Shown piece after piece: positions 1 to 44,151 of a DNA stretch of 44,151 nucleotides; within the stretch, counting starts at the first letter, position 1; every line of letters begins with the position of its first letter. The translations under genes and the position numbers were made by a program. The DNA is from Acidimicrobiaceae bacterium (lineage in GTDB: Bacteria; Actinomycetota; Acidimicrobiia; Acidimicrobiales; Aldehydirespiratoraceae), in the NCBI GenBank assembly GCA_026710865.1, contig JAPOQG010000221.1, forward strand, positions 1 through 44,151, read 5' to 3'. The notes beneath the pieces were generated by a model. The model saw nothing but the letters and a program-made list of their open reading frames with translations, searched no databases and was not told the DNA's origin.

Positions 1-1082
1 AGCACGACGACGGAGCGCAGCACCTCGCCCCGCTCCATCTTGTGGAAGGCCTCCTCCACGTCGCCGAGGTCGATCGTCTCCGACACGAAGCCGTCGAGGT
101 CGAGCCGGCCCTGGAGGTACAGGTCGATCAGCATGGGGAAGTCCCGGCTCGGCAGGCAGTCGCCGTACCAGCTCGACTTCAGCGCCCCGCCCCGGCCGAA
201 CACCTCGATGAAGGGCAACTCGATGGTCATGTCCGGTCGGGGCACGCCCACCAGCACCACCGTGCCGGCGAGGTCGCGGGCCTCGAAGGCCTGCCGGTAT
301 GTCTGGGGCAGTCCCACTGCCTCGATGGCCACGTCCACGCCGTTGCCGCCGGTGAGGGCCTGGATCGCCTCCACCGGGTCGGCCTCAGACGAGTTGATGG
401 TGTGGGTGGCGCCGAAGCCCCGAGCCCACTCCAGCTTGCGGTCATCGATGTCCACCGCGATGATCGTGTGGGCCCCGGCCAGCTTGGAGCCGGCGATGGC
501 GGCGTCGCCCACTCCCCCGCAGCCGAAGACGGCCACGCTGTCGCCCCGACCGACTCCGCCGGTGTTGATGGCGGCGCCGATGCCGGCCATCACCCCGCAG
601 CCCAGCAGGCCTGCGGCGGTGGCCGGAGCGGACGAGTCGACCTTGGTGCACTGCCCCGCGGCGACGATGGTCTTCTCGACGAACGCGCCGATGCCCAGCG
701 CGGGCGAGAGTTCGGTCCCGTCGGCCAGCGTCATCTTCTGGGACGCGTTGTGGGTGCTGAAGCAGATCTGGGGCCGGCCCCGCAGGCACGAGCGGCACTG
801 ACCGCAAACCGCCCGCCAGTTGAGGATCACGTAGTCGCCGGGCTCCACCTCGGTCACGCCGTCGCCGACCGACTCGACCACCCCTGCGGCCTCGTGTCCC
901 AGCAGGAAGGGGAACTCGTCGTTGATCCCGCCCTCGCGGTAGTGCAGGTCGGTGTGGCAGACGCCGCAAGCCTGGACGGCCACCACCGCCTCGCCGGGAC
1001 CCGGGTCGGGGATCACGACGTCGGTGATCGTGACCGGCTCGCCCACCGCCATCGACACCACTCCTTGCACGGTCTGGCGCAT
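1..1082 (-). CDS. Zn-dependent alcohol dehydrogenase (S-(hydroxymethyl)mycothiol / NDMA-dependent type), 3' end outside window
   Basis: Minus-strand reading [73 protein letters not shown]...; GHEAAG zinc site, GCGGVG Rossmann motif; runs off window start. Confidence 0.9.
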
Positions 1083-1188
1083 GTCCTCGTCCTCCTGGTA
1101 GTCCGGCCGGCTGGTCTGGGCACACTACCGCGCCCGGCCCGGCCATCAAGTGGCGAGGCCCGGAGGTCACGGAGCATGGTCACCCCGG

Positions 1189-1340
1189 CTGATCGTCCCG
1201 CAGGCGGGGGCATAGAGCAACTGGACCGCCGGCCCGGACAAGCACCCCCGCTGATCGTCCCGCAGGCAGGGGCATAGAGCAACTGGACCGCCGGCCCGGA
1301 CAAGCACCCCCGCTGATCGTCCCGCAGGCAGGGGCATAGA
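1189..1340. repeat. Tandem repeat, 62-bp unit, ~2.4 copies
   Basis: CTGATCGTCCCGCAGGC(G/A)GGGGCATAGAG... begins at 1189, 1251 and 1313. Confidence 0.95.
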
Positions 1341-1349
1341 GTCGTGGCC

Positions 1350-1625
1350 ATGTGCCGCAACATCACGACCCTGCGAGGTCTGGCCCCGCCCGCCTCGACA
1401 GAGGAGGTCGAAGCCGCCGCCCGCCAGTACGTCCGCAAGGTCAGCGGGGTCCAGAAGACCTCCGCGGCCACCGAGGCCGCCTTCGAGCAGGCCGTCGCGC
1501 TGGTAGCCGACGCCACCGCCGACCTACTGGCTGCCCTGCCGCCCCGCCGGACACCGCCCCGCAACGAGCCACCGCTGCGGCGACGGGCCGCCGCGGCCGC
1601 CGCGGCCGTCGGCACCACCGCCTGA
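1350..1625 (+). CDS. DUF2277 family protein
   Basis: MCRNITTLRGLAPPASTEEVEAAARQYVRKVSGVQKTS. Confidence 0.85.
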   Translation: MCRNITTLRGLAPPASTEEVEAAARQYVRKVSGVQKTSAATEAAFEQAVALVADATADLLAALPPRRTPPRNEPPLRRRAAAAAAAVGTTA

Positions 1626-1632
1626 GACGTTC

Positions 1633-2322
1633 ATGGCCGGCTCGACGGGGCAGCTGGCGGACCTCGTGGCCCAGGCCCGGCGGTACGGCGTGCGCGACGA
1701 GGCCGTGCTCGCCGCCATCGGGACGGTGCCGCGGCAGAGCTTCGTGCCCCGCCGGCTCGCCTCGGCCGCCTTCGACGACGGTCCACTGCCGATCGGCGAG
1801 GGCCAGACCATCAGCCAGCCCGCGATGGTGGCCATGATGGCCGAGGCCGCCCAGTTGCGCCCCGACGACCGGGTGCTGGAGGTCGGGGCCGGCTCCGGCT
1901 ACGGCGCGCTGGTGCTGCGGGCCCTGGCCGGCCGGGTGGTGACCATCGAGCGCAGGCCCGGCCTGGCCGGCAAGGCCCGGGCCGCGCTGGCGGGCCAGGG
2001 CTTAGGGGACGTGGAGGTGGTGGTGGGCGACGGCACGCTGGGCTGGCCCACCGAGGCGCCCTATGACGCCATCGTCGTGACCGCGGCCGGCCCGGAGCCG
2101 CCCCCGCCCCTGCTGGAGCAGCTCGCGCCGGGAGGACGCCTGGTGATGCCCGTGGGCGAGCAGCACAACACCCAGTTCCTGATGCGCTACACCCGCACCG
2201 CCACCACGCACGTCCAAGACGATGGCGATCCCGCTCCCGAGGAGGAGTACCGGTCCGAGCGGCTGACGGCGGTGCGCTTCGTCCCGCTCATCGGCGCCCA
2301 CGGCTTCGGGCCCCGCCGATGA
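1633..2322 (+). CDS. pcm: Protein-L-isoaspartate O-methyltransferase
   Basis: PRQSFVPRRLASAAFDDGPLPIGEGQTISQPAMVAMM...VLEVGAGSGYGALVLR. Confidence 0.92.
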   Translation: MAGSTGQLADLVAQARRYGVRDEAVLAAIGTVPRQSFVPRRLASAAFDDGPLPIGEGQTISQPAMVAMMAEAAQLRPDDRVLEVGAGSGYGALVLRALAGRVVTIERRPGLAGKARAALAGQGLGDVEVVVGDGTLGWPTEAPYDAIVVTAAGPEPPPPLLEQLAPGGRLVMPVGEQHNTQFLMRYTRTATTHVQDDGDPAPEEEYRSERLTAVRFVPLIGAHGFGPRR

Positions 2323-2394
2323 CGCTGACCCGTCACCGAATCATCGACGCAGCCACACCGGGGGTGCCCCGCGACCACGACCGGTTCAACGTCA

Positions 2395-3192
2395 ATGGGC
2401 CGTCGGTGCTGCCCGCGCCCGCCTGGATGCCGGACCCTCCGGGCCGGTACGCAGACTTCTAGTCCGGTGTCGGAGACTCGCTCGACCGCGGGCGGCGCGG
2501 CGCGATCCGCCACGGCCCGCCAGGTGGTGCGCCGACTCCCGCAGTTGATCGCGGGGTTGTGGATCTTCGGGATGGGTCTGGCTCTCGTGGTGCTCGGCGG
2601 GCAGGGTCAGGGTCCCTGGATCGTGTTCGACGAGGGCGTCTCGCTGCACACGCCGCTGACCATCGGCACGGTTGCGATTCTTGTCGGCGTGGTGCTGGTG
2701 GCCGGGTTGGCGCTGGCTCGCGAACCGGTGGGGTTCGGCACTCTGGCGAACGCGGTGGTGGTGGGGGTCTCGACCGACGTGACCCTGGCGATCTTCGACC
2801 AGCCCGGCTCAGTTATTGGGCAGGTGGCCCTGACGCTGGTCAGCCCGTTGCTGGTAGCGCTGGGCTCGGGCCTGTACCTCGGCGTCATGCTGGGTCCGGG
2901 ACCACGCGACGGCGTCATGACGGCCATGCACCGCCGCGGCGTCCCCATCTGGCTGGCCCGCTTCATCATCGAAGCCGTGCCGTTCACAATCGGCGCGATC
3001 CTGGGCGGCACGGTGGGCTGGGGGACGGTCTACTGGCTGGTGGTCATCGGCCCTGCGGTGAACCTGGCGATGAAGTTCCGCTCCTGGCCCATGGTGCCCT
3101 CGCGCTGGATCGACGTGTTCAACGCCCTGGAGACGGACCGGCACCCCGTACCCCGCACCAACCGCCGGCACCCAGGCTTCCGGCGCCACTGA
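2395..3192 (+). CDS. YczE/YyaS/YitT-family integral membrane protein
   Basis: Multi-TM; YLGVMLGPGPRDGVMTAMHRR motif; actual start may be downstream. Confidence 0.8.
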   Translation: MGRRCCPRPPGCRTLRAGTQTSSPVSETRSTAGGAARSATARQVVRRLPQLIAGLWIFGMGLALVVLGGQGQGPWIVFDEGVSLHTPLTIGTVAILVGVVLVAGLALAREPVGFGTLANAVVVGVSTDVTLAIFDQPGSVIGQVALTLVSPLLVALGSGLYLGVMLGPGPRDGVMTAMHRRGVPIWLARFIIEAVPFTIGAILGGTVGWGTVYWLVVIGPAVNLAMKFRSWPMVPSRWIDVFNALETDRHPVPRTNRRHPGFRRH

Positions 3193-3227
3193 GGCCGTAC
3201 GGGCCTCGGCAATCCGCCCCCTATCCA

Positions 3228-3345
3228 GAACTGGCAGCACAATGCACGCCATCCGTGCAAAACACTGCCAATTCCCCGGGCCAGCCACCCCCCATCCAGA
3301 ACTGGCAGCACAATGCACGCCATCCGTGCAAAACACTGCCAATTC
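3228..3345. repeat. Two copies of the 46/47-nt hairpin repeat (core A)
   Basis: GAACTGGCAGCACAATGCACGCCATCCGTGCAAAACACTGCCAATTC at 3228 and 3299 (71-bp spacing). Confidence 0.95.
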
Positions 3346-3407
3346 CTGAAGTGGGTGGGGCACGGACGGGCTGCGGTCTGCCAGCGGAGCGGGTCTAGCC
3401 TGAGCTT

Positions 3408-4421
3408 GTGATCGATCTTCGCTCCGACACTGTCACCCAGCCCACGGCGGCCATGCGGGCGGCCATGGCGGCAGCCACCGTGGGCGACGACGTGTACGGC
3501 GAGGATCCCACCGTCAACGAACTCCAGGATGTCACGGCCTCCCTGCTGGGCAAGGAGGCCGCGCTGTTCGTGACCAGCGGCACCCAGGGCAACCTCTGCG
3601 GGCTGCTCGCCCACTGCGGGCGCGGCGACGAGTACATCGTCGGCGACCGCGCCCACACCTACATGTACGAGGGCGGCGGCGCGGCGGTGCTCGGCTCCAT
3701 CCAGCCCCAACCGGTTCCCAGGGGCGACGACGGCATGATCGACCTGGCAGCGGCCGAGGAGGCCGTCAAGTCGCCCGACCACCACTTCGCCCGCACCAGG
3801 CTGCTGTGCCTGGAGAACACCGCCGACGGCAACGTGCTGACGCTCGAGCAGATGGAGGCGTCGGCCGAGTTGGCTGCCCGCCACGGCCTGGCCCACCACC
3901 TCGACGGGGCCCGGCTGCCGAATGCTGCGGTGGCGCTGGAAGTGTCGCCGGCCGAGGTGGCTGCGCCGTTCGATTCGGTGTCGGTGTGCCTCTCGAAGGG
4001 TCTGGGCACACCGATGGGCTCAGTGCTGGCCGGACCGGTGGACCTGATCGACGAAGCCCACAAATGGCGCAAGATGCTCGGCGGGGGGCTGCGCCAGGCC
4101 GGGATCGTGGCCGCGGCAGGACTGTACGCGCTAGAGCACCACATCGATCGACTGGCCGACGACCACGCCAACGCATCCCGCCTGGCCGACGGTCTGGCCG
4201 CCATCGACGGCGTCAAGATCGACTCCTGCGCAACCAACATGGTGTTCATCCGCGTCGACGACGAGGGGCGCGGCGACGGCCTGGACCTGCGGACAGGACT
4301 CGCCGACCGCGGCATCCTCACCCGCTGGGACGGCTCCCGGGCCCGGCTGGTCACCCACCTCGACGTGACCGCCGATGACATGGAGACGGCCATCGACGCC
4401 TTCGCCGAACTTCTGTCCTGA
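3408..4421 (+). CDS. Low-specificity L-threonine aldolase / beta-eliminating lyase
   Basis: [43 protein letters not shown] site [18 protein letters not shown]. Confidence 0.92.
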
Positions 4422-4499
4422 GGATCGGCGAGAACCCGACCGAATCTGCACGAGTTTTCCTCATATATGGCGGGTTTCCCTACAGATCTTGACCGAGCC

Positions 4500-4670
4500 G
4501 GCCCGAGCGGCCCGCGATGAGTACGGTGAGACCATGACCCTGGCCGTGGGGCGCCGGTGGGCGCCTTCGCGGCCCGAGCGGACCGCGATGAGTACGGTGA
4601 GGCCATGACAAGGTGGTCGTGGGGCGCCGGTGGGCGCCTTCGCGGCCTGAGTACGGTGGCGCCATGACCT
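4500..4670. repeat. Tandem repeat (~71-bp unit, last unit 59 bp) duplicating the translation-start region
   Basis: GAGTACGGTG...CCATGAC at 4519, 4590 and 4649. Confidence 0.92.
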
Positions 4671-6007
4671 TGGCTGTTGCTGGCACGCTGATGCAGACAC
4701 CGGCACCGGACCAGTTCACCGTCACCGATGCGGTCGTCGAGGTGGACGCCACCGGGGCCATCGTCGCCGTCCACGACCGTTCCACGCCTGAGGGAGCGGC
4801 TGCCGGACGGGCCGCGCTGGACGCCGCTGCCGAACGGGTGGAACTGGCGCCGGGCACGTTCCTGATGCCCGGCATGGTGGATCTTCATGTGCATGCGCCC
4901 CAGTGGCCCCAGCTCGGCACCGGCCTCGATCTGCCCTTGGAGCGGTGGCTGTTCGAGTACACCTTCCCACTGGAGGCCCGCTACGCCGACACCGGCTTCG
5001 CGGCGGCGGTGTGGGACGACCTGGTCCCGACCCTGCTCGCCCACGGTACGACCACCGCCGTCTATCACTCGTCGAACCATCTGGAGGCCACGACCGCGCT
5101 GGCCCGAACCTGCGCCCGCCACGGGCAACGGGCGCTCGTGGGCCGGGTCGCCATGGACCATCCGTCAGGAACCCCTGAGTGGTATCGCGATGCGACCGCG
5201 TCGGAGGGCGTGGACGCGTCGGCCGCGTCCATCGAAGCGGTGGAAGCGCTCGCGAGTCCGCTCGTGGAGCCGATCATCACTCCCCGCTTCGCGCCGGCCT
5301 GCACCGACGCACTCCTGGAGGGGCTCGGCGAACTGGCCGAGTCCACCGGCGCACGGACGCAGACCCACTGCGCCGAGTCGGACTGGCACTGCGGCTACGC
5401 CCTCGACCGGTTCGGCACCACCGATCCGGCCGCGCTCGACCGCTTCGGCCTGGTACGGCCCCGCACAGTGCTGGCCCACGCCGACCACCTCACCACCGAC
5501 GACATGGCCCTCGTGTCGGGTCAGCGGGCGGGCGTGGCCCACTGCCCGCTGTCCAACGCGTACTTCGCCAACGCGGTGTTCCGCGTGCGGCGGGCGCTGG
5601 CCGCCAACGTCCGCGTGGGCCTGGGCACCGACATCGCCGGAGGGGCCCGTCCCGGACTGCTGGCAATGTGCCAGGACGCGGTGACCGTCTCCCGCATGCT
5701 CGAGGACGGCGTCGACCCGGCCCTCGGCGCGGCGGAGCGGGGCGTGCCGGCGTCGCGGATCGACACCGCGACCGCCTTCTGGCTGGCGACCGCGGGCGGC
5801 GCGGCGGTAGTCGACCTGCCGGTGGGGCTGATCGAGCCGGGCCGCCGCTTCGACGCCATCGCGGTGCGCGCCGACCGGCCCGGCGGAACCATCCGGCTGT
5901 GGGACGGCTTCGACGACGAGGCCCGCATCTTCGAGAAGGTCGTCCGCCTGGCCGCCGACGACGACATCAGCCACGTCTGGGTGGACGGAGCGAGCGTCAA
6001 ACCATAG
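4664..6007 (+). CDS. guaD: Guanine deaminase (amidohydrolase)
   Basis: MPGMVDLHVHAPQWPQLGTGLDLPLERWLFEYTFPLEARY; HxH, GTDIAGG; ATG at 4664 preferred over 4613. Confidence 0.9.
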   Translation: MTLAVAGTLMQTPAPDQFTVTDAVVEVDATGAIVAVHDRSTPEGAAAGRAALDAAAERVELAPGTFLMPGMVDLHVHAPQWPQLGTGLDLPLERWLFEYTFPLEARYADTGFAAAVWDDLVPTLLAHGTTTAVYHSSNHLEATTALARTCARHGQRALVGRVAMDHPSGTPEWYRDATASEGVDASAASIEAVEALASPLVEPIITPRFAPACTDALLEGLGELAESTGARTQTHCAESDWHCGYALDRFGTTDPAALDRFGLVRPRTVLAHADHLTTDDMALVSGQRAGVAHCPLSNAYFANAVFRVRRALAANVRVGLGTDIAGGARPGLLAMCQDAVTVSRMLEDGVDPALGAAERGVPASRIDTATAFWLATAGGAAVVDLPVGLIEPGRRFDAIAVRADRPGGTIRLWDGFDDEARIFEKVVRLAADDDISHVWVDGASVKP

Positions 6008-6203
6008 CCACGCCCGGCATCCGCCAGCGCCGACGGCCGAGCTCGAATGGGGTGCGAGTTCCTCGCGATGCGGCGCTGTGCTTCTCGCTCACCTCCACCG
6101 CGCTCATAGGTCGCTCGGGCACCGGCCCTCGCAGCGCACCTTGCGCCGTGGTCTGGCGACTCGTGCCAATCCGCTCGACCGCGGACGGCACTAGCTTCGA
6201 GCC

Positions 6204-7145
6204 ATGACCGAGATCCTGACCACCCCCGATGGAACCGCGTTCGTCCGCACGCCGGACGAGCGCTTCGCCGCCATCGCCGACTACCCCTACGAGCCCCGGT
6301 ACGCAACCGTGGACGGGCTGCGCATGGCCTACATCACGGCCGGGCCCGACGACTCCGGCGGCGGCGCGGCCACGATCCTACTGCTGCACGGCGAGCCGAC
6401 CTGGGGCTACCTGTACCGCAAGATGATCCCGGTGCTGGCCAATGCCGGCCACCGGGTGATGGTCCCCGACCTGATCGGCTTCGGCCGCTCCGACAAGCCC
6501 GTCGAGCGCTCCGCCTACACCTACGCGGGCCACGTGGGCTGGATGAGCGACTTCCTGGACGCGACCGCGGCCGAGCGCGGCTCGGGGCCGCTGCACCTTT
6601 TCGGCCAGGACTGGGGCGGGCTCATCGGCCTGCGCCTCGCGGCCGAGAACCCCGACCTGATCGACCGGCTGATCCTGGCCAACACCGCGCTCCCGGTGGG
6701 CGAGTCCCCCGGGGCCGGCTTCGACTTCTGGCGCCAGTTCAGCCAGGACGTGCCGTTCCTGGACTGCGGCCGGCTGGTCGCCAACGCCACCGCCACCATG
6801 CTGAGCGAGGCCGCCGTCGAGGCCTACCGGGCGCCGTTCCCCGCTGAGACGCACTTGGCGGGGGCCCGCCAGTTCCCGCTTCTGGTGCCGGTGACGCCAG
6901 ACGACCCGGCCGTTGGTGCCAACCGGGCCGCCTGGGAGGTCCTCAGCCAGTGGACCAAGCCGGTGCTCACCCTGTGGGCGCCCGGCGACCCGGTGCTGGG
7001 AGGACTGCAGCCCTTCATGGTCGAGCGCATCCCGGGTGCGGCCGGCCAGCCTCACGCCCAGTTCGAGCCGGCCGGCCACTTCATCCAGGAGGACCAGGGT
7101 CCAGCTCTGGCCGAAGCAATCAACGCCTGGCTCGCCGAGGGCTGA
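6204..7145 (+). CDS. Haloalkane dehalogenase (alpha/beta hydrolase)
   Basis: HGEPTWGYLYRKMIPVL, FGQDWGGLIGLRLA nucleophile elbow, catalytic GHFIQED. Confidence 0.9.
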   Translation: MTEILTTPDGTAFVRTPDERFAAIADYPYEPRYATVDGLRMAYITAGPDDSGGGAATILLLHGEPTWGYLYRKMIPVLANAGHRVMVPDLIGFGRSDKPVERSAYTYAGHVGWMSDFLDATAAERGSGPLHLFGQDWGGLIGLRLAAENPDLIDRLILANTALPVGESPGAGFDFWRQFSQDVPFLDCGRLVANATATMLSEAAVEAYRAPFPAETHLAGARQFPLLVPVTPDDPAVGANRAAWEVLSQWTKPVLTLWAPGDPVLGGLQPFMVERIPGAAGQPHAQFEPAGHFIQEDQGPALAEAINAWLAEG

Positions 7146-7229
7146 CCGGCAGGGTCCCGAAGCCCACAACCCTGCGAGGGAGTCCTGTGCCGGCTCCTCG
7201 CTGCCCTGTCCGATCAGCACTGGCGGGGC

Positions 7230-7262
7230 TTGATCATGCCGAGTTCATGCTAGAATCATGCC
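7230..7262 (+). promoter_or_regulatory. Candidate vapBC promoter/operator: TTGATC-N15-TAGAAT with three TCATGC repeats at exact 11-bp spacing
   Basis: TCATGC at 7234, 7245, 7256; ATG at 7263 directly after the third. Confidence 0.6.
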
Positions 7263-7496
7263 ATGGCCAACCTGCAAGTCAAGAACGTCCCGGAAGAGCT
7301 CCATGAACGTCTTCGGAGACATGCCCGCAGTCGCAACTGCTCGATGAGCGCAGCCGTGCTCGAGGCCATCGAACACGAGCTGGCCAGCTGGGAGTGGCGC
7401 GAGCGGCTTGCCAGCCACCCCACCACCGACCTCGGCATTGACGCGGCGACCCTCATCGCCGAGGAGCGCGATCTGCGCGAAGCGGAACTTGCGTGA
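7263..7496 (+). CDS. FitA/VapB-like RHH antitoxin
   Basis: MANLQVKNVPEELHERLRRHARSRNCSMSAAVLEAIEHEL; overlaps the next start (GTGA). Confidence 0.88.
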   Translation: MANLQVKNVPEELHERLRRHARSRNCSMSAAVLEAIEHELASWEWRERLASHPTTDLGIDAATLIAEERDLREAELA

Positions 7497-7894
7497 GCCT
7501 CTACGTGGTCGATGCGTCGGTGGCGGTCGAGTACCTCCTGCGCACGCCCCTCGGGCTTTCGATCGCCGAGACCATCGAGGACGCCAGACTCGCGGCTCCC
7601 GACCTCATTGACGCCGAGGTCGTGTCGGGGCTTCGCCGTGCGGTTCACGCTGGGCGCCTCACCGACGAGCGAGCTGTCATGGCGATCGACGCTCTGACGC
7701 AGTGGCCCCTCAGGCGCATCGCGGGCCGAGCGCTGGCCCCCATGGCCTGGCCGCACCACCACAACATCACCGCGTACGACGCCTTCTATGTCGCGGCAGC
7801 GAGCGCGCTAGGAGCCCCGCTGCTCACCGCGGACGGCCGTCTCGCGAGAGCGCCGGGCCTCGGCATCACCATCCAGCACATCCGTATCTCCTGA
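7493..7894 (+). CDS. VapC-family PIN-domain toxin
   Basis: VVDASVAVEYLLRT...DLIDAEVVSGLRR...ITAYDAFYVAAASALGAPLLTADGRLARA. Confidence 0.92.
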   Translation: MSLYVVDASVAVEYLLRTPLGLSIAETIEDARLAAPDLIDAEVVSGLRRAVHAGRLTDERAVMAIDALTQWPLRRIAGRALAPMAWPHHHNITAYDAFYVAAASALGAPLLTADGRLARAPGLGITIQHIRIS

Positions 7895-7940
7895 TTCGTG
7901 CCGTCTAGGTTGACCACAGCCGACTGGATGAGAGGCAACA

Positions 7941-8720
7941 GTGCCGGAGATCATCGAGGTGGAGGCCTACCGGAGGGCGATCTCGGCCACGGAGGGGCGG
8001 ACGATCTCTCGCGTCCACGCTCCCGACGAGTGGTTCGCGAAGGGCGGCACCTCCACCGACGCTCTGCGCCTGGAGCTGACCGGGGCACGGGTCGACACGG
8101 TGCGACGCATCGGCAAGCTCGTGATCGTCGACACCGACGGGCCCCGGCTGGGACTGCGATTCGGAATGACCGGCAAGATCGTGGTGGACGGAGCCATGCC
8201 CATCGACCACCTGCTCTACGACAGCCCCCGCCACGAACCGGCCTGGGACCGGTTCGGGCTCCAGTTCGAGGGCGGGGGTGCCATGGTGCTGCGCGACCCC
8301 CGCCGGCTCGGCGGCGTGCAGCTCGACCCCGACGAGCAGGCACTGGGACCCGACGCGCTGTCCTTGACGCTGGGACAGCTGCGCAAGGCCCTGGCCGGCT
8401 CGACGGTGGCACTCAAGGCCCGGCTGCTGGACCAGCGCCGGGTGGCCGGACTCGGCAACCTGCTGGTCGACGAGGCGCTGTGGCGGGCCGGCCTGTCGCC
8501 CGTCCGGGAAGCCCGTTCCCTGGACGCCACCGAGGCGGCCCGGCTGCACCGCAACATCCGCCGCACGCTGAACGTTCTCGGCGAGCGGGGCGGATCCCAC
8601 ACCGGCGACCTCCAGCCGGGCCGGGTGCGGGGCGGCGGCTGCCCCCGGGACGGGGCGCCGCTGCGCCGCGACCAGGTCGGCGGCCGCACCACCTACTGGT
8701 GCCCCGCGCACCAAGGCTGA
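7941..8720 (+). CDS. Fpg/Nei-family DNA glycosylase
   Basis: M-PEIIEVEAYRR (Pro nucleophile), C-terminal zinc finger CPRDGAPLRRDQVGGRTTYWCPAHQG; GTG start. Confidence 0.88.
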   Translation: MPEIIEVEAYRRAISATEGRTISRVHAPDEWFAKGGTSTDALRLELTGARVDTVRRIGKLVIVDTDGPRLGLRFGMTGKIVVDGAMPIDHLLYDSPRHEPAWDRFGLQFEGGGAMVLRDPRRLGGVQLDPDEQALGPDALSLTLGQLRKALAGSTVALKARLLDQRRVAGLGNLLVDEALWRAGLSPVREARSLDATEAARLHRNIRRTLNVLGERGGSHTGDLQPGRVRGGGCPRDGAPLRRDQVGGRTTYWCPAHQG

Positions 8721-8867
8721 CCCGACTGGGCCGTGCCGCGCGATCCCGACCTCGACTGGAACACCCACTGGTGCCCCGCGCACCAAGGCTGACCCGACTG
8801 GGCCGTGCCGCGCGATCCCGACCTCGACTGGAACACCCACTGGTGCCCCGCGCACCAAGGCTGACCC
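8696..8867. repeat. Tandem repeat, 72-bp unit, ~2.4 copies, carrying the 3' end and stop of the glycosylase gene
   Basis: CTGGTGCCCCGCGCACCAAGGCTGACCCGACT at 8696, 8768, 8840. Confidence 0.95.
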
Positions 8868-8914
8868 GACTCCTCCACCACGCTCGCCAGCAACCGCCGT
8901 CGTAGCCTGATCGG

Positions 8915-9508
8915 ATGGCTGGTCCGCTGGCGCTGCGCTTCGTGTCGTCGTTCCCCCACGCCCGCCAGATGCCGGCCACGGTCGCCGAGGTCGCCCTGGT
9001 GGGACGGTCCAACGTGGGCAAGTCGTCGCTCCTGAACGCCCTCGCCCACCGCAAGCAACTGGCCCGCACCTCCAAGACCCCCGGCGCCACCCGGCTGCTC
9101 AACGGGTTCGAGCTCGGCGCGGAGGGATCGGGGCTCTGGGTGGTTGACCTGCCCGGCTACGGCTACGCCAAAGCGTCCAAGGCTGAACAGTCCCGCTGGA
9201 GCTCCATGGCAGCGGGCTACCTCGCCCACCGCGAGCCGCTGCGGGGCGTCCTGCACCTCATCGACGGCGAGATCGGCCCGACCAGCCTCGACCTGCAGAC
9301 CGTCGAATGGCTCGACAGCCTCGACCTGCCCGTCAGCTATGTGGCCACCAAGGCCGACAAGGTGCGTCCCTCCCGTCGGGGCGCCCGCAAGGCCGAACTA
9401 GCGGCCAAGCTCGGCACCGACCGGGGCACCGTCCACTGGACCAGCGCCACCAAGGGCACCGGCATCGCTGAGCTGCGCACCCTCGTGCGGACGCTGTTGG
9501 AGGCATAG
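8915..9508 (+). CDS. engB: Ribosome biogenesis GTPase YihA/YsxC/EngB
   Basis: VALVGRSNVGKSSLLNALAHRKQLARTSKTPGATRLLN; DLPGYGYAK; TKADK. Confidence 0.95.
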   Translation: MAGPLALRFVSSFPHARQMPATVAEVALVGRSNVGKSSLLNALAHRKQLARTSKTPGATRLLNGFELGAEGSGLWVVDLPGYGYAKASKAEQSRWSSMAAGYLAHREPLRGVLHLIDGEIGPTSLDLQTVEWLDSLDLPVSYVATKADKVRPSRRGARKAELAAKLGTDRGTVHWTSATKGTGIAELRTLVRTLLEA

Positions 9509-9524
9509 ACATCCTCCCGAGCCG

Positions 9525-9619
9525 GAACTGGCAGCACAACACGCGCCATCCGTGCAAAACGCTGCCAAATCCCGCAGACGGCGTCCTCCGAGCCGGAACT
9601 GGCAGCACAATGCACGCCA
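9525..9619. repeat. Hairpin repeat core A, one complete and one truncated copy
   Basis: GAACTGGCAGCACAACACGCGCCATCCGTGCAAAACGCTGCCAAAT at 9525; truncated copy at 9596 (71-bp spacing). Confidence 0.92.
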
Positions 9620-9711
9620 GAGGGCCGCACTGCCTCCAATCACCGCCCGCGGTCAACCCGGCCACAGCACAACAAGACCCGTTACCGGACGACAACCGAC
9701 AGATGAATGTC

Positions 9712-9766
9712 ACAGTACGGTGCGAGTGTCCTTGCAATTCACGTACTGCGTGGTGGAATTTCAAGG
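9712..9766. promoter_or_regulatory. Interleaved inverted repeats upstream of the DUF4143 ATPase (candidate operator)
   Basis: CAGTACG (9713) / CGTACTG (9742) and CCTTGCAATT (9730) / AATTTCAAGG (9757). Confidence 0.5.
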
Positions 9767-9779
9767 ATAGGATGGCCAA

Positions 9780-10940
9780 ATGCCGCTGATCGACCGGCTG
9801 GTGGATGCCCAGAACCTGCTGAAGGCGATATCGCATTCTCCGGTGACGCTGCTCACCGGGCCCCGGCAGGTGGGGAAGTCCACCCTGGCCCGCCAGACAA
9901 TTGCCTCGCCGGCTCCGGCGTTCTATGACCTCGAGGACCATCGCGACCTCGCCCGGCTGGCCGAGCCGACGCTGGCGCTGCGCGACACCGGCGACACGAT
10001 CGTGATCGACGAGGCCCAGCGGATGCCCGGTCTGTTCCCGACGCTTCGAGTCCTCGTCGACGAGGACCGCCGACCGGGCCGCTTCGTCGTGCTCGGCAGC
10101 GCGTCGCCCGACCTCGTCGGCCTGGGCTCGGAGTCGTTGGCCGGTCGAGTGACTCTCGTCGAGTTGGGGGGCCTGCGGCTCTGCGACGTCGGCGCGCACC
10201 GTCTCGACGACCTCTGGCTGCGGGGCGGGCTGCCCGAGTCGTTCGTCGCCGCCACCGATGAGGCGTCGAACCGCTGGCGCGACGACTACATCTCGACCTT
10301 TCTCGAGCGCGACCTAGCCAATCTCGGCTTCCGATTCCCGGCCACGACGATGCGGAGATTCTGGACGATGCTGGCCCACTACCACGGGCAGACCTGGAAC
10401 GGCGCTCGAATCGCCCGGTCGATCGACGTCTCAGAAACCACCGTGAGGCGATACATCGACGCCCTCACCGATGCCCTGGTCGTGCGCCAGCTTCCGCCGT
10501 GGTTCGCCAACATCTCGAAGCGGCAGGTCAAGTCGCCCCGGGTCTACATCCGGGACTCGGGCCTGCTGCACCGGCTGCTCGGCATCACCACCATGCTCGA
10601 CCTCGAGCGCTCTCCCGCGCTCGGGGCCAGCTGGGAAGGAATGATCGTCGAGCAGCTCCTGACCAGGTTCGCCTCCGCCCATCCCACCTACTGGTCCACC
10701 CACGCCGGCGCCGAACTCGATCTGCGACTCGAGATCAACGGGCGAGTCCTCGGATTCGAGATCAAGCGCACTGCCCGGCCGGCGGTCTCCAAGTCGATGC
10801 ACAGCGCCCTGGCCGACCTTGACCTCGACCACCTGCTCCTCGTACACGCCGGCCCCCACCGATTCCCTTTCGCCGACCGCATCACCGCCATGAGCGCAAC
10901 CGAACTCCTGACCGGAGACGATCCGCTCGCTGCCCTCTAG
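9780..10940 (+). CDS. AAA_14/DUF4143 ATP-binding protein
   Basis: [52 protein letters not shown]. Confidence 0.92.
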
Positions 10941-11151
10941 TGTCCTGAGTCAGGAGTTCGTGGTGATGTAGGCGAGCTGGCCTACGGCTGCCGTTCCGAT
11001 GCGCCGTCCCGGCCTTCCTCCCCCGAATTGGTGGCGATTGTGGGTATCCAGTGCCCCAATATGTCCCCAATCTCGCAGCAAGGGGCAAACCGGAGGTGAC
11101 CAGTCCGCAAAATGGTCGAATACGCGGCGAATCAGCCGCTCAAGACACTAG
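10937..11151. mobile_element. Candidate 215-bp MITE-like element with IS630-type ends in a CTAG target
   Basis: CTAGTGTCCTGAG (10937-10949) and inverted CTCAAGACACTAG (11139-11151); no complete gene inside. Confidence 0.55.
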
Positions 11152-12344
11152 GCGGAGGCGGCCAGGGAGGCGACCGCGGCGGGCAGGCCGTGGCCGTGGG
11201 GCAGCCCCAGCACTGTCATGGCGGTCTCCAGGCCGCCGAGCGCGCCCAGCAGCATCGGCTCGTTGAGGTCGCCGAGATGGCCCATGCGGAATGCCCGTCC
11301 CTCCATCTCGGTCATCATCCCCGACCCGACGCTGACCCTGAAGCGGTCCCGAGCCATGTCGATCAGCGGCCCGGCGGCGATGTCACCGGTGCGCACGCAG
11401 GTGATCGCCGCGGTGCGGTGCTTGGGCTCGGCGATGTTGATCTCCCACGGGCCGCCGCACGCCCACCCGTCCACCGCGGCATGGACCGCGGCGGCCCAGC
11501 GGCGGTGGCGGGCGATCGAGGCGTCGATCCCGCCGTTCTCGGCGAGCATGTCGAGGGCGGCCCTCAGGGCGAACATGTGCTGTATGGGCGGGGTGCCGCC
11601 GAAGCGCTTGTAGATGTGGCCCTCCTCGAAGCGGGGCTCCCACGCCAGATGGAACCTCGGGGTGGCCGCTGACCGGTTGCGCTCCAGAGCACGCTCACTC
11701 AGCGCGCAGAACGACAGCCCCGGCGGCATCATCAGACCCTTCTGGGAGGCCGCCACCACCACATCGATCCCCCAGTCGCGCATCCGCAGCGGCTCGATGC
11801 CCAGCGAGCACACCCCGTCCACCACGAACAGCGCCGGATGGCCGGCCGCGTCGATGGCGGCCCTCATCGCGGCCAAGTCGGCGACCGCCCCGGTCGACGT
11901 CTCGGTGTGGACGATGCACACGCTGCGGATCCGGTGGCCGGTGTCGGCGGCCAGGATGTCGGCGATCTCGGCCGGGTCGGTCGGACGCCGCATGTGGGGC
12001 TCGGTCGACACCACCTCGTAGCCGAGGTCGCGGGCCATCATCGCCCAGCGTCGCCCGAACAGCCCGCAGTCGGGAATGAGCACAGTGTCGCCGGGGTCGA
12101 GCGTGTTGGTGAGCGACGACTCCCAGGCGCCGTGGCCCACCGTGGTCAGCACCACGATCTCGTCGGCCCCGCCGAACACGTCGGGCAGCTCGGCCCACAC
12201 ACTGTCGGCCAGCGCGATGAAGTCGGGATCGGCGAAGTCGATGGCCGGACGGCGGAATGCTTCCAGCACCCGGTCGGGGATGTTGGTGGGACCGGGATTC
12301 TGGACGAAGTACCGGCCTCCCGCACCGCGCGGCCATGCAGTCAC
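11148..12344 (-). CDS. Class V aminotransferase (alanine-glyoxylate / serine-pyruvate type)
   Basis: NPGPTNIPDRVLEAF...TTVGHGAWESSLTNTLDPGDTVL...VVAASQKGLMMPPGLSF. Confidence 0.9.
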   Translation of the reverse strand: MTAWPRGAGGRYFVQNPGPTNIPDRVLEAFRRPAIDFADPDFIALADSVWAELPDVFGGADEIVVLTTVGHGAWESSLTNTLDPGDTVLIPDCGLFGRRWAMMARDLGYEVVSTEPHMRRPTDPAEIADILAADTGHRIRSVCIVHTETSTGAVADLAAMRAAIDAAGHPALFVVDGVCSLGIEPLRMRDWGIDVVVAASQKGLMMPPGLSFCALSERALERNRSAATPRFHLAWEPRFEEGHIYKRFGGTPPIQHMFALRAALDMLAENGGIDASIARHRRWAAAVHAAVDGWACGGPWEINIAEPKHRTAAITCVRTGDIAAGPLIDMARDRFRVSVGSGMMTEMEGRAFRMGHLGDLNEPMLLGALGGLETAMTVLGLPHGHGLPAAVASLAASA

Positions 12345-12380
12345 TGTCTAACCTCCGAGCGATGACGTGGGCTGCGGTGC

Positions 12381-13526
12381 TCAGTCCTCCAGCCGGCCGG
12401 CGAGGGACTCCACCGAGTCGATGAACTCCTCGATGATCTCATACACCACCTGCGCGCTGGTCTTGGTCTGGTTCATGGTGCCCACGATCTGGCCGACGAA
12501 ATAGTTGGCCAGCTTCTCAGCCCCCGAGCCGGCGTGGTGCGAGGCCCGCTGGATGCGGCGCTGGGCGGCTCGGGTCAGCACCGGCTGCAGAGGCATCGGC
12601 AGCGGGTCGGGCGTGTCGTCCCGTTCCCACTCCTCGGTCCAGGCCGACTTGAGCATGCGGGCCGGCTTGCCGGTGAGGGATCGGGACCGCATCGTGTCCG
12701 ACGATGTTGCGGCCAGCATCTTGTCCTTGACCACCGGGTGGGTCTCGGCCTCGGCGGTGGTCAGCCACACCGACCCGCACCACACGCCCTCGGCCCCCAG
12801 GGCCATGGCGGCGGCCATCTGGCGGCCCCGGCCGACGCCGCCCGCGCCGAGCACCGGGATGTCCACCGCATCGACGACCTCGGGGATGAGCACCATCGAG
12901 CCGACCTCGCCGGTGTGGCCTCCCGCCTCGTAACCCTGGGCGATGATGATGTCGGCACCGGCCGCGGCGTGGCGCTCGGCGTGCACCGCCCGGCCCGCCA
13001 GCGCGCCCACCAGCCTGCCGGCGCCCTTGGCCGCGTCGATCATCTGCGGCGGCGGAGGCCCGAGGGCGTTGGCCACGAACGCGGCCCGGTGGGACAGGGC
13101 GATCTCGAGCTGGGCGCCGGCGGTGTCGGCCGAGAACGGTGCGGCGTCCCCGAGGCTGCCGAAGGAGGTGAGCGAGTCCGAGCCGCCCTCGTCGGGCAGC
13201 GGCGGAACGTCGTAGCGGGCCAGGATCTCGTCCACGAACTCGATGTGGGTGGCCGGGATGAGGCGGCGCACATCGTCGAGCGTGTAGCCGCCGCCGGTGC
13301 CGCCAGCCTGCTTGGCCGCCATGATGACATCCACGCCGTAGGGCTTGTCGCCGACCTCGGCCTCGATCCAGTCCAGGTCGATCTCGAGCGACTCAGGAGA
13401 GTGGGCCACCGCGCCCAGCACCCCCATCCCCCCTGCCTTGGACACTGCGGCCACCACGTCGCGGCAGTGGCTGAAGGCCAGGACCGGGAACTCGATGCCC
13501 AGCATGTCGGTGATGCGCGTCTTCAC
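12381..13526 (-). CDS. NAD(P)H-dependent flavin oxidoreductase / nitronate monooxygenase
   Basis: MKTRITDMLGIEFPVLAFSHCRDVVAAVSKAGGMGVLGA; AQGYEAGGHTGEVGSMVLIPEVVDAV; GTG at 13526. Confidence 0.88.
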   Translation of the reverse strand: MKTRITDMLGIEFPVLAFSHCRDVVAAVSKAGGMGVLGAVAHSPESLEIDLDWIEAEVGDKPYGVDVIMAAKQAGGTGGGYTLDDVRRLIPATHIEFVDEILARYDVPPLPDEGGSDSLTSFGSLGDAAPFSADTAGAQLEIALSHRAAFVANALGPPPPQMIDAAKGAGRLVGALAGRAVHAERHAAAGADIIIAQGYEAGGHTGEVGSMVLIPEVVDAVDIPVLGAGGVGRGRQMAAAMALGAEGVWCGSVWLTTAEAETHPVVKDKMLAATSSDTMRSRSLTGKPARMLKSAWTEEWERDDTPDPLPMPLQPVLTRAAQRRIQRASHHAGSGAEKLANYFVGQIVGTMNQTKTSAQVVYEIIEEFIDSVESLAGRLED

Positions 13527-13649
13527 GGCCTGGAGCCTACTTTCACCAGACGGCTCAGGGGCCGAGCGAACAGGCGGAACGACGCGGCCCGTACGCCGCG
13601 AGGCGGCGGCCCGAGCGGCCCGTGAGCGCAGCGAACAGCGGGATCGGCG

Positions 13650-13905
13650 CCAGCGCAACGCGAAGGGCTCGCACCTGTCCGCGCGCCTGGCACCTGCGGC
13701 TGCGGGCCCGCGCCGCCCCGCAGTCGGCGCACGCGATGGGCTCGCGCCTGTCCGCGCGCGCCCAGACCGGCCACGTCAACGCCCGCACCGACGTCGACGG
13801 CAACGCGAAGGGCACTCACCTGTCCGCGCGCGCCCCCAGACGGGCCACGTCAACGCCCGCACCGACGCCGACGGCGACGCGAAGGGCACTCACCTGTCCG
13901 CGCCC
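13650..13905. repeat. Degenerate tandem repeat, ~73-bp unit, >3 copies
   Basis: CTGTCCGCGC begins at 13675, 13748, 13820, 13894; unit includes GGCCACGTCAACGCCCGCACCGACG. Confidence 0.88.
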
Positions 13906-13930
13906 GTCCTTGCTGCCGGGCCAGGCCCCC

Positions 13931-13976
13931 GAACTGGCAGCGCGGGACGCTGGATCCGGTGCCGGCCGCTGCCAAT
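13931..13976. repeat. 46-nt hairpin repeat, core variant B
   Basis: GAACTGGCAGCGCGGGACGCTGGATCCGGTGCCGGCCGCTGCCAAT: same arms and length, different core. Confidence 0.8.
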
Positions 13977-13989
13977 CCGGCCGCGGGTC

Positions 13990-15258
13990 TCAGGCCCGGC
14001 GCGCCCGCGTCTCGCTCCATGTGAGGCCGGCCTCCACGTTGGGCTCGCGGGGCAGGCCCAGAACGTGCTCGGCCACGATGTTGCGCTGCACCGCGAAGGT
14101 GCCGCCCCCCAGCGTGAGCGCCGGCGAGAACAGCAGGCCGTAGTGCCAGATCGGGTCGACATCGGGGAAGTGGCCGCCGCCCCGGGGGAAGTTGACCTCG
14201 GTGGCGCCGGACTGCATCGACTTCGGGATCGCTCCGGCCGGCCCGGATCCGGTGAGCATCCCGGCCGCGCCCGCGGTGGCTGCGGCCAACTCCATGACCC
14301 GCCGGCCGTGGTCGTCGGACATGATCTTCTGGATCGACGCCTCCGGACCGGGGGTGCGCCCGGCCAGGCGGGCGCTGAGGGTGCGCAACTGGTTGAGGCG
14401 CAGCACCTCGGCCTCGCAGTACATCGAGGCCAAGCGGTCCCGCAGCACCGGGTCGGACACCCCGCCGCTGCCCCTCACGAGCTCGATCAGTTTCTGGGCG
14501 GTCGGCCCGAGGCTCCACAGCACCCCGCCCGAGGACAGCCCGACCCGCTCGTTGGCCAGCGTCACCTTGGCCAGTCGCCAGCCGTCGCCCTCGGCGCCCA
14601 CCCGCAGGCTCGCCGGCAGCCGGACGTCGTCGAAGAACACATGGTTGAACGAGTGGGCCGTGGTCATGTCCACGATGGGCTGCATGGTCACGCCGGGAGC
14701 GTCCATGGGGCAGATGAAGTAGGAGATGCCCTTGTGCTTGGGCACGTCGGGGTCGGTGCGGGCGATGAGGATCCCGAACTTGCTGTGATGGGCGCCGCTG
14801 GACCAGATCTTGGAGCCGTTCACCACGTAGGTGTCGCCGTCGCGCACCGCCCGGGTGGACAGCGAGGCCAGGTCGGATCCGGAGTCGGGCTCGCTGAAGA
14901 GCTGGCACCAGTACTCCTCGCCGCTGAAGATCGGCCACAGGTAGCGGTCCTTCTGCTCGTCGGTGCCGGCCACGAGGATGGTGGGCGCGGCCCAGCCGAT
15001 GCCGATCAGGTTCTCGGGACGCTTCACGCCCGCGGCGTTCAACTCCTCGTCGATCAGGAGCTGGTGCAGGCCGTCGGCCTCCAGCCCCCACGGCCGCGGC
15101 CAGTGGGGCACCACGTACCCGGCCTCGGCCAGCTGGCGGCCGGTGGGATTGGGGTGGTCGGCCAGCCAGCGTCGTACCGCGACCCGGCGAGGGTCGTCGT
15201 CAGCAGGAAGGTCGAAGTCCACCGGCCTCACTCTCGCCCCAACGACGCCGGCTCGCAA
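13990..15258 (-). CDS. Acyl-CoA dehydrogenase
   Basis: EEYWCQLFSEPDSGSDLASLSTRAVRDGDTYVVNGSKIWSSGAHHSKFGILIARTD; true start probably near 15222 (VDFDLPADDDP). Confidence 0.92.
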   Translation of the reverse strand: MRAGVVGARVRPVDFDLPADDDPRRVAVRRWLADHPNPTGRQLAEAGYVVPHWPRPWGLEADGLHQLLIDEELNAAGVKRPENLIGIGWAAPTILVAGTDEQKDRYLWPIFSGEEYWCQLFSEPDSGSDLASLSTRAVRDGDTYVVNGSKIWSSGAHHSKFGILIARTDPDVPKHKGISYFICPMDAPGVTMQPIVDMTTAHSFNHVFFDDVRLPASLRVGAEGDGWRLAKVTLANERVGLSSGGVLWSLGPTAQKLIELVRGSGGVSDPVLRDRLASMYCEAEVLRLNQLRTLSARLAGRTPGPEASIQKIMSDDHGRRVMELAAATAGAAGMLTGSGPAGAIPKSMQSGATEVNFPRGGGHFPDVDPIWHYGLLFSPALTLGGGTFAVQRNIVAEHVLGLPREPNVEAGLTWSETRARRA

Positions 15259-15262
15259 CCGC

Positions 15263-15432
15263 GTGCAATCCCCCCGCGCGCCGACCTACGAGCCCGCCGC
15301 CAACCCGCCACCACCCCATCAGCACACACTCACACCGCCCGTGCAACCCCCCATGAAGTCGACCCACGAACCCGCCGCCAACCCGCCACCACCCCATCGA
15401 CACACACTCACACCGCCTGTGCAATCCCCCCG
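15263..15432. repeat. Tandem repeat, 78-bp unit, ~2.2 copies
   Basis: GTGCAA(T/C)CCCCC... at 15263, 15341, 15419; ACCCGCCACCACCCCATC repeated. Confidence 0.9.
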
Positions 15433-15535
15433 AGCGGACCGATGTCCTAGCGGCCGGCGCCGCCCATAGGTCAGGCCCGACGAGCCTCCGCATCATCCGC
15501 GCCCGGCGGTCCGCCTCGATGGCATACTCAGTCAC

Positions 15536-15799
15536 ATGGTTCCCGATCCCGTGCTGGACCGGCTCGAGGCCTCCTTCGAGCGCCGGCGGGCCCGGATGCT
15601 CAGAACCCATGAGGGCAAGTGGGCCTTGATGATCTACCGCCGCGTCGGCGAGCCGACCGAGTTCTTCGACACCGCTCACGACGCGGTGACCGCCGGCTAC
15701 CGGAAGGCGGCCGGCCAGAGGTTCCTCGTCAAACAAGTACTCAAGGAGGACAGGGTCATTCAGATGCCCTACAGGGTCGTGGTGGCCGACCATCGCTGA
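15536..15799 (+). CDS. Conserved-looking small protein upstream of a retropepsin-like gene
   Basis: MVPDPVLDRLEASFERRRARMLRTHEGKWALMIYRRVGEPTEFFDTAHDAV. Confidence 0.6.
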   Translation: MVPDPVLDRLEASFERRRARMLRTHEGKWALMIYRRVGEPTEFFDTAHDAVTAGYRKAAGQRFLVKQVLKEDRVIQMPYRVVVADHR

Positions 15800-15872
15800 C
15801 CGGCCCGATCATGCCCGAATCGAGGGCAGAATCGGTTCGCAGTCCGGAGGACTGGTCGAAGTCAAGCTTGAG

Positions 15873-16262
15873 GTGCAGCGGGACGAACTGGAGCGGCGCC
15901 GTCTTGAGACCATCGCGGTTCCGCTGCCGCTGTACGGGCGGGGCGTGATCGACACGGCCGCCGAGAAGTCCGGTGTCAGCGTGGCAACGGCACAGGCGAT
16001 GCTCATCGACCCGATCGGGATGAACCGCGTCAGTACGCCGGGCGGTCCCATGCACCGGCCCGTCTACGCGATCACTCTCACGGTCGGCCCGAACCTGGAT
16101 CGTCCTCCGGACCCGCTGGACCTAGAGGTCGTCGAGGTCGACATTGAAGGCGCGGCGATGCTGATCGGGCGCGACGTACTGGGGCTGGGAGAACTGGCGT
16201 GGCGCGGCGCCCGCCGCGAGTTCGAGCTCCACCTTCCAAGGAGTGGCCAGCCAGGCGGCTAG
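15873..16262 (+). CDS. Retropepsin-like (clan AA) aspartyl protease family protein; start uncertain
   Basis: GRGVIDTAAEKSGVSVATAQAML...VSTPGGPMHRPVYAITLTVG...AAMLIGRDVLGLGEL...FELHLP; DTA where D-T/S-G is expected. Confidence 0.6.
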   Translation: MQRDELERRRLETIAVPLPLYGRGVIDTAAEKSGVSVATAQAMLIDPIGMNRVSTPGGPMHRPVYAITLTVGPNLDRPPDPLDLEVVEVDIEGAAMLIGRDVLGLGELAWRGARREFELHLPRSGQPGG

Positions 16263-16322
16263 AGCCGGAGATCCGGCCACCGCGGAGCGCTTCGCCGAAC
16301 TGGTCGCCTGAGCCCGCTGGCG

Positions 16323-16440
16323 GAACTGGCAGCAGAACGCACGCCATCCGTGCAAAACGCTGCCAATTCTGTAGGCGACCCGCCTCCCCAGCCGGAACTG
16401 GCAGCAGAACGCACGCCATCCGTGCAAAACGCTGCCAATT
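16323..16440. repeat. Two hairpin repeats, core A
   Basis: GAACTGGCAGCAGAACGCACGCCATCCGTGCAAAACGCTGCCAATT at 16323 and 16395. Confidence 0.95.
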
Positions 16441-16456
16441 CGGGACGGGGCTGCGG

Positions 16457-17518
16457 CTAGCGGGAGCCGAGGGTGGCGTGGGGCAGGCTCTCGACCACGC
16501 CCTGAGGGGTGACGGCCATGAACTCGGCCAGCTCGGCGAACTCCGCGAGCGTGCCGGCGTCGGTGTAGCTCATAGCGCTGCGCAGGCCGGCCATCAGCTG
16601 GTGCACCAGCTTGGAGACCTCGCCCTTGTAGGGCACGGTGCCCTCGACCCCCTCAGGGGCCCGGTAGGACAGGTACTCCTCGTCGAGATCCTCGCCGCCG
16701 CGGTCGGCCCGGGCCTGGACCGCCTCGAAGCTGGCCATACCCCGGATGCGCTTCTGCAGCCCCTTGGGGCCCTGCTCAACCTCGCCGGGGCTCTCCTTGG
16801 TGCCGGCCAGCATGCTGCCGACCATCACGGTGGACGCACCCGCGGCCAGAGCCTTGGCGATGTCGCCGGAGGTGCGGATGCCGCCGTCGGCTATGACGGG
16901 CACGCCGATCGGGGCCACATCGGCTATAGCGGTGAGCTGGGGCACGCCGACACCGGCGACGGTGCGGGTAGTGCAGACCCCGCCCGGTCCGACTCCCACC
17001 TTCACCGCGTCGGCCCCGGCATCGGCCAGGTCGGCGGCGCCGTCGAACGTGGCGACGTTTCCGGCCACCACGTCGATGTCGGCGAAATGGTCCTTGAGGG
17101 AGCGCACCCCGTCGATGGCGTGGTCCGAGTGGCCGTGGGCGATGTCAAGCACCAGCGCGTCGGCGCCGGCGGCCACCAGAGCCTTGGCCCGCTCCAGCAT
17201 GTCGCGGTCCGTGCCCACCGCGGCCCCGACGACCAGGCCGGCGCCGGCCTCCTTGACCATGTTGATCTGCTCGGCCTGGGCGTCGATCGGCATGAACCGG
17301 TGGACGATGCCGATCCCTCCGAGACGGGCCATGGCCACAGCCATCTCGTGCTCGCAGACAGTGTCCATGTTGGCGGCCACGACCGGGATTCCCAGCTCGA
17401 TGCGACGCGACAGACGCGTGCACACCGACACGTCCTGGCGGGATCTGATCGACGACCGCCTGGGGACGATCAGGACGTCGTCGAAGGTGAGCCCCGTGCG
17501 GATCTGTCCCAGTCCCAT
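16457..17518 (-). CDS. IMP dehydrogenase / GMP reductase family protein lacking CBS domains
   Basis: [70 protein letters not shown]. Confidence 0.9.
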
Positions 17519-17601
17519 GACGCTGTCAACCTACAGGACGCGGCAGGCCGGCAAGGCGCGCACCGGGCGAGGCAGGACGGGCGAGGCAGGGCGCGGCCGG
17601 C

Positions 17602-17892
17602 TCAGTCGACGGAGATCTGGGCCATCAGGCTGGCCCGCTGCTCGTCGAAGGTCTCGAGGTCGAGTTGGCCGTCGTCATAGCGGCGGTGCAGATCCTCCAC
17701 CTTGGCCATGATCTCGTCGTTGCTGAGCGTCGGCGCCTGGGACGGGGCATCGCCGTCGCCGTCCTCTTGACGGCCGTGCTCCAAGTCGTACAGTTCGCCC
17801 CGGCCCAGGCGCTTCTGGCGCTTGGCCTCGGCCCGGGCCTTCTTGGCCATGTCACGCTGGCGCTTGGCGAAGCTGGATCGTCCGGTTGCCAT
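17602..17892 (-). CDS. Small basic protein with SHOCT-like C-terminus
   Basis: [25 protein letters not shown]...[35 protein letters not shown]. Confidence 0.6.
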
Positions 17893-18024
17893 TGAGATCA
17901 GCCTCCGTAGATCGCTGGCGGCCCTCCGGGAGGCGGGGGCCGCGGAACGAGCGTAACGAGTGAGCGGCGAATTCCATCCCCGGTCCCGCGGCCGACCGGC
18001 GACAAGGCGTCCTCAACTCGGCGC

Positions 18025-18291
18025 AGCCGCCGCGGCGTTGACCGGCGACTGGGCCGCCGCCAACAGCGTCGAGCTGTGCTACACCCCGACCTGCAGCTCT
18101 TGGGCCAACCCCATCGAGGCGCACTTCGGGCCACTGCGGGAGTTCGTGCTCAACAACTCCGACCACCGCAACCACACCGTGCTCACCCGCCGGCTGCACG
18201 CCCACCTGCGATGGCGCAACGCCAACGCCCGCGACCCCGACCTGCTCGCCGCGCAACGCCGAGAACGCGCCCGCACCAGAGCCCAACGAGA
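18025..18291 (+). pseudogene. C-terminal fragment of an IS630-family transposase
   Basis: LCYTPTCSSWANPIEAHFGPLREFVLNNSDHRNHTVLTRRLHAHLRWRNANA; no N-terminal part or DDE upstream. Confidence 0.75.
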
Positions 18292-18295
18292 CCGC

Positions 18296-19483
18296 CTATC
18301 TTGGCTTCGGGAGCACCGAGCGGTGTGGCCCGCTGTGCCCTTCGGGGAGCACGCAGGGCTTCTTGGCGCGGGGCATGGGCACGCCGCATGTCGCTGGCGG
18401 TTGCAGCGGCGCGAGCAGAGAACCCGACGGGGTGTCCTCGGTCGGAATCTGCGCGCTCAGCCGCAGCGATTCCTGCGACGACATGGCCTCCAACGCCTGC
18501 TCCTGTGTCGCGCGGTAACGCACGGCGACACTTGTGAACGCCAGATCTCCTAGAGGCGACTCAGTGACGACACCCTCGTCGAGAAGCCTGCCCTTGTAGG
18601 TGTGGACATGGGCGGAGGGCTTGCCCAGCCGGTCCCCTATCGACACCAGCGACGAGTTGGCCGTATCGGGCAGCATCGCGAACAGGAACCGCTTGTCCGC
18701 CGCCGAGAGCCTCGACCAGACTGGAGTGATCACCTTGTCTGCCACGTCGTCCTCCATCAGCGGGACGGCTGCGTCAACATGCGCTGCGGTGATTGGTCCC
18801 GGAGGACCGCCGCACGCTCTCCACAAATGCGCCCCGATCGACTGGACGGCGTACGCGAGCCCGCGGGTAGCCGATGCCGCACGCACGAGTTCTGGCCCGT
18901 CGATTTGCACATGGGCGTCTGCGAGGGGTCCCTCGATGGCAGCCATGGCATCGTCCAGGCTCAAATGCCCGACGGTGTTGTGGTCACAGCGTCGGAAGAA
19001 AGTGAACCCAGGCTGCTTCAACAAGGTGTGCTTCATCTGAGCCAGTCCGGTCCCGATGAAGGCGAGCCGCTTCTTGTTGCGTTCAGTCACACGCTGCAGC
19101 GAAGACGACAGGCTGCTGGCCTCGTCTTCGGGAAGATTGTGGAACTCGTCTACTGTCACCAGCACCCCGGCCCCGCCCTCAGCGACCGCCGCGTCGACCA
19201 ATCCCTCCAACATGCGTCGCAGGGATCGCTTCCGGGCCGGCTGGTTCGTCCAGTTCACGCCAAGCACCTGCGCGATGTTGAGTCCCGTGAGTCGCCGCTT
19301 GGCATCTGGGGAGATGTCGTCGATGTGTTCCAGGCACCCCTCCTCGATCATGGACAGGACACTGTCCTCAGATCGCGGGTTCACGTTGGCGTCCACGCTG
19401 ATAACACGCCATCCGGCGGACTCGGCCTCATGCTCGATCTCGTTCAACAGTGTCGTCTTGCCGGCCCCCCGAGGACCCATCAT
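18296..19483 (-). CDS. AAA/ORC-like ATP-binding protein (coding homology probably continues to ~19618)
   Basis: MMGPRGAGKTTLLNEIEHEAESAGWRVISVD; VLVTVDEFHNLP; upstream in frame IDHPFTPGFGQRPPVLAGREPLL. Confidence 0.8.
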   Translation of the reverse strand: MMGPRGAGKTTLLNEIEHEAESAGWRVISVDANVNPRSEDSVLSMIEEGCLEHIDDISPDAKRRLTGLNIAQVLGVNWTNQPARKRSLRRMLEGLVDAAVAEGGAGVLVTVDEFHNLPEDEASSLSSSLQRVTERNKKRLAFIGTGLAQMKHTLLKQPGFTFFRRCDHNTVGHLSLDDAMAAIEGPLADAHVQIDGPELVRAASATRGLAYAVQSIGAHLWRACGGPPGPITAAHVDAAVPLMEDDVADKVITPVWSRLSAADKRFLFAMLPDTANSSLVSIGDRLGKPSAHVHTYKGRLLDEGVVTESPLGDLAFTSVAVRYRATQEQALEAMSSQESLRLSAQIPTEDTPSGSLLAPLQPPATCGVPMPRAKKPCVLPEGHSGPHRSVLPKPR

Positions 19484-19624
19484 CAGCCGGACGAAGGAGT
19501 CATGGGACGGCCCTGCGGCCAGCGCCGCAGCCGCTGACGACAGGAGGGGCTCGCGTCCCGCCAGAACCGGAGGGCGCTGCCCGAACCCAGGAGTGAAGGG
19601 ATGATCGATGCTCCCCAGCCTAGC

Positions 19625-19645
19625 CTATTGCGCGTCTATTGCGCG
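19625..19645 (-). promoter_or_regulatory. 11-bp-period direct repeat CGCGCAATAG x2 upstream of the AAA ATPase
   Basis: + strand CTATTGCGCG at 19625/26 and 19636; AT-rich stretch AATTTAGCATTTTTTGC adjacent. Confidence 0.45.
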
Positions 19646-19700
19646 AATTTAGCATTTTTTGCAGGGGCGATCGAGCCCAACGACTGTGGCGGATCAGCCA

Positions 19701-19838
19701 TCACCATCGACAAACGCCCCAGGCCGCCTGCACCACCACCGCAAGGGCCGCCAGACCCGCGGCCGCCACCAGCAGCCACTCCAGCGTGGCCAGGCCCGCC
19801 TCGCCGCGAGCATCGGTCGACCTGGCCGCGCCGCAGTA
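19701..19838 (-). pseudogene. Possible fragment of a Flp-pilin/TadE-like small membrane protein
   Basis: ARSTDARGEAGLATLEWLLVAAAGLAALAVVVQAAWGVCRW*; no start codon. Confidence 0.35.
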
Positions 19839-20154
19839 TCACGATGCCCGCCTCGTCTGTCCAGCGAATCGGCTCCGAGCATATGGTTCACGTAGTGTTC
19901 ACTGGTTGGTCGTTTGGCTTGGTGCATGATTTGGCCAGGGGCTACACTGACTTCGTGGATCTTGATCCGGGGGAACGGTCATAGACGGCATGGCACTGGC
20001 TCGCTATGCGGTTGAGGACTGCTCGGTGTTGGCGCGACTCGGTCTCCGACGGTGCGCTGCCGGCCCGCTTGATGAGCCGGCCCGCGCGGCGCGCAAGACC
20101 TGAGCCGACGAGCCTTCTCCGGGACCGAGCGGGCAGGCGGCAGTTCGTGAGGAC

Positions 20155-23100
20155 ATGGGTTGGAGCGCCGAGGGGGGGGGGCTGGTCTTGGCCGCTACTG
20201 TGGCCGTGCTGGTGGCAGCGGGCGCGTCGACGGCCTCGGCGCAGTCGTCCCCGCCTCAGATCAGCACGGCTGCTTCCTTGTCGGTGCCGGAGGGAGTCAC
20301 CGCGGTAGCGACGCTGGCGGCGGTCGACAGCGACACCGCTGCGGTCGATCTGACCTGGTCGCTGGCGGGCGGCGCTGACCAGAGCCTCTTCGCGTTGACC
20401 GCGGCCGGGGTGTTGTCGTTCGGTTCGACGAGGGATTTCGAGGATCCCGGCGACTCGGACACCGACGGGGTCTACGAGGTCACGGTGAGCGTGAGCGACG
20501 GGACCGACTCCGACACGAAGACGCTGGAGGTGACGGTTGCCAACGTCATCGAGTTGACGAGCGTCTCGGGGCAGTCCGCGGTCAGCCACCCCGAGAACTG
20601 GCCGGGTCGCGTTGCGACCTATTCGGCGTCGTCGGCCGCGGACGCGCACGGAATCTCGTGGCGGCTGTCGGGAGACGACGCGTCGCGGTTCAGCATAGAA
20701 GACCCCGGCGGAGCGCTCCGGTTCAGCTTGGCGGCGCCCAGCGGTCGCCTGTTCTCACCGCCGCCGGACTACGAGACCCCTGCCGACGACGACACCGACG
20801 GCGTCTACGAGGTGACGGTGCATGCCGAGGCCGACGGCGGCGCGCAGTCGCTCAGCGTGCAGGTCACCGTCAGCGACAAGCCCGAGCCGGGCACGCTGAC
20901 GCTGTCGCCGACGCGGCCGGGCCTCGGCGACACCCTGACTGCGGCGCTGGAGGATCCTGACGGGGTCACCGGCGCCGCCACCTACAAGTGGGAGCGCTCG
21001 GTGGGCCGCGGCGGCTGGGAGACGCTGGCCGGCACCGCGTCCACCCACACGGCCGCCGTGGCCGACGCCGGGCGCTTCCTGCGGGTCACAGCCACCTACA
21101 CGGACGGTCACGCCGGCGGCAACAGCGCGACGGCCGAGACCAAACAGGTCGTCACTGCGGAACTGCTGAGCGCGCTGTCGGTGTCGACCGCCGCCTCCGC
21201 CTCTCCGAGCCGCGCGCTGAAGCCCTCCTTCGATCCGGCGGTCCTGCACTACAGCATCGGCTGCGCCGCCGGCGGCGACACCATGGCCATCACCCCGACA
21301 GCGGCAGCGGGCGTGCGGCTCTCCGTCGACGGCACTCAGGTCGCCGGCGGCGCAACCCATGAGGTCGCCGTCCGCGACCACAGCGAGGTCCGCATCACGC
21401 TGGCAAGCTCGAGCGGCGCCGCCACCGACTACTTCGTGCGATGCACGCTGAACGCCCTGCTCGAGGCCTCCGTCGAGACCGCATCGGGCGCAGCCGGCGT
21501 CATCGAGGACCTGATCCTGTTGGGGGAGTGCGGCCGGGTGGCCATCATCGACCCGAACGGCGCCACCAGGTGGTACTGGAGCGGCAATAGGAACTGCGGG
21601 TACTTCCGCGTGTTCTGGGTCCCCTCCGTCGGTGAGTACCGGTACATCTATGCCGCGGCGGACTCGGACGGCCGGATCCACTGGACCGTCCTCGACGACA
21701 GCCTCGAGGAGGTGCACGACGTCGCGATGGTGTCGCCGGTGAAGACCACCGACTATCACGACGCTGCGATCCTCGACGACGGCAACTACCTGCTCATCGC
21801 CTACGAGCCGACCACGCGCGACCTCAGCCACCTGACATTCACCGACACCGACAGCGACGATCCCTTCGGTACCGAAGAGGAGGTCAGGGACTCCGTCATA
21901 CAGATCCGCACCCCGCCCGCGCAGGACGGGACGGGCGGCGTGTCGCAGTTCCTGTGGAACTCCTATGACGCGATCCCGTTGGAGGACTGCAAGCCTAAAT
22001 TCGTCAGCTTTCGAGGCGGGGACTATGCGCACGTCAACACGGTGCAGTTCATCGACGGCGACATCGTGGCGTCATTCCGGGGCTGCAATCAGGTGCTGCG
22101 AATCGATCCCGACTCGGCGGAGCCCCACAAGGTCGTGTGGCGCCTGGGCCTCTCCAACTTGAGCGACGAGCAGTGGGAGGCTGCGGGCAAGGGCCCGGCG
22201 CCGCTGAGGTTCATCGGCGATCGCGAGGGGCAGTTCTGCGGCCAGCACGGGTCTGCGCTGCTGCCCGGCGAGCGCCTCCTGCTGTTCGACAACGGCGTGG
22301 AGTGCATGCCCGACGCCTGGACCGACGAACTGCTCGTGGAGAGGACCGGCGCCTACAGCCGCGCCGTGGAGTACGCGCTGGACCACGACAACGGCGAGGC
22401 GGTCTTCGTGCGGGACCACTCCCTGGGAGGCACACGCTCACGGGTCGGGCAGTTCAGGGGTCACGTCGAAGCGCTCGACAACGGGGACTGGCTGGTCAGC
22501 TGGGGCGGCTGGATACCCAACTTCGGCGGCAACTGGCCGCAATCGTCGGCGCCCAACAAGTCCGTCACCCAGGTCGATCCCGACACCGGCCTGGAGAAGT
22601 TCTCGATCAGCAGCCGGACCGGCGGGTCGCCCTCGCCGCGGCCCCTGCCGCTGTCGCCGGCGGTGCTGGCGGCCGCGGCGCCGCCGCTGGAGGCCACCAT
22701 CGTCGCCGGCGCCGGCACCTCGGTCGGTCACAGCGGCGCCTCGGACCGGCCCACCGTGACAGTGGCGTTCAACCGGCCGGTGGCGGACTTCACCGAGACC
22801 GCCTCCGTGTCGGTCGCCGGAGCGTCGGTCGAGTCGATCGAGCCGCGGCTCGAGGCCGGCTCGCGGGCGCACGCCTACAAGTTCACCCTGGCGCCCGACA
22901 GCGACACAGCCGATGTCTCCTTCAGCCTTCTCGCCGACCAGGCCTGCGACAGCAGCCCCGCCGGGGTGTGCGCGCCCGACGGCGCCAAGCTGACCGTCGT
23001 TCCCGCCGCGGCCCACACCATCGCGCGTCCCAACCGCGCGCCCGAATTCCCCTCCGGCAGCGTCTCCCGCAGCATCGCGGAGAACACCCCGGCGGCGACC

Positions 23101-24285
23101 GGCATCGGCGCGGCCGTCGCGGCCACAGACGCCGACAGCGACACGCTGACGTACTCGATGTCGGGCACCGACGCCGACGCGTTCGCACTCGACACATCCA
23201 CGGGGCAGCTGTCCACTCGCGACCCGCTGGACCACGAGGCCAAGGCCACCTACACCCTCACACTGTCGGTCACCGACAACAAGGCAGTCGACAGCAGTCT
23301 CGACGCCAGCATCGACGACACCGCCACCGTCACCGTCACCGTCACCGACGTCGACGAAGGCCCCTTCGCGTCCGACGACACGGCCACCACCGCGAGGAAC
23401 GTCCCCGTAGTGATCGACGTCCTCGCCAACGACCACGACCCCGAGAACGACCCCTTGACCTTGACACTGCTCCAGGCCCCCGACCACGGCACGGCGGTCG
23501 TCAACGGCGACAACACCGTCACCTACACCCCCGACCTCAACTTCCACGGCAGCGACACCTTCACCTATCAGGCATCCACAGCCGACGACTCCGCGCAGGC
23601 CAGCGTCTCGATCACAATCAGACCGCCTCCGCCGCCACCTCCGCCTCCACCGCCGCCGCCTCCGCCTCCACCGCCTCCACCGCCTCCTCCGCCACCTCCG
23701 CCGGAGGATCCCCCGCCGCGGGATCCGGTCGAGGAGTTCTCCGATCTCGACCGGGGCGGGGAGCACACGGCCGCGCTCGTCGACCTGGCCGCGCAGGGAG
23801 TAATGGCCCGCACCGGCTGCGGCAGCGGCCGCCTGTGCCCCCGGGAGCCCATAATGCGCTGGGAGGTGGCAGTGTGGCTCGTACGGGTAATCGACGGCCA
23901 AGACCCCTTCCCCACCGCCGTCAGGTCCCGCTTCGACGACGTGAGCGATGTGTGGTGGGCCGGCCACGTCGAGCGGGTCGCAGATCTCGGCATCACCGTC
24001 GGATGCACCGGACAGCCGCCCCGATACTGCCCCGACGAACCCACGAGCCGCGCTCAGATGGCCTCCTTCCTGGTGCGGGCCTTCGACTTGGCCGACGCGC
24101 CGCCAACCGGCTTCAACGACACCGTTGGCAGCGTCCACGAGTCCGACATCGACGCCCTGTTCGCCGCGGGCATCACCGCGGGCTGCTCCACCGACCCGCT
24201 CAGGTTCTGCTCCCAGCAGCCCACCAGCCGGGCCCAGATGGCCAGATTCGTCATCCGAGCCCTGGCACACGAGGAATCCGGCTAG
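20155..24285 (+). CDS. Large secreted surface protein: cadherin-like repeats, arylsulfotransferase (ASST)-like domain, cadherin repeats, Pro27 stalk, three SLH domains
   Basis: Signal peptide LVLAATVAVLVAAGASTASAQ; DYHDAAILDDGNYLLIAYE / DYAHVNTVQFIDGDIVASFRGCNQVLRID; IAENTPAATGIGAAVAATDADSDTLTYSM; P27; SLH units ending PTSRAQMASFLVRAF. Confidence 0.85.
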   Translation: MGWSAEGGGLVLAATVAVLVAAGASTASAQSSPPQISTAASLSVPEGVTAVATLAAVDSDTAAVDLTWSLAGGADQSLFALTAAGVLSFGSTRDFEDPGDSDTDGVYEVTVSVSDGTDSDTKTLEVTVANVIELTSVSGQSAVSHPENWPGRVATYSASSAADAHGISWRLSGDDASRFSIEDPGGALRFSLAAPSGRLFSPPPDYETPADDDTDGVYEVTVHAEADGGAQSLSVQVTVSDKPEPGTLTLSPTRPGLGDTLTAALEDPDGVTGAATYKWERSVGRGGWETLAGTASTHTAAVADAGRFLRVTATYTDGHAGGNSATAETKQVVTAELLSALSVSTAASASPSRALKPSFDPAVLHYSIGCAAGGDTMAITPTAAAGVRLSVDGTQVAGGATHEVAVRDHSEVRITLASSSGAATDYFVRCTLNALLEASVETASGAAGVIEDLILLGECGRVAIIDPNGATRWYWSGNRNCGYFRVFWVPSVGEYRYIYAAADSDGRIHWTVLDDSLEEVHDVAMVSPVKTTDYHDAAILDDGNYLLIAYEPTTRDLSHLTFTDTDSDDPFGTEEEVRDSVIQIRTPPAQDGTGGVSQFLWNSYDAIPLEDCKPKFVSFRGGDYAHVNTVQFIDGDIVASFRGCNQVLRIDPDSAEPHKVVWRLGLSNLSDEQWEAAGKGPAPLRFIGDREGQFCGQHGSALLPGERLLLFDNGVECMPDAWTDELLVERTGAYSRAVEYALDHDNGEAVFVRDHSLGGTRSRVGQFRGHVEALDNGDWLVSWGGWIPNFGGNWPQSSAPNKSVTQVDPDTGLEKFSISSRTGGSPSPRPLPLSPAVLAAAAPPLEATIVAGAGTSVGHSGASDRPTVTVAFNRPVADFTETASVSVAGASVESIEPRLEAGSRAHAYKFTLAPDSDTADVSFSLLADQACDSSPAGVCAPDGAKLTVVPAAAHTIARPNRAPEFPSGSVSRSIAENTPAATGIGAAVAATDADSDTLTYSMSGTDADAFALDTSTGQLSTRDPLDHEAKATYTLTLSVTDNKAVDSSLDASIDDTATVTVTVTDVDEGPFASDDTATTARNVPVVIDVLANDHDPENDPLTLTLLQAPDHGTAVVNGDNTVTYTPDLNFHGSDTFTYQASTADDSAQASVSITIRPPPPPPPPPPPPPPPPPPPPPPPPPPPEDPPPRDPVEEFSDLDRGGEHTAALVDLAAQGVMARTGCGSGRLCPREPIMRWEVAVWLVRVIDGQDPFPTAVRSRFDDVSDVWWAGHVERVADLGITVGCTGQPPRYCPDEPTSRAQMASFLVRAFDLADAPPTGFNDTVGSVHESDIDALFAAGITAGCSTDPLRFCSQQPTSRAQMARFVIRALAHEESG
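20172..20180 (+). repeat. G9 homopolymer inside signal-peptide codons 6-9
   Basis: GCCGAGGGGGGGGGCTGG directly after ATG at 20155. Confidence 0.95.
23623..23703 (+). repeat. 27 consecutive proline codons (CCG/CCT/CCA)
   Basis: Read codon by codon, frame fixed from 20155. Confidence 0.95.
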
Positions 24286-24440
24286 GAACCGCCCACGCCT
24301 CCAGACGGCCGGTGCCAAGCTCCTGAAATGCCGTCGGTCTCGGCCCGGGCAGCGACCGCGGCCCGCAGTTCCGGGTCGATGCGCACGGGCACCACTTCAG
24401 CCGGACCCGAGCCCATGGCGGGCCGGCCTCGGCGGCGCAT
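24282..24440 (-). pseudogene. Truncated RHH/VapB-type antitoxin fragment
   Basis: MRRRGRPAMGSGPAEVVPVRIDPELRAAVAARAETDGIS then unrelated tail; stop convergent with the 24285 stop. Confidence 0.5.
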
Positions 24441-24776
24441 GCGCAGCGCTGTGATGTCGTAGTCGCTGGTCCTCGGCGACGGCGCCGAGACCGGCCTCCG
24501 CGAGGATGCGGCCGGACGCGGTCCTCCTTGTAGTCACGGCGAATCGCCTCGGGTTGCCAGGAGCGCGTGGAACCTCGGGGCAGCGGCTCTGTACCGTTGT
24601 GTGCTACAGCAACCAGCGGGCTCTCTTCACCACACCCTCAGCGGATCTGTACCGACGCCACAGCTGGCAGATCTTCCGCGTGCCGTTGAAGACCTGGGCA
24701 TAGTCCCCGACGACCGCCTCCACACCGCCGACAGCCTCGATATACGATCGCGCCCGCGAGCACGGGAGCCAGCCCA

Positions 24777-26009
24777 ATGAACCAAGCGGTCGCCGACGAC
24801 AGCCCGCCCGACATCTACTCGCCGGACGTCTATGTGGACGGCCCACCGCACGACGCCTTCTCGAGGCTGCGCCGTGAGCGGCCCGTGTGCTGGCAGGACG
24901 TGCCGGGTCAAGCCGGCTACTGGGCGGTGCTGCGCCACGCCGATGTGGTCCATGTGGCCCGCCATCCCGAGCTGTTCTCGGCCTCGGAGGGCGGGGTGGT
25001 GATCGAGGACCTCGAACCGGCGAGCCTCGAAGCCATGCGCGACATGCTCCTGGCCATGGACCCTCCCCGCCACACCGCCTATCGCAAGCCGGTCTCGCCG
25101 GAGTTCAAGGCCCGGGTCATCGGGCGGTTGGAGGAGCGCATCCGGGCCATCACCGCCGGCATCCTGGACCCGGTCCACGCCCGGGTCGCCTCGCCGGCCG
25201 GGGTGGAGGTGGAGTTCGCCCACGACGTGTGCGCCCAGCTGCCCAGCGCGGTGGTGGGCGAACTGCTGGGTCTCCCCCGCGAGGACTGGGCCACGATCCA
25301 TGCCCTGGCCGAGCGCAACTCCGGCGGCCAGGACCCCGACATAGCCGATCCGTCGGAGCGAGGCTCCTCCAGCGTGGAGATGGCCATGTACGCGATGGGC
25401 TTCGCCGCTCGCCGGCGCACGATGCCGCTGCAAGAGGACCTCACCGACGTGCTGCTCGGCAGCCCCTTCGACGGCCGCATGATGACCGACGTGGACTTCG
25501 GCCGCTTCTTCGTGCAGCTGGTCACCGCCGGCAACGACACCACCCGCACCATGCTGTCCAGCGGGCTGCTCGCCCTGCTGCAGCACCCCGAACAGCTGGC
25601 CGAGGTGCGCCGGCGGCCGGAGTCGATACCGGGCATGGTCGAGGAGGTGCTGCGCTGGGCCAACCCGCTGCACTACTTCCGGCGCACCGCGGTGACCGAC
25701 ACCGAGATCTCCGGTCAGCCGATCGCGGCGGGCGACAAGGTGGCGATGGTCTACACCTCGGCCAACCGCGACGAGGCCGTGTTCGACGACCCCCAGTCGT
25801 TCGACATGACCCGCAGTCCCAACCCGCACCTGTCGTTCGGGATCGGCGCCCACTTCTGCCTGGGGGTGCACCTGGCCCGGCTCGAGGGCCGGGTGTTCTT
25901 CGAGGAGCTGCTGGCCCGCTTCGGAACAGTCGAGCTGGCGGGTGAGCCGATGCGCCAGCGCTCCAACCTGAACAACGCGCTGAAGTCGCTGCCCGTGAGC
26001 CTCGCCTGA
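24777..26009 (+). CDS. Cytochrome P450
   Basis: AGNDTTRTML I-helix, EEVLRW ExxR, FGIGAHFCLG heme loop. Confidence 0.96.
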   Translation: MNQAVADDSPPDIYSPDVYVDGPPHDAFSRLRRERPVCWQDVPGQAGYWAVLRHADVVHVARHPELFSASEGGVVIEDLEPASLEAMRDMLLAMDPPRHTAYRKPVSPEFKARVIGRLEERIRAITAGILDPVHARVASPAGVEVEFAHDVCAQLPSAVVGELLGLPREDWATIHALAERNSGGQDPDIADPSERGSSSVEMAMYAMGFAARRRTMPLQEDLTDVLLGSPFDGRMMTDVDFGRFFVQLVTAGNDTTRTMLSSGLLALLQHPEQLAEVRRRPESIPGMVEEVLRWANPLHYFRRTAVTDTEISGQPIAAGDKVAMVYTSANRDEAVFDDPQSFDMTRSPNPHLSFGIGAHFCLGVHLARLEGRVFFEELLARFGTVELAGEPMRQRSNLNNALKSLPVSLA

Positions 26010-26057
26010 GCGCCGCCCTCAAATCCGCTGCCACCCCTGGGCGCCCCTCCCGAACCG

Positions 26058-26244
26058 GAACTGGCAGCAAAACGCACGCCACCCGTGCAAAACGCTGCCA
26101 AACCCCTCGGCGGCCCCCTCCCGAACCGGAACTGGCAGCAAACGCACGCCACCCGTGCAAAACGCTGCCAAATCCCTCGGTGGCCCCCTTCCCGAACCGG
26201 AACTGGCAGCAGAACGCACGCCATCCGTGCAAAACGCTGCCAAA
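26058..26244. repeat. Three hairpin repeats, core A
   Basis: GAACTGGCAGCA(A/G)AACGCACGCCA(C/T)CCGTGCAAAACGCTGCCAAA at 26058, 26129, 26200 (71-bp spacing). Confidence 0.95.
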
Positions 26245-26258
26245 CCCCCTCGTCGGGG

Positions 26259-27107
26259 TCAGTCGGCGAGGCTGATGCCTCCGCCGACGGGCACGGTGGC
26301 GCCGGTGAGGTAGGACCCGGCCCGCGAGGCCAGATAGACCGCGGCGCCGGCCATGTCGTCGGGCTGGCCGATACGACCCAACGGCACATGGCCCGCGAGG
26401 GCGGCCCGGGCGTCGGGGTCGTCGAGGATGAACGCCATCATCTTCGAGTCGAACGGGCCCGGGGCGATGGCATTGACGGTGATGTGGTCGCGGGCGAGCC
26501 GCTTGGCGAGATGGCGGGTGAGGTGGATGATCCCCGCCTTCGACGCCGAGTAGGAGTAGGTCTCCATGTCGGGCACCTTCAGCCCGTCGACCGATGCGAC
26601 GTTGATCACGCGGGCCGGCGCCTCGGAACGGGCGGCGGACCGCAGAAGCCCCAGGAGCCCCTGGGTGAGGAGGAACGGTCCCCGCAGGTTGGTGTCGATC
26701 ACCTTGTTCCAGCCGTCCAGGGGGAACTCGTCCAGCCGAGCGCCCCAACTGGCCCCGGCGTTGTTGACGAGGATGTCCAGCGAGTCCAGCCGCTCGCTCA
26801 CCGCTGCTGCCAGCGCCTGGCAGCCCTCCGGCGTGGACAGGTCGGCCTGCACGGCCTCGCACGGACCCTGAGCCGACAGCTCCCCGGCAGCCGCGGCGAG
26901 CTGTTCGGCCTTGCGGGCCGAGATGATGACCCTGCAGCCCGCGTCGAGCAGGCCGCCGGCGATCATGCGGCCGATGCCCCTGCTGCCGCCGGTGACCACC
27001 GCGGTCTTGCCGTCCAGCCCGAACAGTTCGGTCAATCGGTCGATGTCCATCGGCATGGTCGGCGATCCTCCGGGTCGGGCTCGGGCGCGCGGCAGAGCCG
27101 CCATCAT
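26259..27107 (-). CDS. SDR-family oxidoreductase
   Basis: AVVTGGSRGIGRMIAGGLLDAG...NNAGASWG...YSYSASKAGIIHLTRHLAKRLA. Confidence 0.93.
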   Translation of the reverse strand: MMAALPRARARPGGSPTMPMDIDRLTELFGLDGKTAVVTGGSRGIGRMIAGGLLDAGCRVIISARKAEQLAAAAGELSAQGPCEAVQADLSTPEGCQALAAAVSERLDSLDILVNNAGASWGARLDEFPLDGWNKVIDTNLRGPFLLTQGLLGLLRSAARSEAPARVINVASVDGLKVPDMETYSYSASKAGIIHLTRHLAKRLARDHITVNAIAPGPFDSKMMAFILDDPDARAALAGHVPLGRIGQPDDMAGAAVYLASRAGSYLTGATVPVGGGISLAD

Positions 27108-27238
27108 TGCAGGCGCGAGCGATTCCCAGACACTCTGGGCGTGGACGGCGTGATCGCGGGCCGCCCCGCGGAGGCCGCGGCCGCCCTGGCCGACACGATG
27201 GGCGAGAGCTAGCCCGCGGAAACGGCCCCGATCCGAAC

Positions 27239-28009
27239 CTACGCCTCCACAACGCGGGTGCCGGCCAGATAGTCGTGCCAGCCCCGTCGATCACGGCTCC
27301 ATATCGCCGACAGGCGGACCACGAGCCACAACGCCGGCGCCAGCAACTGAGTGACTTGCCCCAGCCCCAGCCCAAGCTCTGTGCCTGTTCCCGACGCCTC
27401 TTGAAGGCCCACCAGGATCAGAATCGAGAGGACCTGTCCGATCCAGAAGGCGGCCACGGGAAGGAACCAGCGGCCGATGGCCCGGCCCCACCCGGGCGGA
27501 CTGTCGCTGTCGAGGCGCACCACCTTGATGGCCGCGACCCTCTTGCCGATCGTCTGCCCCCTGACGGCGACCATCGCAACCTCGTAGACCGGGATCGCCA
27601 GCAGTATCGCCCCCGCAGCCATCAACCCACCGACGGCCGAGGCCGGCAACGGCCCGCTGTCACCCCAGATGCTGAACGACTCGGTGAGCCACTCCCACAG
27701 CGAGAGCACGACGACCACAGCAGCGACAATGGCTGCGGCGGCCTTCAGGGCAGTGTCGAGCACCCTGGCCGCAACCCGGCTGCCGAAGGACGCCAACTCA
27801 GCGGGGACAGCCGCCTGGGGCACGGGCGGCGCATCGAGCGCGGCGCTCGCGCCGTGAGCCGGGCGCGGCGCAGGCAACGGCTCGGGGGCGGAGGGCGGAG
27901 GCGGCAGCGGGCCCGGCGGAGGAGGGAGCGAAGGCTCCGGCGGGAGGGGAGCAGGGGGGAGAGGTTCCTGTGGAGGAGGCGGGGGATCCCCTGTGCCACT
28001 GCCGGCCAT
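27239..28009 (-). CDS. RDD-family membrane protein with Pro-rich N-terminus
   Basis: GSRVAARVLDTALKAAAAIVAAVVVV...GQTIGKRVAAIKVVRLD. Confidence 0.85.
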   Translation of the reverse strand: MAGSGTGDPPPPPQEPLPPAPLPPEPSLPPPPGPLPPPPSAPEPLPAPRPAHGASAALDAPPVPQAAVPAELASFGSRVAARVLDTALKAAAAIVAAVVVVLSLWEWLTESFSIWGDSGPLPASAVGGLMAAGAILLAIPVYEVAMVAVRGQTIGKRVAAIKVVRLDSDSPPGWGRAIGRWFLPVAAFWIGQVLSILILVGLQEASGTGTELGLGLGQVTQLLAPALWLVVRLSAIWSRDRRGWHDYLAGTRVVEA

Positions 28010-28031
28010 GGAGGGTCAATCTAGTCACGGC

Positions 28032-28120
28032 CGTCATCCTTGCGACCAGCGGAGTCAGGCAGGACGCCACCCGCACTGCCGCGATGACGCGCCGTCGTCC
28101 TTGCGACGAGCGGGGCCAGG
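28032..28120. repeat. Direct repeat CGTC(A/G)TCCTTGCGAC(C/G)AGCGG, 61-bp spacing
   Basis: Copies begin at 28032 and 28093. Confidence 0.7.
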
Positions 28121-28131
28121 GCTCCTGATCG

Positions 28132-28178
28132 AACTTCCGGCGGTTGTGGGGAATAGTTCCCCTTAACCGCCGGAAGTT
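28132..28178. terminator. 47-nt near-perfect hairpin (candidate terminator or REP-like element)
   Basis: AACTTCCGGCGGTT-gt-GGGGAA-tag-TTCCCC-tt-AACCGCCGGAAGTT between two minus-strand genes. Confidence 0.7.
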
Positions 28179-28201
28179 GGTCGGCGAAGCCTGCCTGCTG
28201 G

Positions 28202-29083
28202 TCAGCGGCGGCGGGCCATCTCGAAGCAGGCCACCGCGGCCGCGGCCGCCACGTTGAGCGATCCCAGCGCCCCGTGCACCGGGATCGACGCCAGCACGTC
28301 GCAGCGCTGGGCGACGAGACGCGACAGGCCCCTACCCTCGGAGCCGAGGACCAGGGCCACCGCCTCGCCGGCCAGCTCGAGTTCGTGGAGGGGCCGGGGC
28401 CCTGCCGCGTCGAGCCCGACCGTCCACACGTCGTGGCTGCTCAGGGTTCGCAGCGCGGACGGAATGCCGGGCACGACCGCGAACCTCAGATGCTCCACCG
28501 CCCCCGCGGCCGCCTTGGCCACCGTCGGCGTGATCCGGGCGGAGCGGTGGCGGGGCAGCACCACCCCGGTGACCCCCGCGCACTCGGCGGTGCGGAGGAC
28601 GGCGCCGAAATTGCCCGGATCGGTGATCCCGTCGAGCGCCAGCAGGAACGGCGCACCCACACCCCGGGCATCGCGGCCGGCGGAGTCCGCGCCGCGTTGC
28701 TCGACCAGGTCGGCCAAGTCGGTCTCGGGAAGCGGATCAGCCAGAGCGACAACGCCCTGGGGCGCCTCGGTCCGGGCGGTGGAGTCCAGTTCGGTGCGGC
28801 TGACCTCGCGGACCGCGGCCCGCTGCTCGCGGGCCAACTCGACGATGTGCTCGACGATGGGGGCCGGATCCAGGCCCCGGGCCAGCATCACTGTACGGGT
28901 CCTTCGCCGGCCGGCCAGAAGCAGCTCGCGAACCGCTTGACGCCCCTCCACCTGCGTGCCGCCCAGACCGCCTCGCTCTCGTTCCGCGGACTTGGCGGCA
29001 CGCGGCCGGGGGCCCGGCCCGCCTGAACTCGACCGTGGCTTCGGCCCGGGTCTCGGGCGGCGCGACCGGTTAGGACGGCCCAC
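28202..29083 (-). CDS. rlmB: 23S rRNA 2'-O-methyltransferase, TrmH/RlmB family
   Basis: EGRQAVRELLLAGRR...LDGITDPGNFGAVLRTAECAGVTGVVLPRHRS...LVLGSEGRGLSRL. Confidence 0.93.
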   Translation of the reverse strand: MGRPNRSRRPRPGPKPRSSSGGPGPRPRAAKSAERERGGLGGTQVEGRQAVRELLLAGRRRTRTVMLARGLDPAPIVEHIVELAREQRAAVREVSRTELDSTARTEAPQGVVALADPLPETDLADLVEQRGADSAGRDARGVGAPFLLALDGITDPGNFGAVLRTAECAGVTGVVLPRHRSARITPTVAKAAAGAVEHLRFAVVPGIPSALRTLSSHDVWTVGLDAAGPRPLHELELAGEAVALVLGSEGRGLSRLVAQRCDVLASIPVHGALGSLNVAAAAAVACFEMARRR

Positions 29084-29140
29084 CGCAGCCCGTGCCTTCT
29101 CTGCGGCCGCTCACTGCCACATTCCGCCAATCACCGCGGC

Positions 29141-29275
29141 CGCCACCAGCACAGTCCCCAATCACCGCAGCCGCTCACCCGCAACCGCCCACCACTCACC
29201 GCAGCCGCCCACCACTCACCGCAGCCGCTCACCAGCACAGTCCACCACTCACCGCAGCCGCTCACCCGCGCCGAC
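29141..29275. repeat. Irregular tandem array (21-bp sub-unit, ~86-bp higher-order unit) overlapping the ispF 3' end
   Basis: CCACCACTCACCGCAGCCGC reiterated; ACCAGCACAGTCC at 29145 and 29231. Confidence 0.85.
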
Positions 29276-29761
29276 GCCATCCGAACTCTCGCTGCGCCGG
29301 GCCACCAGGGCGACCGCCCACGCGGCCACGCCCTCGCCGCGGCCGAGGGCGCCCACGCCCTCGCTGCGTCGGGCCGTGACGTTGATCGGCGCGCCGGCTG
29401 CGGCACTGAGCCGGTCCTGCATGGCGTCGCGGTGGGGAGCGATCCGGGGAGCGTCGATCACGACGCTGCACGACACGTTGACGGGATCCCATCCGGCGTC
29501 GCGCACCGCATGAGCGGCCAGTCGAAGCAGCTCGATGCTGTCGGCTCCAGCCCAGGCCGGGTCGGTGTCGCTGAAGAGCTGCCCGATGTCTCCGAGCCCG
29601 GCGGCCGCCAACAACGCCTCGATGCAGGCGTGAGCGACGACGTCGGCGTCGGAATGTCCGTCGAGGCCCCGCTGACCCTCGAACCGGACACCGCCGAGAA
29701 CCAGCGACCGGTCCGGATCGTCGCTGTAGCGGTGGATGTCGAAGCCCTGGCCCACGCGCAT
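29249..29761 (-). CDS. ispF: 2-C-methyl-D-erythritol 2,4-cyclodiphosphate synthase (alternative start 29821)
   Basis: MRVGQGFDIHRYSDDPDRSLVLGGVRFEGQRGLDGHSDADVVAHACIEALL. Confidence 0.93.
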   Translation of the reverse strand: MRVGQGFDIHRYSDDPDRSLVLGGVRFEGQRGLDGHSDADVVAHACIEALLAAAGLGDIGQLFSDTDPAWAGADSIELLRLAAHAVRDAGWDPVNVSCSVVIDAPRIAPHRDAMQDRLSAAAGAPINVTARRSEGVGALGRGEGVAAWAVALVARRSESSDGVGAGERLR

Positions 29762-29768
29762 GCCATGG

Positions 29769-30533
29769 TCAGCCACGGTCGCCTCCGGCACGGCCGCAAC
29801 CGGCACGGCCGCCTCCGACACGGTCGCAACCGTCGCCGGCGCTCAACAGCACCTCGGCCACGGCAAGGTCGTGGGGTTCGGTGATCTTGAGGTTGAGGCT
29901 GTCGCCCGCAACCATCGTCACCGTCGCGCCGGCCGCCTCAACCAGGGTGGCGTCGTCGGTGGCGTCTGCTCCTGCGGCGTGCGCAGCCCGCAGCACATCG
30001 GCCCGGAAGGCCTGCGGCGTCTGCACGGCCACGAACTCGCTGCGGTCGGCGACACCGCCGCTGCGGCGCCGGATCGTGTCGGTCAGGTCGATCACGGGAA
30101 CGGCTGCGTCGGCGCCGTCTCGCACGGCCTGGATCACCCGCCTGAACACGCCGTCGCCGGCGAGCGGCCGGGCTCCGTCGTGAACCAGCACGATCCCGGC
30201 GTCGCCGGGAACACGGCTCAGACCGCATCTGACCGAGTCGGAGCGCAGCACCCCGCCGGCCACCACCACCACCTCGCCGCCGCATCCAGAGGGGACCGGA
30301 GACGGCGACCAGGCGTCGTCGCCGACGGTCCGGGCCTCCGGGAGTACGACCACCACCCCCTGGCAAGCGCGGGCGACCCCGTGCACAGCCCAGTCGATCA
30401 CGCACCGACCACCGAGCGGCTGGAACTGCTTGGCGCCCCCGAAACGGTTGCCCTCGCCGGCCGCCACCACAATCGCCCAGACACCGGTCCCCGCCGCGTC
30501 GTTTGGCTCATGATCAGTTGTGCTCACCGCCAC
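29769..30533 (-). CDS. ispD: 2-C-methyl-D-erythritol 4-phosphate cytidylyltransferase
   Basis: WAIVVAAGEGNRFGGAKQFQPLGG...VLVHDGARPLAGDGVF...VQTPQAFRADVL. Confidence 0.93.
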   Translation of the reverse strand: MAVSTTDHEPNDAAGTGVWAIVVAAGEGNRFGGAKQFQPLGGRCVIDWAVHGVARACQGVVVVLPEARTVGDDAWSPSPVPSGCGGEVVVVAGGVLRSDSVRCGLSRVPGDAGIVLVHDGARPLAGDGVFRRVIQAVRDGADAAVPVIDLTDTIRRRSGGVADRSEFVAVQTPQAFRADVLRAAHAAGADATDDATLVEAAGATVTMVAGDSLNLKITEPHDLAVAEVLLSAGDGCDRVGGGRAGCGRAGGDRG

Positions 30534-30550
30534 TAGTGTGGGCCGTTGCC

Positions 30551-31261
30551 ATGTCCGACACCACCCCCGCCATTTTCGAGGCTGCCATCGCGGCCTCTCC
30601 CGCCTCGCTGCGGGAGGCTCTGCGAGAGACGATTCTCTTCGCTGAGCTCGACGACGGGCAGCTGGATCACATCGCGGCCGCGGGCGTGGTGCAGTCGTTT
30701 CAGCGGGGCGTCGTCCTGTTCGAGGAGGGAGCCGAGCCCGGCGAGTGCTACCTGGTGCTGTCGGGACGGGTCGCTATCGCCCAAGAGTCCGGCGACGGGC
30801 GAAAGTCGCTGCTGGCGGTGCTCGGTCCCGGCGAGCTGTTCGGCGAGATGGGCTTCCTAGACGGGTCGAACCGCTCAGCTCAGGCTCGGGCCCTGGAGGA
30901 GTCGAGGGTCCTGATGGTCCCCTACGAGGAGTTGCGGCACCTGTACGAGAACACACCCTCGGCGCTGTGGAGCGCGGTCCAGCTCCTGGCCAGAAGGTTG
31001 CGGACCATGGACCAGGCACTGTCGGACACGGTGTTCCTCGATGTGATGGGCCGCACTGCCAAGCGCCTGCTCGACATGGCCGGCGACAGCGACGAGTTCG
31101 AGATGCCCCTCACCCAGGAGGAGTTGGCCGCGATGGTGGGCGCCAGCCGGGAGCGGGTCAACAAGGCCATCCACGCCTTCGTCAAGCTCGGCTGGATCAC
31201 CCACGACCACCGCAACTACAAGATCACCAACCGCCGCAACCTGGAGATCCGCGCCCGCTGA
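30551..31261 (+). CDS. Crp/Fnr-family transcriptional regulator
   Basis: GVVQSFQRGVVLFEEGAEPGECYLVLSGRVAIAQ...LTQEELAAMVGASRERVNKAIHAFVKLGWI. Confidence 0.93.
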   Translation: MSDTTPAIFEAAIAASPASLREALRETILFAELDDGQLDHIAAAGVVQSFQRGVVLFEEGAEPGECYLVLSGRVAIAQESGDGRKSLLAVLGPGELFGEMGFLDGSNRSAQARALEESRVLMVPYEELRHLYENTPSALWSAVQLLARRLRTMDQALSDTVFLDVMGRTAKRLLDMAGDSDEFEMPLTQEELAAMVGASRERVNKAIHAFVKLGWITHDHRNYKITNRRNLEIRAR

Positions 31262-31304
31262 CCGCAACACGAACATCGCCAGCTGACAGCCCGGAGGCAT
31301 TCCG

Positions 31305-33188
31305 ATGACCGATGCGAGCCAAGCCTCTCAACCAGAACTGTGGCCCGACGGCGGAGTCGGCGACCGGCATGCAGAGCAGGCTCAACACGCGGCCCAACCT
31401 GCCGTCGACATGGCGCCTCGCGGCGTCGACGACTCCAGCGACAAGCAAGCAGCGCTGTCCCGGATGGACCGTGCCGATGATCATGAGGCGAACCTCGACA
31501 GCGGGACCGAGGGCGGGCAAGTAGTGAGGGCTCAGGATCCTGAGCGCTCATCGCAGGTGGTTGCCGGCGTCAGACCCCGCGCCGTCGACGACACTGGACA
31601 TGAGCGCGCTGCGCGGGCACGGGGCTCAATGCTCTGGGCGGCCTACGGGGACGCACTCGGCTTCGTCAGCGAACTTGTGGACCGCAGGGGACTCGAACGG
31701 CGGACTCGGGGCGCGCCGCTCGATCACCTCATGGAGTGGAAGAGACGGATCGGCGGCAGGCGGGGCGTCGACGTGTCGCTTCCCGCCGGGTGCTGGTCCG
31801 ACGACACTCAGCTACGAATGGCCGTCAGCCGTTCGATCGGCGGCCACGGCTTCGACGTCGAGACGTTCGGCCGCGTCGAACTGCCCGTCTGGCTCTCGTA
31901 CGCGCTCGGCGGCGGCCGGGCCTCCAAGGCTGCGGCCAAGAACCTCGGGAAGCCATCGACCCTGTGGTACGCCAACACCTTCGCCGGCTGGGCGAAGGCT
32001 GGCGGCAACGGTGCGGCCATGCGCATCCACCCCCACGTCTGGGCCTCGCCGGACCTGGACGGAGGCTACATGCTCGATGTGATCGCGGACAGCGTCTGCA
32101 CCCACGGACACCCCCGGGCCATCGTCGGCGCCTGCTTCCATGCGGCAACCCTTGCCCACTGCCTAGGTACCGGCACGATTCCCGACTCCGACACATGCGT
32201 GGACATCGCCGACCATGTCGGCAACGCGCTCCATCTGATCAAGGATCACCCGACTCTGGGGCCGACATGGAGCGGCCTATGGGAGCGAGAGACCGGAGAA
32301 CGGCTCAGTGATGCTTGGCATCTCACCGTCGATGAACTGCGCGGCGCCATCAAGAACGCCGTAGACGGCGTAGAGGCCACCGACAGCCTCGACGCCACCT
32401 ACGCGGGGATCGTCAGCCGTCTAGGCCTGAGCGCCCGAGAGCAACAGGGCAGCGGGATCCTCACAACCGTCGCTGCCGCGGTGCTGGCAGCAACTGCGTC
32501 CAAAGCGCACGAGGGTGTGGTATCCGCGGCAAACGCCATCGGCACCGACACGGACACGATCGCCAGCATGGCCGGAGCCTTGCTAGGCGCCTGCGACGAA
32601 GCTGGGGACCCTCCTGAGCAACCCCTCGACAGCCCCTACCTCGAGAGCGAAGCCGATCGTCTAGTCGCGGTCTCAAGGGGAGAGCAAGCCGACGACCACT
32701 CCTACCCCGACCTCCTCACTTGGTCTGCACCCGCGACCCAGGCAGATGCCCTGGTGAGCGACAACGGCGACCTAGCGGTCGAAGGTCTTGGACCTGCAAA
32801 GCGGCTGCAAGAAGAAGCCATCTACACGGCCCGCCGGGACTTCGCCTGGGAATGGGTACGAACCAACTTCGGCCAGACGCTGCTGATCAAGCGCCGGCCC
32901 GAGGTCAGGCGGAGAGCCTCCCACAATGACCCGGCGCCACCAGCTGCTCCCGCGCGTAGGCCTCACTCCCGACGAGCACCGGAACATCGAAGTCGGGAGG
33001 ATGCAACCCCTGAGGCTCGCCGTCCCGAATCCGGCCGTCGAACGTTAGATCGGGCCGTCCTCGACGCGAGGAAGAAGATCTCCGATGATGCGGCCCTGGG
33101 ATCAATCGTGCGAGATGTCGCCCGCGAGGGATCACTCGGCGACCTTCTCAATTTCTTGAGGATCATTCGCGACGACTTGCGCCGTTAA
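31305..33188 (+). CDS. ADP-ribosylglycohydrolase-family protein with long N- and C-terminal extensions
   Basis: MLWAAYGDALGFVSELV...CWSDDTQLRMAVSRSIG...GNGAAMRIHPHVWA...AIGTDTDTIASMAGALLGA. Confidence 0.85.
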   Translation: MTDASQASQPELWPDGGVGDRHAEQAQHAAQPAVDMAPRGVDDSSDKQAALSRMDRADDHEANLDSGTEGGQVVRAQDPERSSQVVAGVRPRAVDDTGHERAARARGSMLWAAYGDALGFVSELVDRRGLERRTRGAPLDHLMEWKRRIGGRRGVDVSLPAGCWSDDTQLRMAVSRSIGGHGFDVETFGRVELPVWLSYALGGGRASKAAAKNLGKPSTLWYANTFAGWAKAGGNGAAMRIHPHVWASPDLDGGYMLDVIADSVCTHGHPRAIVGACFHAATLAHCLGTGTIPDSDTCVDIADHVGNALHLIKDHPTLGPTWSGLWERETGERLSDAWHLTVDELRGAIKNAVDGVEATDSLDATYAGIVSRLGLSAREQQGSGILTTVAAAVLAATASKAHEGVVSAANAIGTDTDTIASMAGALLGACDEAGDPPEQPLDSPYLESEADRLVAVSRGEQADDHSYPDLLTWSAPATQADALVSDNGDLAVEGLGPAKRLQEEAIYTARRDFAWEWVRTNFGQTLLIKRRPEVRRRASHNDPAPPAAPARRPHSRRAPEHRSREDATPEARRPESGRRTLDRAVLDARKKISDDAALGSIVRDVAREGSLGDLLNFLRIIRDDLRR

Positions 33189-33898
33189 GCAATCAAATCA
33201 GGCAGAACCTTTCCCGGCAGAACCTTCCCGCAGGGCCACACGGGCTGGATGACCGAGTCTCCCTTGTCGGCGCGCCGTGGACGCCCGGCGGCGAAGCTCG
33301 CCTACAAAACTATGTGACAGCCAACCTCATGTCAATACGCTTCTGACCATTCATACATGAGAGGAACCGGATCACCGCTACATCATCACCCACCGGCTCC
33401 CGGCGGGCGACACGATGATCTACTCAACGGCCACCCGTAAACCGCTGGCAGCACCTCGGCGCCGGGACCACCCGCTTCGTCCACGTCTCCGCCTCCGGCT
33501 AGCCCCCGGCAGGCCGTGACCTGCCGGCGGTGGTTGGCCACCTGACCGCGCCCGTTCCGCACGGCGCGTGCAACCGTGGAAGTGCTGCCGATGGTCAACC
33601 GGTGATCGTTGGGCAGACGCCGAGCCTCTCGCACGGACGCTGTGTCCACATTGCTGAGGCTCCGCGGCGCAGTGCTTGAACCCGACGCATCAACACACGC
33701 GAGTCGCCGTCATGCACTGAATGACTTGCGCCCTCACGACTAGTCGACTGTGAAGGGACCGGTCGTCAAGATATAGGCACGACCGCGATGCCGTCGGGGG
33801 CTCGGTGTCGAGGACCAGGCTGGCGAGCCGTTACGGGTGCACATCCGCCAGCGTGCGCGGAGACCGGGCTGCGGGCTTGCGGCGGGCTGTTTGCCGCT

Positions 33899-34249
33899 TC
33901 ATGGCGAGGTCCCTGTCACCGAGCGAACGATGTCGATCACCACCGTGACTAGCACCAGGCCGGACACAGCCAGAAAGGCGATGTTGATGGCCTGTAACCG
34001 CGCCGCGACCGCCGGGTCCGCGTCGTCGGTCGTGTCCTTCGGCAGGCGGATACCCCTCCACGGCGGTGTCCAGGGCACGGCGTCCGGCCACATGTAAGAG
34101 AAAATCCGCGAAGACAGCAGGCTGAACGGCATGAACAGCATGAAGCTGTAAAGGAGGTTGGCCCCCAGGACTGCTACAGCGGTCCAATAGGCTGCGATCG
34201 CGGCCCCATGTGCAACTAGGAACGTGACGATGGCATGCCGTCGTGTCAT
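33899..34249 (-). CDS. Small multi-TM protein, candidate partner/immunity protein
   Basis: MTRRHAIVTFLVAHGAAIAAYWTAVAVLGANLLYSFMLFMPF...INIAFLAVSGLVLVTVVIDIV; 14 nt after the 34263 gene. Confidence 0.6.
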   Translation of the reverse strand: MTRRHAIVTFLVAHGAAIAAYWTAVAVLGANLLYSFMLFMPFSLLSSRIFSYMWPDAVPWTPPWRGIRLPKDTTDDADPAVAARLQAINIAFLAVSGLVLVTVVIDIVRSVTGTSP

Positions 34250-34262
34250 GGCCCCGGCAACT

Positions 34263-35213
34263 CTATGTGCAACGGCTGCCGCTGTGCGCAGACATGGCCA
34301 AGGTGGTCTTGATCTTGAGGCACTGGCCCAGCGCTTTGACACTGCAAGCGAAGAGCGCCACGACCACCAACATCCCGGCAATCACGTTCCCGATCATGGT
34401 CAACGCCCAAAATGGAGCGCCTGCCATCATGTAGATCAGCGAGTTGTACGCGGCGTAGCAGATCATCCCCGTCTCGGCTACATCGAAGTAGATCGTGCCG
34501 GTAACCCACCCCCAGACGAACTCGGGGTCGGCGACGACCGGGTAGAGGGCCTCGTCGGCAGTAGCAACTGACTGAACGATGGTTCGGCCCTCAACCGTGT
34601 ACGAAGTCTCCACGACGGTGCCGTCGGCGGCGCGCGCCCACGGCGCTTTGAACGCCCCTATCGTGAACCCGTCGGCGTCGACGACATCGATCGATCCGTC
34701 GTCGTCGAGTTCGAGCGTCGCGCCGCCGGGCAGCGATACGTCGAATCTCAACTGATGCAGGCTCGTCACCGCCGCCAACTCGGCGGACACGGCAAACCCT
34801 GTTGAGTCGGTCTGGATCGTCAGGTCCACGCCGCCGGTGATGTCGTCTATGGTCGTGGTGCCGTCGGCGTTGCTCTTGCGCTCTCTGCCCGTCAGGCCGA
34901 CCATGTCGACGGCGACGGACAACCCTGCGAGGGTGCTAGAGACGGCCCGGGTACCGGTGCCGACGTTTGTTACGGGCCCGACGGTGGTCAAAGGCGACAG
35001 ATCAGGCGTCTCGGCCGGCGCCGATTCGTCGACGGTGCCGATGTCTTGGTCCATGGGCCCCGGGAGCAGGCCGTCGTCTGCGGCGGCAGGCGCCAAGCCT
35101 GTAGCCGCGACTGCGACCACGACGGCGACCAAGAAAATGATCTTGCCCTTGTATCTCAACCTGAGTCGACTTCGCTTGCCAGCCCGCAGGCCGTGCTTCG
35201 CTTGCTGTGCCAT
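34263..35213 (-). CDS. Secreted protein with YPVVADPEF-type motif and hydrophobic C-terminal segment
   Basis: Signal peptide KIIFLVAVVVAVAATGLAPAAADD; ALYPVVADPEFVWGWVTGTIYFDVAETGMICYAAYNSLIYMMAG...ALGQCLKIKTT. Confidence 0.7.
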   Translation of the reverse strand: MAQQAKHGLRAGKRSRLRLRYKGKIIFLVAVVVAVAATGLAPAAADDGLLPGPMDQDIGTVDESAPAETPDLSPLTTVGPVTNVGTGTRAVSSTLAGLSVAVDMVGLTGRERKSNADGTTTIDDITGGVDLTIQTDSTGFAVSAELAAVTSLHQLRFDVSLPGGATLELDDDGSIDVVDADGFTIGAFKAPWARAADGTVVETSYTVEGRTIVQSVATADEALYPVVADPEFVWGWVTGTIYFDVAETGMICYAAYNSLIYMMAGAPFWALTMIGNVIAGMLVVVALFACSVKALGQCLKIKTTLAMSAHSGSRCT

Positions 35214-35300
35214 ATGTCCTCCTTCGCGTGCGCCGAAGCCACTGTGACTCCGCTTGGTTGGCGTTGTGCGTGTGCACGTCCAGCGTGGGCGGCGTTGTGT

Positions 35301-35366
35301 GGGACATGTGTGTCAAGTTGTGAAGCGAATGTCCCAGATTGCTGGGACATGTGTGCCAACGTTGGC
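35301..35366. promoter_or_regulatory. Palindrome cluster in a divergent intergenic region
   Basis: ATGTCCCAG-ATTG-CTGGGACAT (35329-35350), GGGACATGTGTG at 35301 and 35344, perfect GCCAACGTTGGC (35355-35366). Confidence 0.7.
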
Positions 35367-35381
35367 GAACTCCACCGGTGG

Positions 35382-36119
35382 ATGCGACAGATCGGCCGAT
35401 ATGTTTCGGGTCCTGTGGCTGTTGCAGCGTCGAGCGGCGACGAGTTGACGAGGGCGCATCTGGCCTGCGGGCGCATCGTCGGCGGGGCGCGCGCCATCAC
35501 GGACGCCCACCGCTTCGGGGTGCCGGAGGGGCCTCACTACAGGCTGTGGGAAGCGGAGTACCACTCCGAGGCTGTGCGCGTCTATGGCGAGTCGCTGCCT
35601 GCTCCTTACCAGCGCGACATCGCCTCGTTGTTCCACCACAGCGCCGACACGATGGCCACACAGGCCATCCAGGCGGAGTTGGCCGAGGACTGGGTGATCG
35701 TCGCTGGCTACATGCGAAACGCGAGTGCCGCGATCATGGGCTGGCTCTCATCTGAGCGGGCTGGGGCGGCTACGCCGGACGTGGGTGAGTCGCCTGTGAT
35801 CGATGACCGCACCCCGATGGTGATCCGCTTCGACCGCTTGGCCGCGCTGGCCTCCCGCGAGGGAGCCTGCCGCCTTGAACGAGCCGCCGACGCGGTGCAG
35901 CGACATATGGGCGCACCGTCGATGCAGGCGCTCGACGACGCTCAGCAGCGGCTGCTCGAGGGGGTCGCGTCGGGTGCCGCGATCGTCGATCTGGCCGACG
36001 AGTTCGGCTACTCGCGAAGCTCCATGTACCGGGAGTTGTCCAAGCTGTGGAAGGCTCTCGGAGTGTCCGACCGAGGCGAGGCGATGCGCAAGGCCGCGGC
36101 CGAAGGCCTCCTCGACTGA
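35382..36119 (+). CDS. Transcriptional regulator with LuxR-like C-terminal HTH (start uncertain)
   Basis: LLEGVASGAAIVDLADEFGYSRSSMYRELSKLWKALGVSDRGEAMRKAAAEGLLD. Confidence 0.65.
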   Translation: MRQIGRYVSGPVAVAASSGDELTRAHLACGRIVGGARAITDAHRFGVPEGPHYRLWEAEYHSEAVRVYGESLPAPYQRDIASLFHHSADTMATQAIQAELAEDWVIVAGYMRNASAAIMGWLSSERAGAATPDVGESPVIDDRTPMVIRFDRLAALASREGACRLERAADAVQRHMGAPSMQALDDAQQRLLEGVASGAAIVDLADEFGYSRSSMYRELSKLWKALGVSDRGEAMRKAAAEGLLD

Positions 36120-36129
36120 TGGCCCGGCA

Positions 36130-36300
36130 GGCGCCAAGGCTTGAGCGCAGGCTTCAGCCACCGGTCGCTGATGAACAATGTGTCGACGAAGAGGGGCTCG
36201 ATAGAGGCGATCGTGGTGGCGTCGACCATTGCCAGCGTGTTCTTGCGGACCTCGCCGCCGACCACGATGACATCTCGGCGGGTCAGGGCTTGAGCGCGGT
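36130..36300 (-). pseudogene. Possible remnant of a DeoR-family C-terminal domain
   Basis: RRDVIVVGGEVRKNTLAMVDATTIASIEPLFVDTLFIS without HTH or flanking domain. Confidence 0.35.
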
Positions 36301-36719
36301 CAGCGGCAGACCGCGGTCTTGTCGTCGGTCTGGTAGCCGGGGCCCGAGGGCGGTCACGACGAAGAGGCGGGCGGGATCGCCGCGCCGGGTCGTGTCCACC
36401 CGGGAGCGGGCGGAGGGCAGCGACTGCATGGCCTTGGCTACGCCTCCAATTTTCGGAGAGATCACACACTCCATGATTCGAGAACTCTGAACTCCACGCC
36501 CGGTCGGAGCCTGGCAGTTCCGAACCTTGCCGGTCCGGCCGGGGGTCAGGGCTCGATCAGGCCCGTCGGCCGCGGCCCGTCATCACGGGCGTCTGCTAGT
36601 GTTCTGAGCCCTCAGGCCAATCAGCAACGAGGATGTGCGTCTAGTCGCATGGATGGCGGTGCAGCCCCAGCGGTCCTAAGTGGCAAGCAGCATGGCAGCG
36701 AGTGAGCCCTGTTCGCTGC

Positions 36720-38822
36720 CTACGAAGCCATACCGTTCGCTATCTGCTGGAGCGTCCGAGGCGGATCCGAGTCGTCCAGCAGAACCCAGTAGTCCCAACC
36801 GTCGGAGCGCTCATCGCCGTCGGCTCGTGCCGCTCGCAGCGGCGAGTCGTAGACGCGCCCGTCTAGCTCGATGAGGGCATCGGGCGTGATCTCGGCGATT
36901 GTGTTATCACGCTCCGGATTGGCAGGAATGAGCATGTTTCCCGCCTTGAGCACTCCGCTGGCGACCAGTTCACTGAGCGAGGGGGGCGTGGTCGCTTCCG
37001 GCTCGGCAGCGGCGCGGCTCGCTGTGATGGTGCTCGGCTTGTAGTGGGGGTCGGACAACCGTCGGAAGCCCTCTTCTGTGACTCGCGCCATGGTGTGTCG
37101 GCGCTTGTCGAGGAACTCTTCGTACTTCATGGATTCCCAACCGTCCGGCAGCGCGTGCCAGAACTGCTGGTTGATGAGCACCTCGCCGGTGAGTTTGCGG
37201 GCTGCGGCCAGTTCGGGCCAGTAGTCGCTTGGTGGCCGATCCCCGATGATCTTGTTGGTCGCTGAGTCCGTTGGGGCATAGTTGGCTACCTGATTGATGC
37301 TCCTCGTCGTCGTGATCTCCTCTCTCTTCAGGTGCGCCCTCGGGAACAAGTGATGCGTCTCCACGCCCGTGGCCGTGCCCGCGGAGGGGTCCATCCAGTC
37401 CCTCACCTTCTCGTTGATGGCGAACAGGTCTGCGTCGAGGACGTTGAGGGCGGCGACGTACGCCTTGTACGCGGGTGCTCCAGTAGTCGACGTGATGAAG
37501 TCGTCGGGCAGCCGTATCTCCCAGAAGTCTGGAGTGAGCACCGTTGCTATCACGCCGTCGACTATCGCGATGAAGTCTTGCGGGTTGGTTGACTTGCTGT
37601 CGTTGAAGCGAGCGAGGTCTTCCTCCATGGTGCTCTCGGGCGAGTTCGTGTAGCGGCCCGTGGTCTGTGCCATGAAGAACCACCTCGCCATGAGGCTGCT
37701 CAACGTCGCCTTGTCCACATTGAATCTTGTCGAGCCGATCAGCCACAGGGCGTAGGTGTAGATCACGGTGTTGTTGGACGTGATCATCTTCTTTGACCGA
37801 AAGCCGGCCTTCGCCAACACATGGAGGAAGCCGTCCCAGTGCGATGGCTTCAACACCTCGCTCTGCGCCGCCTTCAGGCGATCAAGCTCCCTGTCGCGCT
37901 GCTCCTCGTCGATACGCCTAGTCCGCTGGTCGCGTCCGCGCAGAGCGCTGTAGGCGTTCCGAAGGCGGGCGCGGCCCTGGCCGACCGCTACAACCGCTCT
38001 GAGCATTCTCCCCGGCTCCGGCTCGATGTAGTGGTTCTTCGGCGTCCACGAGACTTGCTCGCCGTCCTGCGCGGACGCAGTCTCGACAGTGAGCCTGGCG
38101 TGGCGCGAGAAGCGCTCCAGCGCTTCGCGGCCCTCGTCCCAGAAGACACTGAACCAGGTCAGGATGAAGTCCGCCTGGGTCAGGTTGACCCCCTCGGAGT
38201 TGATCCTCACGAACACGTCGGCGACCTGTTCCCGCTCGGCGTCGGGCTGAATCTCGACCACCGTGAACAGGTAGTCCCTGATGCCATGGAGTCGAACGAA
38301 TACGGCTTCGAGCTCCTCCTCGTCAGCCTCGCTGAGTTCATGCTCCTCTTGGTATCGGCCGATGAACGCCTTTCTTGCCTGGAACGGGCTCTTGAACACG
38401 GCGGAGATGTCTGGGATCCAGTCGCGGCTCTTCTTCAGCGCGGCGCTCTGCACCTCGAACTGCTCGGTGAACGGGTTGAACGCGATCTTGATGGCCGCAC
38501 TTCGGTAGTCGTCATCGACGACCGGCTCGCCTGTCATGACGGCGTACAGGCTCGTCAGGCGCTGCTGTCCGTCGACGATCTTGGCCGTCGCAGTCTTGGT
38601 CTTCACTTCCGAGCCGATCGTTCGACCGTCATCGCCAGCGGAGTTCCAGAACATCAATTCTCCAACCGGGTAGCCGCGATAGATCGAGTCCACCAGGTCG
38701 CGCACCTTGACCTTCTCCCACACGAAGGGCCGCTGGATGTCCGGCAGGCGCAAAGCGCCAGACTGCACCGCCGCAACAAGATCCTGCACCGTCCAGGGCA
38801 CGGGCTTGAACATGTCGCTCAT
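36720..38822 (-). CDS. DUF262 (GmrSD-like) + DUF1524/HNH + C-terminal RAMA-like domain; type IV restriction-like
   Basis: LPDIQRPFVWEKVKVRDLVDSIYRGYPVGELMFW, KIVDGQQRLTSLYAV, ETHHLFPRAHLKRE...NQVANYAPTDSATNKIIGDRPP, LSELVASGVLKAGNMLIPA...SDGWDYWVLL. Confidence 0.88.
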   Translation of the reverse strand: MSDMFKPVPWTVQDLVAAVQSGALRLPDIQRPFVWEKVKVRDLVDSIYRGYPVGELMFWNSAGDDGRTIGSEVKTKTATAKIVDGQQRLTSLYAVMTGEPVVDDDYRSAAIKIAFNPFTEQFEVQSAALKKSRDWIPDISAVFKSPFQARKAFIGRYQEEHELSEADEEELEAVFVRLHGIRDYLFTVVEIQPDAEREQVADVFVRINSEGVNLTQADFILTWFSVFWDEGREALERFSRHARLTVETASAQDGEQVSWTPKNHYIEPEPGRMLRAVVAVGQGRARLRNAYSALRGRDQRTRRIDEEQRDRELDRLKAAQSEVLKPSHWDGFLHVLAKAGFRSKKMITSNNTVIYTYALWLIGSTRFNVDKATLSSLMARWFFMAQTTGRYTNSPESTMEEDLARFNDSKSTNPQDFIAIVDGVIATVLTPDFWEIRLPDDFITSTTGAPAYKAYVAALNVLDADLFAINEKVRDWMDPSAGTATGVETHHLFPRAHLKREEITTTRSINQVANYAPTDSATNKIIGDRPPSDYWPELAAARKLTGEVLINQQFWHALPDGWESMKYEEFLDKRRHTMARVTEEGFRRLSDPHYKPSTITASRAAAEPEATTPPSLSELVASGVLKAGNMLIPANPERDNTIAEITPDALIELDGRVYDSPLRAARADGDERSDGWDYWVLLDDSDPPRTLQQIANGMAS

Positions 38823-39103
38823 CGCGGAGCCTCTGGTGTCATCGCTTGTGGCACAGGTTCGGGATTGCGCCAGATGGAGCCGGCTGCCCTTCGGTGGGTT
38901 CGTGTGCTCATGGCATCCAGATCGGGCGCGGCATCGGGATCGGCGCTGCATGCCGACGCGACGAGAATGACGGCTGCGAGGGCTGCGAGGACGGCACTCG
39001 ACTTGGTCCGGCGCACAGCAGCCGAGCCCTTGTCGGAGCGGCCATGCGCAGGTCTTGCGCGGTTGCGGCGGCCACAACGGATGGTGCGCTGAGAACCGTT
39101 CAA
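38819..39103 (-). CDS. Small lipoprotein-like ORF, ATGA overlap with DUF262 gene (start uncertain)
   Basis: TKSSAVLAALAAVILVASACSADPDAAPDLDA lipobox; TGA overlaps ATG at 38822. Confidence 0.4.
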   Translation of the reverse strand: MNGSQRTIRCGRRNRARPAHGRSDKGSAAVRRTKSSAVLAALAAVILVASACSADPDAAPDLDAMSTRTHRRAAGSIWRNPEPVPQAMTPEAPR

Positions 39104-39251
39104 GTCAGGCTCCTTGACTGTGACGACATGCCACCTGAACATTACTTGGCAGCCGCGACACTGGACGTCACTAGCGGCAGACATGCCTCTACACGCCTCG
39201 GCCCGGCGGCGGGTGCCCACTGCGCCACAGGGGACGCGTGAGGGCGTGGCG

Positions 39252-39298
39252 ATCTGTGTGCAGTTTTCCGTCCATATGACAGGTTTCTGCACACAGAT
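39252..39298. promoter_or_regulatory. 47-nt palindrome with perfect 12-bp arms around CATATG
   Basis: ATCTGTGTGCAG-N23-CTGCACACAGAT; core related to 4444-4487. Confidence 0.7.
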
Positions 39299-39399
39299 GG
39301 CAGCACGGCTACCTCGCGGCTGGCACAATGGCTGGAGGGGCCGCTATGCCGCGCGACTTGGCCGCATGCCAATACACCATGAGCTAGCGACTCGGAACA

Positions 39400-40356
39400 C
39401 TAGGCCGATAGGAGTTGGTCGACGGCGGCTTCGGGGGTGATCTCGCCTCGCTCCACGGCCTGCTCTAGGTCGGCCCGGCGGTCGGCAACGCCGGGACGTG
39501 ACTCGAACTGCTCGAGCAGGCCGCGCTCTAGCAGCACCTGCATCCAGGCCAGGCGGCCCCGGGCCCGGCGGCGAGCCAGGCCGCCGGACGCTTCGAGCAG
39601 GCGGCGGTGCTCGGCGATGCACTCCCACAGCTCGTCCACTCCCGCTCCGGTCGCCGCCGAGACCGTCATCACTGGGGTCGGCCCGTCCTCGCTCGTCGGG
39701 GCCAGCAGGGGCAGGGCCCGGCGGAGCTCGGCCGCGGCCAGGCGGGCCGCCTGCTCGTTGGCGCCGTCGGCCTTGTTGACCGCGAGCACGTCCGCCAGTT
39801 CCAGCAGGCCCCGCTTGACCGCCTGCAGCTCGTCGCCCGCGCCGGCCAGCGTCAGCACACAGAGGCAGTCGACCGACGCATGCACGGCCGCCTCGGACTG
39901 GCCGACGCCGACGGTCTCCACCAGCACCACGTCGTAGCCGGCCGCCTCCAGGACCGTGATCGCGTTGGGGGTCGTGCTGGTGACACCGCCGAGCGTTCCG
40001 GCCGAAGGCGAGGGTCGGATGAAGGCGCGGTCGTCGGCGGCCAGCCGGGCCATGCGGGTCTTGTCGCCCAGGATCGACCCGCCCGTGATCGTGCTCGAGG
40101 GGTCGACCGCCAGCACGCCGACCCGGTGGCCGGCGCCTGTCAGCCGGGCGCCCAGGGTGTCGATCAGCGTCGACTTGCCCGAACCGGGCACGCCGCTGAT
40201 ACCCACCCGGTGGGCTCCCCCGGCATGCGGCAGCAGCGCCGAGAGCAGCTCCTGGGCGAGACGGCGGTCGTCGGGCCGGGTCGACTCCACCAGGGTGATG
40301 GCCCGCCCCAACGCCGTGCGGTCACCCGCCAGCACGCCGGCGACCAACTCGTCCAT
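39400..40356 (-). CDS. meaB: Methylmalonyl-CoA mutase-associated GTPase MeaB
   Basis: VGISGVPGSGKSTLIDTLGARLTGAGHRVGVLAVDPSSTITGGSILGDKTRM. Confidence 0.95.
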   Translation of the reverse strand: MDELVAGVLAGDRTALGRAITLVESTRPDDRRLAQELLSALLPHAGGAHRVGISGVPGSGKSTLIDTLGARLTGAGHRVGVLAVDPSSTITGGSILGDKTRMARLAADDRAFIRPSPSAGTLGGVTSTTPNAITVLEAAGYDVVLVETVGVGQSEAAVHASVDCLCVLTLAGAGDELQAVKRGLLELADVLAVNKADGANEQAARLAAAELRRALPLLAPTSEDGPTPVMTVSAATGAGVDELWECIAEHRRLLEASGGLARRRARGRLAWMQVLLERGLLEQFESRPGVADRRADLEQAVERGEITPEAAVDQLLSA

Positions 40357-40358
40357 GC

Positions 40359-42521
40359 CTAGAGGTGCTCCAGCAGTCCGGCGGCAGCCTCGGATATCAC
40401 AGTCCCGGGCTGGTACACAGCCAGCGCGCCCGCCGCCAGCAATTCGTCGACGTCGGCATCGGGGACGACCCCGCCGACGACTATGGCAATGTCGCTGCGT
40501 CCGAGCCGCTCCAGCGCGTCGCGCAACTCCGGCACCAGAGTCATGTGTCCCGCGGCCAGCGAGGACACCCCGACCACATGCACATCAGCCTCGACGGCCT
40601 GGCGGGCCACTTCTGCCGGCGTGGCGAACAGCGGACCCACGTCCACGTCGAAGCCGAGATCGGCGAAGGCGGTGGCGATCACCTTCTGGCCCCGGTCGTG
40701 GCCGTCCTGGCCGACCTTGGCCACCAGGATGCGGGGCCGCCGCCCGCGCCGGGCCGCGAACTCGTCCACCCGGCCCCGGACGTCATCGACCCCGCCGGCC
40801 TCGATGCCGTCGCCCGAATCCGGGCCGCGGGCCTCGTTGCGGTACACGCCCTGCACCGCTCTGATCTCGGCCACATGACGACCGTAGACGGTTTCGAGCG
40901 CGTCGCTGATCTCTCCGACGGTCGCGTGGGCCCGGGCGGCGTCGATCGACAGTTCCAGCAGGTTCCCCTCGCCGGTGCGGGCGGCCGCCGTCAGGGCGTC
41001 CAGGGCGGCCCGGAGAGAGGCCTCGTCCCGCTCCGCCCGCAGCTGCTCCAGCCGTGCGATCTGGCGGCGGCGGACCTCGGCGTTGTCGATGCGGCGGACC
41101 TCCACCGGTGCGCCCGCTCCGTCGGAGACCCGGTGGCGGTTCACGCCGATCACGGCCTGGCGGCCCGAGTCGATGCGGGCCTGGGTGCGAGCCGCGGCCT
41201 CCTCGATGCGGAGCTTGGGCAGGCCGGTAGAGATGGCCGCGGCCATCCCGCCCAGCTCCTCGACCTCGCAGATGTGGGTCCAGGCCCGCTCGGCCAGCAG
41301 CTTGGTGAGCCGCTCCACGTGGTAGCTGCCGCCCCAGGGGTCCACGGTGCGGGTGACGCCCGACTCGTGCTGGAGGAACAGCTGGGTGTTGCGGGCGATG
41401 CGGGCCGAGAAGTCGGTGGGCAGGGCCAGCGCCTCGTCGAAGGCGTTGGTGTGCAGCGACTGGGTGTGGCCCTGGACCGCGGCCATGGCCTCGACGCAGG
41501 TGCGGACCACGTTGTTGTAGGGATCCTGGGCGGTGAGGCTCCAGCCGCTGGTCTGGCAGTGGGTCCGCAGGCACAGCGAGCGGGGATCGCTGGGCTTGAA
41601 CCGGCTCATGAGCCGGGCCCACAGCAGGCGGGCGGCCCGCAGCTTGGCCACCTCCATGAAGAAGTTCATGCCCACACACCAGAAGAAGCTGAGCCGGGGC
41701 GCGAACTCGTCGATGCCCAGCCCCGCGGCCAGGCCTGCCCGGGCGTACTCCACGCCGTCGGCGAGGGTGTAGGCCAGCTCGATGTCGAGGGTGGCTCCGG
41801 CCTCCTGCATGTGGTAGCCCGACACCGAGACCGAGTTGAACCTCCGCATCCGCTCGGCGGTGAAGGCGATGATGTCGGCCACGATCCGCATCGACGGCGC
41901 CGGCGGGTAGATGAACGTGTTGCGGACCATGAACTCCTTGAGCACGTCGTTCTGGATGGTTCCGGCGAGCTGCTCGGGCCTCACGCCCTGCTCCTCGGCG
42001 GCCACCACGTAGAGCGCCAGCACCGGCAGCACCGCGCCGTTCATGGTCATCGACACCGTCATCTGATCCAGCGGGATCCCGTCGAACAGGATCCGCATGT
42101 CGAGGATCGAGTCGATGGCCACCCCGGCCATGCCCACGTCGCCCGCCACCCTCGGATTGTCGGAGTCGTAGCCCCTATGGGTGGGCAGGTCGAAAGCCAC
42201 CGACAGGCCCCGCTGGCCCGCGGCCAGGTTGCGGCGGTAGAAGGCGTTGGACTCCTCGGCGGTCGAGAATCCCGCGTACTGGCGGATCGTCCAGGGCCGG
42301 GTCACGTACATGGTGGGATAGGGGCCGCGCACGAACGGGGGCAGGCCCGGGTAGCTGCTGACGAAGTCGGCGCCCTCGAGGTCGGCCGGACCGGCCAGCG
42401 GCACCACGTCGATGCCCTCGGGGGTCTCGAACACCGGACCGTCCGGGAGTGATGGGGCCGGGCGGGCAACAGCGTCGCCGTCGCGAAGCTCGACCCGCGA
42501 GAAGTCTGGGATCGTGGTCAC
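40359..42521 (-). CDS. Methylmalonyl-CoA mutase (catalytic + B12 domains)
   Basis: [48 protein letters not shown]12 motif [14 protein letters not shown] at 42521. Confidence 0.96.
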
Positions 42522-42535
42522 GGCCCGGCCGAGTC

Positions 42536-42652
42536 TACCTGGCAGCCCACAGAGCCAAGAACGGCCTCTCCCGCTGCCAATCCCCCAACCCGCACGCGTC
42601 CCGCACGAACTGGCAGCCCACAGAGCCAAGAACGGCCTCTCCCGCTGCGAAT
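42536..42652. repeat. Two 46-nt hairpin repeats, core variant C
   Basis: CTGGCAGCCCACAGAGCCAAGAACGGCCTCTCCCGCTGC(C/G)AAT at ~42536 and 42607 (71-bp spacing). Confidence 0.92.
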
Positions 42653-42659
42653 CCCCCGA

Positions 42660-43001
42660 TCAGGCCAGCAGGTCGGTCAGGTCCATCACTATGAGGACGG
42701 TCAGCAGCACGATGATCCCGCCGTTCAGGGCGGTGATCGCCCATCGCCAGCGGTGACCGGCCCGCTGGAAGCGCCGGATGCTCAGCAGGTTGAACACGAT
42801 GGCCACCGCGCCGATGGCGAGGCCCAGACCCGAGCCCACCCCCGAGGCGATGCCCGCTGCGGGCAGCAGCCACGGGAACAGAACGTAGGCCAGGAAGCAG
42901 CGGAATCCCGACACGACCACCGAGGCGCTGAAGACCCGCTCGGCCGGGCGCTCGGCGGGACCGTTGGGACGGGAGACGGCTGGATCGGCGGCCGCGGTCA
43001 T
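42660..43001 (-). CDS. Small membrane protein (3 TM)
   Basis: VVVSGFRCFLAYVLFPWLLPAAGIASGVGSGLGLAIGAVAIVFNLLSIRRFQRAGHRWRW. Confidence 0.75.
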   Translation of the reverse strand: MTAAADPAVSRPNGPAERPAERVFSASVVVSGFRCFLAYVLFPWLLPAAGIASGVGSGLGLAIGAVAIVFNLLSIRRFQRAGHRWRWAITALNGGIIVLLTVLIVMDLTDLLA

Positions 43002-43067
43002 CGCCCTAGCGTGCCATGCGCCGAGCACGGCGCCACCGCGCCGCGCCCGACTTCGTCGATCGGTCGC

Positions 43068-43205
43068 CGAGAGCACCGAGAACCCGCCCGCCCCGGCAAC
43101 GCCGAGAACCCCGGCAACGCCGAGAACCCGCCCGCGCCGGCAACGCCGAGAACCCCGAGAGCGCCGAGAACCCGCCCGCGCCGGCAACGCCGAGAACCCG
43201 GGCGC
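43068..43205. repeat. Short tandem array (GCCGAGAACCCGCCCGCGCCGGCAAC-type units)
   Basis: GGCAACGCCGAGAACCC reiterated; CCCGCCC at 43083, 43128, 43171. Confidence 0.85.
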
Positions 43206-43221
43206 GCCTACGGGCGCCGGG

Positions 43222-43830
43222 CTAACCCAGTGCGGCCAAGACGGCGTCGGTGTCGGTGACGGTGGAGACGTTCTGCAGGGCGTAGTCGACCGCCACCCGG
43301 TGCCACTCGCCGTCGAAGGAGCCGGATGCGTCCTCCGGGAAGACGACGTAGTAACCGAGGTCGGCGCCGGTGCGGGCCGTGTGCGACATGGCCATGTTGG
43401 TGAGCACCCCGCTGAGGATCAGCGTGTCGCGGCCGAAGCCCTTGAGCATGGTGTCGAGCCGGGTGTCGTGGAAGGCGCTCATGCGCATCTTCTCGATGAT
43501 GAAGTCGCCTTCCTTGGGAGCCGTGGCCGGCGACGGCTCCGCTCCCCATGTGCCGCGGTCGAGGCTGCCAGAGGACGCCACCGCCTCGAACAGGCCGGCG
43601 TTCACCTTGAAGCCGGGCGAGCCCGGTTCCACGATGAACCACACGTGCAGCACCGGGATGCCGAGCCCGCGGCACCGGTCCGCGAGGCGGTTGATGTTGG
43701 CTTCGAGATTCTGCTCCGCGTGGTGGGCGCGGGACTCCGGCGTCGAGAACGCACCGCCCTCGGTGAGGGACGCGTTCTGCATGTCCTGGATGATCAGGGC
43801 ACAGCGTCCAGGGTCCAGTTCCAATGCCAT
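43222..43830 (-). CDS. Isochorismatase-family cysteine hydrolase
   Basis: MALELDPGRCALIIQDMQNASLTEGG...FIIEKMRMSAFHDTRLDTMLKGFGRDTLILSGVLTNMAMSHTARTGADLGY. Confidence 0.88.
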   Translation of the reverse strand: MALELDPGRCALIIQDMQNASLTEGGAFSTPESRAHHAEQNLEANINRLADRCRGLGIPVLHVWFIVEPGSPGFKVNAGLFEAVASSGSLDRGTWGAEPSPATAPKEGDFIIEKMRMSAFHDTRLDTMLKGFGRDTLILSGVLTNMAMSHTARTGADLGYYVVFPEDASGSFDGEWHRVAVDYALQNVSTVTDTDAVLAALG

Positions 43831-43924
43831 GGGGCCTCCTTCGAGGTTCGAGGGTGGACTCGGGAAGTTCGGGTGGCGGATGTTCGGGTGGTGGATGCGG
43901 GCGCGGCTCGGCGTGTGGGCGCCC

Positions 43925-44151
43925 TCAGGCCCCCATGAAAGCCTCGCGGTGGGGGCCGACGATGGTCGGCAGCGCCCGCACGGTGGTGGACGAAGCGAAG
44001 AACAGGGTGTGGAAGTCGCGTCCTCCCCAGTGCAGGTTGGCCACCACCTCGTCGATCTCGACGGTGCCCAGGTGGTTGGCGTCGGCGTCGAACACCCACA
44101 CGCCGCCGGGGCCCGTCACCCAGATGTTGCCCTGCTCGTCGCACTTCATGC
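43925..44151 (-). CDS. SMP-30/gluconolactonase-family protein, 5' end outside window
   Basis: MKCDEQGNIWVTGPGGVWVFDADANHLGTVEIDEVVANLHWGGRDFHTLFFASSTTVRAL. Confidence 0.85.
   Translation of the reverse strand, partial: MKCDEQGNIWVTGPGGVWVFDADANHLGTVEIDEVVANLHWGGRDFHTLFFASSTTVRALPTIVGPHREAFMGA

Follow-up and report, generated by a model that had tools for sequence, protein, structure and literature searches.

A single restriction-type gene at 36596-39403 of the window (the whole 44,151-nucleotide stretch of Acidimicrobiaceae DNA analysed here) lies between two short inverted tips with no transposase beside it, and this raises the question of whether the 2,808-bp segment is a mobile unit and, if so, which machinery moved it. 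The left tip, CTAGTGTTCTGAG (36596-36608, plus strand), consists of a C, a duplicated TA and an IS630-type end; its inverted partner, CTCGGAACACTAG, occupies 39391-39403 (the right tip, CTAGTGTTCCGAG on the minus strand), and the arms of this pair are 12/13 (92%) complementary. The consensus CTAGTGTYYYGAG was matched exactly at four places in the 44-kb window, compared with none in 100 dinucleotide-preserving shuffles, and these four copies formed two convergent pairs, 10937/11151 and 36596/39403. A sequence-only reading of this DNA had reported both pairs, and their positions, the 12/13 match of the second and the convergent orientation of the first were confirmed. In the whole genome (4,327,641 bases) the consensus occurred five times and a reversed control pattern not at all, the fifth copy (C192:6542) terminating a truncated IS630 element; hence the 13-mer is neither frequent genome-wide nor, in the window, unoriented.

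The same tips were found at the ends of intact insertion sequences of 1,166-1,175 bp in sibling genomes (G013:C24, G013:C42 and G031:C87), and in relatives they also end MITEs of 131, 143, 155 and 282 bp. One G013:C42 copy encodes an uninterrupted 366-aa transposase, which NCBIfam places in IS630 with 279 bits (cut-off, 100) and whose final codons and stop (...DSGH, TAG) lie inside the tip. These data showed that the tips are genuine IS630-family ends, as the earlier reading had proposed, and the full copies with these ends that it had suggested looking for exist as the intact sibling elements, with the truncated copy on C192 as their counterpart in this genome.

Insertion of IS630 and ISY100 in CTAG with duplication of the TA is already known (PMC2170065). 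For the present tip family, two tandem G013 copies stood end to end with a single CTAG common to both, and a 143-bp MITE in the sibling G008 (contig C64) had CTAG on each side, in the context ...CACAAC-CTAG. The empty site of this MITE is one uninterrupted CTAG in G011, G009, G001 and G000, the genome studied, which established that the family inserts into CTAG and duplicates the TA. The proposed CTAG target was thus supported by the sibling MITE, while at the cassette itself just the flanking CTAGs are visible.

With regard to the sites occupied, the TAG of the tip CTAG closed an open frame of 100 codons or more for 28 of 67 tips in the loci examined, whereas the figure for the CTAG sites of those contigs as a whole was 25%, and the window contained 43 CTAGs against 124 expected. 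This suggests a preference of these insertions for stop codons, which may reflect the rarity of CTAG elsewhere. Single tips at G011:C5:31387, G008:C96:20768 and G015:C154:2736 (loci L113, L094 and L108), from three species, had a common outer flank, GCCGCGAC, and identical inner 32 bases with no obvious partner, so that this tip may stem from an ancient insertion common to the three species or be a conserved sequence.

At the right end, the cassette meets meaB (39400-40356, minus strand), a conserved flanking gene. The tip had been described as abutting the meaB stop; the adjacency held, but the tip does more than abut, since its CTAG supplies the TAG itself (39400-39402, minus strand). Four relatives (G011, G007, G001 and G009) carry meaB without the cassette, the upstream gene, which ends at 31261 in the window, being only about 30-60 bp away and their alignment to the window ending at 39407-39413, and in G007 and G009 the meaB TAG stop also lies within a CTAG at the matching position. 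The sibling alignment with meaB begins at window position 39404-39413 (39387 in G006), so that alignment with cassette-less relatives is lost at the right tip, as had been expected if the tips bound the segment. On these alignments, the right break is the position predicted by CTAG insertion, and gene conservation also stops there. A CCTGAG just past meaB in G006, G013 and G014 was considered as a half-tip and judged to be chance, because it holds the TGA stop of those genomes and has no CTAG before it.

The left side offered no such comparison. The flank at 36120-36595 had no orthologue in relatives (100 genomes searched), and for this reason the cassette's own empty site could not be found, either via meaB (all 16 genus genomes) or via the left flank (100 genomes); the search for an empty site put forward by the sequence-only reading therefore succeeded for the sibling MITE and not for the cassette. 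An insert of 8.1 kb separates the upstream gene from meaB, and its part outside the cassette (31262-36595) comprises repeat-like stretches, an ADP-ribosylglycohydrolase gene (31305-33188) and a conserved unnamed gene (35046-36119); within 33189-36595, relatives matched only scattered repeat-like stretches and the latter gene, in other surroundings. G003 and G010 likewise hold an ADP-ribosylglycohydrolase gene plus others between the upstream gene (stop at 31261 in the window) and meaB, so this interval gains genes repeatedly. To the left of the cassette, a stretch of 154 bp (36281-36434) has counterparts of 71-82% identity in other genera and one more in this genome (G000:C17:1385-1538); the others include G015:C5:43336-43488 and copies in G044, G019 and G084.

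The one intact gene in the cassette (36720-38822, minus strand) encodes a 700-aa protein of GmrSD(DUF262)-HNH-RAMA type, with the HNH part putative. Its GmrSD N-terminal domain (GmrSD_N, DUF262) scored 114.8 bits (E 7.5e-33; Pfam cut-off, 33.2) and contains a DGQQR motif in translation, the stretch HHLFPR...INQVANYAPTDSATN (HHLFPR...N...N) is HNH/DUF1524-like by eye, and the C-terminal RAMA domain scored 38.4 bits (E 1.3e-9; cut-off, 35.2); no GmrSD C-terminal domain was found above the Pfam threshold in this protein. PADLOC returned partial matches to HEC-05, PDC-M55C, SspE and other DUF262-type defence proteins, and the sole PDB relative by sequence was the DUF262 protein 7p9k/7p9m, over 51 residues (11-61). 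RAMA is a proposed, unproven reader of 6mA or DNA modification (PMC11037411). From these domains, motifs and matches, the gene product is read as a predicted type IV-like, modification-dependent restriction enzyme.

DNA homology of the cassette to other Acidimicrobiia was confined to 36749-38833. Homologues of the gene with 65-80% identity in other Acidimicrobiia have different surroundings, lack the tips and align over the gene alone, and inspection of the 80% homologue (G006:C99) for tips found none; thus, the gene spreads by other means too. Within the cassette, the 568 bp that lie upstream of the gene (38823-39390) are non-coding and without relatives. This region also contains a palindrome, TCTGTGTGCAG...CTGCACACAGA at about 39253-39298, or TCTGTGTGCA...TGCACACAGA at 39249-39301 with about 25 bp between the arms, copies of which in four sibling genomes (L156, L157, L158 and L159) have conserved arms and a varying middle.

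As for the transposase, tblastn found neither the family enzyme nor a remnant of it inside the cassette (best match, 28 aa with E 1.4), and together with the domain search this agrees with the earlier description of a segment without a transposase. That description had pointed to an IS630 fragment at 18.0-18.3 kb; a distant IS630-like remnant with a weak DDE_3 match does lie there (17960-18553, plus strand), but it is just remotely similar to the tip-family transposase (32% over 44 aa, E 0.044) and was rejected as the source of the ends, the matching transposase being the truncated C192 copy. No intact family transposase was found in the assembly (424 contigs, about 93% complete), which contains this truncated copy alone.

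The two ends of the cassette differ in how far they resemble the family. At the right end the likeness runs about 13 bp further inward (TCGCTAGCTCATG), positions 14-26 matching family ends at 10 of 13 sites (p ~0.005 versus random window segments), a likeness that is weaker once gaps are allowed (p 0.037); at the left end no likeness to family ends was detected beyond 13 bp (p 0.17-0.4). For ISY100, about 24 bp per end are probably needed (PMC2170065), and against this standard of terminal repeats of about 24 bp at both ends, the cassette reaches about 26 bp on the right and 13 bp on the left. Low subterminal likeness at one end also characterizes the right end of the 215-bp MITE in the window and the 282-bp element at L097. 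The shortness of the left end, and the truncation of the sole family transposase seen in the assembly, suggest that the cassette may no longer be able to move. The cassette is present in a single copy, and no second cassette was found.

The MITE with the same tips as the cassette (215 bp, 10937-11151) has CTAGs that form the stops of a DUF4143 gene on the left and a conserved class-V aminotransferase gene on the right, and at the aminotransferase end the CTAG is kept at the matching position in G006, G014 and G010. The DUF4143 ATPase gene (a PADLOC PDC-S01 match) and this MITE together occupy 9625-11151, between genes that are neighbours in siblings. This insert is another small acquisition of a candidate defence gene beside a tip pair.

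Taken together, we consider it fairly probable that the segment 36596-39403 represents a passenger element of IS630 type, non-autonomous and of the kind termed tIS or mobile insertion cassette. We infer, rather than observe, that the 2.8-kb segment moved as one unit and that the transposase acted in trans. A full IS630 copy elsewhere would provide the transposase, which would attach to the two ends and excise the cassette at GTGT...ACAC by cut and paste, and the cassette would then join the TA inside a CTAG, with duplication of the TA. The most likely target would be the CTAG ending meaB, in which case meaB would be left intact and a defence gene would be added to the variable interval; the expected empty site would run from the left flank ...GGCGTCTG-CTAG-GCCGATAGG... 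to meaB, with a GTCTGCTAGGCCGAT-like junction.

The main alternative history, in which the two tips are remnants of separate IS630 or MITE insertions and the gene arrived otherwise (for example, by defence-hotspot recombination) and never as a cassette, is unlikely in our judgement, yet it accounts for several of the observations. Solo tips do occur in relatives, the DNA from the upstream gene to meaB varies, as the cargo of G003 and G010 illustrates, the left tip is without subterminal likeness, and homologous genes are found elsewhere without tips. However, with just five exact tips in 4.33 Mb, two independent tips would be expected to lie convergently within 2.8 kb with a probability of roughly 0.003 (a rough estimate, higher if the interval is a hotspot). 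Moreover, neither tip is joined to the remainder of an IS or MITE, and the closest partner of each is the other tip, barring a 3-mismatch site at chance level. Capture of the restriction gene by a complete IS630 element that then lost its transposase gene, leaving a decayed compound element, would produce the same ends and could accommodate the approximately 570 bp of non-coding DNA without relatives upstream of the gene, but we regard it as improbable, as no transposase remnant accompanies them beyond the 28-aa tblastn match with E 1.4. Finally, coincidence is a highly implausible source of the matching ends: single 13-mers with one mismatch do turn up at background rates in most genomes, but the four exact matches were opposed by zero in 100 shuffles, and identical sequences demonstrably terminate IS630 elements and MITEs.

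To place the passenger element among its relatives, tip pairs were surveyed in 100 relatives and 397 genomes of the order, two overlapping sets of about 430 genomes in all. Among the matches listed, the other exact convergent pairs were MITEs of 131-282 bp or transposase-bearing elements, and the 2,808-bp pair was the only one beyond MITE length without a transposase. The search for other segments bounded by these ends, likewise suggested at the outset, thus yielded MITEs and transposase elements and, among the matches listed, no other passenger cassette. A 1,465-bp pair in G147 was rejected as a second passenger element, as it holds a transposase of 62% identity.

The entry and exit of single defence genes at genomic hotspots are largely unexplained. 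In G+C-rich genomes, CTAG is rare and often found at stop codons. A more general proposal, which we advance tentatively and with some doubt, is that IS630 machinery carries anti-phage restriction genes in trans into CTAG, as single-gene cassettes, and thereby adds defence genes behind housekeeping genes that stay undamaged. If this is true, the CTAG target would account for the tolerance of such insertions, and a transposase-less IS630 cassette with a single restriction gene would serve as a minimal carrier in defence-gene traffic.

Several known systems share features with this locus. The passenger protein has in common with GmrSD-family type IV enzymes and BrxU (7p9k, 7p9m) a DUF262 N-terminal domain with DGQQR and, as read by eye, an HNH-like stretch; in contrast to them, it adds a C-terminal RAMA domain, and the PDB likeness covers residues 11-61 alone. 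The cassette resembles IS630/Tc1-mariner elements such as ISY100 (PMC2170065) in its terminal inverted repeats, its CTAG/TA target and the sibling transposase ending at the tip, whereas it lacks a transposase and has an inverted repeat of 13 bp (12/13) instead of 24 bp. With IS630-type MITEs (the 143- and 282-bp families in G008 and the 215-bp MITE in the window) it shares tips, CTAG targets and non-autonomy, but its length is ten to twenty times theirs, and it holds an intact protein-coding gene. The terms tIS and mobile insertion cassette denote known passenger elements that lack a transposase (PMC9330008, PMC5444012), an example being the qnrS2 cassette of Aeromonas pAC3 (PMC5444012), and in the literature covered, which was partial, no IS630 example carrying a restriction gene came to light. 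The qnrS2 cassette and the present one both have a passenger gene enclosed by ends of IS or MITE type, lack a transposase and are presumed to be mobilised in trans; the latter differs in belonging to another IS family, in carrying a restriction rather than an antibiotic-resistance gene, and in being a single copy whose movement is presumed. Thus, the cassette at 36596-39403 probably adds an IS630-type example with a restriction gene to the known tIS/MIC class.
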